Positions 1 to 64,000 of a DNA stretch of 64,000 nucleotides are shown in pieces (position 1 is the stretch's first letter; the number at the start of each line of letters is the position of its first letter). The stretch covers positions 1-64,000 of the forward strand of contig NZ_JAJGSX010000038.1 of assembly GCF_021245725.1 (NCBI RefSeq), read 5' to 3'. This stretch comes from Pseudonocardia sp. TRM90224. Lineage in GTDB: Bacteria > Actinomycetota > Actinomycetes > Mycobacteriales > Pseudonocardiaceae. Position numbers and translations under genes: made by a program. The notes under the pieces were generated by a model that was given only the letters and a program-made list of their open reading frames with translations, was not told the origin of the DNA and ran no database searches.

Positions 1-108
1 GAAATCCATGCCACCGAATGGATCGTGCGAATAGCGGATGGGCAACCGGAATTCATTCCGCCCAGATACGTCGACCCGGACCGAGTCCCCCGACGAAGAC
101 CGCACCAT
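1..108 (-). CDS. Possible 5' fragment of a gene running off the left edge
   Basis: An open frame starts with ATG at 108 on the minus strand and stays open for 36 codons to the window edge. It begins 80 bp after the stop of the MFS gene on the same strand. The visible peptide contains RVDVSGRNEFRLPIRYSHDP. A beta-strand region followed by a Y-x-H-D-P segment is faintly like the N-terminus of SsgA-type sporulation proteins, but this rests on a few residues. Codon third positions are less GC-biased than in neighbouring genes, so it may also be non-coding. The stretch 109-187 shows no other gene. Confidence 0.22.
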   Translation of the reverse strand, partial: MVRSSSGDSVRVDVSGRNEFRLPIRYSHDPFGGMDF

Positions 109-187
109 CACGTCCAGGCCGCCGCCATCCACACGTCGTGGTAGGTGCCGGCCACGGCTCGTCCTGGTCGAAGGTCGCCCGCATGCG

Positions 188-1420
188 CTACCGGCCTCGG
201 CCGAGCGCGCGGGGCAGCGTGAGCACGACGGCGACGGTGGCGAGGGTGCCGGTGGCGCCGGCGATGATGAAGGTGGTGGGGGCGTCGGTGGCGTCCAGGA
301 GGAGGCCACCGCCGATGTAGGAGATGGCGGCGGCGACACCGATCGCGCCGTAGAGGTTGGCGAAGACGCGCCCGAGGATGTGGTCGGGGACAAGCCGTTG
401 GAGCAGGGTGTTGCTCGCGACGTCCATGGCGGCGAGCCCGATGCCGCGCAGCAACTGGACGGTGAAGGCCGCCGCGACGGCCCAGGCGATTCCGGTGAGC
501 AGGTTCCCGACGCTGCTGATGGCGAACCCGGCGCTGAGCAGGACCGTCATGGACCGGTTGCGGGCTCGGGTGAGCAGCAGGTATCCGGCGAGCAGCCCGA
601 TCCCGACCGCGCCCAGCAGCAGCCCGACCGCCGAGTCGCCGGCGTGGAGGGTGTCGGTGGCGAGCACGAGCAGGGCGACGTCGTCGATGCCGTTGGCGGC
701 CACGACGACGCAGAACCCGAGGGCGATGATCCGTACCGGGCGGTGGGCCCAGATGTAGCCGAGGCCTTCCCGCGCCTGCCCGAGCAGCGACGGTCGCGGG
801 CCGGCTCCCGGGTCGGGGTCGAGGCTGGGCGGCAATGCCGGGAGCCTGGTCAGCAGGGCCGCCGAGAGCAGGAACGAGGCCGCGTCGACCAGCAGCACGC
901 CCTGGATCCCGACGAAGGGCAGCAGCGCGGCGGCGACGAGCGGACCGAGTGCCTCGGCGCCGTTGGTGCCGAACCCGAGGGTGGAGTTCGCCGCGGGCAG
1001 GTCCTTGGCCGGGACGAGGGCGGGGATGGCGGCGCGGGAGGCGGGTTGGAAGATCTGCCCGGCCACCGCGCGGACCCCGACCAGCGCCAGCAGCAGCGGT
1101 AGTGGGGGCAGGGTGAGCGCGATCGCGATCAGCAGCGCGGCCTGGACGAGCTCGCTGATGATCATAACTCGGCGGCGGTCGAAGCGGTCGCTGATGGCAC
1201 CGCTGATCGGGGCGAGCAGAGCGGGTGCGAAGTCGCCGACCAGGAGCAGCGCGGCGACGGCCAGGGCCTGGCCGGTGGTCTGGGCGACGTGCAGCATGAG
1301 CGCGACGAGGCTGAGCGAATCGCCGACGAACGACACGACCCGCGCCACGCTCAACCGGCGGAACCCGGAGTTCGACGCCAGCAGCGCCACCGCACCGGAC
1401 GCCGGAGCTGCGTCCGCCAC
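188..1420 (-). CDS. MFS transporter, probable drug exporter
   Basis: Twelve-helix major facilitator superfamily permease of 410 aa, the usual family length. The loop after helix 2 carries the MFS-like signature SGAISDRFDRRR (residues about 74-85). Hydrophobic segments follow regularly to the C-terminus, with a charged central loop near residues 195-215. This pattern resembles the MFS_3/enterobactin-exporter-like group, so efflux of a small hydrophobic compound is likely; the substrate is unknown. The GTG start lies immediately after the stop codon of the upstream GlxA-family regulator, so the two are almost certainly one transcript and the regulator probably controls the exporter. Confidence 0.85.
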   Translation of the reverse strand: MADAAPASGAVALLASNSGFRRLSVARVVSFVGDSLSLVALMLHVAQTTGQALAVAALLLVGDFAPALLAPISGAISDRFDRRRVMIISELVQAALLIAIALTLPPLPLLLALVGVRAVAGQIFQPASRAAIPALVPAKDLPAANSTLGFGTNGAEALGPLVAAALLPFVGIQGVLLVDAASFLLSAALLTRLPALPPSLDPDPGAGPRPSLLGQAREGLGYIWAHRPVRIIALGFCVVVAANGIDDVALLVLATDTLHAGDSAVGLLLGAVGIGLLAGYLLLTRARNRSMTVLLSAGFAISSVGNLLTGIAWAVAAAFTVQLLRGIGLAAMDVASNTLLQRLVPDHILGRVFANLYGAIGVAAAISYIGGGLLLDATDAPTTFIIAGATGTLATVAVVLTLPRALGRGR

Positions 1421-2434
1421 TCAGCCCGCCGCTCTGATCATCGAGGACCTGTTGAACGAACGCCGGTACACACCGGGTGCCACTCCGACCGCCTTGACGA
1501 ACTGCTGGCGCAGACTGCCCGCACTGCCGAAGCCCGCGATCCGGGCGACGCGCCCGATCGGCTCGTCGGTCGTCTCGAGCATCCGCCGGGCGAGCCGGAG
1601 GCGTTCGCCGAGCAGCCACTGCACCGGCGTCGTGCCCAGCTTGGCGTGGAACCTCCTCGCCAGCGTCCGCTGGCTCAACCCCGCCACCCTGGCCAGGTCG
1701 GTGAGCGCGAGCGGCTGGTCGAGCCGGGCGAGCGCCCACTCCAGCATCCGGTCGAACGTGTCGTCGCGCGGCAGGACCCGTGAGTCGACCAGCTGAGGAC
1801 GCCCACCAGCGCGTTGTGGCGACGACAGCACGCGGCGCGCGACGGCGTCGGCCGCGGCGGCGCCCTGGTCGTCGTTGACGAGCTGCAGGCACAGGTCGAG
1901 TGTGGCCGCCGCGCCGGCGGCCGTGATGAGGCGACCGTCGCGGGTGAACAGCGTCGTGACGTCGAGCTCCACGTCGGGGTGTCGCCGGCGCAGCGTCGCG
2001 ACATCACGCCAGTGCGCCGTCGCGCGCCGGCCCGCGAGCAGCCCGCTGGCGGCGAGGGCGAACAGTCCGGACCCGATCGCGACGATCCGCGCACCCTGCG
2101 CGTCGGCCCTGCGCAACGCGTCGAGCACGGAGGCCGGCGCCGTCACGTCCGGCTCGGCCGCGGGCACGAGCACCGTGTGGGCGCCGCGGAGACCGTGCAG
2201 CCCGTGTGTGGCGTCCAGCGTGAACCCCGAAGCGATCCGGGTCGCGCCGGGAGCGGCTGCGCACATCCGCAGCTCGTAGGGCCGGACTCCGCCCGACGCC
2301 CGGCCGTCGGCCCCGAAGACCTCGACCAGCATGGCTATGTCGAGAACTGTCGTTGCCGGCAGGATGAGCAATGCGACCACATGTGGGACGGCCCGCGCAT
2401 GGGCCGCGGATTGCGTCCGCGGTCCTTCTTCCAC
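1421..2434 (-). CDS. GlxA-family (DJ-1/PfpI + AraC HTH) transcriptional regulator
   Basis: Cytoplasmic DNA-binding regulator of about 337 aa. The N-terminal half has a DJ-1/PfpI-like fold (VVALLILPATTVLDIAMLVE, then a Rossmann-like region with AIGSGLFALAASGLL). The C-terminal 100 residues hold the two AraC helix-turn-helix motifs (ALTDLARVAGLSQRTLARRF and IGRVARIAGFGSAGSLRQQF). This matches the GlxA/FtrA subfamily in order and length. The frame is open further up to ATG 2533. I prefer GTG 2434 because a GGGGGGA purine run precedes it and homology-like sequence starts just after. It directly abuts the MFS gene downstream. Confidence 0.85.
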   Translation of the reverse strand: MEEGPRTQSAAHARAVPHVVALLILPATTVLDIAMLVEVFGADGRASGGVRPYELRMCAAAPGATRIASGFTLDATHGLHGLRGAHTVLVPAAEPDVTAPASVLDALRRADAQGARIVAIGSGLFALAASGLLAGRRATAHWRDVATLRRRHPDVELDVTTLFTRDGRLITAAGAAATLDLCLQLVNDDQGAAAADAVARRVLSSPQRAGGRPQLVDSRVLPRDDTFDRMLEWALARLDQPLALTDLARVAGLSQRTLARRFHAKLGTTPVQWLLGERLRLARRMLETTDEPIGRVARIAGFGSAGSLRQQFVKAVGVAPGVYRRSFNRSSMIRAAG

Positions 2435-2564
2435 GATTCCCCCCGACCCATTCTGTGCCACAGATCCCTGCTGGAACCCTCGCGGAGCGCGCTGTCGAGG
2501 GTCAAGCGCGACCACTGGACAAGCAGGGGACATCCAGGGGACACCGTCATCATCCGGTGATCAG

Positions 2565-3887
2565 TCAACGTTCCACAGGAAATGGCGAGGCTCGGCCGCG
2601 GTGATCCAACAGCCGGTCGAGCGCCGCACACCGATCGGGCTCGGGATCGACGCGGCCGCAGCGCGCGGCGGCGTCGTGGCGGGTCAGGTCGTGGAACCGG
2701 TACCGGCCGGGGGCGTGCTCGTGGAGCAACTGCAGGTCCAGCAGCGGCTCGACCTGCCGTTCGGCAGCGCGTGGAGTGGACCCGGCCAGGGCTGCCACGT
2801 CGTCGACGGTGATGTCGGGGCCGGGATGCAGCCCGAGCAGCCGGTAGAGGCGTTGCGCCGCCGCCGGGAGGTGCTGGTAAGAGACGTCGAGCATCGCCGT
2901 GATGCTGAGCCCGGGGCCCGCATCGAGCTCGCTCGCGCGGGAGCGGTGCTCGCGCAGCCGCTCGACCAGGTCGGCCACCGTCCAGGAGGGATGGCAACGC
3001 ATCCGCGCCCCGGCGATCCGCATCGCCATCGGCAGCCGACCGCAGAGCTCCACCAGCTCGTGCAGCCGCTCGGCGGGCTCACCACGCACCCGGTCGTCCC
3101 CGACCGACTTGGCGAGCAGCTCCACGGAGTCGGCGGGCGTCATGACGCCGAGCGCGAGGCTGCGAGTGAGGTCGAGACCGACCAGCCGCCGCCGGCCGGT
3201 GATCAGCACCAGTCCCCCGGCGGTGCCCGGGAGCAGCGGTGCGATCTGGCGTTCGTCGAGCACGTTGTCGAAGAGGAGCAGCACCCGCCGGCCGGCCAGC
3301 CGGCTCCGGTAGAGCGCCGCCCGCTCGTCGAGCCCGCGGGGAACCTCGTCGCTCGCGACGCCGAGCGAGTGCAGAAGCCGTTCGAGTGCCGCGTCGGGTT
3401 CGACCGGCCGCATCCCTTCTGCGTGGGCGTGCAGGTCGAGGAAGATCTGCCCGTCCGGGTAGCGGTCGGCGAGCCGTTGGGCGACGCACGTCGCCAGTGC
3501 GGTCTTGCCGACCCCGGCCATCCCGTCGATCTGGGCGACGACCATCGCGGCCGGGTCGCCCGCAAGGTCGTCGAGCACCGTCAGCTCGGCCGCCCGACCG
3601 GTGAACACCGGCGAGCAGCCGGTGTGCACCGGCGCTCCGCGGGCGACGGCGAGCAGGAGCGCCCGCTCGGACGTGCTGAGCTCCAGCGCCGCCGCCAGCA
3701 GGTTCGTCGTAGAGATCTGCAGCCGGTCGCCCGAGTCGCCCGACTCGATCCTGCGGATCGTGCGGACGTTCAACCCCGCCGCCGCCGCGAGCTGGGCCTG
3801 CGTCAGCGAGCTGCGCTCCCGCCAGCCCTTGACCATCGACGCGAGCGGGCGTGCGTCTTCGCCTGCCTCCGGCTCCACGTCCCCCAC
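2565..3887 (-). CDS. XRE HTH + NB-ARC (STAND) regulator, C-terminally truncated
   Basis: Predicted STAND-type regulator of 440 aa. An XRE helix-turn-helix (SSLTQAQLAAAAGLNVRTIR) lies at about residues 22-41. It is followed by an NB-ARC ATPase with P-loop GMAGVGKTALA, a Walker B-like VLLLFDNVLDE, and the GLPL-equivalent GRLPMAM. A winged-helix region ends at RYRFHDL. Full relatives continue for several hundred residues of TPR repeats after this point. Here the reading frame ends some 38 residues later (AALDRLLDHRGRASPFPVER), so the sensor domain is missing. The start chosen is GTG 3887, with AGGAG about 7 bp upstream. It may be a decayed regulator or a minimal version. Confidence 0.75.
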   Translation of the reverse strand: MGDVEPEAGEDARPLASMVKGWRERSSLTQAQLAAAAGLNVRTIRRIESGDSGDRLQISTTNLLAAALELSTSERALLLAVARGAPVHTGCSPVFTGRAAELTVLDDLAGDPAAMVVAQIDGMAGVGKTALATCVAQRLADRYPDGQIFLDLHAHAEGMRPVEPDAALERLLHSLGVASDEVPRGLDERAALYRSRLAGRRVLLLFDNVLDERQIAPLLPGTAGGLVLITGRRRLVGLDLTRSLALGVMTPADSVELLAKSVGDDRVRGEPAERLHELVELCGRLPMAMRIAGARMRCHPSWTVADLVERLREHRSRASELDAGPGLSITAMLDVSYQHLPAAAQRLYRLLGLHPGPDITVDDVAALAGSTPRAAERQVEPLLDLQLLHEHAPGRYRFHDLTRHDAAARCGRVDPEPDRCAALDRLLDHRGRASPFPVER

Positions 3888-3910
3888 CCATCTCCTGCTA
3901 TCCGGCAGCC

Positions 3911-4450
3911 TCAACCTGTGCGGACGAGCGAGAGCGCTCGGCCGGTACAGAACAGCGCGGCGACGCAGGTCAGCGTTCGCGCCACGTTGGCGACCCGCCA
4001 CGGTGTCTCGAAGCCGGCCCGCATGGCGGCCAGATCGGCGATCCCGCCCGGATCGCCCGCCCCGACCAGCGCGTAGTTCATCGGCAGGTTGATCACCATC
4101 GTGATCACCAGCGCGGCGACGTAGAACGCGAGCGCCGCAGCCATCCACCGGGCCGCCGGCCGCGCGCCGCGGCGGTGCGCCACGATCGCCGTGATCGCCG
4201 TCGACGCCAAGGCGCCGAACGAGACCAGGAAGAACACCGGGTTCTCGATGGCCACGACGAGGACCTGCATCACGCTCACGAAGGCCCGGTCGTCGAGGAG
4301 CGCGAGGCCGGGCATGACCGAGACGTCCCAGGCGAAGAACAGGCCGGCCATCAGCCCGACGGTCACGAACGCGATTTGGAGCGACACCGGCACCGACCGC
4401 GCGACGGGCTCACCTCGGACGGGCATCGGGGTCGAGCTGCCTGTGCTCAT
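3911..4450 (-). CDS. DUF1772 (anthrone-oxygenase-like) membrane protein
   Basis: A 179-aa integral membrane protein with four hydrophobic segments: IAFVTVGLMAGLFFAW, VFFLVSFGALASTAITAIV, MAAALAFYVAALVITMVI and a C-terminal one near residues 150-170. The motif INLPMNYAL, between helices 3 and 4, is typical of DUF1772 proteins, a family that includes fungal anthrone oxygenase-like proteins; biochemical function in bacteria is mostly unknown. The ATG overlaps the stop of the upstream NmrA gene by 4 bp, so the two are translationally coupled and probably act in the same response. Confidence 0.8.
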   Translation of the reverse strand: MSTGSSTPMPVRGEPVARSVPVSLQIAFVTVGLMAGLFFAWDVSVMPGLALLDDRAFVSVMQVLVVAIENPVFFLVSFGALASTAITAIVAHRRGARPAARWMAAALAFYVAALVITMVINLPMNYALVGAGDPGGIADLAAMRAGFETPWRVANVARTLTCVAALFCTGRALSLVRTG

Positions 4451-5316
4451 GCGCCGACCTGCTCGACTGCGGAGTCGCTCCACGCACCTGCGGCCGCGGT
4501 CGCGACGGCCCACTCGGCGAAGTCCTTCGGCCGGCGCCCCAGCACCTCGTCGATGCCGTCGGAGAGGTACTCGGAACGGTGGTTGCGGACCACCGCGAAC
4601 AGGTCGCGCAGCGCCTCCGCATCGGCGCGCGGCACCCCGACGTCGATCATCTCGGCGGCGTGCTCGTCGGGGTCGAGCCGGACGTACTCGACGGGGCGGC
4701 CGGTGGCCTCGGTCAGGTCGGCGGCCACCTCCGCGAGCGTGCGCAGTCGCGGCCCCGACAACGCGTAGGTCCGCCCGACGTGCCGGTCGTCGAGCAGCAC
4801 CTCGACGGCCACGTCGCCGACGTCGTCGGTGTCGACCCACGCCTCGCCGCCGTCTCCCGCGGACAGCCGCAGCTGCCCGCCCAGCACGTAGTCGCGCAGC
4901 CACGCCTCGCTGAAGTTCTGCATGAACCAGGCCGGCTGCAGGATCGTCCACTCCAGACCGCTGACCTTGACGGCGTCCTCCAGCTCGAGCTGGCTGTCGT
5001 AGACGGCGAACTCCCGCCCGGGGCTGCCGACCCCACGGCCGGAGAGCAGCACCAAGCGCCGCAGCCCGTTCGCCGCGGCCCGCCGGACGAAGCGGCCCGC
5101 CGCGGCCAGGCCGTCGGGGTCGACCGGCGGCGCCAGGTAGGCCGTCGTGCCGCCGCGCACCGCGGACGCCCAGGTGGACTCGTCGTACCAGTCGAGTCGC
5201 GGTTCGCTGGACCGGGAGACCAGCCGGAAGTCGACGCCGCGAGCGCCCAGCCCGGCCGCTACCCGACGGCCGGTCTTGCCTGCGCCGCCGAGGATGAGGA
5301 TCGGTGAAATCTGCAT
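4447..5316 (-). CDS. NmrA-like NAD(P)-binding protein
   Basis: Atypical short-chain dehydrogenase/NmrA-family protein of 289 aa. The N-terminal Rossmann motif ILGGAGKTGRRVA (GxxGxxG) is at residues 8-20, and RLVLLSGRGVGSPG with EWTILQPAWFMQNF are characteristic of the family. Members are either redox sensors or quinone/ketone reductases acting in the cytoplasm. It is divergently arranged with an AraC regulator starting 82 bp away, a common pairing in which the regulator controls the reductase. It is translationally coupled to the DUF1772 gene downstream. Confidence 0.85.
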   Translation of the reverse strand: MQISPILILGGAGKTGRRVAAGLGARGVDFRLVSRSSEPRLDWYDESTWASAVRGGTTAYLAPPVDPDGLAAAGRFVRRAAANGLRRLVLLSGRGVGSPGREFAVYDSQLELEDAVKVSGLEWTILQPAWFMQNFSEAWLRDYVLGGQLRLSAGDGGEAWVDTDDVGDVAVEVLLDDRHVGRTYALSGPRLRTLAEVAADLTEATGRPVEYVRLDPDEHAAEMIDVGVPRADAEALRDLFAVVRNHRSEYLSDGIDEVLGRRPKDFAEWAVATAAAGAWSDSAVEQVGA

Positions 5317-5397
5317 GTCCTTAGTCGACCGGAGCCCGGTGAGAAAGACCATGGCCAGATGCCGCATCACCATGTCCAGGCGTCTCAATCCGGCGTA

Positions 5398-6375
5398 GTG
5401 TCTGGCCGCGTGGATGTGCTCGACGACCTGCTCTCCGGCACCCGTGCGCGCGGCGGCGTCTTCAACCTGACCATCGTCGACCGGCCGTGGGGGCTGGACA
5501 TCGTCGACAAGGCACCGCTGTCGCTGGCGACCATCCTGTCCGGCTCGGGATGGGTGCTGCGCCCCGGCGAGGAGCCGGTCGCGATGAACGAGCGGGACGT
5601 CGCGGTGCTGTCCGGGGCCGACTCGTACGTCGTCGCCGACACCCCGCAAACCCGTCCGACAATGCGGATCCACACCGGCGGCAGGTGCGAAGGGCTGCCC
5701 GGAGCGCCCGTCGACTACAGCGCCAGCCTCGGGATGCGCACGTTCGGCAGCCGCTCCGACACCGAGACGTGGCTGGTCAGCGGCACCTATCAGCGGATCG
5801 GCGACGTCGGTGGCCGGCTGTTCAGCGCCTTGCCGGCCACCGTCGTCGTGCCGGCCGCCGAGGTCGGGCCGGTGATGGACCTGGCGGTCGAGGAGATCCG
5901 ACGCGACCAGCTGGGCCAGCAGACCGTGCTCGACAGGTGGCTCGACCTCGCCCTGATCACCACACTGCGGGCGTGGTTCGACGGGCTGCAGTCGCACGCC
6001 CCCGGGTGGTACCGCGCCCAGCACGACCCCGTCGTCGGGCACGCGCTGCGGCTCATCCACGACGACCCCGCCCGTCCGTGGACGCTCGAATCGCTCGCCG
6101 ACGCAACCGGCGTCTCCCGGGCCACGCTCTCGCGGAAGTTCACCGGCATCGTCGGCGAACCCCCGATGAGCTACCTCGCCGGTTGGCGGATCACACTCGC
6201 CGCCGACCAGCTCAGCGACACGTCCGACACGCTCGACACGATCGCCCGCCGGGTCGGCTACGCCAACGCCTTCGCGCTCAGCGTCGCCTTCAAGCGCCTG
6301 CGTGGCATCACCCCGACCGCGCACCGGCACGGCACGGACCGGGCGCCGGCCTCAACCGCGAGCGGCGCCGTCTGA
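5398..6375 (+). CDS. AraC-family regulator with cupin-type sensor domain
   Basis: Transcriptional regulator of 325 aa from GTG 5398; an upstream ATG at 5359 is also in frame. The first 180 residues form the AraC_binding_2/cupin_6-like domain (DVLDDLLSGTRARGGVFNLT is the usual start of this type). Two C-terminal HTHs follow: WTLESLADATGVSRATLSRKF and LDTIARRVGYANAFALSVAF. Proteins with this architecture usually regulate an adjacent NmrA-like or oxidoreductase gene, here the divergent pair at 5316 and 4450. The intergenic 5317-5397 should hold both promoters. Confidence 0.88.
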   Translation: MSGRVDVLDDLLSGTRARGGVFNLTIVDRPWGLDIVDKAPLSLATILSGSGWVLRPGEEPVAMNERDVAVLSGADSYVVADTPQTRPTMRIHTGGRCEGLPGAPVDYSASLGMRTFGSRSDTETWLVSGTYQRIGDVGGRLFSALPATVVVPAAEVGPVMDLAVEEIRRDQLGQQTVLDRWLDLALITTLRAWFDGLQSHAPGWYRAQHDPVVGHALRLIHDDPARPWTLESLADATGVSRATLSRKFTGIVGEPPMSYLAGWRITLAADQLSDTSDTLDTIARRVGYANAFALSVAFKRLRGITPTAHRHGTDRAPASTASGAV

Positions 6376-6420
6376 GTACTGAGCCGTCCAGTACCCTCCA
6401 GACAGCGAGAGGAGGGACCG

Positions 6421-7077
6421 ATGAGCGAGGTCGCCGACCGGAGCGACGCAGGGCTGAGCGGTCCGGCGCTGAGCCGCTCCGGGCTCAAGCGCCGGTCGAT
6501 CCTGGAGGCCGCCCGGACCGTGTTCCTGCAGAACGGGTACGCGGGCACGAGCATGGACCAGATCGCCGCGCTCGCCGCGGTGTCGAAGCAGACCGTCTAC
6601 AAGAACTTCGTGGACAAGGAGCGGCTGTTCACCGAGGTCATCACGGGCAACATCGCCGAGGCGGAGAGCCGGTCGCAGTCGCTGCTCGACGCGCTCCCCG
6701 ACAGCGACGACCCGCGGCGCGACCTCCAGGAGTTCGCCCGCCAACACATCGTCACCGTCATGCAACCGCACCTCGTGCGGATGCGGCGGATCCTCATCTC
6801 GGAGGCCGACCGGTTCCCCGAGCTGGCACGGACGTGGTTCGAGAGCGGCCCGGAACGCGGCCACGCCACGCTCGCGGAGCGGTTCGCCGAGCTCACGGAC
6901 CGTGGCCACCTGCACATCGACGACCCGCTGCTCGCGGCCCAGCACTTCAACTGGCTGGTCCTCTCCATCCCGTTGAACCAGGCCATGTTCCGGGCCGTCG
7001 ACGAGGACGTCCCGAAAGCGGAGCTGGAGCGCTACGCGGACGAGGGCGTGCGGGTTTTCCTGGCCGCCTACGGCTGA
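6421..7077 (+). CDS. TetR/AcrR-family regulator
   Basis: A 218-aa repressor with an N-terminal TetR HTH: SILEAARTVFLQNGYAGTSMD, then AALAAVSKQTVYKNFVDKE (residues about 25-70). The all-helical ligand domain (FARQHIVTVMQPHLVRMRRI...) resembles the TetR_C_7/AefR-like group. A strong ribosome-binding site, AGGAGGGACC, precedes ATG 6421. It lies 45 bp downstream of the AraC gene in the same direction and may be co-transcribed with it. The ligand is not evident. Confidence 0.88.
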   Translation: MSEVADRSDAGLSGPALSRSGLKRRSILEAARTVFLQNGYAGTSMDQIAALAAVSKQTVYKNFVDKERLFTEVITGNIAEAESRSQSLLDALPDSDDPRRDLQEFARQHIVTVMQPHLVRMRRILISEADRFPELARTWFESGPERGHATLAERFAELTDRGHLHIDDPLLAAQHFNWLVLSIPLNQAMFRAVDEDVPKAELERYADEGVRVFLAAYG

Positions 7078-7083
7078 GCGGCT

Positions 7084-7512
7084 TCAGGCACTAGGGTCTA
7101 GCCCCAGCTGGCGCAGCAGGCCGAGGTCGTCCAACCGTCCCCAGCGTTCCACGATCTTGTCGCCCTCGATGCGGAAGACGTTGATCCCGCGCAGCACGAG
7201 CGTCCGGCCGGTTCCGGGCACACCCATCAACTCGCCCTGCTGGATCCCGGTGGCGGTGAACCGCTCGACGACGATGTCGCCCTCGGCGACCAGCTGCTCG
7301 ACCTCGCTGCGCCAGTCGGGCAGCGCCGCGCGGAACATCGCGCCCGCCTGTCGCATCCCCTCCGGGCCGTCCGCGCCCGGGACCGGCGGGTCGTGGTCGA
7401 CGAAGTCCGGCGACAGGTAGCGGCCGACGGCGTCGAGGTCACCCTTGGTGAACAGGTCCTGGATGAACCCGATCACCAGCTGCTTGTTGCGTTCGAGCTG
7501 ATCTGGAGTCAT
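7084..7512 (-). CDS. SnoaL-like polyketide-cyclase family protein
   Basis: A 142-aa single-domain NTF2-fold protein. ERNKQLVIGFIQDLFTKGDLDAVGRYLSPDFVDHDP at the N-terminus, LPDWRSEVEQLVAEGDIVVERFTATGIQ in the middle and INVFRIEGDKIVERWGRLDDLGLLRQLG at the end are the standard SnoaL/ester-cyclase pattern. Such proteins can be cyclases, isomerases or dehydratases on small hydrophobic substrates, or simple binding proteins. The gene is convergent with TetR (6-bp gap) and divergent from the LuxR gene, which is the likeliest regulator. Confidence 0.82.
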   Translation of the reverse strand: MTPDQLERNKQLVIGFIQDLFTKGDLDAVGRYLSPDFVDHDPPVPGADGPEGMRQAGAMFRAALPDWRSEVEQLVAEGDIVVERFTATGIQQGELMGVPGTGRTLVLRGINVFRIEGDKIVERWGRLDDLGLLRQLGLDPSA

Positions 7513-7599
7513 GCGGGAATCGTCGGCCGGCGGCGGGACGGCGACCATCCCAGCAAGTTGGGGTTTCCAGCCGCCCGGAACGGGCTCCACACTCACCTG

Positions 7600-8673
7600 G
7601 TGGCCAGAAGCGCGGCCGCCCGGCAGGCCGAGCACGACATCGTGCGCGCCTGCCACAGCGGTCTCGACCCCGATCGGCTGCGGCACACGGTGCTGCGGTC
7701 GCTCCGGCGAGTCATGACCATCGATGCCGCCTTCTTCGCGACAGCCGACCCGGAGACGCTCCTGTTCACCGGCGGGCACGCGGAGGATCCGCTCGGCACG
7801 GCGACCGCGCGGTTCCTGCACAACGAGACCGGCGGCGCCGACGTGAACACGTTCACGGCGCTCGCGAAGGCCGCCACGCACGTCGCCTCCCTCGACGGGG
7901 CGACCCGGCACGACCGTCCCACGAGCGAGCGCTACCGCGAGATCATGCGACCGCTCGGGCTCGGTGACGAGCTGCGTGCCGCCTTGGTCGCCGGCTCCGA
8001 TTGTTGGGGCTACCTGTGCCTGCACCGCGAGGACGTCGAGCACGGGTTCACGCGGGCCGAGGTCGACGTCGTCGCCAGGATCGGCCCGCACGTCGCCCAC
8101 GCGCTGCGTCAGGCGGCGCTGCTGCACCCGACACCCAGCGGCGGCGATCCGCCCAGACCGGGCGTCGTCCTCCTCGACGATCGGCTCGACGTGGTCGCGA
8201 GCACGCCGGAGGCCGATGCCGTCCTCTCGCTCATCGACCACCACGACTCCACTTCGCTTCCTCTGCCGGTGGCGGTCTACGCGGTCGCGGCAGCGCTGAT
8301 GAAAGTCGAGGAGATCGACCCGGCAGCGGTCGCGGCGCTGCCGAGCGCACGTGTGCCGAGCAAGGTGGGAAGCTGGATCACCGTGAGCGCCTCCCGGCTG
8401 CAGGGTGACGGCGAGCGCCGGATCGCGGTCGTCGTCGAGGTCGCGGAACCGAGGTCGGCGCTCGGGATCCGGCTCGCCGCGCACGGCCTCAGCGCGCGCG
8501 AGCAGGATGTCGCCCGGCTCGTGCTCAGGGGCGAGCCGACCAGGACGATCTCGGACACCCTGCACATCTCGACGCACACCGTGCAGGACCACCTGAAATC
8601 CGTCTTCGACAAGGTCGGCGTGCGGAGCCGCCGCGACCTCGTCGCCATGATGCTCGGCGCACACGGCCGCTGA
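7600..8673 (+). CDS. LuxR-family regulator with GAF-like sensor region
   Basis: A 357-aa cytoplasmic regulator. The C-terminal LuxR HTH reads LSAREQDVARLVLRGEPTRT then HTVQDHLKSVFDKVGVRSRR, a textbook GerE-type motif. The N-terminal region (LRHTVLRSLRRVMTIDAAFFA ... WGYLCLHRE) resembles a GAF-type sensor fold. GTG 7600 is chosen because the sequence upstream of it is antisense to the start of the SnoaL gene and lacks LuxR-family character. The 87-bp region 7513-7599 between the divergent starts should contain both promoters. Confidence 0.85.
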   Translation: MARSAAARQAEHDIVRACHSGLDPDRLRHTVLRSLRRVMTIDAAFFATADPETLLFTGGHAEDPLGTATARFLHNETGGADVNTFTALAKAATHVASLDGATRHDRPTSERYREIMRPLGLGDELRAALVAGSDCWGYLCLHREDVEHGFTRAEVDVVARIGPHVAHALRQAALLHPTPSGGDPPRPGVVLLDDRLDVVASTPEADAVLSLIDHHDSTSLPLPVAVYAVAAALMKVEEIDPAAVAALPSARVPSKVGSWITVSASRLQGDGERRIAVVVEVAEPRSALGIRLAAHGLSAREQDVARLVLRGEPTRTISDTLHISTHTVQDHLKSVFDKVGVRSRRDLVAMMLGAHGR

Positions 8674-8695
8674 GGCACCCACCGGGCAACCGACA

Positions 8696-9505
8696 CTACG
8701 GCTTGCGCCCCACCCCGCCGTACTCGTCGAGGTGCGTCGGCTCCGGCGCGCCGTCCGGCCGCGGGTCCGGCCGCCAGAACGGGACCGAGACGATCCCCGG
8801 CTCCACCAGCTCCAGGCCGGCGAAGTAGGACGCGATCTCCTCCGGCTCGCGATCGTGGTAGACGTCGCCGCCGGTGTCGGCGTAGTCCTTCTTCGCCTCC
8901 CGCTTCAGCTCCGTCGGTGTGCCGTCGCTGACCGCGAGGCAGCTGCCCGCGGGCAGCCGTTCGAGGTACTGCCCGACCAGCGTCCTGGCGTCGTCGAGGA
9001 CGGGGATGTGGCCGAGCACGCCGAACATGAGCAGCGCGATCGGTTCGGTGAGGTCGAGGGTCTCGCCGGCGTGCGCGATCACCCCGGCCACGTCGCGGAT
9101 GTCCGCGTCGAGGTAGCTCGTCGCGCCCTGCGGTGTGCTGGTCAGCAGCGTCTGCGCGTGCGCCAGCACCAGCGGGTCGTTGTCGACGTAGACGATCCGC
9201 GCGTCCGGGGCGTGGCGCTGCGCGACCTCGTGGGTGTTGTCCGCCGTCGGCAGCCCGGTCCCGATGTCGAGGAACTGCCGGATGCCCGCACCGACCAGGA
9301 AACGCACCGCACGCTGCAGGAACGCCCGCGACTCCCGCGCGTTCAACACGATCTGCGGATACACCGCCACAACGGCGTCGCCGGCTTCCCGATCGACCTC
9401 GTAGTTGTCCTTGCCGCCCAGCCAGTAGTTCCATATCCGCGCGGAGTGCGGAATGCTCGTGTCGATACCGGTACCGGCAAAGGGGTCAGTCGACTCATCG
9501 CTCAC
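8696..9505 (-). CDS. DUF574-type SAM-dependent methyltransferase
   Basis: A 269-aa protein of the actinobacterial Methyltransf_19 (DUF574) family. Diagnostic segments are HSARIWNYWLGGKDNYEVDR at residues 20-39, the SAM-binding FLDIGTGLPTADNTHEVAQ at about 78-96, and VYVDNDPLVLAHAQTLL at about 106-120. The family is abundant in filamentous actinomycetes; real substrates are mostly unknown. The GTG start at 9505 directly abuts the start of the divergent ABC-transporter region, leaving little room for separate promoters. Confidence 0.88.
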   Translation of the reverse strand: MSDESTDPFAGTGIDTSIPHSARIWNYWLGGKDNYEVDREAGDAVVAVYPQIVLNARESRAFLQRAVRFLVGAGIRQFLDIGTGLPTADNTHEVAQRHAPDARIVYVDNDPLVLAHAQTLLTSTPQGATSYLDADIRDVAGVIAHAGETLDLTEPIALLMFGVLGHIPVLDDARTLVGQYLERLPAGSCLAVSDGTPTELKREAKKDYADTGGDVYHDREPEEIASYFAGLELVEPGIVSVPFWRPDPRPDGAPEPTHLDEYGGVGRKP

Positions 9506-9568
9506 GTGACCATCCTTCCGGGTAACTTCGCTCGTGCCGATCCCCGCAGAGGCACCGAGGAGAACGAC

Positions 9569-10309
9569 CTGACCACGAGCACCCGCGCGCTGGCCGTCGA
9601 CCGCGTGCGGAAGTCCTTCGCGACCGGCACCGTTGCGCTCACCGACGTGAGCCTCACGCTGGACGCCGGCGAGTTCGTCTCCGTGGTCGGCCCGTCCGGC
9701 TGCGGGAAGTCCACCCTGCTCAGGCTCGCCTGCGGCCTGGAGACGCCGACCGCCGGGAAGGTCACGACGTCGGCGGCGTCCACCAGCTACGTCTTCCAGG
9801 ACGCGACCCTGCTGGAGTGGCGCACCGCGCTGCGCAACGTCGAGCTCGTCGACGAGCTGCGCGGCGCGCCGAAGGCGGAACGGCGCGCCAAAGCGCTCGG
9901 GGTGCTCGAACTCGTCGGGCTCGCCGGATTCGAGCACCACCATCCCCGCCAGCTCTCGGCCGGGATGCGCATGCGCGTCTCGCTCGGACGTGCGTTGGTG
10001 GCCGAACCGGAGCTCGCCCTGTTCGACGAGCCGTTCGGGGCGCTCGACGAGATCACCCGGCTGCAAATGCAGACGGAGCTGCAGACGCTTTTCCGGCTGA
10101 AGCGGTTCGCCGGGCTCTTCATCACGCATTCGGTGTCGGAAGCGGTGTACCTGTCGACCCGGGTGGTGGTGATGAGCGGCCGGCCCGGCCGGATCGTCGC
10201 CGACGTCGACATCCCGTGGGACTACCCGCGGGCTCCCGAGCTGCGGTACGAGGCGGAGTTCGCCGCGATCGCCGGCAAGGTGTCGGCGGCATTGGGGCAG
10301 CACGCGTGA
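9569..10309 (+). CDS. ABC transporter ATP-binding protein, NitT/TauT-like
   Basis: A 246-aa ATPase with Walker A GPSGCGKST, signature LSAGMRMRVSLGRAL, Walker B LALFDEPFGALDE and switch His in FITHSVSEAV. The family resembles SsuB/TauB/ThiZ importers of sulfonates, taurine, nitrate or pyrimidine precursors. The best-supported start is the rare CTG at 9569 with GAGGAG about 7 bp upstream; GTG 9506 is in frame but has no ribosome-binding site and touches the divergent methyltransferase start. It overlaps the permease by 4 bp. The signature has M in place of the common Q (SAGM rather than SGGQ). Confidence 0.85.
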   Translation: MTTSTRALAVDRVRKSFATGTVALTDVSLTLDAGEFVSVVGPSGCGKSTLLRLACGLETPTAGKVTTSAASTSYVFQDATLLEWRTALRNVELVDELRGAPKAERRAKALGVLELVGLAGFEHHHPRQLSAGMRMRVSLGRALVAEPELALFDEPFGALDEITRLQMQTELQTLFRLKRFAGLFITHSVSEAVYLSTRVVVMSGRPGRIVADVDIPWDYPRAPELRYEAEFAAIAGKVSAALGQHA

Positions 10310-11124
10310 GCACACCGACCGCCGTCGACTCCGCGCGCCGGCCGTGGCTGCGCACCGCGCTGGCCGGCGCCGCCCCGATCGTCGGTGCCCTCGCCGGGCT
10401 CGCCGCGATCTGGTACGGCGTCACCTACCTGGTGCTGAGCCCGCAGCAGCGGTTCCTGCTCCCGCCGCCGCACGAGGCGTTCGGCGCGGCGCTCGGCAAC
10501 CCGCAGCTGATGGGCCCGATGCTCGACGCGCTCGGCCGGACCATGGCGGTGGCCGTGATCGGGCTGCTGATCGCCGTGGTGCTCGGCGTCGGCTATGCCG
10601 TGGTGATGTCGCAGTCGGCGTGGGCGGAACGGCTGCTCTACCCGTACGCGGTGATCCTGCAGACGATCCCGATCCTCGCGCTCGTCCCGCTCATCGGGAT
10701 CTGGTTGGGCTACTCGTTCCCGGCGCGGGTGGTCGTCTGCGTGATCATCTCGCTGTTCCCCATGATCGCGAACACGCTCTTCGGGCTGCAGTCGGCGAGT
10801 GCGGCTGCCCACGACCTCTTCACCCTGAACAAGGCGACGCGGTGGCAGCGGCTGGTCAAGCTGCAGTTCCCGGCCGCGGTGCCGTCGATCTTCACGGGCC
10901 TGCGCACCGCAAGCGGCCTCTCGGTGATCGGGGCCATCGTCGGCGACTTCTTCTTCCAGCAGGGCGCACCCGGCATCGGCGGGCTGCTGCGCCTGTACAC
11001 CCAACGCCTGCAGATGGACGCGCTGTTCACCGCCATCACGCTCACCGCGCTGTTCGGCGTGGTGGTGTTCGCCGTCTTCGCCGCGCTCGACCGCGCGGTA
11101 GTGGGCCGGTGGTACGGCCGCTGA
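10306..11124 (+). CDS. ABC transporter permease, NitT/TauT-like
   Basis: A 272-aa inner-membrane permease with about six helices. The EAA-type loop (GLQSASAAAHDLFTLNKATRWQ ... FPAAVPSIFTGLRTASGL) between helices 4 and 5 contacts the ATPase. The overall layout matches the SsuC/TauC/ThiX permeases. GTG 10306 overlaps the ATPase stop (GTGA), so the two are coupled. No periplasmic or lipoprotein substrate-binding gene lies next to them; the transcript ends 3 bp before palindromic repeat A1. The solute receptor must be encoded elsewhere, or the system is incomplete. Confidence 0.85.
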   Translation: MSTPTAVDSARRPWLRTALAGAAPIVGALAGLAAIWYGVTYLVLSPQQRFLLPPPHEAFGAALGNPQLMGPMLDALGRTMAVAVIGLLIAVVLGVGYAVVMSQSAWAERLLYPYAVILQTIPILALVPLIGIWLGYSFPARVVVCVIISLFPMIANTLFGLQSASAAAHDLFTLNKATRWQRLVKLQFPAAVPSIFTGLRTASGLSVIGAIVGDFFFQQGAPGIGGLLRLYTQRLQMDALFTAITLTALFGVVVFAVFAALDRAVVGRWYGR

Positions 11125-11126
11125 GC

Positions 11127-11187
11127 GTCGACAACGACGTCATGGCTGTTTGTTAGCGCTCACATCAGCCAGGACGTCGTTGTCAAC
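11127..11187. repeat. Palindromic repeat family A, copy A1
   Basis: Left arm GTCGACAACGACGT (11127-11140) and right arm ACGTCGTTGTCAAC (11174-11187) form a hairpin with one mismatch. The apex contains GTTAGCGCT. It sits between the convergent permease and HxlR genes and overlaps the last codons of HxlR. Three further copies lie at 19336, 25912 and 35531. It could act as a bidirectional terminator here, but the other copies are not all at convergent sites. Confidence 0.9.
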
Positions 11188-11637
11188 GGGATCCCCGCCG
11201 TTCGGGACGAGCGTGATCTTGGTGTCGTTCGGGCCGACCGGGCGGCCGTCGGCCGCGCGGATCTCCAGCTTCGCCAGCGGCCGGCCGGTCTCCTTGTCGA
11301 CGATGCGGGAGCGTGCCTCGTCCGGCTCGAAGAGGTGCTCCTCGCTCCACTGCCGCAGCGCGACCAGCACGGGGAACAGCCCGCGCCCCTTCTCGGTCAG
11401 GACGTACTCCTGGTACGAGCCGGCCGGGACGGTCTCCAGCAACCCGTGCGCGACGAGCGCGTGCAGCCGGGCCGACAGGATGTTCTTGGCCAGGCCGAGG
11501 TTCTTCTGGAACTCCCCGAACCGGCGCAGCCCGTCGAACGCGTCCCGGATGATCAGGAACGACCAGCCGTCGCCCAGCACGTCGAGCGGGCGGGCGACGG
11601 GGCAGGTCGCGCCCTCATGACTGGTCCGTCGAGGCAT
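11140..11637 (-). CDS. HxlR-family transcriptional regulator
   Basis: Winged-helix regulator of 165 aa. CPVARPLDVLGDGWSFLIIRDA at the start and RRFGEFQKNLGLAKNILSARLHAL (recognition helix) are diagnostic of HxlR/MarR-type DUF24 proteins. ATG 11637 is preceded by GGAGGAGGGACGT. The C-terminal residues VDNDVLADVSANKQP are encoded by the family A palindrome, so the gene end has been overwritten or extended by the repeat. It is divergent from an MFS/hydrolase operon, and two palindromes between them (11653-11725) are probable binding sites. Confidence 0.88.
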   Translation of the reverse strand: MPRRTSHEGATCPVARPLDVLGDGWSFLIIRDAFDGLRRFGEFQKNLGLAKNILSARLHALVAHGLLETVPAGSYQEYVLTEKGRGLFPVLVALRQWSEEHLFEPDEARSRIVDKETGRPLAKLEIRAADGRPVGPNDTKITLVPNGGDPVDNDVLADVSANKQP

Positions 11638-11652
11638 TGACGTCCCTCCTCC

Positions 11653-11725
11653 GGTTTCACTCTGCAACCCTACTGGTTGCAAAGTGAAACCGCCTTGTGC
11701 GAATGTGGTTGCACTTTGCAACCAC
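11653..11725. promoter_or_regulatory. Two palindromic operator candidates in the HxlR/MFS divergent promoter
   Basis: Site 1 has 17-bp arms (11653-11669 and 11675-11691, right arm GGTTGCAAAGTGAAACC) with one mismatch and a 5-bp spacer. Site 2 has 9-bp perfect arms GTGGTTGCA and TGCAACCAC (11705-11725) around CTT. Both share the core GGTTGCA. Site 2 ends next to the ribosome-binding site of the MFS gene at 11736, and site 1 overlaps the leader of HxlR. Autoregulated repression of both genes is the natural reading. Confidence 0.6.
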
Positions 11726-11735
11726 GAGGAGGGTC

Positions 11736-12920
11736 ATGACGACGACGAGGGCGAGCACCCGGCTCCCGCTCCTCTTCTCGCTCGCCTGCGGGCTCGCGGT
11801 CGCGAACGTCTACTACTCCCAACCACTCCTGGAGATCATCGGCAGCGAGTTCGGGATGAGCGTTGCGACCGTCGGCATCGTCGGCACCGTCACCCAGGTC
11901 GGCTACGGCCTCGGGCTGCTGCTGATCGTCCCGCTGGGCGACCTCCTGGACCGGCGCCGACTGGTCGTCCGGCAGACGCTGCTCTCGGCGGTCGCGCTCG
12001 GCGCCGTCGTGCTCGCCCCGACCGGAGCCGTACTGCTCGCGAGCATGGCGGCAGTCGGTGCGCTCGCCGTCGTGACGCAGGTGCTGGTCGCCTACGCCGC
12101 CGGCCTCGCGAACCCGGGCGACCGCGGCCGTGACGTCGGCATCGTCACCAGCGGGATCATCGTCGGCATCCTGCTGGCCCGGACCGTGTCGGGGACGCTG
12201 GCCGACCTCGCGGGCTGGCGGTCGGTCTACGTCGTCTCCGCCGCCGCGGCGCTCGCCATGGCCGGCCTGCTGCACGTCGCGCTCCCCCGGACCGCCGAAC
12301 CTCGCGCGCAGATCCCCTACCGCCGCCTGATCGGTTCGGTGTTCAGGCTTTTCGTCGAGGTGCCGATGCTGCGGGTCAGGGCCGTTCTCGCGGCGCTGAT
12401 CTTCGCGGCGTTCGTCGTGCTGTACACGCCGATGGTGCTGCCGCTCAGCGCGCCGCCGTACTCGCTCTCGACGACGCAGGTCGGCCTGTTCGGGCTGGCC
12501 GGAGCCCTCGGCGCGCTCGGCGCCTCGCACGCCGGCCGGTTGACCGACCGCGGACGTGGCCAACGCACCACCGGGATCGGGCTGACGATCATGCTCGGCT
12601 CCTGGCTCGCGGTCGCGTTCCTGCCGTTGTCGCTGTGGGGCCTCGTGGTCGGCGTGCTCGCCATCGACTTCGGGCTGCAGTCGGTGCACGTCGCCAACCA
12701 GAGCCTGATCTACCGGGTCCGCCCGGAAGCACAGAGCCGGCTCACCGCCGGATACATGATCTTCTACTCGGTCGGCAGCGCAGCGGGCGCGATCGCCTCG
12801 ACCACCGTCTACGCGCACGCCGGCTGGACCGGCGTCTGCGTGCTCGGCGCCGCCATCAGCCTGGCCGCACTCGTCTTCTGGGCGGTCACCCGCAACCACT
12901 CGCAGAAGGAGTCACCTTGA
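11736..12920 (+). CDS. MFS transporter, probable efflux pump
   Basis: A 394-aa twelve-helix MFS protein of the YnfM/Bcr-like sugar-or-drug efflux type (ANVYYSQPLLEII near residues 23-35 is typical of this group). GDLLDRRRLV between helices 2 and 3 is the loop motif. ATG 11736 has GAGGAGGG just upstream. It is divergent from HxlR and coupled by TTGA overlap to the alpha/beta hydrolase, so export and modification or detoxification of the same compound is plausible. Confidence 0.87.
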   Translation: MTTTRASTRLPLLFSLACGLAVANVYYSQPLLEIIGSEFGMSVATVGIVGTVTQVGYGLGLLLIVPLGDLLDRRRLVVRQTLLSAVALGAVVLAPTGAVLLASMAAVGALAVVTQVLVAYAAGLANPGDRGRDVGIVTSGIIVGILLARTVSGTLADLAGWRSVYVVSAAAALAMAGLLHVALPRTAEPRAQIPYRRLIGSVFRLFVEVPMLRVRAVLAALIFAAFVVLYTPMVLPLSAPPYSLSTTQVGLFGLAGALGALGASHAGRLTDRGRGQRTTGIGLTIMLGSWLAVAFLPLSLWGLVVGVLAIDFGLQSVHVANQSLIYRVRPEAQSRLTAGYMIFYSVGSAAGAIASTTVYAHAGWTGVCVLGAAISLAALVFWAVTRNHSQKESP

Positions 12921-13780
12921 CCCACTACCGGACGGCCGACATCGACGGCCTCTCGATCTTCTACCGCGAGGCGGGCGACCCACGCCTGCCGACGATCCTG
13001 CTGCTGCACGGCTTCCCGGCGTCGTCGTTCATGTACCGCGAGCTCATCGACCGGCTGGCCGACCGGTTCCACGTGATCGCGCCCGACTACCCCGGCTTCG
13101 GGCACAGCGCGGCGCCGTCGCACACCGAGTTCGACTACACCTTCGACCGGCTCGCGGACGTCGTCGACGGGCTCGTCGACCACCTGGACCTGCCGTCGTA
13201 CGCCCTCTACATGCAGGACTTCGGTGGGCCGGTCGGGTTCCGGGTGGCCACCCGGCGGCCGGAGCGGGTCAGCTTCCTCGTCGTCCAGAACGCGAACGCG
13301 TACGAGGAGGGCCTGCCCGACAGCTTCTGGGGAGCGATCCGGGACCTGTGGCACGACCCGTCCGGGACCAACCGGGCCAAGATCGCCGAGGCCGGGATGT
13401 CGCCGGCCGCGCTCGAATGGAACTACACCCACGGTGTCGCCGACGTCGAGCGGATCAGCCCGGACAGCCGGCTCCTGCAGGAGGCGTTGCTGAACCGGCC
13501 CGGCAACAAGGACGCCATGCTCGACCTGCTCTACGACTACCGGACGAACCCCGCGCTCTACCCCGAATGGCAGGAGTACCTCCGGACGAGCCGGCCGCCG
13601 ACGCTGCTGGTCTGGGGCAAGAACGACGTGGTGTTCCCGGAGTCCGGCGCGCACCCCTTCAAGCGCGACCTGCCGGACGTCGATTTCAACCTGCTCGACA
13701 CCGGCCACTTCGCGCTGGAGGACCACTGCGAGCAGATCGCCGCCCACATCCGGAGGTTCGCCGCAGCCCTCCCCGGCTAG
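12917..13780 (+). CDS. Alpha/beta hydrolase with an Asp nucleophile (dehalogenase/epoxide-hydrolase-like)
   Basis: A 287-aa alpha/beta-hydrolase-fold enzyme. Oxyanion segment HGFPASS is at residues 31-37. The nucleophile elbow reads YMQDFGGPVG, giving Asp101 where lipases have Ser. The acid lies in KNDVVFPES and the base is His264 (DTGHFALEDH). An Asp nucleophile is known from haloalkane/haloacetate dehalogenases and epoxide hydrolases, so the reaction is likely hydrolytic dehalogenation or epoxide opening; substrate unknown. TTG 12917 overlaps the MFS stop. The gene ends 10 bp before palindrome B1. Confidence 0.85.
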   Translation: MTHYRTADIDGLSIFYREAGDPRLPTILLLHGFPASSFMYRELIDRLADRFHVIAPDYPGFGHSAAPSHTEFDYTFDRLADVVDGLVDHLDLPSYALYMQDFGGPVGFRVATRRPERVSFLVVQNANAYEEGLPDSFWGAIRDLWHDPSGTNRAKIAEAGMSPAALEWNYTHGVADVERISPDSRLLQEALLNRPGNKDAMLDLLYDYRTNPALYPEWQEYLRTSRPPTLLVWGKNDVVFPESGAHPFKRDLPDVDFNLLDTGHFALEDHCEQIAAHIRRFAAALPG

Positions 13781-13790
13781 ACACACCCGA

Positions 13791-13860
13791 AACTTCCCCA
13801 CCGTTTTGCCAACTTGCACACCCTGCGGGGCGTGCAGATTGGCAAAACGGTGGGGAAGTT
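13791..13860. repeat. Palindromic repeat family B, copy B1
   Basis: Perfect 22-bp arms, the left one starting AACTTCCCCACCGTTTTGCC (13791) and the right one at 13839-13860, enclose an imperfect inner stem. It lies between the convergent hydrolase and PadR genes. The second copy at 53081 has the same length, the same arms and the same convergent setting, which suggests a bidirectional terminator. Confidence 0.9.
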
Positions 13861-13868
13861 CGGCGTCG

Positions 13869-14435
13869 TCAGCGTGCGGACGGCGCGCTGTCGGCGGCAG
13901 CGGCGGGCTGGTCGGCCGCCGAGATCTGCTCGATCGCCCACTGCGCCCAGCCGTGCACGGCCTCGTACTGGCGCAGGCCGAACTCGGCGGCCAGCAGTCC
14001 GAACCCGACGGGGCTCCCGATCGTCGGCGGGCCGTTCTCCGCGCGGATCCGGCGCAGCTCGGTGGCGGACTCGGCGGTCTGGTCGGCGATCCCGCGCAGC
14101 AGCTCGAGCGCGTCGTCCCGATCCAACGCCGAGATCAGGAACAGCCGCAGCACCATCTCGTTGCGCACCTTGGCCTGCGGCGGCGGCTCCATCAGCCACC
14201 GCCGCAGCTCCGCCCGCCCCTCGGGCGTGGCGGCATACGTCCGGCTGCCGCGCGCGCCTTCGTGCGTGACCTCGACGAGCCCGGCGCCGGCCAGCCGGTT
14301 CAGCTCCGGATAGATGCTCGTGTGGCCGGCCTGCCAGGCATAACGGCCGATGTCGTCCTCGAACGCCTTTGTGAGCTCGTAGCCGCAGCTGGGTTGGAGG
14401 GTCAGCAGTCCGAGCAGTGCGTGTTGGAGCGACAT
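13869..14435 (-). CDS. PadR-family regulator
   Basis: A 188-aa winged-helix regulator starting MSLQHALLGLLTLQPSCGYELTKAF, the standard PadR beginning, with wing residues GLVEVTHEGARGSRTYAATPEG. The C-terminal helical dimer domain (MVLRLFLISALDRDDALELL) matches the PadR/Vir_act_alpha_C type. It is divergent from the carotenoid-oxygenase operon 73 bp away. ACATGTCGGTATTGACATGT (14461-14480) in that gap is a dyad with ACATGTC/GACATGT halves and a good operator candidate. Confidence 0.88.
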   Translation of the reverse strand: MSLQHALLGLLTLQPSCGYELTKAFEDDIGRYAWQAGHTSIYPELNRLAGAGLVEVTHEGARGSRTYAATPEGRAELRRWLMEPPPQAKVRNEMVLRLFLISALDRDDALELLRGIADQTAESATELRRIRAENGPPTIGSPVGFGLLAAEFGLRQYEAVHGWAQWAIEQISAADQPAAAADSAPSAR

Positions 14436-14451
14436 GCCGGAACTCTACATG

Positions 14452-14480
14452 ACAATCTCGACATGTCGGTATTGACATGT
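14452..14480. promoter_or_regulatory. Candidate PadR operator
   Basis: The gap between divergent PadR and carotenoid-oxygenase genes contains CGACATGTCGGTATTGACATGTCGA, that is two CGACATGTC/GACATGTCG half-sites, and a third related ACATGACAATC immediately upstream. Repeated dyad halves at a divergent regulator promoter are the usual PadR binding arrangement. Assignment is by position and symmetry only. Confidence 0.5.
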
Positions 14481-14508
14481 CGAGAGCGGAACGTGCAAGC
14501 TTCCTCCT

Positions 14509-15873
14509 GTGACAACCAGCACCGAACGCCCACTGCACATGACGGGCCACCTGGCCCCGGTCCCGGACGAGATCGACGCCACCGACCTGCCGGTGGAGGG
14601 CGCGCTCCCGCCCGAGCTCACCGGCCGCTACTTCCGCAACGGGCCCAACCCGCGCCCCGGCGAGATCTCCCAGCACTGGTTCACCGGCCACGGGATGATC
14701 CACGGCATCCGGCTCCGCGACGGCCGCGCCGAGTGGTACCGCAACCGGTGGGTCCGCACGGCGGCGCTGGACGGCAAGCCGACGTTGCGCGCCGACGGCA
14801 CGATCGACCGCAGCGTGGGCGTCGCCAACACCCACGTCATCGAGCACGCCGGACGGATCATGGCGCTCGTCGAGAGCAGCTTCCCGCACGTCATCACGCC
14901 CGACCTGGAGACCGTCGGCACCTACGACTTCGAGGGGCGGCTCACCACGGCGATGACCGCGCACCCCAAGGCCGACCCGGTCACCGGCGAGCTGCACTTC
15001 TTCGGCTACAGCGTGGTCGCGCCCTTCCTCACCTACCACCGGCTCGCGGCCGACGGCACGCTCGTGACCAGCGCCGACATCGAGGTTCCCGGCCCGACGA
15101 TGGTGCACGACTTCGCCATCACCGATCAGCACGCGGTGTTCCTCGACCTGCCGATGACCTTCGACTGGGAGCGGCTCGCGAAGGGGATGCCGTTCGACTG
15201 GGACGACGCCTACGGCGCGCGGATCGGCGTCATGCGCCTCGACCGGCCCGGCGTGGTGCACTGGTTCGACGTCGAGCCCAACTACGTCTTCCACGTCGGC
15301 AACGCCCACACCGACGCGGCCGGCCGGGTGGTGCTCGACGCCGCCCGCTACGGCCGGGCCGACGCGATCGCCATGTGGCGCGGGCTCGGGCCCGACGTCG
15401 CGGGTGACGCTGCCGCCACCGGCCTCGCCCGGCTGCACCGCTGGACGCTCGACCCCACGACCGATGTCGTTACCGAGACGGCCCTGCACGACCGCGGCAT
15501 CGAGTTCCCGACCGTCGACGACGAGCGGGTCGGCCGGGAGGCGCGCTACCGCTACGCGGTCGCCGACTCCGCCGCCGACGCCGGGATCGTCAAGTTCGAC
15601 GCCGCACTCGGCACGGTCACCGAGCACCCGATGCCGGCGGATACGGTGGCCGGGGAAGCCGTGTTCGTTCCGTCCGCGGCCACCCACCGGGCGGAGGACG
15701 ACGGATGGCTGCTCTCGATCACGACCCGCCGCGACGGCAGTGCGTCGCAGTTGCTCGTGCTCGACGCGACCGACGTCGCCGGTGAGCCGGTGGCAAGAGT
15801 GACCCTTCCCCGTGGTGTGCCGGCCGGCTTCCACGGGTCCTGGATCGACGACGCCGTCCTGGAGCAGCAGTGA
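14509..15873 (+). CDS. Carotenoid cleavage oxygenase (RPE65 superfamily)
   Basis: A 454-aa non-heme Fe(II) dioxygenase that oxidatively splits polyene or stilbene-like double bonds. Family markers are YFRNGPNPRP (residues 41-50), HWFTGHGMIHG (56-66) and ANTHVIEHAGR. Four His ligands can be placed: His152 (AHPKADPVTGE), His200 (MVHDF), His263 (NYVFHVGNAH) and His442 (GFHGSW). Length is normal and no key residue is missing. GTG 14509 starts it. It overlaps the downstream membrane-protein gene (GTGA), and divergent PadR is the likely regulator. Lignostilbene or carotenoid-type substrates are possible; no carotenoid synthesis gene is nearby. Confidence 0.9.
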   Translation: MTTSTERPLHMTGHLAPVPDEIDATDLPVEGALPPELTGRYFRNGPNPRPGEISQHWFTGHGMIHGIRLRDGRAEWYRNRWVRTAALDGKPTLRADGTIDRSVGVANTHVIEHAGRIMALVESSFPHVITPDLETVGTYDFEGRLTTAMTAHPKADPVTGELHFFGYSVVAPFLTYHRLAADGTLVTSADIEVPGPTMVHDFAITDQHAVFLDLPMTFDWERLAKGMPFDWDDAYGARIGVMRLDRPGVVHWFDVEPNYVFHVGNAHTDAAGRVVLDAARYGRADAIAMWRGLGPDVAGDAAATGLARLHRWTLDPTTDVVTETALHDRGIEFPTVDDERVGREARYRYAVADSAADAGIVKFDAALGTVTEHPMPADTVAGEAVFVPSAATHRAEDDGWLLSITTRRDGSASQLLVLDATDVAGEPVARVTLPRGVPAGFHGSWIDDAVLEQQ

Positions 15874-16529
15874 TGATCGCGAGCGAACACCGCAGCGAAG
15901 CCGTTGCGGGCGAGGAGAAGCCGGTCAACCCCGTGCGGATGATGATGCGCGGATTGGCCTTCGACGTCGGGCTGCCCGTCGTCACCTACTACGCGCTGCA
16001 CCTGCTCGGCGCCGACGACTGGGTCGCGCTGCTCGCGGCGTCCGGGATCGCCGCGACGCGGATCGTCTGGAGCGCGGTGCAGGAGCGCAAGCTCAACCAG
16101 TTCGCGACGGTGATGCTGCTGGTCTACGGGCTGGGGTTCGCGCTCGCCTTCGTCACCGGCGACCCGCGGACGCTGCTGCTCAAGAGCTCGTTCGTGACCG
16201 GCGCGGTCGGGCTCCTCTTCCTGGCGTCGGCGATCCACGGCAAGCAGCCGCTGACGCTCAGCGCCGCGCAGAGCTTCATGCCGCGCAAGTCCGCGGAGCT
16301 CGCCGAGCTGTACCGCGTCGAGCCGAAGGCCAGGAACCACTTCCGGATCTCGTCCACCGTCTGGGGTGTCGGGCTCCTGACCGAGGCGATCGTGCGGATC
16401 CCACTGGTCTACCTGCTCCCGATCGAGATCGCCTACGGCGTTACCGAGGGCATGTTCGTGGCGACGTTCGTGGTGCTGATGGTCTGGAACGGCTGGTACG
16501 TCCGGCGCACCGGGTTCAAGCAGGATTGA
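15870..16529 (+). CDS. VC0807-like integral membrane protein
   Basis: A 219-aa membrane protein with five or six helices: LAFDVGLPVVTYYALHLLG, WVALLAASGIAATRIVWSA, FATVMLLVYGLGFALAFVTG, SSFVTGAVGLLFLASAI and a C-terminal pair. The arrangement resembles the VC0807 family of actinobacterial membrane proteins, often found beside PadR and dioxygenase genes; function is unknown. It starts at GTG 15870 (or ATG 15873) inside the stop of the carotenoid-oxygenase gene, so it is co-translated. It ends in a 14-bp convergent overlap with the AfsR-like gene. Confidence 0.7.
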   Translation: MMIASEHRSEAVAGEEKPVNPVRMMMRGLAFDVGLPVVTYYALHLLGADDWVALLAASGIAATRIVWSAVQERKLNQFATVMLLVYGLGFALAFVTGDPRTLLLKSSFVTGAVGLLFLASAIHGKQPLTLSAAQSFMPRKSAELAELYRVEPKARNHFRISSTVWGVGLLTEAIVRIPLVYLLPIEIAYGVTEGMFVATFVVLMVWNGWYVRRTGFKQD

Positions 16530-19302
16530 GCAACACCAACGCGCGGTCCCACTCGAACCCCCCGCCCTCGGGCAGGGGGTCGAGCGTGCTCAGCTCCTGC
16601 CCGATCCACTCCTCCGGGCCGCCCATGAACGTGAACGGCTCGATGCCCAGCCGCTCGCTGTAGGCCCGCACCGCGGCCAGCAGCGTCCGCGCGTCGTCGG
16701 TGCGGCCGACCCGCGCGAGCGCAACGACCCCGAGGTGCACGGCCGAGAGGCCGAACGGGATGTCCGCCTCCCGCAGGAACCCCGCGGCGGCCTCGCGCAG
16801 TGCGGTGAGCGCGATGGCGGCCCGCCTCGTGGCGTCCGCCGACCCCGGCGGGCAGTGCAGGTGGGCCTCGCCGAGGCCGGCCTGCGCCCACACCCCCGTC
16901 CAGCCCCTGGCCACGGTATGCACGTCGTGGGCCGCCGCAAGCACCCCCGCGTCGTCCCCGGCCCGCAGTGCCCGCATCACCAGCGCGATGCCCCGAACAG
17001 CGCGGGCCGGTCCGCGCACGCCACGCACACCCGTCCGCTCTGCCACGGTGATCGCACGTTCCGCGGCCTCCAGCGCGAGGTCGGGCATGCCGGACATCAC
17101 CGCGGCGAAGCCGAGCAGGTAGTGCTGGTCGCAGAGCTCCAGGGGGTCGGACTCGGGTAGCGACGCGCAGATCCGCCGCATCTGCGGGATCAGCCAGCTG
17201 CCCGCGACCCGGTCGCCCGCCATGAAGAGCGTCGCGTTGACGCTGCAGAGGATGCGACCACGGGCGACCGGATCACCGTCGGGCGCGGCGTCCAGCACCG
17301 CCATGCCGAGCCGCGCGGCCTCGGCGTTCGGCATACAGCGGGTCATGAACAACCCCATGGACCCGACGGAGTGCAGTGCCGCAGCCGGATCGTCGGCGAG
17401 GTCGTGGGCGACGCCGGCGCGCAGGTTGGGCAGCTCCGACGTGAGGTCGGCGAGGTAGCGGCCGCCGCGACCGGCGCGGACCGCGGTGATGCAACCTTCC
17501 GCGAGCCCGCGCACCCATCGGGCGTGGGCGGCGCGGCTCGCGCGCGGATCCGGGTCGATCGATCTGCAGTACGCCCGGATGCTCTCCAGCAGCAGGTACC
17601 GGGTGGGCACCGAGCTGGTGTCGGCGGCGACGACGGACCGCGTGACCAGCGCCGAGAGCGCTTCGAGCGGCTCCGCCTGGTCGACGTCCGACATCACCGC
17701 GGTGGCGGCGTCGAGCGTGAATCCGCCCTCGAACGGCCACAGCCGCAGCAGCAACGTCCGGTCGCGGACGTCCAGCAGGTCGACGCTCCAGCCGATCGCG
17801 GCTTCGAGCGTGGCGTGCGCGGCCACCGAACCGCGAGGCACCGCGCCCAGCAGCGCGAAGCGGTCGTCGAGCCGTTCGGCGATGTCGGCGATGCCGAGCA
17901 GGCGCGCACGGGCGGCCGCGAGCTCGATGGCCAGCGGCAGGCCGTCGAGCGATTCGACGATCCGCTGCGCCGCCGCCGTGTCGTCCGCGGTCGGCACCCA
18001 GTCGGGGAGGACGGCTTCGACACGGTCGACGAGCAACTCCACTGCGCGGTCGACGGGGAGCGGTCGCACCGGCAGCGTGACCTCGCCGTCGATGCCGAGC
18101 GGGCCGCGGCTGGTGGCGAGGATGCGCAGGTCGGGGCAGCCGTCGAGCAGTGCGAGCACCAGCTCCGCCGCCGCGTCGGTCACGTGCTCGCAGTTGTCCA
18201 GGACGAGCAATCCGCGCTGGTCGGCGAGCACACGCACGGTCGCGGCCGTGAGGTCGCCGGGCACCGCAGGCAGCCCGACCGCGGCCGCGACGACGGTGGG
18301 CACATCGGCCGGCTCACGCACGTCGGCCAGCCGGGCGATCCACAGCCCGGCGGGGCCATCGGTCCGCGCGGCGTGCTCGACGGCGATGCGGGTCTTGCCG
18401 ACACCGGCCGTCCCGACGAGGTTCACCAGCCGGTGCTCCGCCAGTTGTGCGCGGACGGCCGCGAGCTCGCCGTCGCGGCCGAGGAACGAGGTGAGCGGGC
18501 GCCGCAGCGGCGACCGGTGCCGCGCACCGGTTGCCGGGTCGAGGCCCGGATCGTGCGCGAGCACCTGCCGTTCGAGCTCGCGCAGCTCGGCGCCCGGATC
18601 GACGCCGAGCTCCTCGGCGAGGACCGCCCGCACCGTCCGCAGCGCGGCCAGCGCCTCGCCCTGCCGGCCGCAGCGGTAGAGCCCGCGGGCCAGCAGCGCC
18701 CAGCGGCGCTCCCGCAGCGGCGCGACCCTGGTCAGCTCGGTGAGCTCGGCGACGGCCGCCGCGGGATCCCCGTCGGCGAGACGGGCAGCGGCCCGCTCCT
18801 CCTGCGCGACGGCGTGCAGCTCGGCCAACCGGCCGCGGGCCGCGTCGACGACATCCGACGAGGCGAGATCGGCGAACGGCTCACCCCGCCAGGTCTCCAG
18901 TGCGGCCGTCAGGCCGGCCGCGGCCCGCCCGGGATCACCGGCGGCGGTGGCGCGGCGCCCTTCCTCCACAGCGGCGGCGAAGGCGGCGGCGTCGACTGCG
19001 GCGAGGTCGACGGCCAGCCGGTAACCGCCACGGCCGCGCTCCAGGAGGCTCTCGTCGCCGAGCGTGCCGCGCAGCCGCGACACGTACGACTGCATCGCCG
19101 TCCGCGACTTCGGCGGCGGCCGGTCGCCCCACATCGCCTCCGCGAGCCGGTCGTCCGGGACGACCTGGCCCGCCTCCAGCGCCAACGCCGCGAGAAGGCG
19201 CCGCGGGAGCATCCCGCCGAGATCCACCGGCACGCCGTCGACCAGCACCTCGACGGGGCCCAGCACCCGGACGGCCAGCACGCGCCCAGGGTCCCCGATC
19301 AC
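16516..19302 (-). CDS. AfsR/BTAD-type STAND transcriptional regulator
   Basis: A 928-aa regulator. An OmpR-like winged helix (VRVLGPVEVLVDG ... GMLPRRLLAALALEAGQVVPDD) occupies residues 10-95. The BTAD domain follows (to about 245), then an NB-ARC-like ATPase with P-loop GTAGVGKTRIA, Walker B GLLVLDNCEH and a helical C-terminus of about 350 residues. This architecture is a large SARP-type pathway regulator that responds to ATP and an unknown signal. GTG 19302 is the first start; repeat A2 lies 34-98 bp upstream, inside its promoter region. Neighbouring targets are not obvious. Confidence 0.88.
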   Translation of the reverse strand: MIGDPGRVLAVRVLGPVEVLVDGVPVDLGGMLPRRLLAALALEAGQVVPDDRLAEAMWGDRPPPKSRTAMQSYVSRLRGTLGDESLLERGRGGYRLAVDLAAVDAAAFAAAVEEGRRATAAGDPGRAAAGLTAALETWRGEPFADLASSDVVDAARGRLAELHAVAQEERAAARLADGDPAAAVAELTELTRVAPLRERRWALLARGLYRCGRQGEALAALRTVRAVLAEELGVDPGAELRELERQVLAHDPGLDPATGARHRSPLRRPLTSFLGRDGELAAVRAQLAEHRLVNLVGTAGVGKTRIAVEHAARTDGPAGLWIARLADVREPADVPTVVAAAVGLPAVPGDLTAATVRVLADQRGLLVLDNCEHVTDAAAELVLALLDGCPDLRILATSRGPLGIDGEVTLPVRPLPVDRAVELLVDRVEAVLPDWVPTADDTAAAQRIVESLDGLPLAIELAAARARLLGIADIAERLDDRFALLGAVPRGSVAAHATLEAAIGWSVDLLDVRDRTLLLRLWPFEGGFTLDAATAVMSDVDQAEPLEALSALVTRSVVAADTSSVPTRYLLLESIRAYCRSIDPDPRASRAAHARWVRGLAEGCITAVRAGRGGRYLADLTSELPNLRAGVAHDLADDPAAALHSVGSMGLFMTRCMPNAEAARLGMAVLDAAPDGDPVARGRILCSVNATLFMAGDRVAGSWLIPQMRRICASLPESDPLELCDQHYLLGFAAVMSGMPDLALEAAERAITVAERTGVRGVRGPARAVRGIALVMRALRAGDDAGVLAAAHDVHTVARGWTGVWAQAGLGEAHLHCPPGSADATRRAAIALTALREAAAGFLREADIPFGLSAVHLGVVALARVGRTDDARTLLAAVRAYSERLGIEPFTFMGGPEEWIGQELSTLDPLPEGGGFEWDRALVLLNPA

Positions 19303-19335
19303 AGTGCGCGCACGCCTACCGGGGCGCAGCAGTGG

Positions 19336-19400
19336 CCGTCGACAACGACGTTATGGCGGTTTGTTAGCGCTAACAACAGCCAAAACGTCGTTGTCGACGG
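19336..19400. repeat. Palindromic repeat family A, copy A2
   Basis: The best copy: 17-bp perfect arms CCGTCGACAACGACGTT (19336-19352) and AACGTCGTTGTCGACGG (19384-19400), with inner TGTTAGCGCTAACA palindrome. It lies between the stop of the isochorismatase-like gene and the start of the AfsR-like gene, both on the minus strand, so it is in a promoter/leader position for neither or both. Confidence 0.92.
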
Positions 19401-19401
19401 G

Positions 19402-20007
19402 TCAGGCGAGCGCCGCCAGCACGTCGGCCGCCGTCCGGCTTCCTGCGGTCACCAGCTCCATGATCCCGAGCGAGCCCTCATGCATTTCCGGAGTGGCCGC
19501 GGCGACGCAGTCGCTCACCGGGTGCACGGTCAGACCCAGGTCGGTCCCGTGTCGTGCGGTCTGCTCGACGGTCAGGTTCGTGGCGACGCCGGTGACGAAC
19601 ACCGTGTCGATCCCGCTGCCGGCGAGACGCGCCGGGAGGTCGTTGCCCGCCAGCCCGGAGAGCTTCTGGTTGTCGACGACGTTCGCGGGGTCCGCGTCGC
19701 CGAGCATCTCTCCGATCAGCTGGGTGCCCGCCGCGTCCGGCCGGAACGCCTCCTGCGCGGCGCCTACTGCGGACATGAACCCGGTGTTGCGCACGAGCTG
19801 CCCCTCACCGACCGGGATCGCGAACCGCGTGAAGAACACGGGCACCCCCGCGGCGATCATCGACCGGTGGAACTGCGCCGCCCGCGCCACCACCCCGCTC
19901 TGCCGCACCGGCTCGGCGAGCATCCCACCGAAGAACCCGTCCGGCTCGATGACGTTGACCTGCCAATGCAGAGCCAGCACGGCAACCCGACGCGGATCGA
20001 ACTGCAT
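19402..20007 (-). CDS. Isochorismatase-fold hydrolase with altered active site
   Basis: A 201-aa protein with the isochorismatase/cysteine-hydrolase fold (GIDTVFVTGVATNLTVEQTA). Typical members have a catalytic Asp in the first strand, a Lys, and a Cys after GVxT. Here the Asp position reads His14 (LALHWQ), Lys115 is kept (NQKLSGL), and the Cys position is Thr146. It therefore probably lacks nucleophilic amidase activity; an isochorismate-type or non-enzymatic role is possible. ATG 20007 has GGAG upstream; the frame extends to 20073. It ends 2 bp after repeat A2 begins its right flank. Confidence 0.75.
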   Translation of the reverse strand: MQFDPRRVAVLALHWQVNVIEPDGFFGGMLAEPVRQSGVVARAAQFHRSMIAAGVPVFFTRFAIPVGEGQLVRNTGFMSAVGAAQEAFRPDAAGTQLIGEMLGDADPANVVDNQKLSGLAGNDLPARLAGSGIDTVFVTGVATNLTVEQTARHGTDLGLTVHPVSDCVAAATPEMHEGSLGIMELVTAGSRTAADVLAALA

Positions 20008-20117
20008 CTCCACTCCGTTCCGTCCCCGAGGGACGGCCTGCCGGCTCCGCCCGAGCCGGATCCTGATCATCATCCCATCGGGGGACTGAGGCGACTGCCA
20101 GGAAGGTCAGCGATGCG

Positions 20118-20187
20118 TGCGGGACGCACACGTGCCAGGAAAGTGGCTTTCCTGGCGCCACAGGACAGGAAAGTGGCTTTCCTGGCA
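20118..20187. repeat. Composite repeat family C, copy C1
   Basis: Short inverted repeat GTGCGGGACGCAC (20118-20130) followed by two hairpins with the same apex: GCCAGGAAAGTGGCTTTCC.. (20135-20157) and CAGGAAAGTGGCTTTCCTG (20167-20185). It lies in the divergent region between the isochorismatase-like and 65-aa genes, so it is not a simple terminator. The rest of 20008-20316 shows no gene. Confidence 0.88.
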
Positions 20188-20316
20188 CACCCTCGACCCC
20201 CGGCGCGCGGCCGCGTTATCTCTTCGGTCTACTTTGCGGTCCGGCCTGCTTTCGAACGGCAGCCCCCCGGCGGATCCTCAGCACATGACCCGCGCCTCGA
20301 AGCGATCCGACCGGTG

Positions 20317-20514
20317 ATGGCCGTCCCGGCCGGTGGCGACCCCGTCGCCCACTTCACCCTCGACATCGATGCCGCAGTCAGGCCGATCACCGGCCGGCTC
20401 GCGAGCGGCGACCAGTGCTGGCCTTTCTCCGGCTGGGTGGAGCTCGCGGCGGTGCTCCACAACGCGCTCGAGCGGGGCGCCGCGGAGGAGACGGCGGGGG
20501 TCGGGCCGACATGA
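20317..20514 (+). CDS. Small conserved-looking protein coupled to OmpA-type lipoprotein
   Basis: A 65-aa protein from ATG 20317 (GTG 20314 is also possible). The sequence HFTLDIDAAVRPITGRLASG followed by PFSGWVELAAVLHNALE looks like a small compact alpha/beta domain rather than random translation. Its stop overlaps the ATG of the lipoprotein gene (ATGA), which supports real translation. No signal peptide or membrane segment. Function unknown; I recognise the PFSGW-x-EL pattern as typical of small actinobacterial hypotheticals but cannot name a family. Confidence 0.55.
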   Translation: MAVPAGGDPVAHFTLDIDAAVRPITGRLASGDQCWPFSGWVELAAVLHNALERGAAEETAGVGPT

Positions 20515-21929
20515 TGCGCTGGCGAATGCTGGGAGTCCTGCTGCTGCTCGTACCCGCTTGCGCGTGTGCGGCGGCGCCGCCCGTGGGCGCGCCATCGCGC
20601 CCGACAGCGCCGATCGAGCACGTTCCGACCCCGCCGGCGGCCCCGGGCGTTGCCGCTGCCGCATCGACCGGTCTTCAGCTGGAAGGGCACAACTTCCGGC
20701 TGGTGCGGTTGAACGCCGACGAGATGGCGCTGCAGTTCGACGTGGTCAACAACGGCACCGAGGACTTCATCCATGTCTCTGACTGGACGAACGGCTTCAA
20801 CCCCCCGCTGCGGTTGGTGGACCTCCCGCGAGGCGCGGAGTACACGGTGCTCCAGACCGACGTTCCGGGCGGCCTCAACCCCAGGACGAGCGCGATCGAC
20901 AAGATCCGGCCCGGTGTGCCGGTGACGGTCACGACCGTCTACCGGGCCCCGCCGCCGGAGACCACCCAGATGCTGGTCACGGTGCAGCTCCTGCAGCCGG
21001 TGCTGGTCGGGGTCGAACCGGTCGGCGCACCGCTGAAGGACGACCCGGTCCTGCACGAACCGCGTGCCGACGACGGAAGATCCGTGGTGCCGGTGGTGTG
21101 CGACGTCGGCGGCGGCAGCTCCGATGGAGGGACGGTCCCGGCGCAGCTGCGGCTCTCGAGCGACCTGCTGTTCGCGTTCGGCAGCGCAGAGCTGACGCCG
21201 AGGGCGGCGACCGCGATCAGCGAGCTGGACGAGCAGATCGACGCCAAATCGGGCACGGTCCGGATCGAGGGGCACACCGATGCGATCGGGGACGAGGCGG
21301 CCAACCTGCGCCTTTCCGAGCAGCGTGCGGCCGCGGTGCGCGAGGCTCTCGCGGCCAGGCTCGGCCCGGGCTTCACCTTCGAGTCGGTCGGGTTGGGCGA
21401 AACCCAGCCGATCGCGGCGAACCAGCGTGCCGACGGCAGCGACGACCCGGACGGACGGGCCCAGAACCGCCGGGTGGTGATCAGGGTCGGTGCGGCCGGC
21501 ACGACGGCGAAGCCGGTGGGCGCACGGCGGCTCTCGTCGAACTGGCGCGATCCCGGGCTGACGGCGGAGGTGGGATCGGCCCGCCGGATCGGGCCGTACG
21601 TGCTGGTCACCGTCCTGGTGCGGAACACGACCAGTTCGACGGTGCAGACCGTCATCGCTCCGCCGTCGTTCCAGGTGATCGGTCCGGAGCCGACCGGGGT
21701 CACGCTGGTGGATCGGGTGGGCCAGCGGCGGCACCGGATGTGCTTCGCCACCGGTTGGCTCGGCAACAAGGGCCTCGCCTACACGCACGATTCCGTTTCG
21801 GAGATCCCACCCGGCGTGGAGGTTGCCTTCCACGGCCTCTACCAGGCGCCGGGGGCGGACGTCGACTCGGTCGATGTCGAGATCGACGGTTTCGACGCGG
21901 TCGTCCCCACTCAGCTGACGCCGATGTGA
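20511..21929 (+). CDS. OmpA-family cell-envelope lipoprotein
   Basis: A 472-aa exported protein. The N-terminus is MMRWRMLGVLLLLVPACACA, a signal peptide with a weak lipobox (VPAC, Cys17). A Pro/Ala linker and a beta-rich domain (residues about 55-200) follow. Then comes an OmpA C-terminal-like peptidoglycan-binding domain: DLLFAFGSAELTPRA, VRIEGHTDAIGDEAANLRLS and QRAAAVREAL. About 150 further residues form another beta-rich domain (VLVTVLVRNTTSSTVQ). In Gram-positives such proteins anchor to peptidoglycan from the membrane side. It is coupled to the 65-aa gene and overlaps the convergent VOC gene by 19 bp. Confidence 0.82.
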   Translation: MMRWRMLGVLLLLVPACACAAAPPVGAPSRPTAPIEHVPTPPAAPGVAAAASTGLQLEGHNFRLVRLNADEMALQFDVVNNGTEDFIHVSDWTNGFNPPLRLVDLPRGAEYTVLQTDVPGGLNPRTSAIDKIRPGVPVTVTTVYRAPPPETTQMLVTVQLLQPVLVGVEPVGAPLKDDPVLHEPRADDGRSVVPVVCDVGGGSSDGGTVPAQLRLSSDLLFAFGSAELTPRAATAISELDEQIDAKSGTVRIEGHTDAIGDEAANLRLSEQRAAAVREALAARLGPGFTFESVGLGETQPIAANQRADGSDDPDGRAQNRRVVIRVGAAGTTAKPVGARRLSSNWRDPGLTAEVGSARRIGPYVLVTVLVRNTTSSTVQTVIAPPSFQVIGPEPTGVTLVDRVGQRRHRMCFATGWLGNKGLAYTHDSVSEIPPGVEVAFHGLYQAPGADVDSVDVEIDGFDAVVPTQLTPM

Positions 21930-22219
21930 ACCTTCCGGCCGTCCGGATCGGAGAGGAGGTGCTCACCGGGGCCGAGCTGCCCGGCCACCGACCGGTCGAC
22001 CACGAACCCGAGCCGCAGGTCGCCGGTGATCCGGCCGCCACGGGCCGGGTACAGCTCGACGACCAGCCCGCCGGGCAGCTCCGCCGCGAAGTGGACGGGG
22101 CCGGCCCCGTGGCGCTCGCGGACGAACACCAGTCCGAGGCTCCCGTAGAAGTCGCGGCAGGCGTCCAGCCGCTCGGTGTAGATCACCAGCAGCGTTGGTC
22201 GCACGGCCGACGAGGTCAC
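21911..22219 (-). CDS. Short VOC/glyoxalase-like protein
   Basis: A 102-aa single-module vicinal-oxygen-chelate protein. LLVIYTERLDACRDFYGSLGL, HFAAELPGGLVVELYP and LLSDPDGRKVHIG match the beta-alpha-beta-beta-beta halves of the fold. It is about 20 residues shorter than typical glyoxalase-like proteins; the stretch between the two halves is compressed. GTG 22219 is the best start. It may be a metal-free binding protein. Its 3' end overlaps the OmpA-type gene on the opposite strand. Confidence 0.7.
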   Translation of the reverse strand: MTSSAVRPTLLVIYTERLDACRDFYGSLGLVFVRERHGAGPVHFAAELPGGLVVELYPARGGRITGDLRLGFVVDRSVAGQLGPGEHLLSDPDGRKVHIGVS

Positions 22220-22252
22220 GTCCCCAGCATGCCCGCGATCACCGCTTCCACC

Positions 22253-22272
22253 TTGACAAGAAAAATTGTCGG
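22253..22272. promoter_or_regulatory. Promoter/operator candidate upstream of SRPBCC gene
   Basis: An AT-rich island in GC-rich surroundings: TTGACA at 22253-22258 fits a -35 box and TGACAA-GAAAAA-TTGTCG is a near-perfect inverted repeat. It lies between divergent starts at 22219 and 22288. No regulator is immediately adjacent. Confidence 0.35.
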
Positions 22273-22287
22273 TGAGACGGTGGCGCA

Positions 22288-22887
22288 ATGCAGACAAAAG
22301 GAACGACCTTCAGCGCCACCTTCCGGATGCCGGCCGCACCGGACACCGTGTGGCGGCACCTGCGCGAGCCCGAGCTGCTGCGCCGGTGGTTCGGCTGGCA
22401 CGGTCCCGAGTTCGAGAGCGAGATCGTGGGACTGTCGGGCGGGTTCAGCACCGTCGAGGACGACGGCCGCAGCGTCGTCATCGGCGACCACCGCATGGCG
22501 CTGGCCGAGATCGGGTCGGAGACCGAGCTACACCTCTCCCGGATCACCGAGGCCGAAGCGCACGGCATGGAGATCGACGAAGGCTGGGTGACGTTCCTCG
22601 AGCAGCTGCGCTTCGTCGTCGCCGAGCAGCCCGAGGGCCAACGGCACACGTTCATGACGGGGGGCGCGCCGACGACCGAACCGCAGTGGCCGCACGAGGA
22701 GTGGGCGCGGTCGGCACATCAGCGCACGGTGATCGTCCGCGGCTCGGGCGACGTCCAGCTGGCGATAGTCGGCTCGGCCGACGGCGGCCCGTCCCCGCAC
22801 GTCGTGGTCAACAGCTACGGCCGGACCGACAGCGAAGCAGCCGAGCTGCACGCGGAGATCGCCGCGTGGGTGGCCGGCACCCGATGA
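22288..22887 (+). CDS. SRPBCC/START-fold (AHSA1-like) protein
   Basis: A 199-aa cytoplasmic protein of the SRPBCC fold. FSATFRMPAAPDTVWRHLREPELLRRWFGW (residues about 8-37) is the hallmark first helix/strand of AHSA1-like proteins. The C-terminal third (VIVRGSGDVQLAIVGSADGG ... EAAELHAEIAAWVAG) is an extra alpha/beta extension. These proteins bind hydrophobic ligands or partner proteins; function here is unknown. Confidence 0.78.
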   Translation: MQTKGTTFSATFRMPAAPDTVWRHLREPELLRRWFGWHGPEFESEIVGLSGGFSTVEDDGRSVVIGDHRMALAEIGSETELHLSRITEAEAHGMEIDEGWVTFLEQLRFVVAEQPEGQRHTFMTGGAPTTEPQWPHEEWARSAHQRTVIVRGSGDVQLAIVGSADGGPSPHVVVNSYGRTDSEAAELHAEIAAWVAGTR

Positions 22888-22905
22888 CCGAGCACTCCCT
22901 CCTGT

Positions 22906-23496
22906 TCACCTCGGCCGATATGTCCCGTCTTCCGCTCGTTCCCACGCGCCCGAGCCGGCACTGAAGACGGCCTCCAGCTCCGGCCACCGATCGGTGAGCT
23001 CGGTGAGCGTCGCGGTCGCGCGATCCACCGGCGGCATGTCGGCGAGCGAGACGAACCACATCGGCGCTGGCAGATCTGCCGGCTGGGCGCGCACGACACG
23101 CTCGGGAGCACGGTCCTCGCTCATGACCCGGGCGTCGATGTGCGCCCACTCCCCCGGCTCGTACCCGATCTCGTCGGCGCCGACATCGGTCGCGATCACG
23201 TGCTCCGGTCCGAACTCGACGATGTCGTCGTAGTTCAGCCCGGGCATCACGATCGGGACGTTCGCGAGCCGTCCGCGGTAGCGCCCGTCGGCATCAACGG
23301 CCAGCACCTCGACCCACATCCGCTCGGCGTCGAGCGTCTGACCGTCGATGGCGCGAGGGACGCACATGAACAGGAGCTTCACGAGCCGACCGACCTGGAG
23401 CGAGCGCCTGGTCTCCGGTGTCGGGATGAAGAACGTGCGCGGGGCTGCGGCGTGCTGCTCCTCTGCGTCGGCGAGCCAGTAGCCCGTGGCATTCAC
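22906..23496 (-). CDS. DUF2314-like protein
   Basis: A 196-aa cytoplasmic protein. The middle, VGRLVKLLFMCVP ... AERMWVEVLAVDADGRYRGRLANVPIV, with IVEFGPEHVI, has the RMWV-x(n)-G-x-L-x-N-x-P arrangement seen in DUF2314-type beta-barrel domains, some of which occur in immunity proteins. The tail (PMWFVSLADMPPVDRATATLTELTDRWPELEAVFSAGSGAWER) looks like a short acidic helical extension. GTG 23496 is the likeliest start. It is convergent with the SRPBCC gene (18 bp) and divergent from the FAD monooxygenase. Confidence 0.6.
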   Translation of the reverse strand: MNATGYWLADAEEQHAAAPRTFFIPTPETRRSLQVGRLVKLLFMCVPRAIDGQTLDAERMWVEVLAVDADGRYRGRLANVPIVMPGLNYDDIVEFGPEHVIATDVGADEIGYEPGEWAHIDARVMSEDRAPERVVRAQPADLPAPMWFVSLADMPPVDRATATLTELTDRWPELEAVFSAGSGAWERAEDGTYRPR

Positions 23497-23535
23497 CGCG
23501 CCATGATGGCGCACCCCGGCTCGTTGACGCCCCTG

Positions 23536-23572
23536 GAACACAATAGTACGTTGTTCTTTAGTTCTGGAACAC
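23536..23572. promoter_or_regulatory. Operator candidate upstream of FAD monooxygenase
   Basis: GAACA (23536-23540) and TGTTC (23552-23556) are inverted around 11 bp that itself contains ACAA/TTGT halves. TGGAACAC is also repeated directly, starting at 23534 and again near 23565. The AT-rich run CAATAGTACGTTG is unusual here and lies 40-57 bp before ATG 23593. The TetR gene downstream (25144) is the natural candidate regulator. Confidence 0.38.
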
Positions 23573-23592
23573 CGTGCTTTCAGGGGGAGAAC

Positions 23593-25077
23593 ATGCCGGA
23601 AGAGCCAGTACTCCGCAGCTACGACGGGCCGCCCGAGCAGGGGCGCCACGCCGTGGTCATCGGATCCGGAATGGCCGGCCTGCTGGCCGCGCGGGTCGCG
23701 ACCGAGCACTTCGAGCAGGTGACGGTGATCGATCGCGACCGCTTCCCGGAGCGGCCCGACCACCGCAAGGGCACCCCGCAGTCCCACCACGCGCACGGCC
23801 TGCTCCCGCGCGGCCACGAGATCGTCCACGGGCTGTTCCCCGGCATCGGCGACGACCTGCGCGCCGCCGGTGCGACCGTGGCGAAGGGCGTCGGCGCCGT
23901 CGTCGTGTCGCCGGCCGGACCGCTGCCGGCGCTCCCCTCGCCCGGCGAGTTCGTGATGTTCAGCCGGTTCCTCCTCGAATGGACCATCCGCCGGCGGCTC
24001 GCGGCGCTCCCGCAGGTCCGGTTCCTGCAGGGCGCCGACGTCGTGGGGCTGGAGGCGGACGGGGCCGGCGTGAGCGGCGTTCGGCTGCGGCACCGCGGCG
24101 ACGCCGACGGCCCCGACGTCGTCCCCGCCGACCTGGTGATCGACTGCAGCGGTCGCAGCTCCAAGGCGCCCGACTGGCTCCGGGAGCTGGGCTGCGGCGA
24201 CGTCCCCGAGGACGTCGTGAACACCGGACTGAGCTACGCCTCGCGGTTCTTCGAGCGGCCCGCCGGGTTCCCCGACGAGTGGCTGAGCGTGCTCATCAAC
24301 GGGCGGTCGCCGGACAACCCGCGCGCGGGCCTCCTGCTGTGCGTCGAGAACAATTTGTGGCACGTGACGGTCGGTCAGGTGCTGGGCGACCGGCTACCCG
24401 CCGAGGGCGCCGGAGCGCCCGACGACGCGGCGTTCCTCCGAATGGCGGGCGAGCTGGCCGACCCGACCATCTACGAGGCGATCAGGGTGGCCAAGCCGGT
24501 TAGCCCGATCCGCGGGTACCGCACGCCGACCAACCGGTTGCGCCGGTTCGAGAAGCTGAAGCGGATGCCGACGGGTTTTGTGGTCACCGGCGACGCCGCC
24601 TGCGCGTTCAACCCGATCTACGGGCAAGGCATGACCGTTGCGGCCATGGACGCGTTGGTGCTGGCCGAGGCGCTGCGGCGCAGCGAGGGGGGCCGGTCGG
24701 CGGACTTCGCGCAGGCGTTCCAGGCCGACCTCGCGAAGAACGTCGCCGCGCCGTGGTTCGTCGCCACGAGCGAGGACCTGCGCTGGGCGGACGTCCGGAT
24801 GACCGGGGCCCGGCTCGGCCTCGTCGCGCCGATCGGGCGCCGCTACATGGATCTGCTGCTGCGCGCGGCCGTGCACGACCCCGAGCTCACCGCCGTCTAC
24901 CTCGGCATCATCTTCATGCTCGCGCCGCCGAAGAGCGCCGTCGCCCCGTGGATCATCGCCAGGATCGTGCGCAGCTTGTTCAGCCGTCGTCTGCGGCAGC
25001 CGCTGCAGGAGTACGCGCTGTCCGCCGAGGGTCTTGCCGCGGTGCGCAAACTGCCGGACGCGGTGGTGCCGGCATGA
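23593..25077 (+). CDS. FAD-dependent monooxygenase/geranylgeranyl-reductase-like flavoprotein
   Basis: A 494-aa flavoenzyme. The N-terminal dinucleotide-binding motif VVIGSGMAGLLAARVA (GxGxxG) is at about residues 21-36. PADLVIDCSGRSSKAPDWL is the DG-type motif. GFVVTGDAACAFNPIYGQGM is the second FAD-binding GD motif. The overall pattern fits FAD-binding-3/tryptophan-halogenase-like hydroxylases; two hydrophobic C-terminal stretches (YLGIIFMLAPP, WIIARIVRSLF) may give membrane contact. ATG 23593 has GGGGGAGA upstream. The TetR regulator follows 66 bp later in the same direction. Confidence 0.82.
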   Translation: MPEEPVLRSYDGPPEQGRHAVVIGSGMAGLLAARVATEHFEQVTVIDRDRFPERPDHRKGTPQSHHAHGLLPRGHEIVHGLFPGIGDDLRAAGATVAKGVGAVVVSPAGPLPALPSPGEFVMFSRFLLEWTIRRRLAALPQVRFLQGADVVGLEADGAGVSGVRLRHRGDADGPDVVPADLVIDCSGRSSKAPDWLRELGCGDVPEDVVNTGLSYASRFFERPAGFPDEWLSVLINGRSPDNPRAGLLLCVENNLWHVTVGQVLGDRLPAEGAGAPDDAAFLRMAGELADPTIYEAIRVAKPVSPIRGYRTPTNRLRRFEKLKRMPTGFVVTGDAACAFNPIYGQGMTVAAMDALVLAEALRRSEGGRSADFAQAFQADLAKNVAAPWFVATSEDLRWADVRMTGARLGLVAPIGRRYMDLLLRAAVHDPELTAVYLGIIFMLAPPKSAVAPWIIARIVRSLFSRRLRQPLQEYALSAEGLAAVRKLPDAVVPA

Positions 25078-25143
25078 CCTGCCCGGTTTGCGTGATTACA
25101 TGGCATCCGTGCTCGTAACCACCACCCCGGGGTCCCGGGGCGC

Positions 25144-25740
25144 ATGACCCGACACCGCACCCCGACTCTCGAGGTCAGGGAGGCGCTGCTGCGTGCCGCG
25201 CGGGAGCTCCTCGACGAGGGCGGCCCCGCGGCGCTCGGCGTCCGCGACATCGCCGCGCGCGCCGGTGTCGCGCCCATGGGCGTCTACAAGCGGTTCGGGT
25301 CGAAGAACGGCATCGTCGACGAGCTGTTCCGGCAGGGGTTCGAGGAGCTGGCGGCCGCGGTGGGCCCGGCCGGCAGCGACGACGTGCGGGCCGACATCGC
25401 CGCCGGGATGGCCCGCTACCGCGAGTTCGCGCTGGCCAACCCCGCTGTCTACCGCCTCATGTTCGACGCCCCCGTGCCCGACTTCGGGCCGTCGGCGATC
25501 GCCATGGAGTCGGCCCGGACGGCGTTCGACCGGCTCGTCGTCGCGATCCGGCTCGGCGTCGCCGAGAACACCTTCGTCCAGGGCGACCCGGTCGAGATGG
25601 CGCAGCGGTTCTGGGCGTCGTGCCACGGGGCCCTCAGCGTGCAGCTGCGTGGGATCGGTTTCGTCACCGATTTCGAGGCGCACTACACGGCGCTGGTGGA
25701 GACGCTGTTGCGCGGCATCTCGGTCGACCCGACGGCCTAG
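25144..25740 (+). CDS. TetR/AcrR-family regulator
   Basis: A 198-aa repressor: VREALLRAARELLDEGGPAA then VRDIAARAGVAPMGVYKRFGSKNGI is the TetR HTH. The ligand domain (EFALANPAVYRLMFDAPVPD ... FWASCHGALSVQLRGIGF) is of the WHG/TetR_C_13-like type. It follows the FAD monooxygenase and probably regulates it through the dyad at 23536-23556. Its stop is followed by an odd 170-bp stretch and repeat A3. Confidence 0.87.
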   Translation: MTRHRTPTLEVREALLRAARELLDEGGPAALGVRDIAARAGVAPMGVYKRFGSKNGIVDELFRQGFEELAAAVGPAGSDDVRADIAAGMARYREFALANPAVYRLMFDAPVPDFGPSAIAMESARTAFDRLVVAIRLGVAENTFVQGDPVEMAQRFWASCHGALSVQLRGIGFVTDFEAHYTALVETLLRGISVDPTA

Positions 25741-25911
25741 TACTGCCGTTGTAGATAGTGATCATGTCTCGGGCCGGGTTCTGCAATGGCTGGTTGCGGG
25801 CGGGTGGTCCGGTTGGTCTTGGTGCTTGCGGTCTTTTAAGGGCGCCCTCGCCGGGCGGGCAAGTCTCCGGGATGGTCGGGGTCGTGCCATTGGCGCAGAC
25901 CGGTCTTGGGT
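25741..25911. other. Non-coding stretch of unusual composition, possible mobile-element remnant
   Basis: This 171-bp segment between TetR and repeat A3 is visibly richer in T and G than its surroundings (for example GGTTGGTCTTGGTGCTTGCG), and no family-like protein could be read in any frame. The start, CTAGTACTGCCGTTGTAG, resembles the end of some actinobacterial insertion sequences, but no partner end or transposase is present. I treat it only as a candidate relic. Confidence 0.25.
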
Positions 25912-25972
25912 GTCGACAACGACGTTTTGGCTGTTGTTAGCGCTCACAAACAGCCATAACGTCGTTGTCGAT
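25912..25972. repeat. Palindromic repeat family A, copy A3
   Basis: Left arm GTCGACAACGACGTT (25912-25926) and right arm AACGTCGTTGTCGAT (25958-25972), 14 of 15 paired, with apex GTTAGCGCT. It lies between the convergent TetR and Ser/Thr kinase genes. Confidence 0.9.
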
Positions 25973-26004
25973 GGCTGGTGGGTCTGCTCCGTAGACCAGG
26001 CCGG

Positions 26005-28461
26005 CTACTGTCCGGCTGCGATCGCGGCCAGGTCCCACACCATGACGTTGCTGTTGTACGCCCCCGCGACGAGCAGCGAGCGCCCGCCGGACTGCGCGAC
26101 GGTCAGCCCGGTGATCTGGTCGTCGGCTGCGACCGGGACGGTGACGGGCCTGCCGATGGGCTCGTGGGTGCGCAGGTCCCAGAGCCGGATCGTATTGTCG
26201 ACGCCCGCCGAGACGATGATCGGTCGACCGTCGAGCTCGGTCGTGGTGAGCTTCGCGAGCCCATTGGGATGCCCGGTGATCGGCTCCCCCAGCAACGCCC
26301 CGGTGGCCAGCTCCCACACCTGCACGACGTTGCCGCCCGGCACCGCATCCTGCGGGGACCGGTTCCCGGCGATGATCACCGGCCGGCCGTCCAGCTGCCC
26401 GACGGTGAGCGCCCCGATGTCCCCGCTGGGCAGCGCGAGCTGGCGTCCGACGGGTTGCCGGGTGCCCAGGTCCCACACCCCGATCTTGTTGGGGTAGCTC
26501 GCCCCGACGACGACCGGTCGGCCGTCGAGCTGCGTCACGACGATGTTGTTCAGACCTTCGCTGATGATCGGCTGGCCGATCTGCTGGTGGGTGGCCAGGT
26601 CCCAGACCCGGATCGTGTCGGGGTTGTCGGGCTCGCACCCCGAGCAGCCGCTGGCCGAGACCACCACCGGGCGGTCGCCCAGCTGCGCCGTCGCCACCGC
26701 GCTGATGATTCCGATCTCCCCGGTGAACGACTCACCGAGCTGCTGGCCCGTGGCCAGGTCCCACACCCACAGGGTGGTGTCCTGGCTACCCCCGACGATC
26801 ACCGGCCGGCCGTCGAGCTGGCCGATGGCCAGCCCGTTGAGCCCCTTGGAGGGGCCGCCGATCGGGCTTCCGACAGGCTGGTTCGTGGCGAGGTCGAACA
26901 CCTGCACCTTGTCGGCGGACTCGCCATACGTGCCGCCTGCGGCAACCACGACGGGGCGGCCCTCCAGCTGCGCGGCCGCGACCGCAGAGACCTGCGGCAC
27001 GGCACCGGGGACGGTGATGGGCAGGGTGGTCGGCGCGCCCGCGTCGGCCTGCACAGCGGACGCCGGCGCCGCGGACGCCGGCGGGGTCCCGCCGGTCGTC
27101 GGCCCTGCGGGCAAGCTGTTGATCGCGACGATGACACCGATGGCCAGCACGAGAGTGCCGCCGATGGCGATGGCGGCGCGTCCGCGGCGAGGGCGCCCGG
27201 CCTGCGGGGGCGGGATGTCTTCGACGTACGGCGGCGGGACGACGGCCCGGCGCGGCTCCGCGTGGATCCGGTCGGTGGGGGTCGGCCGGGTGGGCTGCTC
27301 CGGCAGGTGCGCCGCCCGTGGCGGGGGATCGGCCCGAAAGGGTTGCTGACCCGTGCCCCTGGGTGGGGACGGGTCGGGCGCCCACGACGGCGGGACCGGA
27401 TCGGCCTCCCACCGCGGCGGGACCGGATCGTTCGCCCAGGGCGGTGGGGTGTCGGCCTTGCGGGCCGGTTGCGGGGTCGGCGTCCGGGGCGGTGGGGTGT
27501 CGGCCCTGCGGGTTTGCGGGGTCGGCGTCCGGGGCGGTGGGGTGTCGACCCGGGCGTCCGTCCCGGCCGGCGCGGGCCGTTCCTGGACCGGCGGGATCAC
27601 CTGCGGCCCGGCCTGCTCCGACGCCCGGCGGGCGGCGGCGGCAAGCGCGCCGGCACTCGCGTAGCGATTCTCGGGCTGCTTCGCCAGCGCGGTCGCGACG
27701 ACGTCGTCCAGCTCGGCCGGCAACCCGGGAACGATCTCGCTCGGCCGCGGCGGCACCTGGTTGGCGTGCTGGTAGAGCAGCGCGATGAACTCGTCGGCGG
27801 TGAACGGCTTCGTGCCGGTCAGGCACTCGAACAGCATGCAACCCAGCGCGTAGACGTCCACGCGGTGGTCGACGGTGCCCGAGGTGAACCGCTCCGGCGC
27901 CATGTACGCGGGCGAGCCGACGGCGTTGCCGGTCAGCGTCAGCCGCCCGGACGTCTCCGGGGAGATGGCGCGGGCGATCCCGAAGTCGGCGAGGTAGACG
28001 GCGTCCGGGTCGCCCGGCGCGGTGGTCGCGAGCAGCACGTTGGCCGGCTTCACGTCCCGGTGCATGAGCCCCGCGCGGTGCGCGGCGTCGAGCGCGGCGG
28101 CAACCTGCCCGACGATCCCGATCGCACGCGCCGCATCGAGCCGGCCCGTCCTGGCGAGCAGCGCGCCGAGGTCCTCCCCCTCGACGTACCGCATGTCGAT
28201 GTAGAGGTGGCCGTCGATGTGCCCGTACCGGTGGATCGGGATGGTGTGCTGCTCGGTCAGCCCGGCCGCAACGCGGGCCTCGCGCTCGAACCGGGCCCGG
28301 TAGTCGTCGTCGCGAGAGAGCGACTCGAGCAGCAGCTTGATCGCGACCACCCGGTTGTGGCTGGTGTCGTACGCCCGCCAGACCTCACCCATCCCGCCCC
28401 GCCCGAGCAACACCTCAAGGCGGTACGGGCCGAACATCCGGTCGGGCACAGGCGTCTCCAT
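26005..28461 (-). CDS. Transmembrane Ser/Thr protein kinase with seven WD-like repeats
   Basis: An 818-aa eukaryotic-type kinase. From ATG 28461 the glycine loop GRGGMGEV is at 20-27, catalytic Lys at 42 (VVAIKLL), HRD at 134-136 and DFG at 159-161, all intact. A Pro-rich juxtamembrane linker with repeated P-P-R-T-P-T-P units follows. One membrane helix (AIAIGGTLVLAIGVIVAI) leads to an external C-terminal half with seven repeats of the type GRPVVV-x(n)-V-W-D-L-A-T-x-x-x-x-G, a predicted seven-bladed propeller. TTG 28506 is an alternative start. It lies downstream of the GAP1/GTPase operon on the same strand, separated by one gene. Confidence 0.9.
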   Translation of the reverse strand: METPVPDRMFGPYRLEVLLGRGGMGEVWRAYDTSHNRVVAIKLLLESLSRDDDYRARFEREARVAAGLTEQHTIPIHRYGHIDGHLYIDMRYVEGEDLGALLARTGRLDAARAIGIVGQVAAALDAAHRAGLMHRDVKPANVLLATTAPGDPDAVYLADFGIARAISPETSGRLTLTGNAVGSPAYMAPERFTSGTVDHRVDVYALGCMLFECLTGTKPFTADEFIALLYQHANQVPPRPSEIVPGLPAELDDVVATALAKQPENRYASAGALAAAARRASEQAGPQVIPPVQERPAPAGTDARVDTPPPRTPTPQTRRADTPPPRTPTPQPARKADTPPPWANDPVPPRWEADPVPPSWAPDPSPPRGTGQQPFRADPPPRAAHLPEQPTRPTPTDRIHAEPRRAVVPPPYVEDIPPPQAGRPRRGRAAIAIGGTLVLAIGVIVAINSLPAGPTTGGTPPASAAPASAVQADAGAPTTLPITVPGAVPQVSAVAAAQLEGRPVVVAAGGTYGESADKVQVFDLATNQPVGSPIGGPSKGLNGLAIGQLDGRPVIVGGSQDTTLWVWDLATGQQLGESFTGEIGIISAVATAQLGDRPVVVSASGCSGCEPDNPDTIRVWDLATHQQIGQPIISEGLNNIVVTQLDGRPVVVGASYPNKIGVWDLGTRQPVGRQLALPSGDIGALTVGQLDGRPVIIAGNRSPQDAVPGGNVVQVWELATGALLGEPITGHPNGLAKLTTTELDGRPIIVSAGVDNTIRLWDLRTHEPIGRPVTVPVAADDQITGLTVAQSGGRSLLVAGAYNSNVMVWDLAAIAAGQ

Positions 28462-28539
28462 CCGCGGGGCCAGCGCATTGTCGGCGTCGCCCCACTCGCG
28501 TCGCAATCCCCTCGGGCCCGCGGCGCCTCGACCGGGCGA

Positions 28540-29214
28540 CTACCCCAGCACGGGCATGCGCTGCGCGAGTTGCCCGCCCGGATCCCGCGGCGTCGTGCGG
28601 CCGCTGCCGATCAGCAAGCAGTCCTCGTCGGTCCAGGCGTCCGGGAGCGGAGAGCCGGCCAGCGCCTCGACGGTCGCGCGCCCGAGGGCGAGCGACTCGG
28701 GGGTCGGGGCCGGGACGTCGAGGTCGCGACCGAGGTCGAGGTGGTGCACCGCGAGCTCGACCGCCCACGTCGCGAGGAAGTCGCCGCCGGCGAGCACGTG
28801 ACCCTGGAACGACACCGACCCCTCCGGCATCCGCGCGACAGAGGTCCGCACCGCGTCGGCGGCAATGCGCAGGTGCTCCAGCGCGCCGGCCGGGCGCCGG
28901 TAGGCCGACGCGGTCCGCCGTGTCCAGAGGATCCGGTCGACCTCGTCGGCGGAGCCGTCCGTCGACGGCAGCTCGATGCTCCAGTACGTGGCAGCATCGC
29001 GGTCGGGGGCCCGATCGATCGCGGCGACCACACCGCCGACCATCTCCTGCAGCCCCGTGCGCACGTGGACGACGACGTCGAGCACCGCCCAACCGTGACA
29101 CCGACTGGCGGCGAGCAGCTCGTGGTCGCTCAGCGCCGCGACGACCTCGACGAACCGGTCGAGCTCACCGAGCAGCGCGGCCCGCGCGATCGCGTGATCA
29201 ACACTGAGCGCCAC
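28540..29214 (-). CDS. Mycothiol-dependent maleylpyruvate-isomerase-like (DinB-fold) protein
   Basis: A 224-aa protein of the MDMPI/DinB-like four-helix family. The N-terminal bundle contains SRCHGWAVLDVVVHVRTGLQEM. The later motif TWAVELAVHHLDLG carries the Glu and His that, with an earlier His, bind the metal in this family. Most actinobacterial members are uncharacterised thiol-dependent enzymes. GTG 29214 starts it 37 bp after the small membrane protein of the GTPase operon, so it may be transcribed with that operon. Confidence 0.78.
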   Translation of the reverse strand: MALSVDHAIARAALLGELDRFVEVVAALSDHELLAASRCHGWAVLDVVVHVRTGLQEMVGGVVAAIDRAPDRDAATYWSIELPSTDGSADEVDRILWTRRTASAYRRPAGALEHLRIAADAVRTSVARMPEGSVSFQGHVLAGGDFLATWAVELAVHHLDLGRDLDVPAPTPESLALGRATVEALAGSPLPDAWTDEDCLLIGSGRTTPRDPGGQLAQRMPVLG

Positions 29215-29251
29215 CGGCCCATGCTAGGCGGCCGCACGTCGCGTGCCCCGT

Positions 29252-29473
29252 TCAGTTGAACGGCCAGAGGATGTCCAGGTAGCCGGTGAGGAGTCCGACC
29301 ACCCACGCCCCCGCGCCGGCGTCGACGAGCAGCCACGCCCCGGCCGCGACGACGAGCACGATCGAGGCCGCCGCCGTGATCCTGACCGCGGAGTAGGTCC
29401 AGGGCGCCCGCCCGGCCCGCTCCGGCGCAGCCGGCTTCACGACCGCCTTGATCGCCCGTTCCTCGCTCATCAT
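29252..29473 (-). CDS. Small single-pass membrane protein of the GTPase operon
   Basis: A 73-aa protein with a basic N-terminal region and one clear helix, ITAAASIVLVVAAGAWLLV (about residues 32-50), followed by a short second hydrophobic stretch (WVVGLLTGYLDILWPF). Its ATG overlaps the stop of the GTPase-like gene by 4 bp, so it is co-translated with it. Positioned last in the five-gene set, it could be the membrane effector or anchor of the system; no family recognised. Confidence 0.65.
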   Translation of the reverse strand: MMSEERAIKAVVKPAAPERAGRAPWTYSAVRITAAASIVLVVAAGAWLLVDAGAGAWVVGLLTGYLDILWPFN

Positions 29474-30927
29474 GTCGGCACCCGGACGCCCGCCCGGCGC
29501 AGCAGCCAGGCCACGACGGCACCCGGCGAGCGGTCGGACTCGCCGTCGGCGCTGGTCAGGTAGTAGCGCACCGCCCCGAAGTCGCGTTCCGCGGCGGCGA
29601 CCAGCGATCGCTGCCCCTGCCGCGCGAGCCAGTCCTGGACGCCCGCGGATCCGGGGGCGGGCCCACGTCCCGGCAGGACGGCGTCGAGCTGGTCGGCCTT
29701 GCTGAGAGCGATCGCGAGCGGCAGCTTCCGCAGGTCGACGCCGTCGTCGCGCAACCGGCCGGCGATCGTGCGGTAGGTGATCTCGGGGTCCGCACCCGGT
29801 CCGTCACCCAGTTTCGACGCGGGCCGCGGCAGCGCCGTCGCGTCGATGACGAGCACGATCCCGCTCACGTCCCGGAGCAGGTGCAGCCGGGCGAGCTCGA
29901 CGTCCGACGCCACGACAGCGCCGGGGGCGTCGAGCACGGTGACGACCGCGGCGCGCCTGCCCCATACGAGCCGCGCGGCCGTACACCGGGTCGCAGCCCC
30001 GGTGGCACCTGCGGTGCGAGACACCGATCCGCCGCTCGACGTGACCGTCTCCATGACGGCGTGCAGGCCCGCGTCGGCGAGCGTCGACACGCCCGAGCCC
30101 GGCGCGCCGGTGACCACGAGACGGACGTTCCGGTCGATCATCGATCCGGGCGGCAGCTCGTCGTTGCACCAGGGGCAGCGCAGGGCGAGCCGGCCGCGCG
30201 CGACCGCACCGGCGATGGTCGTCGGCAGCAACGCCCCGCAGACGCACCGCCGCCGGAACGCCCCGAACGCCCCCGGCCGCAACGTGCGGTGGAACCGCCC
30301 GCACCGGCACTGCACGATCGGTGTGGTCGTGTGACCGAGGCACTCCGGGTTCACACACGTGGCGCCGGCACCCCGGCGGCGCGTGTCGAGCGTGCTGCCG
30401 AGGCGCAGGGCGCCCGCCGCGGCCCGGTGCGCCGTCCACATCGTCCCGGTGACGCCGCCGACGACGACGCCCGATGCCGCCGAGCCGACCGCCGCTCCGG
30501 CTGTGGTCGCGACCCCGAACCCGAACGGGACCAGCCACAAGGGCGCCACGACCGCGCTGTCGGGGAACTCGGTGTAGCCGGCGTTGTCGCGCAACTCGCG
30601 CACCCCGTCCCACAGCCGCGACGCTGCCCGCTTGACGTGGGTACCCGCGTCGCGGGCGTCGCCGATCGCCTGCGCGCCGAGGTAGCTGCGCCATGCCGGC
30701 TCGTCGCCCGGGGTGCCCTCGACGGGGTCGGCGGCAACGGCGTCGTCGACCGGCCGCGGGGTCGGCGCGGCGCCCGTCGCCAGCCGGGCGACGATGATCG
30801 CGAGCGAGCCGAACGTGCCGAGCAGCAGGCCGAGCGGGACGACGACGAGCAGCATCGGGACGACCAGCACCGCGGTCACCACGATCGCCACCAGGCCGCC
30901 GATGACGTATTCCTGCCCGCCGTTCAC
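29470..30927 (-). CDS. Membrane-anchored zinc-ribbon GTPase-like protein, degenerate P-loop
   Basis: A 485-aa protein. Hydrophobic segments at 8-50 and 127-165 give a membrane anchor. A double zinc ribbon follows: Cys191/196/207/209 and Cys228/230/251/254. The G domain begins with TGAPGSGVSTLADAG, where Val280 replaces the Walker A lysine. LDAPG (Asp333) is the switch II-like motif and LSKADQLD (409-416) the base-recognition motif. It resembles the second GTPase of double-GTPase systems. GTG 30927 overlaps the GAP1-like stop by 4 bp. The missing Lys suggests it binds nucleotide differently or has become a non-hydrolysing partner. Confidence 0.75.
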   Translation of the reverse strand: MNGGQEYVIGGLVAIVVTAVLVVPMLLVVVPLGLLLGTFGSLAIIVARLATGAAPTPRPVDDAVAADPVEGTPGDEPAWRSYLGAQAIGDARDAGTHVKRAASRLWDGVRELRDNAGYTEFPDSAVVAPLWLVPFGFGVATTAGAAVGSAASGVVVGGVTGTMWTAHRAAAGALRLGSTLDTRRRGAGATCVNPECLGHTTTPIVQCRCGRFHRTLRPGAFGAFRRRCVCGALLPTTIAGAVARGRLALRCPWCNDELPPGSMIDRNVRLVVTGAPGSGVSTLADAGLHAVMETVTSSGGSVSRTAGATGAATRCTAARLVWGRRAAVVTVLDAPGAVVASDVELARLHLLRDVSGIVLVIDATALPRPASKLGDGPGADPEITYRTIAGRLRDDGVDLRKLPLAIALSKADQLDAVLPGRGPAPGSAGVQDWLARQGQRSLVAAAERDFGAVRYYLTSADGESDRSPGAVVAWLLRRAGVRVPT

Positions 30928-33296
30928 GACGGCCGCCACCGGATGAGCTTCCCGAACCGGGACCGCTTCTCGCCCATCGCCCACCAGACCTTCTGCTCGT
31001 GCGGTGCGAGCAGGTCGGCGACCGCGGTGGCGTCGGCGACGGTCATCGCCTTGCGCCTCGCGGTCACCGCATCCAGCAGGTTCTCGTTCGGCGGGGTCTG
31101 GTGGACGGCCACCAGGAACGCCGTCGCGATGGTCCGGTCGTCCGGCGCGTTCGCGAGCACTTCGGCGAGGCGCGATTGCACGTACCGGCGGCGCGTCTTG
31201 TCCATCTCGGTCACCAGCACCGCCGCTGCGGAGGGGTGGGGCGCCCGCAGTGCTTCGACGAGCTCGGGGACAGCGCTCTCCACGACCGGGACGTCCTGCT
31301 TCCTGATCTGCGCCGCCACCCCGATGACGACGGCGGCCTCGAGGGCGTCCAGCTCCCCCGGCCATCCGGCGACCTGCGTGACGATCTCCCGCATCCGCTC
31401 GATCTGCCGCTGCCAGCCGCGGACCTTGTCGCTCTGCGGCGAGCGGCCGAGCTCCGTCAGCCGGTCCAGCACGAGCACGGCCGGCCGGTCGAGGCGGGCG
31501 TGCTCGGCGAGCAGCCGTTCGACCAGCTGCGCGGTCGCGGCGTCGATCCCCGCCTCGGGAGTCGTCATCGTCAACAGCTCGGGCAGGTCGGCGACGGCCG
31601 GCAGCCGGTCGGGATGCAGGATCCGCACCGCCTGCATGACCGAGTCGGGCCGCCCCGACCTGCCCAGCGACATCCGCAGGACGTCCCGGGTCCAGCGCGC
31701 CGCCTCCGGCTCGCCCGAGCGGATCGCGGCGGTCGCGAGTGCGACGTCGAGCGGGTTGTGCGGGTCGCGGAACGTCTGCAGCAGCCGCGGCCACCAGAGC
31801 GTGCCGAGCGCGTCGACCGTCGACGGCGGCGAGGCCAGCACCCGCTGGGTCAGCGCGTCGCGCGTCAGGTCGAGCAGCTCCGCGGCGCAGGGCCACCGGT
31901 CGACCTCGATCTGCTGGTCGCCGGTCTCGGCCCACCAGTGCGCGAACCGCTGCAACGCGCCGGGGAACCTGGCCGAGCGCGGCCGCAGGCCGTGGCGCAC
32001 GGCAAGCGCGAGCACGTCGGCCAGCGTGGTCGGATCGGCGTCGGCGAGCACCTGCTCGACCATCTCGGTGGCCTGCTCGACGCTCGCGGGCGCCGGAAGT
32101 CGGCGGCCGGTCGCGTCGGCGAGCGAACGGGCGAACACCTGCCACGTGATCAGCTCGCCGACCGGGCGGCGGCGCGCGCTCGCGGCGATCACGTCGAGCG
32201 CCGCGAGGTTCTCCGCGCTGAGGGGCGCGTCCAGCAGGCGCGGCACCAGCTCGCCGAGCAGGTGGTCGTCGAACTCCCGCCAGCGGCTCGACAGCCAGCG
32301 CAGAACGGGGTCGGCCCACTCCCGGTGGACCGCCTCGCGCAGCACGACGGCCGCGGCGACGATCCGGGCGATGCCCTCCTGCCCCGGCGGGGTCTCCGGC
32401 AGCTGACCGCTCAGCTCGATCGCGTCGAGGACGTCGTAGCTGTCCACCTCCCCCGCCCCCGCGGCGAGGAACCGAGCGGCCCAGAACTCCCCCGCGGCGC
32501 CCACGACCAGCGGCGACCGGGTGCCCGCCTCGAGGTCGAACACCACGAACGCCGTCTCGGTGGTGGTGTCGCGGTGCGAGCCCGCCCAGTCCGGGTGCAC
32601 GGCCACGGCCTCGTGCGAGCCGTACTCAGGGTTCGCCGCGAACACCTTGAACCCGACGCGCAAGGCGTCCCGGCGCGGCATGAGCAGCGTGGCGGCGGCG
32701 ATCCACGCGATGACCGGCTCCGGATCCGACGACACGAACAGGACGCGCTTGCCCCCGTTGCACGCCGCGACGAGCGCGGTGTGGACGGCCGCCAGCACGG
32801 CGTGGCCGTCGGGCTGCGCGGCCGTCCAGGCCTGCAGGTACTCCGGGTTCATCGGTCCGGGCGTCGGGTCGCCGGGCACCCGGCGGCAGCGGGTCGGCCC
32901 CGTCCACTCCGCCGGCCCCGGGTCGGTCACCCAGATCTCCGAGCGCCAGAGCTGGGCCGGCCGGACCTGCCCGTACGTGTCGAGGTCGTCGGTGACGATC
33001 GCGTGCGTGTGGTGGTTGCCCTCGCGCGATCCCGCGCCTTCCGCGCCGAGGTAGACGCCTGTCGCGGTGGCGAGCCCGCCGCTCGCGGTGTGGGCGAACG
33101 ACGGCGGATGGTCGCCGGCCGGGATGCGCTGGCGCATCCACTCCTCGGCGGGCTCGTACAGGCAGTTCCGCTCGACCAACGTCATGTGCTGGGGCGTCAC
33201 CCCGTCGGAGACCGCACGGAACTGCAGGCCGGCGATGCCGAGCAGGCCTTCGCCCGCCCGGCAGCCGGTGTAGTGCAGCGACCCGAAGTCACCCAC
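30924..33296 (-). CDS. GTPase-associated protein 1 (GAP1)-like protein
   Basis: A 790-aa cytoplasmic protein. The N-terminal part (about 1-240) begins VGDFGSLHYTGCRAGEGLLGIAGLQFRAVS and contains NHHTHAIV and a motif cluster around PEYLQAW, as expected of a GAP1-N1 domain. The middle (RVLFVSSDPEPVIAWIAAATLLMP ... RVGFKVFAANPEY) fits GAP1-M, and the long helical rest (about 340-790) fits GAP1-C. No catalytic motif is visible. Its start overlaps the zinc-ribbon GTPase upstream by 8 bp and its stop overlaps the next gene by 4 bp. Assignment to Pfam GAP1 families is from memory and should be verified. Confidence 0.78.
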   Translation of the reverse strand: MGDFGSLHYTGCRAGEGLLGIAGLQFRAVSDGVTPQHMTLVERNCLYEPAEEWMRQRIPAGDHPPSFAHTASGGLATATGVYLGAEGAGSREGNHHTHAIVTDDLDTYGQVRPAQLWRSEIWVTDPGPAEWTGPTRCRRVPGDPTPGPMNPEYLQAWTAAQPDGHAVLAAVHTALVAACNGGKRVLFVSSDPEPVIAWIAAATLLMPRRDALRVGFKVFAANPEYGSHEAVAVHPDWAGSHRDTTTETAFVVFDLEAGTRSPLVVGAAGEFWAARFLAAGAGEVDSYDVLDAIELSGQLPETPPGQEGIARIVAAAVVLREAVHREWADPVLRWLSSRWREFDDHLLGELVPRLLDAPLSAENLAALDVIAASARRRPVGELITWQVFARSLADATGRRLPAPASVEQATEMVEQVLADADPTTLADVLALAVRHGLRPRSARFPGALQRFAHWWAETGDQQIEVDRWPCAAELLDLTRDALTQRVLASPPSTVDALGTLWWPRLLQTFRDPHNPLDVALATAAIRSGEPEAARWTRDVLRMSLGRSGRPDSVMQAVRILHPDRLPAVADLPELLTMTTPEAGIDAATAQLVERLLAEHARLDRPAVLVLDRLTELGRSPQSDKVRGWQRQIERMREIVTQVAGWPGELDALEAAVVIGVAAQIRKQDVPVVESAVPELVEALRAPHPSAAAVLVTEMDKTRRRYVQSRLAEVLANAPDDRTIATAFLVAVHQTPPNENLLDAVTARRKAMTVADATAVADLLAPHEQKVWWAMGEKRSRFGKLIRWRPS

Positions 33297-34470
33297 CGTC
33301 GACCTGCTTGATGATCCCCCGCCGGCTCATCAACCAGAGCAGCGGCTCGGCGACGTACCGGGGCTGGACGCCGCGCTCGTCCACCCGCAGCCGCTCGTAG
33401 TCGGGCAGCGCGCCGAGCGACGACACCGCGAAGAACCTGAAGTTGGCGTAGTTGTAGGTGAAGTGCGTGACGAGGTCCGCGCCGCCGTACTGGTGCAGCA
33501 ACGACTTGACGTGGCCGTGCATCTGCTGCCCGAAGTCCTCGTCGTACGCGGGGACCCGGCGCGGTTCGGCACGGCGCAGGAAGTGCCCCTCGCCGAGCAG
33601 CTCGTCGAACACGTCGAGCTTGGCCAGCACCACCGCCACGGGCACCGTGATCGGCCGGTCGGGGTGGGTCCTGATGACCTGCGTGACACCGGCGACGACG
33701 GTGTCGAGCAGCGGAGCGGGCTCGGCAAGGTCTTCCGGCAGCTTCCCGACGCGGTCGCGCACCTGCGGGAGCTGGTACGGGTCGAGCAGCAGGATGAGGC
33801 CGCCCGCGGAACGCATGTAGCGCTGCCGGACCTCCACCACCCGGTCCTCGCCCGCCGCGTCGCAGAAGGGCAGGATCGTCGACGGCGTGCTCTTCCGCGC
33901 GATCCACCCCCGGGTCGGGTGGCGCCACTCCAGCAGCAGCGGGACGCGGGCGCGGCCCTGCGGCGGCGGGGTCCGGCCGGGCAGCTTCTTGTCGTCGTAG
34001 AGCGCGCGCTCGAACTGCCGGATGTACTCCTCGATGGAGAGCAGGCCGGGCTGGTGCTCCCCGACGACGGCGACGTCGGCCTTGAACCGCTCGCCGACCT
34101 CCGCTCGCAGTTCACGCTTCAGCACCGTCAGGTAGACGGTCTTGCCTGCGGCGATGTCGCCCACCATCCCGATGACCGGGCTGGGCCGCCGCACGAGCGT
34201 CGGCGGGATGGGGGTGTGGCACTGCCGGCAGGCCCGCTTGCGCGACCACGAGCCGTCGTTCGGGCACATGCCCTCGGCCTGCCGGTTGCGGGTGGTGGCC
34301 GCTTGGAAGACCGGCATCGCCGCGCCGCCGAACCCCGTCTCGCGCTGCCGGTCGGCGTCGCTGACCGGGTCGCACCCCGACCGTCCCGGGGCGCCTTGTC
34401 CGGTGCAGACGAAGAGCAGCCTGCGCGGGTCCTGCTCATGGTAGCAATAAGGGCAGGTCAGCAGCTTCAC
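33289..34470 (-). CDS. Double-zinc-ribbon GTPase (cytosolic partner)
   Basis: A 393-aa TRAFAC-like GTPase without membrane segments. The N-terminus holds Cys/His clusters typical of zinc ribbons: C6-x2-C9, C22, C33, then C69-x11-C81-x2-C84. The P-loop GMVGDIAAGKTVYL (about 101-114) is intact with Lys110, followed by FCDAAGEDRV (DxxG-like) and VLAKLDVFDELL (base recognition, KLD). It differs clearly from the membrane-bound partner, whose Walker lysine is lost. GTG 34470 overlaps the stop of the upstream gene by 4 bp. Confidence 0.8.
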   Translation of the reverse strand: MKLLTCPYCYHEQDPRRLLFVCTGQGAPGRSGCDPVSDADRQRETGFGGAAMPVFQAATTRNRQAEGMCPNDGSWSRKRACRQCHTPIPPTLVRRPSPVIGMVGDIAAGKTVYLTVLKRELRAEVGERFKADVAVVGEHQPGLLSIEEYIRQFERALYDDKKLPGRTPPPQGRARVPLLLEWRHPTRGWIARKSTPSTILPFCDAAGEDRVVEVRQRYMRSAGGLILLLDPYQLPQVRDRVGKLPEDLAEPAPLLDTVVAGVTQVIRTHPDRPITVPVAVVLAKLDVFDELLGEGHFLRRAEPRRVPAYDEDFGQQMHGHVKSLLHQYGGADLVTHFTYNYANFRFFAVSSLGALPDYERLRVDERGVQPRYVAEPLLWLMSRRGIIKQVDGG

Positions 34471-35477
34471 CGGATCCTCAACGTCTCTATCGGCGGGTCG
34501 ATGAGCTCGACGTCGGCGCTGCCGTCGTCGACCAGGAATGCCCGGACGAAGCCGGCTTTCTCGTCCCTGTTCAGGGTGAACTCGACCGACGTCCGATCGT
34601 TGATCAAATACGCGGTCTCGAACGTTCTCGTGCACATCTCGGCCGACCACGGCAAGAAGTCCGTCGCAGCGAACCCGCTGATGAATCGGCATTCCGCGGC
34701 CACGGGTCGGTCGGCGTGGAACTCGATCCGATATGTCCGGCCCCGCAACCTCGTCACCGTGTAGCCGACGCGGCCGCGCGGGCCGGGGACCATCACCGTC
34801 TCGGCCTCCGACCAGGCACGATGCTCCTCGGTGGGGCCGCGGACGGCCACCGTGAACTCGACGGCGATGTCGGCGATCAGCGGGCCGAGCTCGACGCTCC
34901 AGCGCCCGGACGTGCGGTACGAGCTCAGGCTCGTGGCGCGGCGGTTGCCATCCCACTCGACGAGCGCCTCCGTCGCCCAGGGCGGCCACAGCCAGGTCAG
35001 GACCACCGTTGCGCCCTGGCGTCGCGCCCGGACGTCGAGCCCGCGGTGCGGCACCGCCACCGCGACCGGAGGCGCCAGCTCGGGTTCGGCCGGGGAGTCG
35101 GCGATCACCGGCGGCGGGATGGCCGGCGCCTCCTGGTGCGCCGTGTCCGGCGCGGGTGCCCGGTACCTCGCCCAGAACAGCGGCGCCCCGAGGTCGACCG
35201 CGGGATCGGCCTCCAGCCGTTCATGGGCGGCGACCAGCTGGGCGTACACGGCGCGCGAATAGTCGTGCCGGTCCAACCGCTCGCGCCAGTAGCCGACAAC
35301 CGCGGCGAGGTGCGCGCGCAGCGCGTCCCGCTCCGGTTGGCCGGAAATCGCGTACCTGACCCGGAGGTCGTTCGGAATGCGGCGCGGAGTTGCGCGCAGC
35401 GGTCGGACGACCGATTCGTGGTAAAGGGCTGGATCGAAGACGTTCTCCGGTGGCTCCCCCGGATCGCCACTGCGCAC
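34467..35477 (-). CDS. Helical + beta-sandwich protein, first gene of the GTPase operon
   Basis: A 336-aa protein, no signal or membrane segment. Residues 1-110 are helical (RDALRAHLAAVVGYWRERLD, YSRAVYAQLVAAHERL). A Pro/Ala linker follows. The last 190 residues contain two FN3-like beta-sandwich units (VRARRQGATVVLTWLWPPWA and VGYTVTRLRGRTYRIEF, ending with two WSVEL/WSAEM-type strands). Such proteins often accompany GTPase switch systems as binding modules. I do not recognise a named family. GTG 35477 starts the operon; the promoter lies at 35478-35520. Confidence 0.65.
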   Translation of the reverse strand: MRSGDPGEPPENVFDPALYHESVVRPLRATPRRIPNDLRVRYAISGQPERDALRAHLAAVVGYWRERLDRHDYSRAVYAQLVAAHERLEADPAVDLGAPLFWARYRAPAPDTAHQEAPAIPPPVIADSPAEPELAPPVAVAVPHRGLDVRARRQGATVVLTWLWPPWATEALVEWDGNRRATSLSSYRTSGRWSVELGPLIADIAVEFTVAVRGPTEEHRAWSEAETVMVPGPRGRVGYTVTRLRGRTYRIEFHADRPVAAECRFISGFAATDFLPWSAEMCTRTFETAYLINDRTSVEFTLNRDEKAGFVRAFLVDDGSADVELIDPPIETLRIR

Positions 35478-35520
35478 GTTGCTCTATTCGCAGGAATCCC
35501 CGTCAGAGTTACGCTGCGCC
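35478..35520 (-). promoter_or_regulatory. Promoter candidate for the GTPase operon
   Basis: Read on the minus strand the segment contains CTGACG, 15-17 bp, then GAATAG, in an unusually AT-rich patch (GTAACTC ... GATTCC). It immediately precedes GTG 35477 and repeat A4 lies further upstream. Assignment is by position and composition. Confidence 0.35.
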
Positions 35521-35530
35521 GCCCGACACC

Positions 35531-35591
35531 GTCGACAACGACGTTCTGGCGGTTTGTTAGCGCCAACATCAGCCAAAACGTCGTTGTCGAC
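35531..35591. repeat. Palindromic repeat family A, copy A4
   Basis: Perfect 15-bp arms GTCGACAACGACGTT (35531-35545) and AACGTCGTTGTCGAC (35577-35591), apex GTTAGCGCC. It lies between the MarR stop and the GTPase-operon promoter, all on the minus strand, so it could insulate the operon from MarR transcription. Confidence 0.9.
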
Positions 35592-35593
35592 GC

Positions 35594-36049
35594 TCAACCT
35601 GCTTCGGGGCCCAGCGCTTCCTCGAAGGTCCGGAGGACCTCTACCACCGTTCGGCGCTGCTCCGCGGAGACGCCTTCCAGCGCGCGGGTCCAGGCGCGGG
35701 CACTCGTAGCCAGGGACGCGTCGATCATGTCGGCGTGCTCGGGGGCGATGCCGACGATCCGACGCCTGCGGTCGGCCTCGTCCTCGGTGCGGACGAGCAC
35801 GCCCGCGCGGGAGAGGTCGGCGACCATCAGACTGACCGTCGTGGGCGCGACCTCGAGCCGCTCGGCCAGCTGCGAGACCGTCTGCGGACCGTCGAACTGC
35901 AGATAGGCGAGCAACGAGAGGTGGCGGGGCGCCAGGTCGAGCGCACGCAGCTGTTCCGGCAGCGGGAGCCGCTTCGTGCGGCCGACCAGCCGCGGCAGCA
36001 ACAGCAACATCGCGCGGACGGCGTCGTCGAGCGTCATCGGGCTGGACAC
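35594..36049 (-). CDS. MarR-family regulator
   Basis: A 151-aa winged-helix repressor with LAPRHLSLLAYLQFDGPQTVS, then QLAERLEVAPTTVSLMVADLSRAGVLVRTEDEADRRRRIVGI, the MarR recognition helix and wing. GTG 36049 (or ATG 36034) is the start. It is divergent from a tautomerase gene; two TTTG/CAAA dyads in the gap at 36070-36099 are its likely sites. Confidence 0.88.
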   Translation of the reverse strand: MSSPMTLDDAVRAMLLLLPRLVGRTKRLPLPEQLRALDLAPRHLSLLAYLQFDGPQTVSQLAERLEVAPTTVSLMVADLSRAGVLVRTEDEADRRRRIVGIAPEHADMIDASLATSARAWTRALEGVSAEQRRTVVEVLRTFEEALGPEAG

Positions 36050-36069
36050 GGGCCGCTCCTCCGGATTAT

Positions 36070-36099
36070 CTTTGATCTCAAAGCTAATTTGCGACCAAA
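36070..36099. promoter_or_regulatory. MarR operator candidates
   Basis: CTTTGA-TC-TCAAAG (36070-36083) is a perfect 6-bp dyad and TTTG-CGAC-CAAA (36088-36099) a second related one, in an AT-rich patch between divergent MarR and tautomerase genes. Their symmetry and placement fit MarR autorepression plus control of the neighbour. Confidence 0.55.
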
Positions 36100-36129
36100 G
36101 GTAAGCCCAGGTCGCAGGAGGAGGACGCT

Positions 36130-36534
36130 GTGCCGCACGTGACCCTTCATGTCGTCGAGGAGCAGGTAGCGGGCCGGGAGGCGGCCCTGATCGACGGGCT
36201 GACCGACGTCGTCGCGGAAGTCTACGGCGAGTGGGCCCGCGAACTGGCCGTCGTCCAGCTGCTCGCGGTCCCGGCCGGCCGCTGGGCGGTGGGCGGGCAG
36301 GTCCGCACCGACCCGCCCCCGATCGTCGACTTCGGCGTCCGCGCCATCGCGCTGTCGCACCCCGACTTCAAGCAGATCATCGAACGCCTCGCGGCCGGCG
36401 TCACCGACGTCGTCGCGCGGATCGTCGCCGAGCACCACCGCGATGCCGTCCAGGTCAACTTCCACTTCCACCACGACGAGCACACGGCCGTCGGCGGGCG
36501 GCTCGTCTCGGACACTGCCGCGACGCCCGGCTGA
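36130..36534 (+). CDS. 4-oxalocrotonate-tautomerase-superfamily protein (two-unit)
   Basis: A 134-aa protein with Pro as second residue (PHVTLHVVEEQVAGRE), so after Met removal it has the catalytic N-terminal proline of the superfamily. Length and the second HPDFKQIIERLAAGVTDVVARIVAEHH unit suggest a fused two-subunit type, like cis-CaaD or MSAD-like enzymes. The substrate is unknown. GTG 36130 follows GGAGGAGGAC. Divergent from MarR, which probably represses it. Confidence 0.75.
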   Translation: MPHVTLHVVEEQVAGREAALIDGLTDVVAEVYGEWARELAVVQLLAVPAGRWAVGGQVRTDPPPIVDFGVRAIALSHPDFKQIIERLAAGVTDVVARIVAEHHRDAVQVNFHFHHDEHTAVGGRLVSDTAATPG

Positions 36535-36549
36535 CCGGACCGACCGGCC

Positions 36550-37032
36550 TCACAGCACCCGGACCACGTGGTAGGCCACCCCACCCTCCACCAGGTAGCC
36601 CGACCCGACGCACACGGCGTCGTTCAACCACGCACAGCCCGGCGCGCCGGTCGCGAACAGCGGGGTGGTGCGGAAGTAGTAGCGGCCGGGGTCGACGAGG
36701 TGCCGGGTGGCCGGGTCCGCAAGATCCGCCCGCACCTGCTGGGGGACGGCCCAGCGGCCGCCGTAGGTCATCGAGATGAGCTCGCCGGCGTCGGTGCGCA
36801 GCGTCAGCCGGACGTCCAGCTCCATCGTGCCGTCCGGACGGAAAACCGCCGAGTCGCCGCCACCGGCGATCACCTCACCCCGCAGCCGCGGCCCGTCGAA
36901 CGAGCCACCGGCGGCGCCGAACAACGTGCGGCCACCACCGGTCCGCAGGGGCGGATCCAGGTCGACGACGATGTCGAACAGGTGCTCCGTCGTGATCGCG
37001 GCGACGTTGCGGACCCGCGGGTCCGCGGTCAT
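36550..37032 (-). CDS. DUF3237 protein
   Basis: A 160-aa protein. LFDIVVDLDPPL, GRTLFGAAGGSFDGPRLRGEVIAGGGDS, and the C-terminal PLFATGAPGCAWLNDAVCVGSGYLVEGGVAYHVVRV are typical of DUF3237 beta-barrel proteins; function unknown. It overlaps the SnoaL-like gene upstream (ATGA), so they are co-translated. Both are probably controlled by the divergent TetR protein. Confidence 0.8.
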   Translation of the reverse strand: MTADPRVRNVAAITTEHLFDIVVDLDPPLRTGGGRTLFGAAGGSFDGPRLRGEVIAGGGDSAVFRPDGTMELDVRLTLRTDAGELISMTYGGRWAVPQQVRADLADPATRHLVDPGRYYFRTTPLFATGAPGCAWLNDAVCVGSGYLVEGGVAYHVVRVL

Positions 37033-37478
37033 GCCGCCACTCCGAACAGGGTGCGCCGGACCGCGTCGGTCGAGACCCCGGACTGGGCGCACAGCACCGA
37101 GAGGTCGAAGTGGAACCGCTCGCGGACGATCAGGTCGTCGCGGAACTCGAAGCGGATGAACACCGGCAGCTCGGCGCGTGCGCCGTTCGGGGCCACGCCG
37201 AACCGGTCGCCGGTCATGGTCATCCGCACGGTGCCCCAGCAGACCAGCTCCTCGCCGGCCGCCGCTTGCCCCTCGATCACCACGCTGTAGTCGGGGAACG
37301 AGCCGAAGAAGCGGATCAGCGCTCGCTCGTTGGCCTCGGGACCCCGCGCGACCGTCCCGAACGCAGGGGTCTCCAGCACCATGTCGTGGTGCAGGAGGCG
37401 CATCGCCGCCGGCACATCCTGCCGGCTCTTCGCATCAGCGAGCAGGCGGGCGAGCTCGACCATCCGGTCACTAAGCAT
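37029..37478 (-). CDS. SnoaL/NTF2-like protein
   Basis: A 149-aa NTF2-fold protein: LADAKSRQDVPAAMRLLHHDMVLETPAFG, FFGSFPDYSVVIEGQAAAGEELVCWGTVRMT and FIRFEFRDDLIVRERFHFDL. It is of the SnoaL-like cyclase/isomerase type. Its ATG (37476-37478) lies inside the operator dyad 37476-37493, so repressor binding would block this start directly. Coupled to DUF3237 downstream. Confidence 0.8.
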   Translation of the reverse strand: MLSDRMVELARLLADAKSRQDVPAAMRLLHHDMVLETPAFGTVARGPEANERALIRFFGSFPDYSVVIEGQAAAGEELVCWGTVRMTMTGDRFGVAPNGARAELPVFIRFEFRDDLIVRERFHFDLSVLCAQSGVSTDAVRRTLFGVAA

Positions 37479-37493
37479 ACGTACGACCGTATG
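37476..37493. promoter_or_regulatory. TetR operator candidate overlapping a start codon
   Basis: Perfect inverted repeat CATACG-TACGAC-CGTATG. The left arm includes the start codon of the minus-strand SnoaL-like gene and the right arm is 14 bp before the GTG of the TetR gene. Both are therefore likely repressed by TetR. Confidence 0.6.
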
Positions 37494-37507
37494 TTAACCT
37501 CGCGATC

Positions 37508-38119
37508 GTGGCAACCCCTCCCCCGACCGACCTGCGCCTGCTGCGCGGCGCCCGTTCGCGACACACGGTGCTGCGGCACGCCATCGACATCGCGTCACTC
37601 GACGGCCTCACCGCGTTGAGCCTCGGCCGGCTGGCCACCGACCTCGACATCAGCAAGAGCGGGATCCAGACGCTGTTCGGCACGAAGGAGAACCTCCAGG
37701 TCGCGACGGTCGCCGCCGCGGGCGAGGCGTTCCACGACGCCGTCGTGGTTCCGGCGCTCGCCGCCGAGCGCGGGGTCGCGCGGCTGCGCGCACTGGTCGA
37801 GCGGTGGGTCGACTACGCCAGCACGCCGCTCTTCGCCGGCGGCTGCTTCTGGGCGGCGAACCTCGCCGAGTTCGACAGCCGGCCGGGCCCGGTACGCGAC
37901 GCGCTCGCCCGCCAGCAGCGGCAGTGGCGCAGCCTGCTCGCCGCGGAGCTGCGGCACGCCACAGAAAAGGGCGAGATCGCCGACCTCGACCCCGAGCTCG
38001 CGGCGTTCCAGCTCGACGCCGTGCTCCTCGCAGCAAACACATCTCTGCGCTTGGGCGACGAAACCGCGACCGCCATGGTCGAGCGAACGGTCCAGGGCCT
38101 GCTCACGCCGCCCCAGTAG
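37508..38119 (+). CDS. TetR-family regulator (YcdC-like ligand domain)
   Basis: A 203-aa repressor. TVLRHAIDIASLDGLTALSLG and LATDLDISKSGIQTLFGTKE form the HTH. The ligand domain has LFAGGCFWAANLAEFDSRPGPVRDAL, as in TetR_C_6/YcdC-type proteins (the G-G-C-F segment is typical). GTG 37508 has no strong ribosome-binding site. Divergent from the SnoaL/DUF3237 pair. Confidence 0.87.
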   Translation: MATPPPTDLRLLRGARSRHTVLRHAIDIASLDGLTALSLGRLATDLDISKSGIQTLFGTKENLQVATVAAAGEAFHDAVVVPALAAERGVARLRALVERWVDYASTPLFAGGCFWAANLAEFDSRPGPVRDALARQQRQWRSLLAAELRHATEKGEIADLDPELAAFQLDAVLLAANTSLRLGDETATAMVERTVQGLLTPPQ

Positions 38120-38124
38120 GTCCC

Positions 38125-38697
38125 AGTTGTTCAGGGCGCTCCTAGGCCGATCAAGGCTTGCGCCAGGGCCACCATCTGGGTCGCGTGGGCTTCTCCGCCA
38201 CATCCGGCCGTGCGGGCGTGGCCTTCTGCGCGACAGCGGGACGCTCGGCGCGCCAGCGTTCGAGCGCGTCATCGAGGTCCACGCGCCGGATGGGGATCGC
38301 CGGCCCCTCCGGCGCCCGCATGAACTCGACGATCCGCCCGTTCAGCTCGTTGACGGCATCCCGCACCGCAGCCTCGCTGCGCAGTCCCTGCAGAGTGGCC
38401 GGCAGCCGGTCGATCTCCTTCCGCAGCTGGATGGACATCGGCAGCAGCGCCTCCATCGAGACGCCCTCGCGCTTCATCCAGTCGTTCAGCCACCAGTTGT
38501 CGTCGTGCGGCTGGTCCAGGCCGCGCAACGGCTTGCCGTGGCCGGGCAGGTTGTCGAAGGCGCCACGTTCCTGGGCTTCCCGGATGGCCTTGTCGACCGC
38601 CGTTTCGTACTTCGGGACGTCCATGCTGCTCCCCCTTCACGCACAGCCGATCATATCAACAACCTCAGTTGTGCACCTAGGAGCGCCCTGAACAACT
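38125..38697. repeat. Perfect 22-bp inverted repeats flanking the DUF1992 gene
   Basis: Left arm 38125-38146 starts AGTTGTTCAGGGCGCTCCTA; the right arm at 38676-38697 is its exact reverse complement. The two enclose the DUF1992 gene and 50-bp flanks. The outer end of the right arm supplies the first bases of the TetR stop region at 38696. Perfect identity over 22 bp suggests a recent event: terminal repeats of a small element, an invertible segment, or paired terminators. Confidence 0.9.
38151..38624 (-). CDS. DUF1992 protein (DnaJ-C28-like)
   Basis: A 157-aa protein with the DUF1992 core YETAVDKAIREAQERGAFDNLPGHGKPLRG followed by WWLNDWMKREGVSMEALLPMSIQLRKEIDRLP, the family pattern shared with human DNAJC28. 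The C-terminal part is basic with a Trp-rich end (RPRWWPWRKP). Members are small cytosolic proteins with unknown role. ATG 38624 has a GGGGGAG run upstream. It is enclosed by a perfect inverted repeat. Confidence 0.85.
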   Translation of the reverse strand: MDVPKYETAVDKAIREAQERGAFDNLPGHGKPLRGLDQPHDDNWWLNDWMKREGVSMEALLPMSIQLRKEIDRLPATLQGLRSEAAVRDAVNELNGRIVEFMRAPEGPAIPIRRVDLDDALERWRAERPAVAQKATPARPDVAEKPTRPRWWPWRKP

Positions 38698-39286
38698 AGT
38701 GCTCGAGCAGGCCGACGACCAGCACCCGCAGCGCGGACGCCACCTGCGCACCCTCGCCCGCGCTGAGCAGCTGGAGCACCGGGTCGCTCTGCAGGCCGGC
38801 GAGCAGGACGTGCGCCACGACGTCGGCGGGGAGGTCGGGGCGCTCCGCGCGGATGAGGGCCGCGACGTGGGCGTGCCAGGCGCGGTAGATCGGGTGCGCG
38901 TCGTGGGAGTCGTCGTGGCCGACGGTTGTGGTTGTCGCCGCGTGCCCGAGCGCGGCGAGCAGGCCCTTGTTTCGCGCCACCAGCCCCACTACGGCATCGA
39001 CGAACGCGAGCAGTCGCTCCCCCGGCGGCGCGCCCGGCCCCAGCGGCGGCGGGCCGGTCTCGACGGCGTCGCCGAGCGACTGCGCCCGCTCGCGCATGAG
39101 CTCCACCATCAGCCCCATTCGGCTGCCGAAGCGGTGGAACACCGTGCCCTTCCCGACGCCGGCCGCAACAGCGACCGCCTCCATCGAGACCTGCTCGGGC
39201 CGATGGGTGGCGAGCAGCTCCTCGGTCGCCGCCAGGATCGCGCGCCGGTTGCGCTGCGCGTCGGCACGCATCCGCTCATGGGGCAC
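38696..39286 (-). CDS. TetR/AcrR-family regulator
   Basis: A 196-aa repressor: NRRAILAATEELLATHRPEQVSMEAVAVAAGVGKGTVFHRFGSRMGL is the HTH. The ligand region (LLAFVDAVVGLVARNKGLLAALGHA) matches a TetR_C_33/SbtR-like type. It is divergent from a quinone-oxidoreductase gene with two TGGACCGC-type dyads in between (39305-39357), a common pairing in actinobacteria. Confidence 0.88.
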   Translation of the reverse strand: MPHERMRADAQRNRRAILAATEELLATHRPEQVSMEAVAVAAGVGKGTVFHRFGSRMGLMVELMRERAQSLGDAVETGPPPLGPGAPPGERLLAFVDAVVGLVARNKGLLAALGHAATTTTVGHDDSHDAHPIYRAWHAHVAALIRAERPDLPADVVAHVLLAGLQSDPVLQLLSAGEGAQVASALRVLVVGLLEH

Positions 39287-39304
39287 GGAACCTCCAGGCT
39301 CGAC

Positions 39305-39357
39305 AAGTGGACCGCCAGTCCAGTACGTTCTCAGCAGAACTTGACCGCTACTCCACT
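39305..39357. promoter_or_regulatory. Operator pair between TetR and oxidoreductase genes
   Basis: AGTGGACCGCCAGTCCAGT (near 39306) has AGTGGAC/GTCCAGT-type halves, and CTTGACCGCTACTCCACTTT (near 39340) is a degenerate repeat of the same site. Both lie in the 94-bp gap between divergent starts 39286 and 39381. Confidence 0.5.
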
Positions 39358-39380
39358 TTATCGGAAGGCAGGCGACGTTC

Positions 39381-40328
39381 GTGCGACGCGTGCGCTACTA
39401 CCAGTACGGGGGCCCGGACGTCCTGACCGTCGAGGAGGCCGAGATCCCCACACCAGCCGCCGGCCAGGTCCGCATCAAGGTGGAGGCGATCGGGGCGAAC
39501 TTCGTCGACACCAAGTTCCGCAGGGGCCCTTCGGCCGGGACGATCTTCCAGCGCCCGCTGCCCGGCCTGCTCACCGGCGACGTCGTCGGAACCGTCGAAG
39601 GCACCGGTGAGCGCGTCGCCACGCTCGTCGAGGACGCCTTCGCCGAGTACGTCGTCGCCGATGCGGAGTGGCTCGTCCCGGTGCCGGCCGGCGTCGAGGC
39701 CGGCCCGGCCAGCATGCTGGCGCTCGCCGGACCGGTTGCGATCGGCACCCTCCGGACGGCGGCGATCGGCAAGGGCGAGACCGTCCTGGTGCATTCGGCC
39801 GCGGGCAGCATCGGCCATCTCGCGACGCAGATCGCCAAGGAGCTCGGCGCCGGCACCGTCATCGGCACCGCGGGCTCGGCCGCCAAGCTCGACTTCGTCC
39901 GGGAGCACGGCGCGGACGTCGCGATCGACTACAGCGCCGACGACTGGCCCGACCGCGTGCGCGAGGTCGCACCGGCCGGCGTCGACGTCGTGCTGGACGC
40001 CGTCGGCGGCGAGACCATGTTGCGCAGCATCGACCTGCTGGCGCCGCGCGGCCGCCTCGTCGCGTACGGGGCGGCGAGCGGCGAGCTGACCAGCATTCCG
40101 ATCACCAGCGTCTTCGCGCTCCGATCGCTCACCGGGTACTCCACGCTCGCGCTGCGGGGCGCGGACCCGGCCGGCGCCCGCCGCGACATGAACGACGTCA
40201 GCCGGCTCATCGCGACCGGACGGTTGAACACCGCCGTGCACGTCGAGCTCCCGCTCGCCGAGGCCGCGCAGGCGCACCGGATCCTGGAGGGGCGCGCCAA
40301 CCTCGGGCGGGTCGTCCTGCGCCCCTGA
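39381..40328 (+). CDS. Zinc-binding-dehydrogenase-family quinone oxidoreductase
   Basis: A 315-aa MDR-superfamily protein. The GroES-like N-terminus (VRYYQYGGPDVLTVEEAEIPTPAAGQVRIKVEAIGANFVD) and Rossmann motif VLVHSAAGSIGHLATQIAK (AAGSIG) are those of zinc-free quinone oxidoreductases (QOR). Catalyses NADPH-dependent reduction of quinones or enones. Length is normal. GTG 39381. Regulated, by arrangement, by the divergent TetR. Confidence 0.88.
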   Translation: MRRVRYYQYGGPDVLTVEEAEIPTPAAGQVRIKVEAIGANFVDTKFRRGPSAGTIFQRPLPGLLTGDVVGTVEGTGERVATLVEDAFAEYVVADAEWLVPVPAGVEAGPASMLALAGPVAIGTLRTAAIGKGETVLVHSAAGSIGHLATQIAKELGAGTVIGTAGSAAKLDFVREHGADVAIDYSADDWPDRVREVAPAGVDVVLDAVGGETMLRSIDLLAPRGRLVAYGAASGELTSIPITSVFALRSLTGYSTLALRGADPAGARRDMNDVSRLIATGRLNTAVHVELPLAEAAQAHRILEGRANLGRVVLRP

Positions 40329-40334
40329 TCGGCC

Positions 40335-41267
40335 TCAGGAGCGCAGCTCCCAGCGCAGCCCGCCGAGCGCCGTCCGGTCGTCGTCGTTCCCGGCGTGCGG
40401 TCGCTCGAACCAACCCGCGTACTCGGCGATCTCCGAGAGCCGCCAGTCGAGGCGGAACAGTTCGAGCATCGGCTCCCGCGCACCCAACGCCTGGGCGGTC
40501 ACGGCCCCGATATCGACGAGGTCGACGAGATCACGCTCGCGCGGGGCGAGCGCCAGCGACTCCCAGTCGACCAGCCACAGCCCTTCCGGTGTGACGACCT
40601 GGTTGGCGAAGTGCGGCTCGCCGTGGGTGGCGACCCAGATGTCGCCGGCCCGTCGAGCCTCGACCAGCAGCGCAAGGTGCTGGCGGGCCCAGCGCTCGAC
40701 CTCGTCGATCCGCTCCGCGATGGCGGCGCGGGCCTCCTCGCCGAACGGACCGCTCGTCCACGGTGCGGCGGTCCTGCGTCTGAGCTGATCAGCGAGGTCG
40801 GCAGGGACCCGCGACCGCCACCGCGGGATCCGGGGCGGCGGCCGGCGGGAGTGCAGGTCGTCCAGCACGGCCAGCACCTCGACGACGTGCGCGGGCGCCG
40901 CCGCCTCCTCCTGACTGGGGGTCCGCCCGTCCAGCCAGCGGGTCGCGCTGATGACTCCCCTGGCGAGCGGGACCGTGAATGCCCCCGACTTCGCCGGCAA
41001 CGCCGCCCATATCGAGCGCACGCCCTCCGACGCCAGCACCGCCGCACCGGCGTAGGCCGCTTCCAGTGATGACGCCGAATGCCGGTCGCCGAGCACGTCC
41101 AGCGTCGCGAACACCGCGCGACCTGCACCGTCGCCGACCTTCCAGTGGTGGGCGCCGAAGCCGACCGGGAGGTTGACCGCCGTTTGCGCGTCAGGCAGCC
41201 AGTGCGTCCGCACCGCGTCGCACACCTCGGCGTCGGTCACCCACTCGGGCGGCGTATACATGCGCAT
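40335..41267 (-). CDS. Aminoglycoside-phosphotransferase-like kinase
   Basis: A 310-aa APH-fold protein from ATG 41267 (41261 is also possible). THGEPHFANQVV is the catalytic loop (HGExxxxN in place of HGDxxxxN, so the usual catalytic Asp is Glu) and LWLVDWESLAL the metal-binding DxD-like motif. Distant members phosphorylate small alcohols, sugars or antibiotics; activity here is uncertain because of the Asp-to-Glu change. It is convergent with the oxidoreductase gene. Confidence 0.78.
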   Translation of the reverse strand: MRMYTPPEWVTDAEVCDAVRTHWLPDAQTAVNLPVGFGAHHWKVGDGAGRAVFATLDVLGDRHSASSLEAAYAGAAVLASEGVRSIWAALPAKSGAFTVPLARGVISATRWLDGRTPSQEEAAAPAHVVEVLAVLDDLHSRRPPPRIPRWRSRVPADLADQLRRRTAAPWTSGPFGEEARAAIAERIDEVERWARQHLALLVEARRAGDIWVATHGEPHFANQVVTPEGLWLVDWESLALAPRERDLVDLVDIGAVTAQALGAREPMLELFRLDWRLSEIAEYAGWFERPHAGNDDDRTALGGLRWELRS

Positions 41268-41332
41268 GATCCTCGGGGTGGGACCCCGACCGATCAAGCA
41301 CAATACGGGCGACCATTGCAAGATTTCACAAC

Positions 41333-41361
41333 TTGTCAGCTCTCTTACCCACTGATACTTT
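41333..41361 (+). promoter_or_regulatory. Sigma-70-like promoter of the Cys-rich peptide gene
   Basis: TTGTCA (41333-41338), a 17-bp spacer and TACTTT (41356-41361), in an AT-rich region that stands out in this genome. It precedes a GAGGAGG ribosome-binding site and ATG 41400, and diverges from the kinase gene at 41267. Confidence 0.5.
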
Positions 41362-41399
41362 GATTCTATTCAGGTGAATCGTGCGTCGAGGAGGCCGCA

Positions 41400-41597
41400 A
41401 TGCGAGTAATTGCCTTGATCAGCGACAGGCTGCTGAGCATCGCCGTCCCGGCCGCCACCGCGAGCGCGGACCGGCGCCGATGCAGCGTCGAGTGCAACCG
41501 CGACCGCTGCCCCGGGCAGCGCATGGTGGAACGCTGCGTCTACTGCAGCGGCGGCGCCCCGAAGTGCGTGTGCCAGACGTGGTGCATCAAGGAGTGA
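41400..41597 (+). CDS. Cysteine-rich small peptide with eight cysteines
   Basis: A 65-aa gene product. ATG 41400 follows GAGGAGGCCGCA. The first 23 residues (MRVIALISDRLLSIAVPAAT) look like a leader ending ASA-D, after which Cys28, 32, 37, 46, 49, 56, 58 and 62 follow in a basic peptide (R-rich around 25-45). The spacing C-x3-C-x4-C-x8-C-x2-C-x6-C-x-C-x3-C could bind metals, form disulfides after export, or be a ribosomally made modified peptide. It has its own promoter and is followed by a strong palindrome. I recognise no named family. Confidence 0.7.
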   Translation: MRVIALISDRLLSIAVPAATASADRRRCSVECNRDRCPGQRMVERCVYCSGGAPKCVCQTWCIKE

Positions 41598-41635
41598 GCA
41601 GGTAGGTCGGGGCCCGGCCGCGGTCCGGCGGCCGG

Positions 41636-41709
41636 CGCTCGTGCACAGGTTGGCACCTCCGTGCACAAGTTCGAACCTGTGCACGGGGAGGCGAACCTGT
41701 GCACGAGCG
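41636..41709. repeat. Four-unit palindrome downstream of the Cys-rich peptide gene
   Basis: Outer arms of 16 bp (41636-41651 and 41694-41709) pair perfectly, and an inner hairpin (41660-41685) pairs almost perfectly. The whole is four alternately oriented copies of GTGCACAGGTTCG. It separates convergent genes ending at 41597 and 41723 and is a likely bidirectional terminator. Confidence 0.85.
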
Positions 41710-41722
41710 ACCCCCGACCGGC

Positions 41723-41968
41723 TCACCCCGCCGGCGGGGTTCGGGTCAGGCTGCGGCGGGCGACCGTGCGGCAGCTCGGGCAGCGGATCGCGACGGTCGG
41801 TGATCCTGCGGCCTTGAACCGGACACCGCCGGCGTCCCAGACGGAGAACTCGTGGCCGCATTCGCACGACGTGCGCCACTCGCGCGATTCGGCCTCGATC
41901 GCGGCCGACCGGGCCGGGAGCAGCGCCGTCACGAGGCGCTGCGTCAACGACAGATCCGCTTTCGACAT
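41723..41968 (-). CDS. Small zinc-ribbon protein
   Basis: An 81-aa protein with CxC-x(27)-CPSC: CECGHEFSVWDAGGVRFKAAG, IRCPSCRTVAR. The paired CxC and CxxC are a rubredoxin-like zinc ribbon. N-terminal residues 1-30 are helical. It sits between the Cys-rich peptide gene (convergent) and the SARP gene. ATG 41968 is the natural start. Function unknown; a nucleic-acid or protein-binding role is possible. Confidence 0.6.
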   Translation of the reverse strand: MSKADLSLTQRLVTALLPARSAAIEAESREWRTSCECGHEFSVWDAGGVRFKAAGSPTVAIRCPSCRTVARRSLTRTPPAG

Positions 41969-42024
41969 CGTCCGCCATCCCTCGATCCACGATCCCCGCT
42001 GAGCCGGCGCCCAGTATCGCCATC

Positions 42025-42798
42025 TCAACCCGCGATCGCGATGCCCTGATCGGCACGAAAGGCTGCGAGGGCCGGGCTCACGACATCGTGGCGGAGGATG
42101 TCGCAGTTGAGCTGGCGCAACACCGGTGTCGGTTCGAGGCCGAGCTCGGCGGCGAGGAGCCGGCGGTACCGCGCGTAGTGGCGCAGCGCGTCGTTGTGGC
42201 AGCCGGTGGCGTAGAGGGCGCGCATCAGCGCGGCGTGGGCACGTTCCCGGAAGGGATGCTCGCGGAGCAGGACCTCCAGTTCGGCGACGGCGTCGGCGGC
42301 CCGGCCGCAGGCCTGGAGCGCCTCGGCGCGACGCTCGACGGTGTCGAGCCTGCGCAGTTCGAGCCGCCCGGCCTCCGCGGCCAGCATCGGCAGGTCGAGG
42401 AACTCGCTGTAGGCGGGCCCGCGCCACAGCTCCAGTGCCTTGCCGAGCCCGTGCGCGGTCTCGGCCGCGCCCGCCAACGCCGCCTCGAAGTCCGCGGCGT
42501 CGGTGTGGGCGCTCAGGGCGTAGCCGCCTGCCGCGCGGGCCAGGGCGTCACCGACGGATCGACGCAGCCGCGCCGCGACGCTGTAGAGCGCCGGGGCCGG
42601 GTGCAGTGGCGGCCTGCCGGCGAAGACGTTCTCCGTGAGGGTCTCCGCACGCACGATCTGGCCGCGATGCGCGACCAGAACCGCCACGAGCCTGCGCACG
42701 CGCAGCCCCTCCAGCGGGATCGGACGGCCACCGACGTCGCACGCCTCGAGCGTGCCGAGCACGGCGACCGACATCGACGGAACGACGTATGGGGTCAC
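42025..42798 (-). CDS. SARP-type (BTAD) regulator
   Basis: A 257-aa SARP: OmpR-like winged helix (VAVLGTLEACDVGGRPIPLEGLRVRRLVAVLVAHRGQIV), then a BTAD domain (RLELRRLDTVERRAEALQACGRAADAVAELEVLLREHPFRERAHAALMRALYATGCHNDALRHYARYRR). Size is that of pathway-specific activators of secondary metabolism (DnrI-type). GTG 42798 overlaps the LLM gene stop (GTGA), so it is co-translated with the metabolic genes it follows. Confidence 0.87.
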   Translation of the reverse strand: MTPYVVPSMSVAVLGTLEACDVGGRPIPLEGLRVRRLVAVLVAHRGQIVRAETLTENVFAGRPPLHPAPALYSVAARLRRSVGDALARAAGGYALSAHTDAADFEAALAGAAETAHGLGKALELWRGPAYSEFLDLPMLAAEAGRLELRRLDTVERRAEALQACGRAADAVAELEVLLREHPFRERAHAALMRALYATGCHNDALRHYARYRRLLAAELGLEPTPVLRQLNCDILRHDVVSPALAAFRADQGIAIAG

Positions 42799-43814
42799 AT
42801 CAGGTCCTTCGGGTTACTGCCGCGGAGACGCGGTCGGCGGACCGTGGGTCGGTCCGGGGCCGCGGCGCGCAGCGTCGATTCGATGTCGTCCCAGCACAGC
42901 CCCGGCGGCAGGCCGACCATGACGAGGTCGGCGACCTCGTCCCATTCCGCGAGCGCGGCGCGGACGTCGTCCTCGGTCCCGCTTGCGGTGAACTCGTCGA
43001 TCAGCTCCTGCGCCTCGGGTGGGACCACGCAGTTGCGCGGGTGCGGCCGCGGGTTGGCGGCCAGGACGGCTTGCACTGCGGCGCCGTGGCCCTGCCGGGT
43101 CGCGGCCGCGGCGTAGTCGGTGCCCATCGCGCAGAGGTACCAGGCGATCGTCGCCGCGGCCGCGGCCCGCGCGGCTCCTGGATCGGACGCGGCGACCGTC
43201 GTCGGACCGGCGATCACCTCGATCGGCCGGGTGAACCCGGCGGCGCGTTCGGAGATGGCGGACCGGGACTGGAACACCGGGAACCAACCGTCTGCGAGCT
43301 CGGTGGCCACCTCGATCGTGCGGTTGCCGAGTGCCGCGAGCCAGATCCGCAGGTCGGGAGCATCGGGGCTGCCGAGGGCGAGCGGGCGTGCACCCAGCTC
43401 CGGGCGGGCGCCGGCCCGCCCACCGCGGACCAGGTTCCTGATCTCGCTGGTCGTCTCGCGCAGCCGCGCGGCAGGACGCTCGAACGGCACGCGGTGGAAT
43501 CCCTCGACCAGCGCGGCGGTGCTGGCGCCGAGCCCGAGGACGAACCTGCCACCGCAGCTGCGGTGCAGCGTGGTCGCGGTCATCGCGAGCGTGGCAGGTG
43601 ATCGGCCCCAGATCGACAGGACGCCGGCGACCAGCGTGATCCGGCGTGTGAGCACCCCGATCCGGCTGAGCATGACGGTCGAGTCGAGGCCCCATGCTTC
43701 CGGCAGCGAGAACGCCTCATAGCCCAGTTCGTCGGCCAGCTGCGCGGTGCGGACGATGATGTCCTCCCGCGTCTCCATCGGGGTCAGCGCCACCCCGCGA
43801 CGGCCGGCGGTCAC
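42795..43814 (-). CDS. LLM-class flavin-dependent oxidoreductase
   Basis: A 339-aa TIM-barrel enzyme of the luciferase-like (bacterial luciferase/F420 or FMN) class. AQLADELGYEAFSLPEAWGLDSTVM, LSIWGRSPATLAMTATTLHRSCGGRFVLGLGAS and GRTIEVA-type segments are diagnostic. It oxidises or hydroxylates an unknown substrate. GTG 43814 overlaps the hotdog-protein stop (GTGA). It belongs to the hotdog-LLM-SARP operon. Confidence 0.83.
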   Translation of the reverse strand: MTAGRRGVALTPMETREDIIVRTAQLADELGYEAFSLPEAWGLDSTVMLSRIGVLTRRITLVAGVLSIWGRSPATLAMTATTLHRSCGGRFVLGLGASTAALVEGFHRVPFERPAARLRETTSEIRNLVRGGRAGARPELGARPLALGSPDAPDLRIWLAALGNRTIEVATELADGWFPVFQSRSAISERAAGFTRPIEVIAGPTTVAASDPGAARAAAAATIAWYLCAMGTDYAAAATRQGHGAAVQAVLAANPRPHPRNCVVPPEAQELIDEFTASGTEDDVRAALAEWDEVADLVMVGLPPGLCWDDIESTLRAAAPDRPTVRRPRLRGSNPKDLM

Positions 43815-44626
43815 TGAGGACCTGTCGGCGACAGCGCAGCGTCGGCGGACCGGACGGACCGGACGGACCGCTCGCGGACGATGACCCAGACCGTCCGGGC
43901 CGCGGCCAACACCTCTCCCGACGACGAGAGCAGCGCCGAGCCCGCCGAGAGCTTGCGCCCGTCGACGGCGATCGGCCAGGCGACAACCTGGTAGGTGTGC
44001 CCGGCCACCGGCAGCCGCGCGATCCGAGCGCGCATCCGACCGAGCACCACGATCGAGCCGGTGGGCACCGCGCCGGTCGCGAGGGCGTCCTCCACAGCGG
44101 CGAAGCCGGTCGGGCAGTCGAGCGCAGCCCAAACCATCTCCGGCCCGACCGTCCCGTCCACACCCGCGATCGACGGCTGCGGCGCGAACGGTGCGGCCCA
44201 GATGCGGCGGCCCGGCAACTTGCCGGCGAAGATCCGCAGTCCGTCGCCGACCACCCGCGCGTTGCCGCAGACGAAGCATTCGGGGAACACCGAACCCGCC
44301 GCGCAGCTGGACCGCTGCGCGGCGATCTCCGCCTCGTGCGCGCCGACCACCGCCGGGACCGACAGGTCCGTCTCGGCATCGGGCACGAGCCGCCCGCCGG
44401 CCAGCACCTCACCGGAGTCGTCGACAACAACAACCGCGTCGCCGTCGGTGTCGGTGTCGGTGTCGTGGCGGACGTCCAGCGGCCGCCCGACCGGCACCGG
44501 CCGGCGCAGACGCACCTGGGCCGATCCGCCGAGCACACCGGCGAGCGCACCACAGGCGATCCCGCCGTTCGCGGCGCCTGGCGGCCCGGTGAAACGTGGA
44601 TCGATGTACAAGCTCGTCGTGGTCAC
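43811..44626 (-). CDS. Hotdog-fold thioesterase-like protein
   Basis: A 271-aa double-hotdog-like protein. FTGPPGAANGGIACGALAGVLGGSAQVRLRRPVPVGRPLDV is the characteristic first half of actinobacterial acyl-CoA-thioesterase-like proteins, with CFVCGNARVVGDGLRIFAG connecting and SIVVLGRMRARIARLPVAGHTYQVVAWPIAVDGRKLSAGSALLSSSGEVLAAA the second. The reaction is unknown. GTG 44626 is the first gene of the SARP-linked operon. Confidence 0.75.
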   Translation of the reverse strand: MTTTSLYIDPRFTGPPGAANGGIACGALAGVLGGSAQVRLRRPVPVGRPLDVRHDTDTDTDGDAVVVVDDSGEVLAGGRLVPDAETDLSVPAVVGAHEAEIAAQRSSCAAGSVFPECFVCGNARVVGDGLRIFAGKLPGRRIWAAPFAPQPSIAGVDGTVGPEMVWAALDCPTGFAAVEDALATGAVPTGSIVVLGRMRARIARLPVAGHTYQVVAWPIAVDGRKLSAGSALLSSSGEVLAAARTVWVIVRERSVRSVRSADAALSPTGPQ

Positions 44627-44661
44627 GGCACCAGCGTGCTGGTGGGCCGTTCAGGAAGCGT

Positions 44662-47661
44662 TCAGCGCGCGTGTAGCCGGTCGGCGTGCCGGGGTCGGTC
44701 GAGGACGGAATCGAGCTCGCCCAGCATGTGGAGGCCGTCCTCCCGGGCCCCGGCCTCGAACAGCTCCGCGGCGCGATCCGCACCCAGCGCCGCGACGGCG
44801 GTCGTGCGCAGCGCGGTGATCCGTTCTGCGACGTCCATCCGGTGGGTGGGATCGACTTCAGGGCTCCGCACGAGATGGGCGCCGAGGCAGCGCGCGAGCA
44901 ATTCCGGGCTCGCGGCGGCGGCGGTCTCGGCCAGCGCCCAGAACCAGGCGACGTACGGCGCCCGGTCGGGGAAGCCCGCAGCGATCGTCCAGGCCTGCCT
45001 CAGGATGGCGGCGGCGGCGCGCGGGTGGCCGGTTCCGGCGCGGACGACGGCCAGGTACGACTTCGTGTAGACGGCGAGCTCGTCACGCAGACCGTTGTCG
45101 TCGACGAGGCGGTTGGCGGTGGTCAGGAAGTCGTCGGCGGCATCGAACCGGTCCTCACGGATCTCGACGAGCCCGAGCAGCGCCGACGTCCAGGCGCGGC
45201 CCCACAGCATGCCGACCTCCGTGTAGAGCTCGTGCGCGCGACGCAGACCGGGCAGTGCGGCCGCGCGGTCCACCGCGGACCCGGCCACCGTGAAGAGCAC
45301 CATCAGGCACCATGCTGCCCCGCCGGGGTTCCCGTGCGATTCGAACCGGTGCCGGGCGTCGCGCAGCATCTCCTCGGCCAGCCCGGTCTGCCGGCGGTCG
45401 GCGGCGATCCGGCCGACCGTGCCGATCGCGTGGGCCTCCAGCCGGGCATCGCCGGCGACGCGGGCGTCCTCGACCGCGGCCTCGGCCTGCGCCGCGGCCT
45501 CGGCCGACCGGTCCGCCTGGATCAGCAGCGACGCCAGGCCGATGCGGGCGCGGGCGCTCACCCGCGGCGCGGGGCGGAGCGCGAGCGAGCGGCTCAGGCG
45601 GTCGATCCCTTCGGTGCTCGACGCGCGGATCCACCAGTACCAGTAGAGGCCGCCCGCGATCACCGCGGCATCGTCGGCACCGGCGGTGCGCAGCGCCTGG
45701 TCGTGCGCGGCACGCAGGTTGGGGAGCTCGTGGTCGGCGCGGGCGAGCCAGGCCGTGGCCGCCGGCCCGGCAGCGTGCCTCCCGATCTCGACCGCCACCG
45801 CCCGGTAGTGCCGAAGGTGCCGCTCACGCACCGGCGCGTCGTCCCCGTCGTCGACGAGACGCTCGGCGGCGAACTGCCGCACGGGCTCCAGCAGCCGGTA
45901 CCGGCTCGGTCCACGCGACGTCTCAGCGATCACCAGCGAGTGGTCGACGAGCCGGCCGAGGGCCACCAGCACACCGGGTCGCTCGCTCTCCTCGGCCGGC
46001 ACGACGGCCTCTGCGGCAGCGAGGTCGAAGTCGCCGACGAACACGCCCAGCCGGTGGAACACCGTGCGGGTGGCGTCGTCGAGGCGACCGTCGCTCCAGT
46101 CGAAGACGGCTGCCATCCGCCGCTGGCGTTCCGGCCGGGCGGGGTCGCCGATCGAGATCAGCTGGTCGAGACGATCCGCGATATCGGCGGTCGAGAGCGT
46201 GCGGGTCCAGGGCGCAACCATCTCGATCGCCAGCGGGAGACCACCGAGGCGCCGGGCCAGGCCGACGGTGTGGTGGTCGTTGCGGAAGCCCGGGTTCACC
46301 GCGACGGCCCGTTCGACGAGCATCCGCACCGAATCGGACGACTCGTCGTCTGCGGCGAGCGGCGCCACCGACCAGATCCGCTCGCCGGCCATGTCGAGCG
46401 GCACCCGGCTCGTGGCCAGCACCGCGCACCCGGGAGCCGCCTCGATGACCGCGTCGACGAGCCGCACCGCGGCGGCGACCACGTGCTCGCAGTTGTCCAC
46501 GACGAGCAGCAGACGACGCTCCGCCAGCGCCCGCGTGATGGTGTCGAGCGGCGGTCGGATCGGTTCCTCGTCGAGCCCCAGCGCGACCAGCGCCGCGGCC
46601 GGGACCGTGCCCTCCTCGACCACCGGTGCAAGATCGACGAACGCGATCCCGTCGGGCCACCGCCCGCGCAGCCGCTCCACCAGCTCGACGGCCAACCGCG
46701 TCTTCCCGACCCCGCCGACCCCGGTCAGGGTCAGCAACGTGCCCGCCTCGACCCGCGCGTCAAGCTCCTCCAGGTCGGCCTGCCGACCCACCAACGGGGT
46801 CCGGTAGCCGCGGGGCGGACGCGGGCGCAGGACCGGGCCGCCGGCGACCGGCGTGGTGCTCCCGGCACCGGCGCCGGCGGTGGTCGAGCCGCGGAGCAGA
46901 CCGTGCAGCTCGCGGCGCTGGTCGAGGATCGCCAGCTCCAGCTCGCGCAGCTCGGCGCCGGGTTCGATGCCGATCCGCTCGGCCAGCTCGGACCGGGCAC
47001 GCTGGTACGAGCGAAGCGCGTCCGCTTGGCGTCCCGACCGGTACTGCGCAACCATCAGCAGCCACCAGTGCCGCTCGCGCAACGGGTCGACGACGAGCCG
47101 CTCCTCGAGCGCCGCGATCGCCTCGCCGGTCCGGCCCGCCGCGATCAGCGCCTCCATCTGCAGCTCCAGCGTCGTCGCCCGGAGCTCGTCCAGCCGGGCG
47201 ACGTGCGGGAGCGCGAACTCGGCGCCGTCCACATCCGCCAGCGCCGCACCCCGCCACAGCGACAGTGCCGTCGTCGTCAGACCGATGACCGCCGTGGGGT
47301 CGCGATCGCGGTCGGCTACCCGCGCCAGCGCCGCGAGCTGCTCGAACCGCTCGCTGTCGAGGTCGTCGGCGCTGACGTCGATGCCGTACCCACCGCCGCG
47401 CCGGACCAGCACCTCCGGCCCGAGCAGGTCCCGCAGCTGTGAGAGGTAGTTCCGCAGCACGCCCGGCGCCGTCGACGGCTGGTGCTCGCCCCAGAGGTCC
47501 TCGACGAGCTGTCGGCTCGACCGGAACTGCGCGCGGTGGATCAGCAGGTCGATCAGCAACGCGCGCAGCTTGGCACCGCTCGGCTCCACCCGACGCCCGT
47601 CGCGCAGCACCTCGAGCGGCCCCAGCAGCCGGAACTCCATCCGCGAGCCGTGCGAACTCAC
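44662..47661 (-). CDS. AfsR/BTAD-type STAND regulator (second copy)
   Basis: A roughly 999-aa regulator (GTG 47661; ATG 47640 is an alternative). The winged helix (MEFRLLGPLEVLRDGRRVEPSGAK) and BTAD (residues about 100-260) lead to an NB-ARC-like ATPase with P-loop GVGGVGKTRLA, Walker B LLLVVDNCEH and a helical TPR-like C-terminus (RAHELYTEVGMLWGRAW). It differs from the copy at 16516 in sequence but shares the plan. It lies 35 bp after the hotdog gene start on the same strand (upstream in transcription), so it may control that SARP-linked operon. Confidence 0.88.
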   Translation of the reverse strand: MSSHGSRMEFRLLGPLEVLRDGRRVEPSGAKLRALLIDLLIHRAQFRSSRQLVEDLWGEHQPSTAPGVLRNYLSQLRDLLGPEVLVRRGGGYGIDVSADDLDSERFEQLAALARVADRDRDPTAVIGLTTTALSLWRGAALADVDGAEFALPHVARLDELRATTLELQMEALIAAGRTGEAIAALEERLVVDPLRERHWWLLMVAQYRSGRQADALRSYQRARSELAERIGIEPGAELRELELAILDQRRELHGLLRGSTTAGAGAGSTTPVAGGPVLRPRPPRGYRTPLVGRQADLEELDARVEAGTLLTLTGVGGVGKTRLAVELVERLRGRWPDGIAFVDLAPVVEEGTVPAAALVALGLDEEPIRPPLDTITRALAERRLLLVVDNCEHVVAAAVRLVDAVIEAAPGCAVLATSRVPLDMAGERIWSVAPLAADDESSDSVRMLVERAVAVNPGFRNDHHTVGLARRLGGLPLAIEMVAPWTRTLSTADIADRLDQLISIGDPARPERQRRMAAVFDWSDGRLDDATRTVFHRLGVFVGDFDLAAAEAVVPAEESERPGVLVALGRLVDHSLVIAETSRGPSRYRLLEPVRQFAAERLVDDGDDAPVRERHLRHYRAVAVEIGRHAAGPAATAWLARADHELPNLRAAHDQALRTAGADDAAVIAGGLYWYWWIRASSTEGIDRLSRSLALRPAPRVSARARIGLASLLIQADRSAEAAAQAEAAVEDARVAGDARLEAHAIGTVGRIAADRRQTGLAEEMLRDARHRFESHGNPGGAAWCLMVLFTVAGSAVDRAAALPGLRRAHELYTEVGMLWGRAWTSALLGLVEIREDRFDAADDFLTTANRLVDDNGLRDELAVYTKSYLAVVRAGTGHPRAAAAILRQAWTIAAGFPDRAPYVAWFWALAETAAAASPELLARCLGAHLVRSPEVDPTHRMDVAERITALRTTAVAALGADRAAELFEAGAREDGLHMLGELDSVLDRPRHADRLHAR

Positions 47662-47700
47662 AGGACCTGACAATAGGCCGCCGACATACGATCTGCGCTC

Positions 47701-48987
47701 GTGGTGATCAGCGGCGGGCTCGCCGAGGCCGTGGCGCTGGCCTTGCTGGCATCGGTGCTGGTCTTCGCGGTCATGCAGCCGAAGGGGATGCCCGAGGCGG
47801 TTGTCGCGGTGCCGGCAGCGGGGTTGACGGTGCTGCTCGGGCTCATCCCGCCGGCCGAGGCGCTCCAGCAGGCGGCGCAGCTGGGACCGACGGTCGGGTT
47901 CCTCGCCGCGATACTCGTCCTCGCGCATCTCGCGGACGCGGAAGGTGTCTTCAGCTGGCTGGGCAGCTGGGTCGCGGTCGGGGCAGCGGGTCGACCGGGC
48001 CGGCTGCTGGCGCTGGTGTTCGGGCTCGCGGCGCTGACGACGGCGGTGCTCAGCCTCGACGCGACGGTCGTGCTGCTGACCCCGGTGGTGTTCCGGACGG
48101 CGAGCACGCTGCGGCTGCGCGCGAAGCCCCACGTCTACGCCTGCACGCACCTGGCGAACTCGGCGTCCACCTTGCTGCCGATCTCGAACTTGACGAACCT
48201 GCTGGCGTTCGCGGCGTCCGGGCTGACGTTCACGACGTTCGCCGCGCTGATGGCGCTGCCGTGGCTGGTCGCGATCGGTGCCGAGTACGTGATCTTCCGC
48301 CGGTTCTTCCGCACCGACCTGGCCGGCCGCGGCGAGCCGCACCCGCCGCCGAGCGGTCCGGTCCCGTGGTTCGCGCTGGCGGTGATCGCGGCGAGCCTCG
48401 TCGGGTTCGGTCTCTCCGGGTTGGTCGGGGTCGAGCCGGTGTGGGTGGCGGTGCTGGCCGCCGCCGTGCTGGCCGCTCGCGCGCTGCTCCGCCGCGAGAT
48501 CGGCGTGATCGGGTTGGTGCGGGCGGCCGACCCGTTGTTCTCGCTGTTCGTGGTCGCGCTCGCGATCGTTGTGGCCGGCGTGACCGGGAACGGGCTCGGT
48601 GCGGCGCTCGCCGCGCTCGTCCCGACCGCACCCGAGGGCGTGGCTCCGGGCCTGCTCACCCTGCTCGCGGTCGCCGGGCTGGCCGCGCTGCTCGCCAACG
48701 TCGTCAACAACCTGCCCGCCACGCTGGTGCTGCTCGGCGCGCTCGGCCCCGGGCTGCATCCCGGCCTCGTGCTGGCCGTCCTGCTCGGGGTGAACATCGG
48801 CCCGAACCTGACCTACGTCGGGTCGCTGGCAACACTGCTGTGGCGCCGGGTGCTGGCCGGTGGCGAGGCAGCCCCGACACTGCGCGAGTACCTCCGGCTC
48901 GGCGCGCTGACGGTCCCGGTGAGCCTGGGGCTCGCGGTGCTCGCGCTGTGGCTGGCCTTGACGCTCGGCCGAGGATGGTTGGTGTGA
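47701..48987 (+). CDS. SLC13/ArsB-type anion permease
   Basis: A 428-aa membrane protein with about eleven helices, related to ArsB/NhaD/CitM anion permeases. LANSASTLLPISNLTNLLAF is the first hairpin-loop signature and NVVNNLPATLVLLGALG with NIGPNLTYVGSLATLLW the second, both with the N-x-N pattern of this superfamily. Likely exports or imports a small anion (arsenite or dicarboxylate). GTG 47701 diverges from the AfsR-like gene 39 bp away. It overlaps the Usp gene downstream (GTGA). Confidence 0.85.
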   Translation: MVISGGLAEAVALALLASVLVFAVMQPKGMPEAVVAVPAAGLTVLLGLIPPAEALQQAAQLGPTVGFLAAILVLAHLADAEGVFSWLGSWVAVGAAGRPGRLLALVFGLAALTTAVLSLDATVVLLTPVVFRTASTLRLRAKPHVYACTHLANSASTLLPISNLTNLLAFAASGLTFTTFAALMALPWLVAIGAEYVIFRRFFRTDLAGRGEPHPPPSGPVPWFALAVIAASLVGFGLSGLVGVEPVWVAVLAAAVLAARALLRREIGVIGLVRAADPLFSLFVVALAIVVAGVTGNGLGAALAALVPTAPEGVAPGLLTLLAVAGLAALLANVVNNLPATLVLLGALGPGLHPGLVLAVLLGVNIGPNLTYVGSLATLLWRRVLAGGEAAPTLREYLRLGALTVPVSLGLAVLALWLALTLGRGWLV

Positions 48988-49484
48988 GCGCGCGCACAGT
49001 GGTCGCCTGGATCATCGAGGGCACCTGGGAGGCCACCGTGGACGCTGCCGCGTGCGCGGCCACACCCGACCGCGGTGAGACCGAGGTGCTGCTGCTGGCC
49101 GTCGTCGATGCGGCGGTCTCGGAGGCCGTGCACGGGGCGTTCGGCGGCCTGTTCGGGCGGCGCGGCCACGACCCCGGCGACGCGGTGGCTGCGCAGGGCG
49201 TGGAGGGGACGCACGAGCTGCTGGTGCAGGCGGAGCAACGGCTCGACCTCCCCGCCCGGCGGGAGGTCCGGGTCGGCCGGGTCGAGCGTGAGGTCGTCGC
49301 CGCCTGCGAGCACGCCGACCTGCTGGTCTGCTCGCGCGACGGCGACCGCTCCCGGCTCGGGCCGCACAGCCTCGGCCGGCACCTGCGGTTCGTCGTCGAC
49401 CACGCACCCTGCCCGGTGCTGCTCGTGTGGCCCGACACGTCGCCCGACCTGGACTCGATCCCACCGCCCCCGCGCCACCGGTAG
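48984..49484 (+). CDS. Universal-stress-protein-like domain protein
   Basis: A 166-aa UspA-fold protein: VSARTVVAWIIEGTWEATVDAAACAA, ADLLVCSRDGDRSRLGPHSLGRHLRFVVDHAPCPVLLVWP, where the S-R-x-G-x-H-x(2)-G-x(3)-R-FV-x(2)-APCPVL part fits a Usp nucleotide-binding tail. It is coupled to the anion permease, a common arrangement in which the Usp protein senses ATP state. GTG 48984 overlaps the permease stop. Confidence 0.72.
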   Translation: MSARTVVAWIIEGTWEATVDAAACAATPDRGETEVLLLAVVDAAVSEAVHGAFGGLFGRRGHDPGDAVAAQGVEGTHELLVQAEQRLDLPARREVRVGRVEREVVAACEHADLLVCSRDGDRSRLGPHSLGRHLRFVVDHAPCPVLLVWPDTSPDLDSIPPPPRHR

Positions 49485-49527
49485 CCCGACCGGGCCCCGG
49501 AGACCCGGGACGGGTGCGTGGCGAAGC

Positions 49528-49598
49528 GCCGGGAAAGCCACTTTCCCGGCGCGTGGGGCCGGGAAAGAGGCTTTCCCGGCAACGTGTGCGTCCCGCAC
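49528..49598. repeat. Composite repeat family C, copy C2 (inverted)
   Basis: Hairpins GCCGGGAAAGCCACTTTCCC.. (49528-49550) and GCCGGGAAAGAGGCTTTCCC.. (49558-49580) followed by GTGCGTCCCGCAC (49586-49598). This is the reverse complement of the order in copy C1. It lies between the Usp-like gene and the meta-cleavage operon on the same strand. The rest of 49485-49713 shows no gene. Confidence 0.88.
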
Positions 49599-49713
49599 CC
49601 ACTTCCGCGGGCGGGCGGGCGAGCGGGCCGCCGTTTCGACCATGCGAACCGTGTTCCGCTGAGCGAAACGTCTGGGTACCCCACCCGCGACGGTGGGGGT
49701 CAGCATCGATCCC

Positions 49714-50631
49714 ATGAGCCCTCCGAAAGTGCCGGCCGCCATCGTCGGTCCAGGCAACATCGGCACCGACCTGCTCGCCAAGCTGCTCCGCAGCGCGGAG
49801 GCAGGCGGCGCGATCGACGTGCGGTACGTGGTCGGTGTCGTCGAGTCCGACGGGTTGGCGCGGGCCCGCGAGCTGGGCATCGACGCCTCCGCCGGCGGCG
49901 TGGACTGGTTGCTGCGCCAGAGCCCCCTCCCGCAGATCGTCTTCGAGGCGACCTCGGCCGCGGCGCACCTCGCCAACGCGCCGCGCTACGCCGAGGCCGG
50001 CATCCAGGCCGTCGACCTGACGCCGGCGCACCTGGGCCCGATGGTGTGCCCGCCGGTGAACCTGCGCGACCACATCGCCGCCCCCAACGTCTCGATGATC
50101 ACCTGCGGTGGGCAGGCGACGATCCCGATGGTGCATGCGGTCTCGCGCGTCACGCCGGTGCCGTACGCGGAGATCGTCGCGTCGGTGGCCTCGCGCAGCG
50201 CCGGCCCGGGGACCAGGGCCAACATCGACGAGTTCACCCACACCACCTCGCGTGCCGTCGCCGAGATCGGCGGGGCAGCGCGGGGGAAGGCGATCATCGT
50301 CCTGAACCCCGTCGAGCCGCCGCTGATCATGCGTGACACGGTGTTCTGCATGGTCGGCGCCGACGCCGACCGGCCTGCGATCGCCCGCTCGGTCCACGGG
50401 ATGGTGGCCACCGTGCAGGAGTACGTGCCCGGCTACACGCTTCGCGCGGAGCCGCAGTTCGACGACCCGCGCCCCGATTGGGGTGGCAACGGCCGCGTCG
50501 CGATCTTCCTCGAGGTCAAGGGCAACGGCGACCACCTGCCGCCCTACGCCGGCAACCTCGACATCATGACGGCGGCCGCCACCCGCGTCGGCGAGCTGAT
50601 GGCCCGCGCGAAGCAGGCGGTGGCGGCATGA
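49714..50631 (+). CDS. mhpF: Acetaldehyde dehydrogenase (acetylating)
   Basis: A 305-aa enzyme that converts acetaldehyde, CoA and NAD+ to acetyl-CoA, the last step of the meta-cleavage pathway. The N-terminal NAD motif [17 protein letters not shown] and catalytic Cys131 ([14 protein letters not shown]) are diagnostic of MhpF/DmpF. It forms a channelling complex with the aldolase, and here the ATG of the aldolase overlaps its stop. ATG 49714 is preferred over 49693. It starts the operon 49714-53080. Confidence 0.95.
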
Positions 50632-51656
50632 GGCCCGCCCTCGCGCACGACGTCCGCATCACCGACACGACGCTGCGCGACGGCAGCCACGCGATGTCCC
50701 ACCGGTTCACCGAGGCGCAGGTCCGCGACACCGTCCGGGCGCTCGACCGGGCGGGCGTCGAGGTGATCGAGGTGTCGCACGGCGACGGGCTGGGCGGCAG
50801 CTCGTTCAACTACGGCTTCTCCGGCACCGACGAGCTCACGCTCATCGCGGCCGCCGCGGACGAGGCCCGGCGAGCCACCGTCGCGGTCCTGCTGGTGCCG
50901 GGCATCGGCACTGTCGACGACCTGAAGAAGGCGCACGACGCCGGCGCCCGAATGGTGCGGGTGGCCACCCACTGCACGGAGGCCGACGTCTCGCCGCAGC
51001 ACTTCGCGGCGGCCCGGGAGCTGGGCATGGAGACCGTCGGGTTCCTGATGATGGCGCACCGGACGTCCCCGGAGGTGCTGGCGAAGCAGGCCCGGATCAT
51101 GGTCGACGCCGGCTGCCAGGTCCCGTACGTCACGGACTCGGCCGGTGCGCTGCTCATGCACGAGGCGACGCAGCGGTTCGAAGCGGTGGTCGCCGAGGTC
51201 GGGGACGAGGCCTGGGTCGGCTACCACGGCCACCAGAACCTCTCGCTCGGCGTCGCCAACTCCGTGCTCGCCCACGAGGCGGGCGTCCGGTACATCGACG
51301 GGTCGCTGTGCGCGCTCGGCGCCGGTGCGGGCAACTCGCCGACCGAGGTGCTCGTCGCCGTGTTCGACCGACTGGGCGTCGACACCGGGATCGACGTCGC
51401 CGGGGCGCTGGCCGCGGCGGAGGACGTCGTGCGGCCGTACCTGCACCGCTGGCCGAAGCTGGACCGCAACGCGATCGTGCAGGGCTGGGCGGGCGTCTAC
51501 TCGTCGTTCCTGCTGCACGCCGAGCGCGCGGCGGAGCGCTACGACGTGCCCACGCACGAGATCCTGCGCCGCTGCGGCGCGGAGGGCCTGGTGGGCGGCC
51601 AGGAAGACATGATCATCGACATCGCGCTGCAGATCGCGGCCGAGGAGGCGAAATGA
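50628..51656 (+). CDS. mhpE: 4-hydroxy-2-oxovalerate aldolase
   Basis: A 342-aa metal-dependent aldolase that splits 4-hydroxy-2-oxovalerate into pyruvate and acetaldehyde. DTTLRDG (13-19) and the metal-binding [10 protein letters not shown] are characteristic of DmpG/MhpE. It is paired with the acetaldehyde dehydrogenase (4-bp overlap) so that acetaldehyde is channelled. Confidence 0.95.
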
Positions 51657-53080
51657 CCGACTTCGGGCACGTCATCGATGGTGTGGAGCGGGATTCGCTC
51701 GACGGCGCCAGGTTCGACTCGGTCGACCCGTTCACGCGCGAGCCGTGGGCGACGGTCGCGTTGGGCGGCGCCGCGGAGGCCGAGCTCGCCGTCACGGCGG
51801 CGCGCACGGCGTTCGACGAGGGGCCGTGGCCGCGGATGGGTTTCGCCGAGCGCGGCGCGCTGCTGCACCGGCTGGCCGACCTCATCGGCGAGCACGCCGC
51901 CGAGCTGGCCATGGCCGACACCCGGGACATGGGAAAACCCGTCAGCGACGCGCTCGGCAAGGACGTGCCGCGGACTGCGCAGAACTTCCGGTTCTTCGCC
52001 GACCACGCCCGCCTCGCGACCGCGGAGGCGTTGCCGATGGACACCGGTCACCACGCCTACACGCGCTACGAGCCGGCCGGGGTCGTCGCCGCGATCGCAC
52101 CCTGGAACTTCCCGCTGATGCTGGAGTCGTGGAAGGTCGCGCCGGCGTTGGCGTGGGGCAACACGGTGGTGCTCAAACCGGCGGAGGACAGCCCGGCCTC
52201 CGCGACCGTGCTCGCGCGGCTCGCGCTGGAGGCCGGCATCCCGCCCGGGGTGTTCAACGTGCTGCACGGCTACGGCCCCGAGTCGGCGGGGGCAGCGCTC
52301 ACGGCCGACCCGCGGGTCGACCGGATCACCTTCACCGGCGAGTCCGGCACCGGGCGCGTGATCACCGGGGTGGCCGCGCGCAACCTCACACCGGTCAGCC
52401 TCGAGCTGGGCGGCAAGGGCGCCAACCTGGTGTTCGCCGACGCCGACCTGGACGTCGCGGTCGACTGGTCGATCAAGGCGATCTTCACCAACGCCGGGCA
52501 GGTCTGCCTCGCGGGCTCGCGGCTCTACGTCGAGCGCCCGGTGCTGGACGAGTTCCTCGCGCGGTTCGTCGCCGCGGCCGAGGCCCTGGTGATCGGCGAT
52601 CCGAAGGACCCGGGCACGCAGGTCGGGCCGCTCGCCTCGCGGACGCACTACGAGAAGGTCCGCGCGTACGTCGACAATGCCGCCGGGAAGCTGCTCACCG
52701 GCGGCCTCGGTGAGGGCTGGACGATCCGGCCGACGGTTGTCGTCGACGCGCCCGCCGACTCGCCGATCCAGTGCGAGGAGGTCTTCGGGCCCGTCGTGAC
52801 CGTCACGCCGTTCGACACCGAGGCGGAGGCCGTGCACGCCGCCAACAACACCCCGTACGGGCTCAACGCGATGCTGTTCACCGAGAACCTCTCGCGCGCA
52901 CACCGCGTCGCCGCGGCACTGCGCGCCGGGACGGTGTGGGCCAACTGCTTCTTCATCCGCGACCTGCGCGCGCCCTTCGGCGGGTTCGGCGACTCGGGCT
53001 GGGGCCGGGAGGGCGGCAACTTCAGCCGGGAGTTCTTCACCGAGCCCAAGGCCGTCGTGATGGCGATCGCGGCGGGCTGA
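51653..53080 (+). CDS. 2-hydroxymuconic semialdehyde dehydrogenase-like ALDH
   Basis: A 475-aa aldehyde dehydrogenase with catalytic Cys285 (NAGQVCLAGSR), Glu251 (ELGGKGAN), Asn152 (PWNFP) and NAD motif FTGESGTGR, which is the variant seen in DmpC/XylG-type enzymes. Oxidises the ring-cleavage semialdehyde to 2-hydroxymuconate. ATG 51653 overlaps the aldolase stop, making a three-gene coupled operon that ends exactly at palindrome B2. Confidence 0.9.
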   Translation: MTDFGHVIDGVERDSLDGARFDSVDPFTREPWATVALGGAAEAELAVTAARTAFDEGPWPRMGFAERGALLHRLADLIGEHAAELAMADTRDMGKPVSDALGKDVPRTAQNFRFFADHARLATAEALPMDTGHHAYTRYEPAGVVAAIAPWNFPLMLESWKVAPALAWGNTVVLKPAEDSPASATVLARLALEAGIPPGVFNVLHGYGPESAGAALTADPRVDRITFTGESGTGRVITGVAARNLTPVSLELGGKGANLVFADADLDVAVDWSIKAIFTNAGQVCLAGSRLYVERPVLDEFLARFVAAAEALVIGDPKDPGTQVGPLASRTHYEKVRAYVDNAAGKLLTGGLGEGWTIRPTVVVDAPADSPIQCEEVFGPVVTVTPFDTEAEAVHAANNTPYGLNAMLFTENLSRAHRVAAALRAGTVWANCFFIRDLRAPFGGFGDSGWGREGGNFSREFFTEPKAVVMAIAAG

Positions 53081-53150
53081 AACTTCCCCACCGTTTTGCC
53101 AACCTGCACGCCCTTTTGGGTGTGTAGGTTGGCAAAACGGTGGGGAAGTT
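53081..53150. repeat. Palindromic repeat family B, copy B2
   Basis: 25-bp perfect arms (53081-53105 and 53126-53150), the left one starting AACTTCCCCACCGTTTTGCC. It begins at the base after the ALDH stop and lies between convergent ALDH and tautomerase genes. Same length and setting as B1 at 13791, 39 kb away. Confidence 0.92.
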
Positions 53151-53155
53151 GGGGG

Positions 53156-53347
53156 TCAGGCGCGCTTCGACGCGAGGGTCTCGCCGCCGACGAACCAGTG
53201 CGCCGGCTCCACCTCCTGCAGCAGCACCCGCACCGACGCAGCCGGTGCGCCGAGGGAGGCGGCGACCGCCTCGGTGACGGCCTCCCCCAGCGCCTGCAGC
53301 TGCTCGGGCGTGCGCCCGCGCGTCAGCGAGATCTGGACCAGCGGCAT
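53156..53347 (-). CDS. 4-oxalocrotonate tautomerase
   Basis: A 63-aa subunit with Pro as residue 2 (PLVQISLTRGRTPEQL), the catalytic proline after Met removal, and Arg11/Arg40-type residues (LTRGR, ASVRVLLQEVE). Converts 2-hydroxymuconate to 4-oxalocrotonate. Length and sequence are those of canonical 4-OT. It follows the decarboxylase gene by 11 bp. Confidence 0.9.
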   Translation of the reverse strand: MPLVQISLTRGRTPEQLQALGEAVTEAVAASLGAPAASVRVLLQEVEPAHWFVGGETLASKRA

Positions 53348-53358
53348 ATCCGTCTCCT

Positions 53359-54135
53359 TTACTTGCAGCCCAGTTCGAGGGTCCCGAGCCGGTCGATCGA
53401 CGCCACCACCACGTCCCCCGGCCCGACGGGGACCGCGGCGGTCAGCCCGCCGGAGAGCACGACGTCGCCGGCGCGCAGGCCGTCGCCGTCGGCGGCCATC
53501 GTGCGCACCATCCACGCGACGGCGGATGCGGGGTGCCCCAGCGACGCCGCACCGGATGCGGTCGCGACGACCTCGCCGTTCTTCTCGAACACCACCCCGA
53601 CCAGCCGCAGGTCGATACCCGTCGGCGACACCGGCGTGCCGACGACGAACCGTCCGGCGGAGGTGTTGTCGGCGACCACGTCGGCCATCGTGAAGCGGTA
53701 GTCGCGGTAGCGGGAGTCGAGCACCTCGATGCCGACGGCCACTCCGGCCGACGCCGCGAGCACGTCGGTCGCGGTGACGTGCGGGCCGGCCAGGTCGCGG
53801 CCCATCACGAAGACGATCTCGGGCTCGCACCGCGGCTGGATCAGCGCGGACGTGTCGAGCGGCGCGCCGACGTCCAGCACGGCCGTCCCGGGCAGGAAGC
53901 CGTAGATCGGACTGGTGACGCCGACCTGCGCCTGCTTGGCGCGACTGGTCACGCCGAGCTTCCACCCGACCAGCGGCCCCGCGCCTTCACGCAGCACCCG
54001 CTGCACCGCGTACCCGGCGGCCAGGTCCAGACCGGGGAACTCGTCGGACAGCTGCTCGATCGCGGTCCGGTCGGCCACCGACTTGCCCAGGCGGGCGGCC
54101 AGCTCTGCTGCGTCGATGTTGATGTCGATGCTCAT
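53359..54135 (-). CDS. 4-oxalocrotonate decarboxylase / 2-keto-4-pentenoate hydratase family
   Basis: A 258-aa protein of the fumarylacetoacetase-like hydratase/decarboxylase family: GPLVGWKLGVTSRAKQAQVGVTSPIYGFL and CEPEIVFVMGRDL. Two members stand side by side here; this first one, next to 4-OT, is the likelier 2-oxo-3-hexenedioate decarboxylase (DmpH type) that yields 2-hydroxypentadienoate. It abuts the hydratase (stop and start adjacent). Confidence 0.85.
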   Translation of the reverse strand: MSIDINIDAAELAARLGKSVADRTAIEQLSDEFPGLDLAAGYAVQRVLREGAGPLVGWKLGVTSRAKQAQVGVTSPIYGFLPGTAVLDVGAPLDTSALIQPRCEPEIVFVMGRDLAGPHVTATDVLAASAGVAVGIEVLDSRYRDYRFTMADVVADNTSAGRFVVGTPVSPTGIDLRLVGVVFEKNGEVVATASGAASLGHPASAVAWMVRTMAADGDGLRAGDVVLSGGLTAAVPVGPGDVVVASIDRLGTLELGCK

Positions 54136-54918
54136 CTACCCCACCCGCACGGTGATCGGGCCGAGCCGGTCGAACTCGGCGCGGAAGACGTCGCCCGCGG
54201 TCATCGGCACCGCGGCGTGCAGCGCGCCGGTCATGATCAGGTGGCCCGGTTCGAGCGCGACCCCGCTCTCGCCGAGCACGTTCGCGATCCACGCGACGAC
54301 GGCGACCGGGTCACCCAGCGCGGCCGCCCCGGCAGCGGTGTCGACGAGCTCGCCGTTGCGCGTGATCGTCATCCCGATCAGGCGGGTGTCGACGCCGTCG
54401 ATCGGGACGACCCGGCTCGACGTCGCCATCGCACCGTTCGACGCGAGATCGGCGACGGTGTCGGCCAGCTTGATCCGCCAGTCGGCGATCCGCGAGTCGA
54501 CGATCTCCATCCCGGCGACGGCCCCGGCGATCGCGGACCGCGCCCGCGTGACCGTCACCCCCGGTCCTTCCAGCCGCTCACCGAGCACCATCACGATCTC
54601 GGCCTCGATCTTGGGCGCGATGAACCTGTCGAGCGGGACGACATCGCCGTCGCGGTAGACGGTGGAGGCCAGCACGGGCCCGAAGTCGGGCGAGTCGACG
54701 CCGACCATCCGCTGCATCGCCGCGGACGTGAGCCCGACCTTGTGCCCGACCACCCGGTCGCCGTCGGCCAGCAGCAACGCGACCAGCTCCTGCTGCACGG
54801 CGTAGCCGTCGGCGAGCCCGAGCGTGGGATCGGCATCGGTGAGCGGCGGGATCGGCACCCGCGTGCGGCGGGCCTCGTAGAGCGCTCGCGCCAGCGCAGG
54901 CGCGTCCGTCACAGTCAT
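54136..54918 (-). CDS. mhpD: 2-keto-4-pentenoate hydratase
   Basis: A 260-aa paralogue of the adjacent gene: VVGHKVGLTSAAMQRMVGVDSPDFGPVL, IEAEIVMVLGERLEG and GMEIVDSRIADWRIKL. Probably hydrates 2-hydroxypenta-2,4-dienoate to 4-hydroxy-2-oxovalerate, feeding the aldolase. Which of the two paralogues is the decarboxylase and which the hydratase is inferred from order only. ATG 54918. Confidence 0.85.
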   Translation of the reverse strand: MTVTDAPALARALYEARRTRVPIPPLTDADPTLGLADGYAVQQELVALLLADGDRVVGHKVGLTSAAMQRMVGVDSPDFGPVLASTVYRDGDVVPLDRFIAPKIEAEIVMVLGERLEGPGVTVTRARSAIAGAVAGMEIVDSRIADWRIKLADTVADLASNGAMATSSRVVPIDGVDTRLIGMTITRNGELVDTAAGAAALGDPVAVVAWIANVLGESGVALEPGHLIMTGALHAAVPMTAGDVFRAEFDRLGPITVRVG

Positions 54919-54959
54919 CACCCGATCCTCGTAGGTGGGGCCGGCCGGGCGGTACGTCG

Positions 54960-54980
54960 ACGTTCCGACCACCGGAACGT
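54960..54980. promoter_or_regulatory. IclR-type operator candidate
   Basis: ACGTTCC-GACCACC-GGAACGT, a perfect 7-bp dyad 41 bp upstream of the hydratase ATG. The nearby PadR/aldolase promoter contains a related CGGAA-AGCG-TTCCG at 56432. An IclR-type or PadR-type regulator encoded next door is the natural binder. Confidence 0.5.
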
Positions 54981-54998
54981 GGCGGCCGGCCGGGATAT

Positions 54999-55071
54999 GT
55001 GCGTTCCGCACGCGAGGGCAGGAAAGCCACTTTCCGGCCCTCACAGGGCAGGAAAGTGGCTTTCCTGCCCT
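54999..55071. repeat. Composite repeat family C, copy C3
   Basis: GTGCGTTCCGCAC (54999-55011), then imperfect hairpin with GCAGGAAAGCCACTTTCC (about 55018-55036) and perfect hairpin AGGGCAGGAAAGTGGC.. (55045-55071). Order as in C1. It lies between the hydratase start and the IclR stop on the same strand. Confidence 0.88.
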
Positions 55072-55091
55072 CCCCAACCCGGCCCCGCGCG

Positions 55092-55823
55092 CTACTGCAG
55101 CGCGCCGGTGAGCGTGCGCGCCGCGGCGTGCACCTGCGGCGCCACGCGGTTGAACGCCAGCCGCCCGCTCCGCCCCGAGACCGAGATCGCGGCGATCACC
55201 GCGCCGTCCCGGTCGTGCACGGGGCTCGCCGCGCACACCAGCCCCACCGCGCTCTCCTCCCCGTCGAACGCGACCCCGCGGGCGGCCACCCTGGCCAGCT
55301 CGGCGTGCAGCAGGCCGGGCGCGGCGATGGTGCGCGGGGTGAGCCGCTTCAGGCCGCCGGCCACCACCGTCTCGACGGCCGACCGCTTCGTGTGGGCGAG
55401 CAACGCCTTCCCGACGCCCGTCGCGTGCGCCGGCATCCGCCCGCCCATCCGCGACGGCAGCGGCGGGCCGGAACGGCTGGGCAGCACGTCGAGGTAGAGC
55501 ACGTCGGTGCCGTCGAGCACGGCGAGGTGGACGGTCTGGCCCGACCTCTCCCGCAGCTCGCCTAGCACCGGCGCCGCCCGCTCGCGCAGGGTGCGCTGCC
55601 CCGGGACGAGGTGCCCGAGCTCGAACAGCCGCATCCCCAGCCGGAACCCGCCCTCGACCGGTTCGAGCAGCCCTTCCTGCACGAGCTCGCCCGCGAGCCG
55701 GTGCACGGTCGACTTGGCCAGCCCGGTGCGCCTGGCCAGCTCGGAGACGCCGAGGGTCGCCCGTCCGGGCGTGAAGGCGGCGAGGATCGAGACCGCCCGC
55801 CCGAGCATCGACGGCGCGCTCAT
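55092..55823 (-). CDS. IclR-family regulator
   Basis: A 243-aa regulator: LGRAVSILAAFTPGRATLGVSELARRTGLAKSTVHRLAGELVQEGLL is the IclR HTH, and ATGVGKALLAH with VGLVCAASPVHDRDGAVIAAISVSG the ligand domain. Members activate or repress aromatic catabolism (PcaR, PobR). ATG 55823 overlaps the PadR stop. The likely target is the meta-cleavage genes on either side. Confidence 0.92.
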   Translation of the reverse strand: MSAPSMLGRAVSILAAFTPGRATLGVSELARRTGLAKSTVHRLAGELVQEGLLEPVEGGFRLGMRLFELGHLVPGQRTLRERAAPVLGELRERSGQTVHLAVLDGTDVLYLDVLPSRSGPPLPSRMGGRMPAHATGVGKALLAHTKRSAVETVVAGGLKRLTPRTIAAPGLLHAELARVAARGVAFDGEESAVGLVCAASPVHDRDGAVIAAISVSGRSGRLAFNRVAPQVHAAARTLTGALQ

Positions 55824-56413
55824 CGCTCCTCCCCCGCTGCCGGCCCTGCTGCGAGCACGATCGCCTCGCGTGCCCACGCCGCCTGCTGGCGCGCGACTGC
55901 CGCCCGCCCGGCGAACACGTGCGCCTTCATCCGCCCGATGCGCTCGTGCTCCGCCTCCGGACGGGCCCGCAACCGCTCGCGCAGCAGCGGGGTGTCGAGC
56001 GCGCGCAGCCGTGCGGCGTGCGCCTCGTACTGCTCGGCCACCCGGTCCTGCTCGACGACGAAGGCCTTGAGCACGTTGATCGCCTCCTCCGGCATGACCA
56101 TGTCGAAGAGCAGCGCCTGCAATGCGAACGGGTCGCGGGGTGCTGGCGGCTCGTGGTACTCCCCGATCCAGGCCAGCAACGCGGCCCGTCCTGCGTCGGT
56201 CAGCGAGTAGACCCTGCGTTCGAGCTTGCTACCGCGCACCGTCCGCTCCGCGACGACGAGGCCGTCGGCCTCCATCCGCCGCAGGTGCGGGTAGATCTGG
56301 CTCTGCGGGGCCGACCACACCCATCCCGAGCCGGAGTCGAAGAACTGCGCCAGCTCGTAGCCGCTCATCGGGCGGGCGTCGAGCACTCCGAGCAGGGCGT
56401 TCTGCAGCGACAT
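55820..56413 (-). CDS. PadR-family regulator
   Basis: A 197-aa winged-helix protein with N-terminus MSLQNALLGVLDARPMSGYELAQFF and wing VVAERTVRGSKLERRVYSLTDAG. PadR proteins repress phenolic-acid stress genes and other aromatic pathways. It shares 4 bp with IclR (ATGA) so both are made together. It is divergent from the dioxygenase operon; dyads at 56432-56488 are likely its sites. Confidence 0.88.
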   Translation of the reverse strand: MSLQNALLGVLDARPMSGYELAQFFDSGSGWVWSAPQSQIYPHLRRMEADGLVVAERTVRGSKLERRVYSLTDAGRAALLAWIGEYHEPPAPRDPFALQALLFDMVMPEEAINVLKAFVVEQDRVAEQYEAHAARLRALDTPLLRERLRARPEAEHERIGRMKAHVFAGRAAVARQQAAWAREAIVLAAGPAAGEER

Positions 56414-56431
56414 GGGAGGACGGTAGCCGCG

Positions 56432-56488
56432 CGGAAAGCGTTCCGTCTAGCGATACATGTTGGTAGATACCGGTATGCCCATAGGCAT
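56432..56488. promoter_or_regulatory. Clustered dyads between PadR and the dioxygenase operon
   Basis: CGGAA-AGCG-TTCCG (56432-56445), ATACCGGTAT (56467-56476) and ATGCC-CATA-GGCAT (56475-56488) occur in the 87-bp divergent promoter. The region is AT-richer than surrounding DNA and precedes GTG 56501. Binding by PadR, IclR or both is inferred from position. Confidence 0.55.
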
Positions 56489-56500
56489 ATCGTCCCGGAC

Positions 56501-57181
56501 GTGACCCCGACCACAGCGCATTCGACTCCTGGGCACCACGCCCTGGCGCATGCCGGCGCCGTGCTCGCGCGCGCCGATCTCGTCACCGCCTTCGGCCACG
56601 TCTCCACCCTGCTCGACGGCGGCCGGATGCTCATCACCCCGCCCGTCCCGCTCGGCAGGGTCGACGCCGCCCGGTGCATCGAGGTCCCCCTGGACGTCGA
56701 CGCGCTCCCGGCCGGGGTGCCCCTGGAAGCCTGGCTGCACCTGGCCGTCTACCGCGCCCGCCCCGACGTCGGCGCGGTCTGCCGCGCGCAACCGGAACGG
56801 CTTACGGCGCTCGCCGCGGCCGGCGTCTGCGTCCCGCCGCTGACCGGCCACGCCGTCGTCGCGGGCGCTCCGGTGCCGATCTCGCGCGACGCCGTGCTCG
56901 CCCGCGATCCCGCGACCGCCATCCGAGCCGTCGCGTCGCTCGGCGACGGGCATGCGCTGGTGCTGCGCGGCAACGGTGCGCTCACCGTCGGACGTGACGT
57001 CGGCGCCGCGGTCGCGCGGATGTGGCTGCTGGAGCGCGCCGCGCGGTCCACCGTGATCGCCGCGTCGGTCGGCGAGCCCACCGCGCTTCCCGCCGATGCC
57101 GTCGCGAGCTGGCGGCAAGCGGCCGACGAGCTGCTCGCCCGGATCTGGACCCACCTCGACGAAGCGGAGGCCATCTCATGA
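56501..57181 (+). CDS. Class II aldolase-fold protein without zinc ligands, probable decarboxylase
   Basis: A 226-aa class II aldolase relative. The usual zinc site HTH in VVHTHP reads VCRAQP (Arg95 and Gln97), and the third His (RGHG/RNHG) is Asn158 in VLRGNGALTVG. Only the Glu-side region (PLEAWLHLAVYRARPDVGAV) is kept. Ligand-less or altered members are known as decarboxylases of ring-cleavage acids (CmtD-type HCOMODA decarboxylase) and dihydroxyphthalate decarboxylase (PhtC). It overlaps the extradiol dioxygenase, so decarboxylation of the cleavage product is the most economical role. GTG 56501. Confidence 0.8.
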   Translation: MTPTTAHSTPGHHALAHAGAVLARADLVTAFGHVSTLLDGGRMLITPPVPLGRVDAARCIEVPLDVDALPAGVPLEAWLHLAVYRARPDVGAVCRAQPERLTALAAAGVCVPPLTGHAVVAGAPVPISRDAVLARDPATAIRAVASLGDGHALVLRGNGALTVGRDVGAAVARMWLLERAARSTVIAASVGEPTALPADAVASWRQAADELLARIWTHLDEAEAIS

Positions 57182-58074
57182 TCATGATCGACGACATCGC
57201 GTACGTCCGGTCCGGAACCGCCGATCTGGAGACGGCCGTGCGTTTCGCGGTCGACGTCGTCGGTCTCGAAGAGATCGCCCGCGAGGGCGGCACCGCCTAC
57301 CTGCGCGCCGACCACCGGCACCACTGCCTGGCGTTCGTGGAGGGGGCGGCGGGTGTGCTCGCGTCCGGGTTCGTCGTGCGCGACGAGGCCGTGCTCGCCG
57401 CCGCCGAGATCGAGCTGGAGCACGCGGGCTGCCGGGTCGAGCGCGGCGACGCCGACGGCGCTCGGCACCGGCGGGTCAGCGACTACCTCGCCTTCGACGA
57501 TCCCTGGGGCAACCGGATCGAGCTGGTCTGCGGGCAGACGCAGGTGCACCGGCCGCTGCGGTTCGGCCGGGCCGCCGGCATCGTCGAGTTCGGCCATCTC
57601 TGCGTCGACGCCCCCGACGTCCGGGAGGCCTACGCGTTCTGGTCGGCCCACTTCAACATCACGATCTCCGACTGGATCGGCGACGCGGCCGCGCTGATGC
57701 GGTTCGACCCGGTGCACCACAAGCTGGCCGTGTTCAAGGGCGTCCGGCCGGGCCTGTGCCACATGAACTTCCAGGTCGAGTCGATCGACGACGTCATGCG
57801 CAGCTGGCACGTGCTCGAACGGATGGGCGTCGAGATCGAGATGGGCCCGGGCCGCCACCCGCAGTCGACGGCGGTGTTCCTGTACTTCAAGGGCCCGGAG
57901 GGCCTGACGTACGAGTACTCGTGGGGCGTACGGCGCATCGAGCCGGACGAGGACTGGCGCCCGCGCACGTTCGACCCGGCCGAGCCCGACGCGATCGACC
58001 TGTGGGCCGGCCCGACGCAGAAGCCGTCGACCCAGTTCCAGGTCGCCGCGACGCAAGCGCGGACCGCGCGATGA
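57178..58074 (+). CDS. Type I extradiol ring-cleavage dioxygenase
   Basis: A 298-aa two-domain VOC enzyme. The iron triad is complete: His140 (VEFGHLCVDA), His195 (GLCHMNFQVE) and Glu246 (GLTYEYSWG), with accessory His227 and Tyr247. Length and motif order match 2,3-dihydroxybiphenyl/catechol 2,3-dioxygenase-type enzymes, and the neighbouring decarboxylase relative points to a carboxylated catechol such as 2,3-dihydroxybenzoate, cleaved at the 3,4 bond. Coupled to both neighbours by 4-bp overlaps. Confidence 0.9.
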   Translation: MIMIDDIAYVRSGTADLETAVRFAVDVVGLEEIAREGGTAYLRADHRHHCLAFVEGAAGVLASGFVVRDEAVLAAAEIELEHAGCRVERGDADGARHRRVSDYLAFDDPWGNRIELVCGQTQVHRPLRFGRAAGIVEFGHLCVDAPDVREAYAFWSAHFNITISDWIGDAAALMRFDPVHHKLAVFKGVRPGLCHMNFQVESIDDVMRSWHVLERMGVEIEMGPGRHPQSTAVFLYFKGPEGLTYEYSWGVRRIEPDEDWRPRTFDPAEPDAIDLWAGPTQKPSTQFQVAATQARTAR

Positions 58075-59300
58075 CCTGCCCCGTCGCGCACGACCTCGAC
58101 CCGCTGGCCATGGGCTTCCTCGACGACCCCTTCCCCGTCCTGGCGCGCTGGCGGGAGGAGGCGCCGGTCGTCTACGTGCCGGCGATCGACCGGTGGATGG
58201 TCACCCGCTACGCCGACGTCGAGCGGATCCTGACCGACCCTGCGACGTTCTCCGCGACCGAGACCCAGCAGCCGGTGCACCCGATGTGCCCGGAGGCCGC
58301 CGCGATCCTGGCCACCGCCCCGCTCGTCCCGACGATGTCGAACTGCGACCCGCCCGAGCACCAGCGCTTCCGCTCGGTGATGAGCCGCGCGATGTCGCCC
58401 CGCCGGATGGCGGCGCTGCGTCCGGCGATCCACGCCCGCGCGAACGAGCTGGTCGACCGGTTCGCCGGCACCGGGCGCGTCGACATCGTCCGCGCGCTGT
58501 TCTACCCGCTGCCGGCGCTGACGATCTTCGACCTGATCGGCTTCCCGGCCGCCGACAGCGACCGGATCAAGACGTGGTGCGCCGGCAAGCTCGAGGTCAA
58601 CTGGGGCCACCCGGAGCCGGCGCGGCAGGTCGAGTTGGCCCGCAAGATGGTCGAGTTCGTGGACTACTGCGCGGGGTTCGTCGCCGATCGCCGCCGTGCA
58701 CCGGCCGACGACCTCACGAGCGCGCTCGTGACCGACGAGCGTGTGCTGAGCGACGCCGAGATCACCAGCCTGATCTTCGCGCTGAGCTTCGCCGGCCACG
58801 AGACGACCACGAACCTGCTCGGCAACATGCTGCGCCACCTGCTCGCTTCGGGTGCGTGGCAGGAGATCGGCGACGACCGTGCGCTGATCCCCGGCGCCGT
58901 CGAGGAGACCCTGCGCTTCGACAGCTCCGTCCCGATGTGGCGGCGGGTCACCACCCGCGCCGTCGAGATCGGCGGGGTCGCGCTGCCCGCGGGCAGCCGG
59001 CTGGTGCTCGCCTTTGCGGCTGCCGACCGCGAGCCGACGATGTTCCCCGAACCCGACCGGTTCGACATCCGCCGGCCCAACGCACGCCGCCAGCTCTCCT
59101 TCGGCCGGGGCATCCATCTCTGCCTCGGCGCGGGGCTGGCGCGGATGGAATGCGAGATCGTCACCGACCTTCTCGCCGACCGGCTGCCCGGCCTGCGCCT
59201 CGCAGCGGACACGCCGGTCGAGTTCTCCCCCAACCTCTCCTTCCGCGGCCCACTCGAACTGCTCGTCGAGTGGGACGCGCCGGCGCCGACGGAGGCGTAG
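58071..59300 (+). CDS. Cytochrome P450
   Basis: A 409-aa bacterial class I P450. I-helix FAGHETTTNL, K-helix EETLRF and heme loop FGRGIHLCLGAGLAR with axial Cys351 are intact. The NWGHPEP and FDSSVPMWRR segments are typical of the CYP group acting on small aromatics (such as O-demethylases), but substrate assignment is inference. No ferredoxin or reductase gene is next to it. ATG 58071 overlaps the dioxygenase stop, so it is co-translated with the ring-cleavage genes. Confidence 0.9.
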   Translation: MTCPVAHDLDPLAMGFLDDPFPVLARWREEAPVVYVPAIDRWMVTRYADVERILTDPATFSATETQQPVHPMCPEAAAILATAPLVPTMSNCDPPEHQRFRSVMSRAMSPRRMAALRPAIHARANELVDRFAGTGRVDIVRALFYPLPALTIFDLIGFPAADSDRIKTWCAGKLEVNWGHPEPARQVELARKMVEFVDYCAGFVADRRRAPADDLTSALVTDERVLSDAEITSLIFALSFAGHETTTNLLGNMLRHLLASGAWQEIGDDRALIPGAVEETLRFDSSVPMWRRVTTRAVEIGGVALPAGSRLVLAFAAADREPTMFPEPDRFDIRRPNARRQLSFGRGIHLCLGAGLARMECEIVTDLLADRLPGLRLAADTPVEFSPNLSFRGPLELLVEWDAPAPTEA

Positions 59301-60596
59301 ATGACCGACACCGCAAAACCCGACGTGAGGCGGAGCACGCTTGCAGTCATCGTCCTGACCTGCGGCCTGTCGTACATGTTCGACGGCTACGACCTGATCG
59401 TCTACGGCACCACGCTGCCGTCGCTGGTGGAGCAATGGGGGATCAGCCCGGCCGCCGCCGGCAGCATCGGCAGCTACGCGCTGGTGGGCATGCTGATCGG
59501 GGCGCTCTCCGTCGGCAGCATCACCGACGTCTTCGGCCGGCGGCGCGTCCTGATCGTGGCGGTCACGTGGTTCTCCGTGCTCACCGCGCTGTGCGCGTTC
59601 GCACCGAACCCCGAGGTGTTCGGCGTGCTGCGGTTCCTCGCCGGGCTCGGGCTCGGTGGGGTGTTGCCGACGCTCAACGCGCTCGTGATCGAGTACGCGC
59701 CGGAGCGCAGCCGCAACCTCACCTACGTCGTGATGGCCGTCGGCTACCCGCTCGGCGGGCTGCTCGCAGCGTCGCTGGCCATCCCGCTCATCCCCGCGCT
59801 GGGCTGGCAGGTCATGTACCTCATCGCGGCGGTGCCGCTGGTCGTCGTGCTGCCGCTGGCGATCTGGAAGCTGCCCGAGTCGTTGGAGTCGCTGGTCGCG
59901 CGGGGACGCCTCGACGAGGCCCGGGCGCTGGCCGACCGACTCGGCGTGGACGTCCCGGCCGCGGCCGGCGGGACCGAGCGCGCCCGCTGGGGCGGCGTCC
60001 GCACGCTGTTCGCGCCGTCGTACGCGCTGCCGACAGTGCTGTTCTGGATCGCGGCGTTCTGCTCGCTGCTGCTGATCTACGGGTTGAACACCTGGCTGCC
60101 GCAGCTGATGCGGCAGGCCGGCTACCCGCTCGGATCGGCGCTGAGCTTCCTGCTGGTGTTCAACGCCGGCGCCGTGCTCGGGCTGGCGTTCGGCGGGCGG
60201 GCGGCCGACCGGTTCGGGCCGCGCCCGGTGATCGGCATCGGGTTCGCGCTGGCCGCGGCCTCGGTGCTGCTGCTCATCACGACCGACTCGATGTTCGGGC
60301 TCTACGTGCTCTTCGCCTTCGGCGGCTACGGCACGATCGGCACGCAGACGCTGCTCAACGCCTACGTCACCGGCTTCTATCCCGGCACGTCCCGGGCGGC
60401 CGGCATCGGGTGGGCGCTGGGTGTCGGGCGGCTCGGCGGGATCCTCGGGCCGGTGCTCGGCGGGCTGCTGCTGAGCGCCGGAGCGTCGCTTCCGGTCGTG
60501 TTCGCGACGTTCGCGGCGGTCGCGCTCGCCGGCGCGGTCGTGATCACCGCCGTGCGGCGGCGACCGGCCGTCGTCGCGGCGGCAGTCCCCGCCTGA
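59301..60596 (+). CDS. MFS transporter, AAHS (aromatic acid:H+ symporter) family
   Basis: A 431-aa permease. The motif SYMFDGYDLIVYGTTLPSL (residues about 24-42) with DGYD is the hallmark of the PcaK/BenK-like AAHS group, and SITDVFGRRRVLI the loop 2-3 motif. Imports an aromatic acid for the pathway encoded upstream. It starts one base after the P450 stop. The operon ends near the composite repeat C4. Confidence 0.92.
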   Translation: MTDTAKPDVRRSTLAVIVLTCGLSYMFDGYDLIVYGTTLPSLVEQWGISPAAAGSIGSYALVGMLIGALSVGSITDVFGRRRVLIVAVTWFSVLTALCAFAPNPEVFGVLRFLAGLGLGGVLPTLNALVIEYAPERSRNLTYVVMAVGYPLGGLLAASLAIPLIPALGWQVMYLIAAVPLVVVLPLAIWKLPESLESLVARGRLDEARALADRLGVDVPAAAGGTERARWGGVRTLFAPSYALPTVLFWIAAFCSLLLIYGLNTWLPQLMRQAGYPLGSALSFLLVFNAGAVLGLAFGGRAADRFGPRPVIGIGFALAAASVLLLITTDSMFGLYVLFAFGGYGTIGTQTLLNAYVTGFYPGTSRAAGIGWALGVGRLGGILGPVLGGLLLSAGASLPVVFATFAAVALAGAVVITAVRRRPAVVAAAVPA

Positions 60597-60626
60597 CCGG
60601 CACCGGGGCCGCCGCGCGTCGCGGGG

Positions 60627-60699
60627 AGGGCAGGAAAGCCACTTTCAGGCCCTGTGAGGGCAGGAAAGTGGCTTTCCTGCCCTCGCGTGCGCAACGCAC
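60627..60699. repeat. Composite repeat family C, copy C4 (inverted)
   Basis: Imperfect hairpin with GCAGGAAAGCCACTTTCAGG (60629-60648), perfect hairpin GAGGGCAGGAAAGTGG.. (60656-60684), then GTGCGCAACGCAC (60687-60699). Same layout as C2. It lies between convergent genes; the stretch 60700-60940 shows no gene, only a further ACTTTCCTGGCAC fragment near 60870. Confidence 0.88.
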
Positions 60700-60940
60700 A
60701 CATCCCAGCCCCAGCACGGCCCGGGTCGGCGAGGTCGCCACTGCCGGCTCCGAGCTACCGGCGACGTCCCCGCGGATGCGTGCGCAAGGCACTCCCGACC
60801 GCCCGGCGGGCCGGGCCGCGCCCAGCACGGACTCACATCCCTCGTGGCGGCCCGGAGGGTCATGGCGGACTTTCCTGGCACCCGCCGCCCGCCCGGCCCG
60901 GGCTTGGCCGCCCCGGGGGCTCGACCGCCCGCCGGAGCGG

Positions 60941-62268
60941 TCAGCTCGCCCGGTCTGCGATCAGCCGGTCGGCCGCCCAGCGCCCGTTGAAGGCGGCGGC
61001 GTCCGACCACGGGAGGCCCAGGTGGTCGCCGGCCAGCAGCACGGCGCTCCCGACGGGCAGCCGCTCGCGGTAGCGCCGCACCGCCGCCGCGAGCCCGACG
61101 TGCAGGTACGGCAACGCTTCCGGCCACCGGGCGATGTGGCTGTCGGTCACCCTGCCGGGCAGGCCGGGCAGGACCGGCGCCAGCGCTTCGACGGCGGCCG
61201 CGCGGACCGTCTCGTCGTCGGCGGACATCAGCCGCTGCGCGGCATCGTGCCCGAACATCACGGTGATCACCTCGCCGCCGGCGGCGGGGTCGGCCCGCGA
61301 GTGGACGGCGAGCGCCGCCAGCGGTGACGACGACTCCGGCGAGACCAGCACCCCGTACGCCCCACCCAGCTCGCCGGCCGCGAGCCGCTCCTCCAATGCC
61401 AGCCCCACCAGCACGACGCTGCTGTAGGAGGTGCGCAGGACCGCGGCCTCGTCCGGGGTCGGGTCGGCCAGCATGGCCGTCGACGGCCCGGCCGGCGTGG
61501 TGATCACGACCGCGCCCGCGTTCCGCACACCGCGCGAGGTGGTCAGGGTGACGGCCCCGCCGCGCGAGCCGGGTCGCTCGACGCGCTCGACCTGGACGTC
61601 GTACTCGACGTCCAGCGTCGCTGCCAGCGCCGACGTCAGCGAGCCGAGCCCGCCGCGCAGCGTGAAGGCCTTGGGGCCGCGGGCCGAGAACGCCACGAGC
61701 GAACCGGGCAGCACCGCACTGCCACCCGCAACGTCCTGGAAGAACAAGCCGTTGACCGTCGGCTGCAGCATCCGACGGGTCACGCCGGCGCCGAACCGTT
61801 CCCGCATCCACTCCAACCCGTGACAGGGGTCCAGATCGGCGAAATCGAGGAGATCGACCCGGCGGCGCGAGGCCAGCGCGCGGGTCGACCACAGCCCTCG
61901 TGCTCCCGGACGATGTCCCTGGCTCGCACCAGACCACCCGTCAGGAACGTCCACGGCCGGTCGGTGTCGAAGCGCCACGACCGACCGTCGGCCACCACCA
62001 TCGACCGGCCGGAGACCGTGACCTCCTGCCCGGCCAGCCCCGCCGTCCGCACGAGCTCGGGAACGAGCTCGTAGTCGGTCGAGAGGAACTGCGCGCCCAG
62101 CTCCATCAGGCCCGCACCAACCGGCCGCGTCGCCATCCGCCCACCCGGCCCGGTCGCTGCCTCGAGCACCGTCACCCGGTACCCGGCGGCGACCAGCCGG
62201 TGCCCGGCAGCCAGCCCGGAGATCCCGGCGCCGACCACAACCACGTCGTCCGCACGGTTCCCGGTCAT
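60941..62268 (-). pseudogene. FAD-dependent oxidoreductase (renalase/amine-oxidase-like), frameshifted
   Basis: N-terminal frame (62268 downward) reads VVVVGAGISGLAAGHRLVAAG, a GxGxxG FAD motif, through DIVREHEG. The homologous continuation (GLWSTRALASRRRVDLLDFAD ... LLAGDHLGLPWSDAAAFNGRWAADRL) is in another frame from about 61897. The break is in the run GAGGGCTG, where one more G would restore the frame. A real mutation or a sequencing error is possible. The C-terminal GD-type motif LLAGDHLG is intact. It overlaps the DUF4259 stop by 4 bp, so translation coupling would be lost. Confidence 0.8.
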
Positions 62269-62741
62269 CCGACGGATCCGTCGTCGAAGAGCGCCAACTG
62301 CTCACCCGCATCGGGGTGGACGGCGCCGCCGTACTCCAACAGGTCGTACAAGCTCTTCATCGCAGCCATGGCCTCGGCGAGCAGGCCCGCCTCCGCCCAC
62401 AGCTCCGTCGAGTGCGACTCGGCGCTGGTCGCCCGGTCCAGCGCCCGCAGCGCGAGCACCAGCATCCCGTCCGGCAGGTCGAGTCGCTCGCCGGCCTCGA
62501 CGAAGTCGGGACCGTAGATCGAGACGAACTTCTCGCCGCCGGGCGAGTGGATGGCCACGACGGCCGCTGCCGCGATCGCTTCGACAGCCGTGCTGTACTC
62601 CACGTCACCGTGTGCGCCCGCAGCTCGTTCCAGCGTTGCCCGGACGACCTTGACCCGTTCCGCCTGCGCAGCCTCGTGGAGATCGCCGGCCCAGTCCGCC
62701 GCCGTGTCGTTGTCGAAAGGCCCGAAGCCCCAGGTACCCAT
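62265..62741 (-). CDS. DUF4259 protein
   Basis: A 158-aa protein with the DUF4259 start MGTWGFGPFDNDTAADWAGDL and a helical rest (STELWAEAGLLAEAMAAMKSLYDLLEYGG). Members are small, widely distributed cytosolic proteins with no known activity. ATG 62741 has GAGGGGC upstream. It overlaps the FAD oxidoreductase gene start. Confidence 0.85.
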   Translation of the reverse strand: MGTWGFGPFDNDTAADWAGDLHEAAQAERVKVVRATLERAAGAHGDVEYSTAVEAIAAAAVVAIHSPGGEKFVSIYGPDFVEAGERLDLPDGMLVLALRALDRATSAESHSTELWAEAGLLAEAMAAMKSLYDLLEYGGAVHPDAGEQLALFDDGSVG

Positions 62742-62754
62742 CCGCCCCTCCCCC

Positions 62755-63174
62755 TCAGGCCGGCGGCCACCGCCTGCCCGCCTGCAAGTAGTCGTCGTAC
62801 TCGTTCCCGACGACGCCGGAGTTGACCCACCGTTCGGGGTGCGTGCCGAGTGCCCTCTCGGCGAGCGCAAGGGCGCCCTCGGCCGAGGACGCCGTTCCGA
62901 CGGCCCGTCCGTCCAGCTCGGCGGCGTCACGGCGCTCGTCGCTCGACTCCGTGTGCTGTTCGCTCAACGAGGGCAGCACTGGCAGGTCCCGAAGCGTGCT
63001 GCCGTCGAGATCGGCCCGCTCGAACAGGCTGACCGTGAAGCCCGCCGCCCCCGACCCGATCGAGACCCACCGAATGCCGCGTTCTCCAGCGCCGTCGACG
63101 GGGCCGAGGAACTGCTCGATCTCCCTACCGCGCCGGAGCGCCCCGATCGCGAACGGCAAGGCCAGATGCCTCAT
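62755..63174 (-). CDS. Hypothetical protein
   Basis: A 139-aa protein (ATG 63174). GIRWVSIGSGAAGFTVSLFERAD gives a beta-rich core, the middle is acidic (SEQHTESSDERRDAAEL) and the end WVNSGVVGNEYDDYLQAGRRW helical. No signal peptide or membrane segment. I do not recognise a family. It precedes DUF4259 by 13 bp on the same strand, so the two are probably co-transcribed. Confidence 0.55.
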   Translation of the reverse strand: MRHLALPFAIGALRRGREIEQFLGPVDGAGERGIRWVSIGSGAAGFTVSLFERADLDGSTLRDLPVLPSLSEQHTESSDERRDAAELDGRAVGTASSAEGALALAERALGTHPERWVNSGVVGNEYDDYLQAGRRWPPA

Positions 63175-63240
63175 GGGGGCAAGCTACTTCACCGATCTTC
63201 AGAAGCCGGGAGAGGTCGGCGTCCGGGTGATCACCGTGCG

Positions 63241-63681
63241 TCAGGTCGCGGCCCGCATCGTCGCGACCACCGCCGCGATCCGACGCTCCCGCGTCGCGGC
63301 CGTCTTCGCGCCCTCGACGGCGAGCACGTGCCGCTGCCGGTTGCTGTAGGACAGGCTGTCGAAGGCCCGGCGGCAGTCGGCGTCGAGAGCGGCAGCGAGG
63401 TCGTCCGGCACCGAGACCTCGCGCGGTGCCGTGTCCAGCTGGAGCTCGACATCGATGACGTCACCCGCCTCGACGCCCGCCTCCGCCCGGTTCGTCGCGC
63501 TGACCCCGAGCATGAACGCCCCGCTCATCACCGCGACCGTGCTGCGGTAGCTGTGGGCGTCGTTGATCGTGACGACGACGGCCGGACGCTTCCCGCTGCC
63601 GAGCTCGTCGACGACCTCGGGCGGCACCTGGAACCCGGTGGCGGTGCGCCCGTTCAGCTGGAGCGTGGCACGGAACTTCAC
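63241..63681 (-). CDS. YdeI/DUF1905-like protein
   Basis: A 146-aa protein. FRATLQLNGRTATGFQVPPEVVDELGSGKRPAVVVTINDAHSYRSTVAVMSGAFMLGVSATNRAEAGVEAGDVIDVELQLDT is the DUF1905 beta-barrel; the remaining helical part (FDSLSYSNRQRHVLAVEGAKTAATRERRI) resembles the YdeI C-terminal bundle. Function unknown. GTG 63681 has AGGA 10 bp upstream. Confidence 0.78.
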   Translation of the reverse strand: MKFRATLQLNGRTATGFQVPPEVVDELGSGKRPAVVVTINDAHSYRSTVAVMSGAFMLGVSATNRAEAGVEAGDVIDVELQLDTAPREVSVPDDLAAALDADCRRAFDSLSYSNRQRHVLAVEGAKTAATRERRIAAVVATMRAAT

Positions 63682-63860
63682 GAGGCGGATCCTGCCAGGT
63701 GCGGCCGTCAGCGGCACTGCTTGCAGCAGGACCACTGGCTTGTGCAGTCGAGCTGCCACCCGCCGCCGGCAGTGAAATCGACGTGTTAACGCGGTGAAAC
63801 TCCACGTTGGGACTGTGCTCCCGGACCGGTCCGCGGTTCCACGGACGGGGAGGGCGTGCG

Positions 63861-64000
63861 ATGGAGGAACAGTTCGGTCCTTACCGGCTGGAACGGCTCA
63901 TCGGTCGGGGCGGGATGGGCGAGGTCTTCCGCGCGTTCGACACCACCAAGGAGCGGGTCGTCGCAGTGAAGCGGCTCGCTCCGCACCTCGCTTCGGATGC
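63861..64000 (+). CDS. Ser/Thr protein kinase, 5' part only (runs off right edge)
   Basis: Forty-six codons of a eukaryotic-type kinase: [22 protein letters not shown] with glycine loop and VVAVKRLA with the catalytic Lys. It is the same subfamily as the kinase at 26005 (both have FGPYRLE[11 protein letters not shown]). ATG 63861 follows GGGGAGGG. The 179-bp gap 63682-63860 should hold its promoter; no other gene is seen there. Confidence 0.88.

What the first reader, a model, noticed from the sequence alone, without database searches (positions are those of the whole stretch)
41400..41597. Promoter-equipped orphan peptide with eight cysteines
Seen: 65 aa, a leader-like first 23 residues, eight Cys in the last 38 residues, a good ribosome-binding site, an AT-rich sigma-70-like promoter and a strong palindrome after the stop. 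Neighbours are a small zinc-ribbon protein and an SARP regulator. This could be an exported disulfide-rich antimicrobial, a metal-binding peptide or a modified-peptide precursor. I know no named family for it.
Basis: partly seen in the sequence, partly recalled or inferred. Interest (0 to 1): 0.65.

Follow-up and report, generated by a model that had tools for sequence, protein, structure and literature searches.

The report
One of 52 disulfide mini-protein precursors
The small eight-cysteine gene is one of at least 52 scattered precursor genes in this actinobacterium that share a tag-like front end, carry almost freely varying cysteine-rich tails, and are probably exported, oxidised and trimmed by one shared machine, rather like a venom or defensin repertoire in a bacterium.

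Summary
In detail: window 41400-41597 (+) encodes 65 aa with eight Cys in the last 38 residues, a good ribosome-binding site and coding-like GC3. It is not an orphan. Its 23-aa leader (roughly LADRLLxxVVPKxxAxA) is shared by 52 genes on 32 contigs of the same genome and by peptides in many other actinomycetes. Elsewhere the peptide usually lies beside MauE, a thioredoxin-like redoxin, an exporter-type ABC protein without a C39 domain, and a small S26 signal peptidase. The redoxin occurs in 28 of 28 peptide-positive Pseudonocardiaceae genomes tested and 1 of 36 without a recognised peptide; that one has two weakly matching divergent peptides. The window genome has one redoxin-ABC-MauE locus, on another contig. 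Paralogous cores are nearly random except for Cys, yet Cys number is even in 52 of 52, and in 180 of 184 distinct members overall. Best reading: precursor of an exported disulfide-bonded mini-protein, processed in trans by a shared machine. The only related print found, decRiPPter 2020, notes three candidate Streptomyces families with MauE and precursors of at least 8 Cys. The target is unknown.

The parts
41333..41361 (+). possible sigma-70-like promoter: TTGTCA (41333-41338), 17 bases, TACTTT (41356-41361)
   Evidence: read by eye from the sequence; not found by the stricter scan
41388..41394 (+). ribosome-binding site GAGGAGG
   Evidence: SD-like matches of 4-5 bases precede 48 of the 52 own-genome members (starts had been chosen partly by such sites)
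41400..41597 (+). precursor gene, 65 aa plus stop (P0001)
   Evidence: GC3 0.92; paralogues in the same genome
41400..41468 (+). leader, residues 1-23 (MRVIALISDRLLSIAVPAATASA), ending in the conserved AxA
   Evidence: 184 distinct members: P in 179 of 184, A at -3 in 178 of 182, A at -1 in 177 of 182, D in 160 of 184; cleavage after residue 23 is inferred
41469..41594 (+). core, residues 24-65 (42 aa, 8 Cys; four disulfides predicted)
   Evidence: even Cys number in 52 of 52 own-genome members and 180 of 184 distinct members; the disulfides themselves are inferred

Best explanation
The gene encodes the precursor of a small secreted mini-protein that is locked by disulfide bonds. The first 23 residues are a recognition leader shared by at least 52 dispersed genes of this genome; the last 42 residues are the product. 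A single locus elsewhere in the genome (contig C27: membrane-anchored thioredoxin-like redoxin, exporter-type ABC protein, MauE), together with small S26 signal peptidases on contigs C44, C48 and C24, handles all of them in trans: the ABC protein takes the leader-bearing peptide across the membrane, MauE and the redoxin make and correct disulfides on the outer face, and S26 cuts after Ala-x-Ala. A conserved leader with nearly free cores (except Cys) is the design of a combinatorial repertoire; the most likely use is competition or defence (antimicrobial or inhibitor mini-proteins). Shown here: the gene family, the leader, Cys parity, the gene cluster in other genomes, genome co-occurrence, and one redoxin plus one strong MauE locus in this genome. 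Inferred: direction of export, order of steps, cut site, disulfide formation, service in trans, and the biological role.
For: (1) Own genome: 52 members scoring 11.6-43.0 bits with the leader profile, on 32 contigs; the next Cys-containing candidates score 3.5 or less, and two hits over 12 bits were set aside, a read-through copy and a fragment. (2) Leader near-invariant at P and A-x-A over 184 members. (3) Of 32 member contexts outside the own genome (two of them one locus; three supplied the blast queries), 31 have at least one machine gene within 7 kb and 29 the ABC gene; of 25 own-genome contexts in the same test none has any. (4) Other direction: of 80 loci fetched from named genomes by the redoxin alone, 74 hold a leader-plus-Cys-rich peptide (82 peptides) against none in the same DNA reversed, which gave one hit without Cys; within these stretches ABC in 75, S26 in 75, MauE in 54, all five in 51. 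(5) Full-length redoxin in 28 of 28 peptide-positive Pseudonocardiaceae and 1 of 36 without a recognised peptide, Fisher p 2.6e-17; the exception, G067, has two weakly matching divergent peptides beside its machine genes. (6) Own genome: one redoxin, one strong MauE, the ABC gene between them; the best NCBIfam matches of that ABC protein are MsbA- and HlyB-type export permeases, below the curated cut-offs. (7) Three small S26 of the own genome score 139-151 bits with the cluster S26 profile; one lies 26 bases behind a member on C44, one beside a member on C48. (8) Even Cys in 52 of 52 and 180 of 184. (9) Own-genome cores 25% identical on average against 24% with non-Cys residues shuffled, leaders 41%; nine pairs of close homologues from different species all have dN/dS 0.10-0.52.
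Against: No machine gene lies within 7 kb of the window copy, so service in trans rests on the shared leader and on the single redoxin and MauE locus. The window copy ranks 31st of 52 by leader score (29.0 bits). The C27 locus has no S26 gene and no peptide. Seven of the 28 positives supplied rows to the redoxin profile, so the independent count is 21 of 21; the 36 negatives were picked by handle, not at random, and 15 genomes with weak or unclear peptide matches were put in neither group. Four of 184 members have an odd Cys number, and many of the 184 are related, so they are not independent. An ordinary Sec signal peptide is not excluded. MauE was not found in 26 of the 80 named loci. Six of the 80 showed no peptide. 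Structure models are poor (mean pLDDT 46.9 and 49.4). No expression data exist here.
Confidence: 0.74

Rival explanations
1. The leader is an ordinary Sec signal peptide; the peptides leave by Sec, are cut by the general signal peptidase and oxidise on their own. The ABC-MauE-redoxin genes merely help some relatives.
For: Ala-x-Ala with an upstream Pro is the classic signal peptidase I site (recalled rule), S26 is that peptidase family, and the 25 own-genome contexts tested lack neighbouring machine genes.
Against: A charged Asp-Arg pair sits in the middle of the would-be hydrophobic stretch (D 160 of 184, R 142 of 184); the ABC gene is present in 75 of the 80 redoxin-selected loci and the redoxin follows the peptide across genomes.
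Confidence: 0.12
2. The products are Cys-rich metal-binding or thiol-buffer peptides (metallothionein-like), not disulfide-bonded.
For: High Cys content (17% of core residues on average), CxC and CxxC patterns.
Against: Even Cys in 52 of 52 and 180 of 184; redox and export genes beside the relatives; own-genome cores otherwise hardly constrained.
Confidence: 0.06
3. A RiPP with further enzymatic cross-links (thioether or aromatic), for which disulfides are only part.
For: Leader-core design and ABC protein; MauE and MauD are known from maturation of methylamine dehydrogenase, where MauE has been thought to help form disulfides (PMC7794033, passage) and whose small subunit also carries a cross-linked cofactor (recalled); aromatic residues make up 12% of the cores.
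Against: Four neighbour families were followed up and none is a known RiPP cross-linking enzyme. Other recurring neighbours were not excluded: the clustering output was cut, and an enzyme encoded elsewhere was not searched for.
Confidence: 0.07
4. Most own-genome copies are relics of a once clustered family and make nothing.
For: Dispersed, and without machine neighbours in the 25 contexts tested; one copy on C81:40305 reads on into a long tail.
Against: 52 intact frames with SD-like sites in 48 and even Cys in all 52, which drift should break.
Confidence: 0.04

Closest known systems
decRiPPter candidate families with mauE or mauD and Cys-rich precursors (PLoS Biol 2020, PMC7794033; passages and part 1 of section 7 seen)
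   Same: MauE, in one family also MauD, with a precursor of at least 8 Cys in Streptomyces; proposed there as candidate new RiPP classes
   Different: There a prediction in one paragraph, for Streptomyces and genes clustered on one strand. Here: a defined leader and AxA site, a redoxin-ABC-MauE-S26 set, many genera, Cys parity, and a genome in which at least 52 precursors are scattered away from one machine. Whether their families are the same system cannot be checked (their S2 Table was not available).
Methylamine dehydrogenase small-subunit maturation (mauE, mauD)
   Same: MauE family protein (PF07291) with a thioredoxin-like partner serving a Cys-rich substrate
   Different: No Pfam match for the 5 peptides scanned and no PDB chain matching a core profile; ABC protein and dedicated S26 peptidase instead
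Double-glycine leader bacteriocins exported by peptidase-containing ABC transporters (recalled)
   Same: Short leader, ABC exporter, leader removed on export
   Different: No C39 peptidase domain in the two ABC proteins scanned, AxA instead of double glycine; separate S26 peptidase
Prochlorosins (one enzyme, many precursors; recalled)
   Same: One machine for many precursors with a shared leader and hypervariable cores
   Different: Lanthionine chemistry there, disulfides proposed here; different leader and enzymes
Animal conotoxins and plant defensins (recalled)
   Same: Conserved leader, free-running core between cysteines, large paralogous repertoires
   Different: Bacterial, with its own leader and machinery; no common ancestry claimed

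Membership tests
Leader family described here (MauE-redoxin-ABC-S26 associated Cys-rich precursors) | leader of the form L(A/S/G)DRxLxxxVPxxxAxA | tested here: met
   window copy 29.0 bits with the 86-member profile and 35.1 bits with the 36-row profile
Leader family described here (MauE-redoxin-ABC-S26 associated Cys-rich precursors) | core with an even number of Cys, one near the C-end | tested here: met
   8 Cys, last at residue 62 of 65; 52 of 52 even, a Cys in the last four residues in 49 of 52
Leader family described here (MauE-redoxin-ABC-S26 associated Cys-rich precursors) | machine genes in the genome | tested here: met
   C27 redoxin-ABC-MauE; small S26 on C44, C48, C24
Leader family described here (MauE-redoxin-ABC-S26 associated Cys-rich precursors) | machine genes next to the gene | tested here: not met
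   none within 7 kb of the window copy, nor in any of the 25 own-genome contexts; two other own-genome copies (C44, C48) do have S26 beside them
Methylamine dehydrogenase small subunit | sequence similarity to that subunit | tested here: not met
   no Pfam match for 5 members; no PDB chain matched a 17-row core profile at E up to 10. A likeness of fold only was not testable
Double-glycine (class II) bacteriocins | C39 peptidase domain in the ABC exporter and a GG-type cut site | tested here: not met
   Pfam scans of two ABC proteins list no C39 domain; leader ends AxA
Known curated peptide families | match to a Pfam, NCBIfam or PHROGs model | tested here: not met
   Pfam: none for 5 members. 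NCBIfam: none for 5 members nor for the 6 peptides, two of which were already. PHROGs: for 3 peptides only phrog_34913, unknown function, E 0.06, with the window peptide
decRiPPter mauE candidate families | MauE co-located with a precursor of at least 8 Cys | tested here: inconclusive
   the window precursor has 8 Cys but no MauE nearby; relatives do lie beside MauE (for example Streptomyces clavuligerus, two tandem peptides); their S2 Table was not available
Sec signal peptide | uninterrupted hydrophobic stretch (recalled rule) | tested here: inconclusive
   conserved D-R inside the stretch; no signal-peptide predictor was available

The most novel reading that the evidence does not exclude
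A new general system: a bacterial repertoire factory in which one export, oxidation and cleavage machine produces dozens of structurally independent disulfide-locked mini-proteins from scattered genes, with the leader as the only common part. The cores diversify almost freely under the rule of paired cysteines, a bacterial counterpart of venom or defensin repertoires.
Probability: 0.5. Interest if true: 0.9.

Novelty: new variant of a known kind. Interest (0 to 1): 0.78.

Why it matters
It would add a class of natural products that gene-cluster miners are likely to miss, because in this genome the precursors examined lie apart from the redoxin, ABC and MauE genes. It offers at least 52 natural disulfide scaffolds from one strain (184 distinct members in this sample), a leader that might address other disulfide-rich peptides to a bacterial export and oxidation machine, and a case for studying how hypervariable peptide repertoires evolve in bacteria. 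The claim is directly testable by deleting one locus and looking at many secreted peptides at once.

Tried and rejected
The single-peptide search of the genus (61 congeners) gave only weak matches, best E 0.0058, and none of the 19 congener loci fetched there showed the leader; the profile search was needed. The likeness of the core motif YRxCC...CxxC to the methylamine dehydrogenase small subunit was a lead from memory; not supported. The window peptide alone matched no convincing PDB chain (best E 0.03, a ribosomal protein). Structure prediction of the window peptide (4 rows) and of a Micromonospora subgroup (7 rows) gave low-confidence models; no fold search was made, because such models give meaningless matches. 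A common promoter motif upstream of the 52 members was looked for by eye only; I saw none common to all, and no motif program was run. The downstream palindrome was set aside as a dispersed repeat. The plasmid search with the peptide found nothing. Nine paper searches turned up one relevant paper, PMC7794033, seen in passages and in part 1 of section 7; the other papers they list were seen only as listings. A control for Cys parity with non-member ORF ends holding at least 6 Cys gave 93 even and 31 odd; the cut-off at 6 favours even numbers, so p for 52 of 52 is 3e-7 against 0.75 and 4e-16 against 0.5. In one search the list headed ODD is an artefact of cutting sequences at 70 residues; the counts above it stand, and one search lists the four true odd ones. 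Rows dropped before counts: matches without a Cys-rich tail or inside long frames; of the 56 places, four are not among the 52: the read-through copy on C81:40305, a fragment on C66, and C22:8770 and C1:236865, which lie in frames of 1104 and 922 aa and were not fetched. G235 (three matches, one seen to be a short fragment) was left out of the co-occurrence test.

Full report
What is there. The window encodes, at 41400-41597 (+), a 65-residue protein with eight cysteines in its last 38 residues. It has a ribosome-binding site and coding-like codon composition, GC3 0.92. A promoter can be read by eye (TTGTCA, 17 bases, TACTTT) but was not found by the stricter scan, which also found no terminator. 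The palindrome after the gene belongs to a dispersed repeat of this genome. The neighbours are a phosphotransferase, a zinc-ribbon match below the cut-off and a SARP regulator, all on the other strand.

A family in its own genome. Searching the whole genome of the window (9.38 Mb, 113 contigs, 96.7% complete, 2.6% contamination) with the peptide gave further places at E 4.9e-10 and 5.5e-9. Profiles found more in steps, and the DNA around nearly all these hits was fetched. Two further hits over 12 bits were set aside, a copy on C81:40305 that reads on into a long tail and a fragment on C66. With the leader profile, the next largest number of matches that look real in any of the 297 family and 394 class genomes searched was seven, in G464; these searches score a limited number of candidates per genome and use a profile rich in rows from the window genome.

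Leader and core. Over 184 distinct members the leader is near-invariant at Pro (179 of 184) and at the two Ala of A-x-A (178 and 177 of 182), with Asp-Arg in its middle (160 and 142 of 184). In the own genome leaders are 41% identical on average, cores 25%, and cores with the non-Cys residues shuffled 24%. The number of cysteines is even in 52 of 52 own-genome members and in 180 of 184 overall; one of the four exceptions has its extra Cys in the leader. The 184 include related sequences and are not independent. Nine pairs of close homologues from different species all have dN/dS of 0.10-0.52 (one locus serves in two pairs), so the reading frames are under selection.

The machine. [quoted passage not shown] It is an ABC transporter without a recognised C39 domain; with it go a MauE family protein (PF07291), a redoxin with an N-terminal hydrophobic stretch and CxxC, and a small S26 signal peptidase (PF10502). 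Of 32 contexts outside the own genome (two of them one locus; three supplied the queries) 31 have at least one of these within 7 kb and 29 have the ABC gene; of 25 own-genome contexts none has any. Annotated examples: on a Streptomyces clavuligerus plasmid two tandem peptides annotated 'hypothetical protein' precede MauE, the redoxin (also 'hypothetical'), an ABC transporter and S26; a plasmid of Streptomyces sp. NBC_00376 has peptide, redoxin, ABC transporter and S26.

Independent checks. First, starting from the redoxin alone, 80 loci were fetched from named genomes (Nonomuraea, Micromonospora, Virgisporangium, Catellatospora, Streptomyces, Actinomadura, Nocardia, Lentzea and others; 93 confirmed, best 80 kept). 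74 of 80 hold a member (82 peptides); the same DNA reversed gave one hit at the same threshold, without the Cys-rich tail. ABC 75, S26 75, MauE 54, all five 51. Four of these 80 loci coincide with loci that fed the leader profile. Second, among 64 Pseudonocardiaceae genomes the full-length redoxin occurs in 28 of 28 with a peptide (E 2.3e-29 or better) and in 1 of 36 without a recognised peptide (Fisher 2.6e-17). Seven of the 28 had supplied rows to the profile; without them it is 21 of 21. The negatives were picked by handle, not at random; 15 genomes with weak or unclear matches were put in neither group. The exception, G067, has two divergent peptides beside its machine genes, found with weak leader scores (E 0.0059 and 1.3). 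Six other negatives matched only in the thioredoxin part (E 1.7e-12 to 2.3e-9). That the family is Pseudonocardiaceae follows from contig lengths that equal those of Kibdelosporangium and Labedaea records; the genus of the window is not known to me. Third, in 296 genomes drawn over the phylum only 2, one being the window's own, have the redoxin at E 1e-20 or better (at most 11 candidates scored per genome in the rows shown), so the system looks patchy.

The window genome's machine. The redoxin occurs once (C27:118672-119190) and MauE once strongly (C27:121174-121692) with one weak distant match; the ABC gene lies between them, and its best NCBIfam matches are export permeases, below their cut-offs. 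No member and no S26 gene was found in that 19.5-kb stretch. S26 of the cluster type are found on C44, 26 bases behind a member and on its strand, on C48, converging on a member, and on C24, with no member recognised in the 16-kb stretch. The machine thus seems complete but split, and the precursors examined, the window's included, lie apart from C27. The ABC subfamily was not counted genome-wide.

Mechanism. The best-supported account is leader-guided export through the ABC protein, disulfide formation and correction outside by MauE and the redoxin, and S26 cleavage after A-x-A (after residue 23 here), releasing a 42-residue mini-protein with four disulfides. Family, leader, parity, gene cluster and co-occurrence are shown; the direction and order of steps, the cut site, action in trans and the biological role are inferred. 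The arrangement of one machine, many scattered genes, a fixed leader and free cores fits a repertoire, most likely for competition or defence. Immunity genes were not looked for.

What is known. No Pfam or NCBIfam model matches the peptides tested, and PHROGs gives one weak match of unknown function. In nine paper searches of an open-licence library the only relevant print is the decRiPPter paper (PMC7794033), which in one paragraph reports three candidate Streptomyces families with mauE, one also with mauD, each cluster with a precursor of at least 8 Cys, and suggests a role in modifying the precursors. I take these to be probably the same kind; their table was not available. The leader, the AxA and S26 logic, the parity rule, the co-occurrence and the dispersed own-genome repertoire were not in the parts that I saw.

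Noticed in passing
window 41636-41709: Palindromic dispersed repeat with 92-93% identical copies on contigs C20, C32 and C70; a 14-base part of it also lies downstream of the member on C53 and in the C47 stretch L073. Probably a REP-like element.
   Followed up: partly
L067 (G000:C81:40305): A leader-bearing frame that reads on into a long tail, unlike the 52 members: a frameshift or decayed copy.
   Followed up: no
L309 (G000:C24:43857-44292, -): An S26 peptidase of the cluster type with no recognisable precursor in the 16-kb stretch; a divergent precursor may be missed.
   Followed up: partly
L182 14205-14783: A DoxX/DUF417-like membrane protein follows the C27 machine genes; whether it belongs to them is unknown.
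   Followed up: no
L068 (C13), L289 (C1:454 kb), L065 (C65), L109, L117, L193: Members in tandem or close pairs, three in a row in L109 and L117, with different cores: local duplication followed by divergence is likely.
   Followed up: no
L183, L187, L189, L190: A divergent subgroup with VAKADVGA in place of VPxxxAxA, lying near the same machine genes.
   Followed up: no
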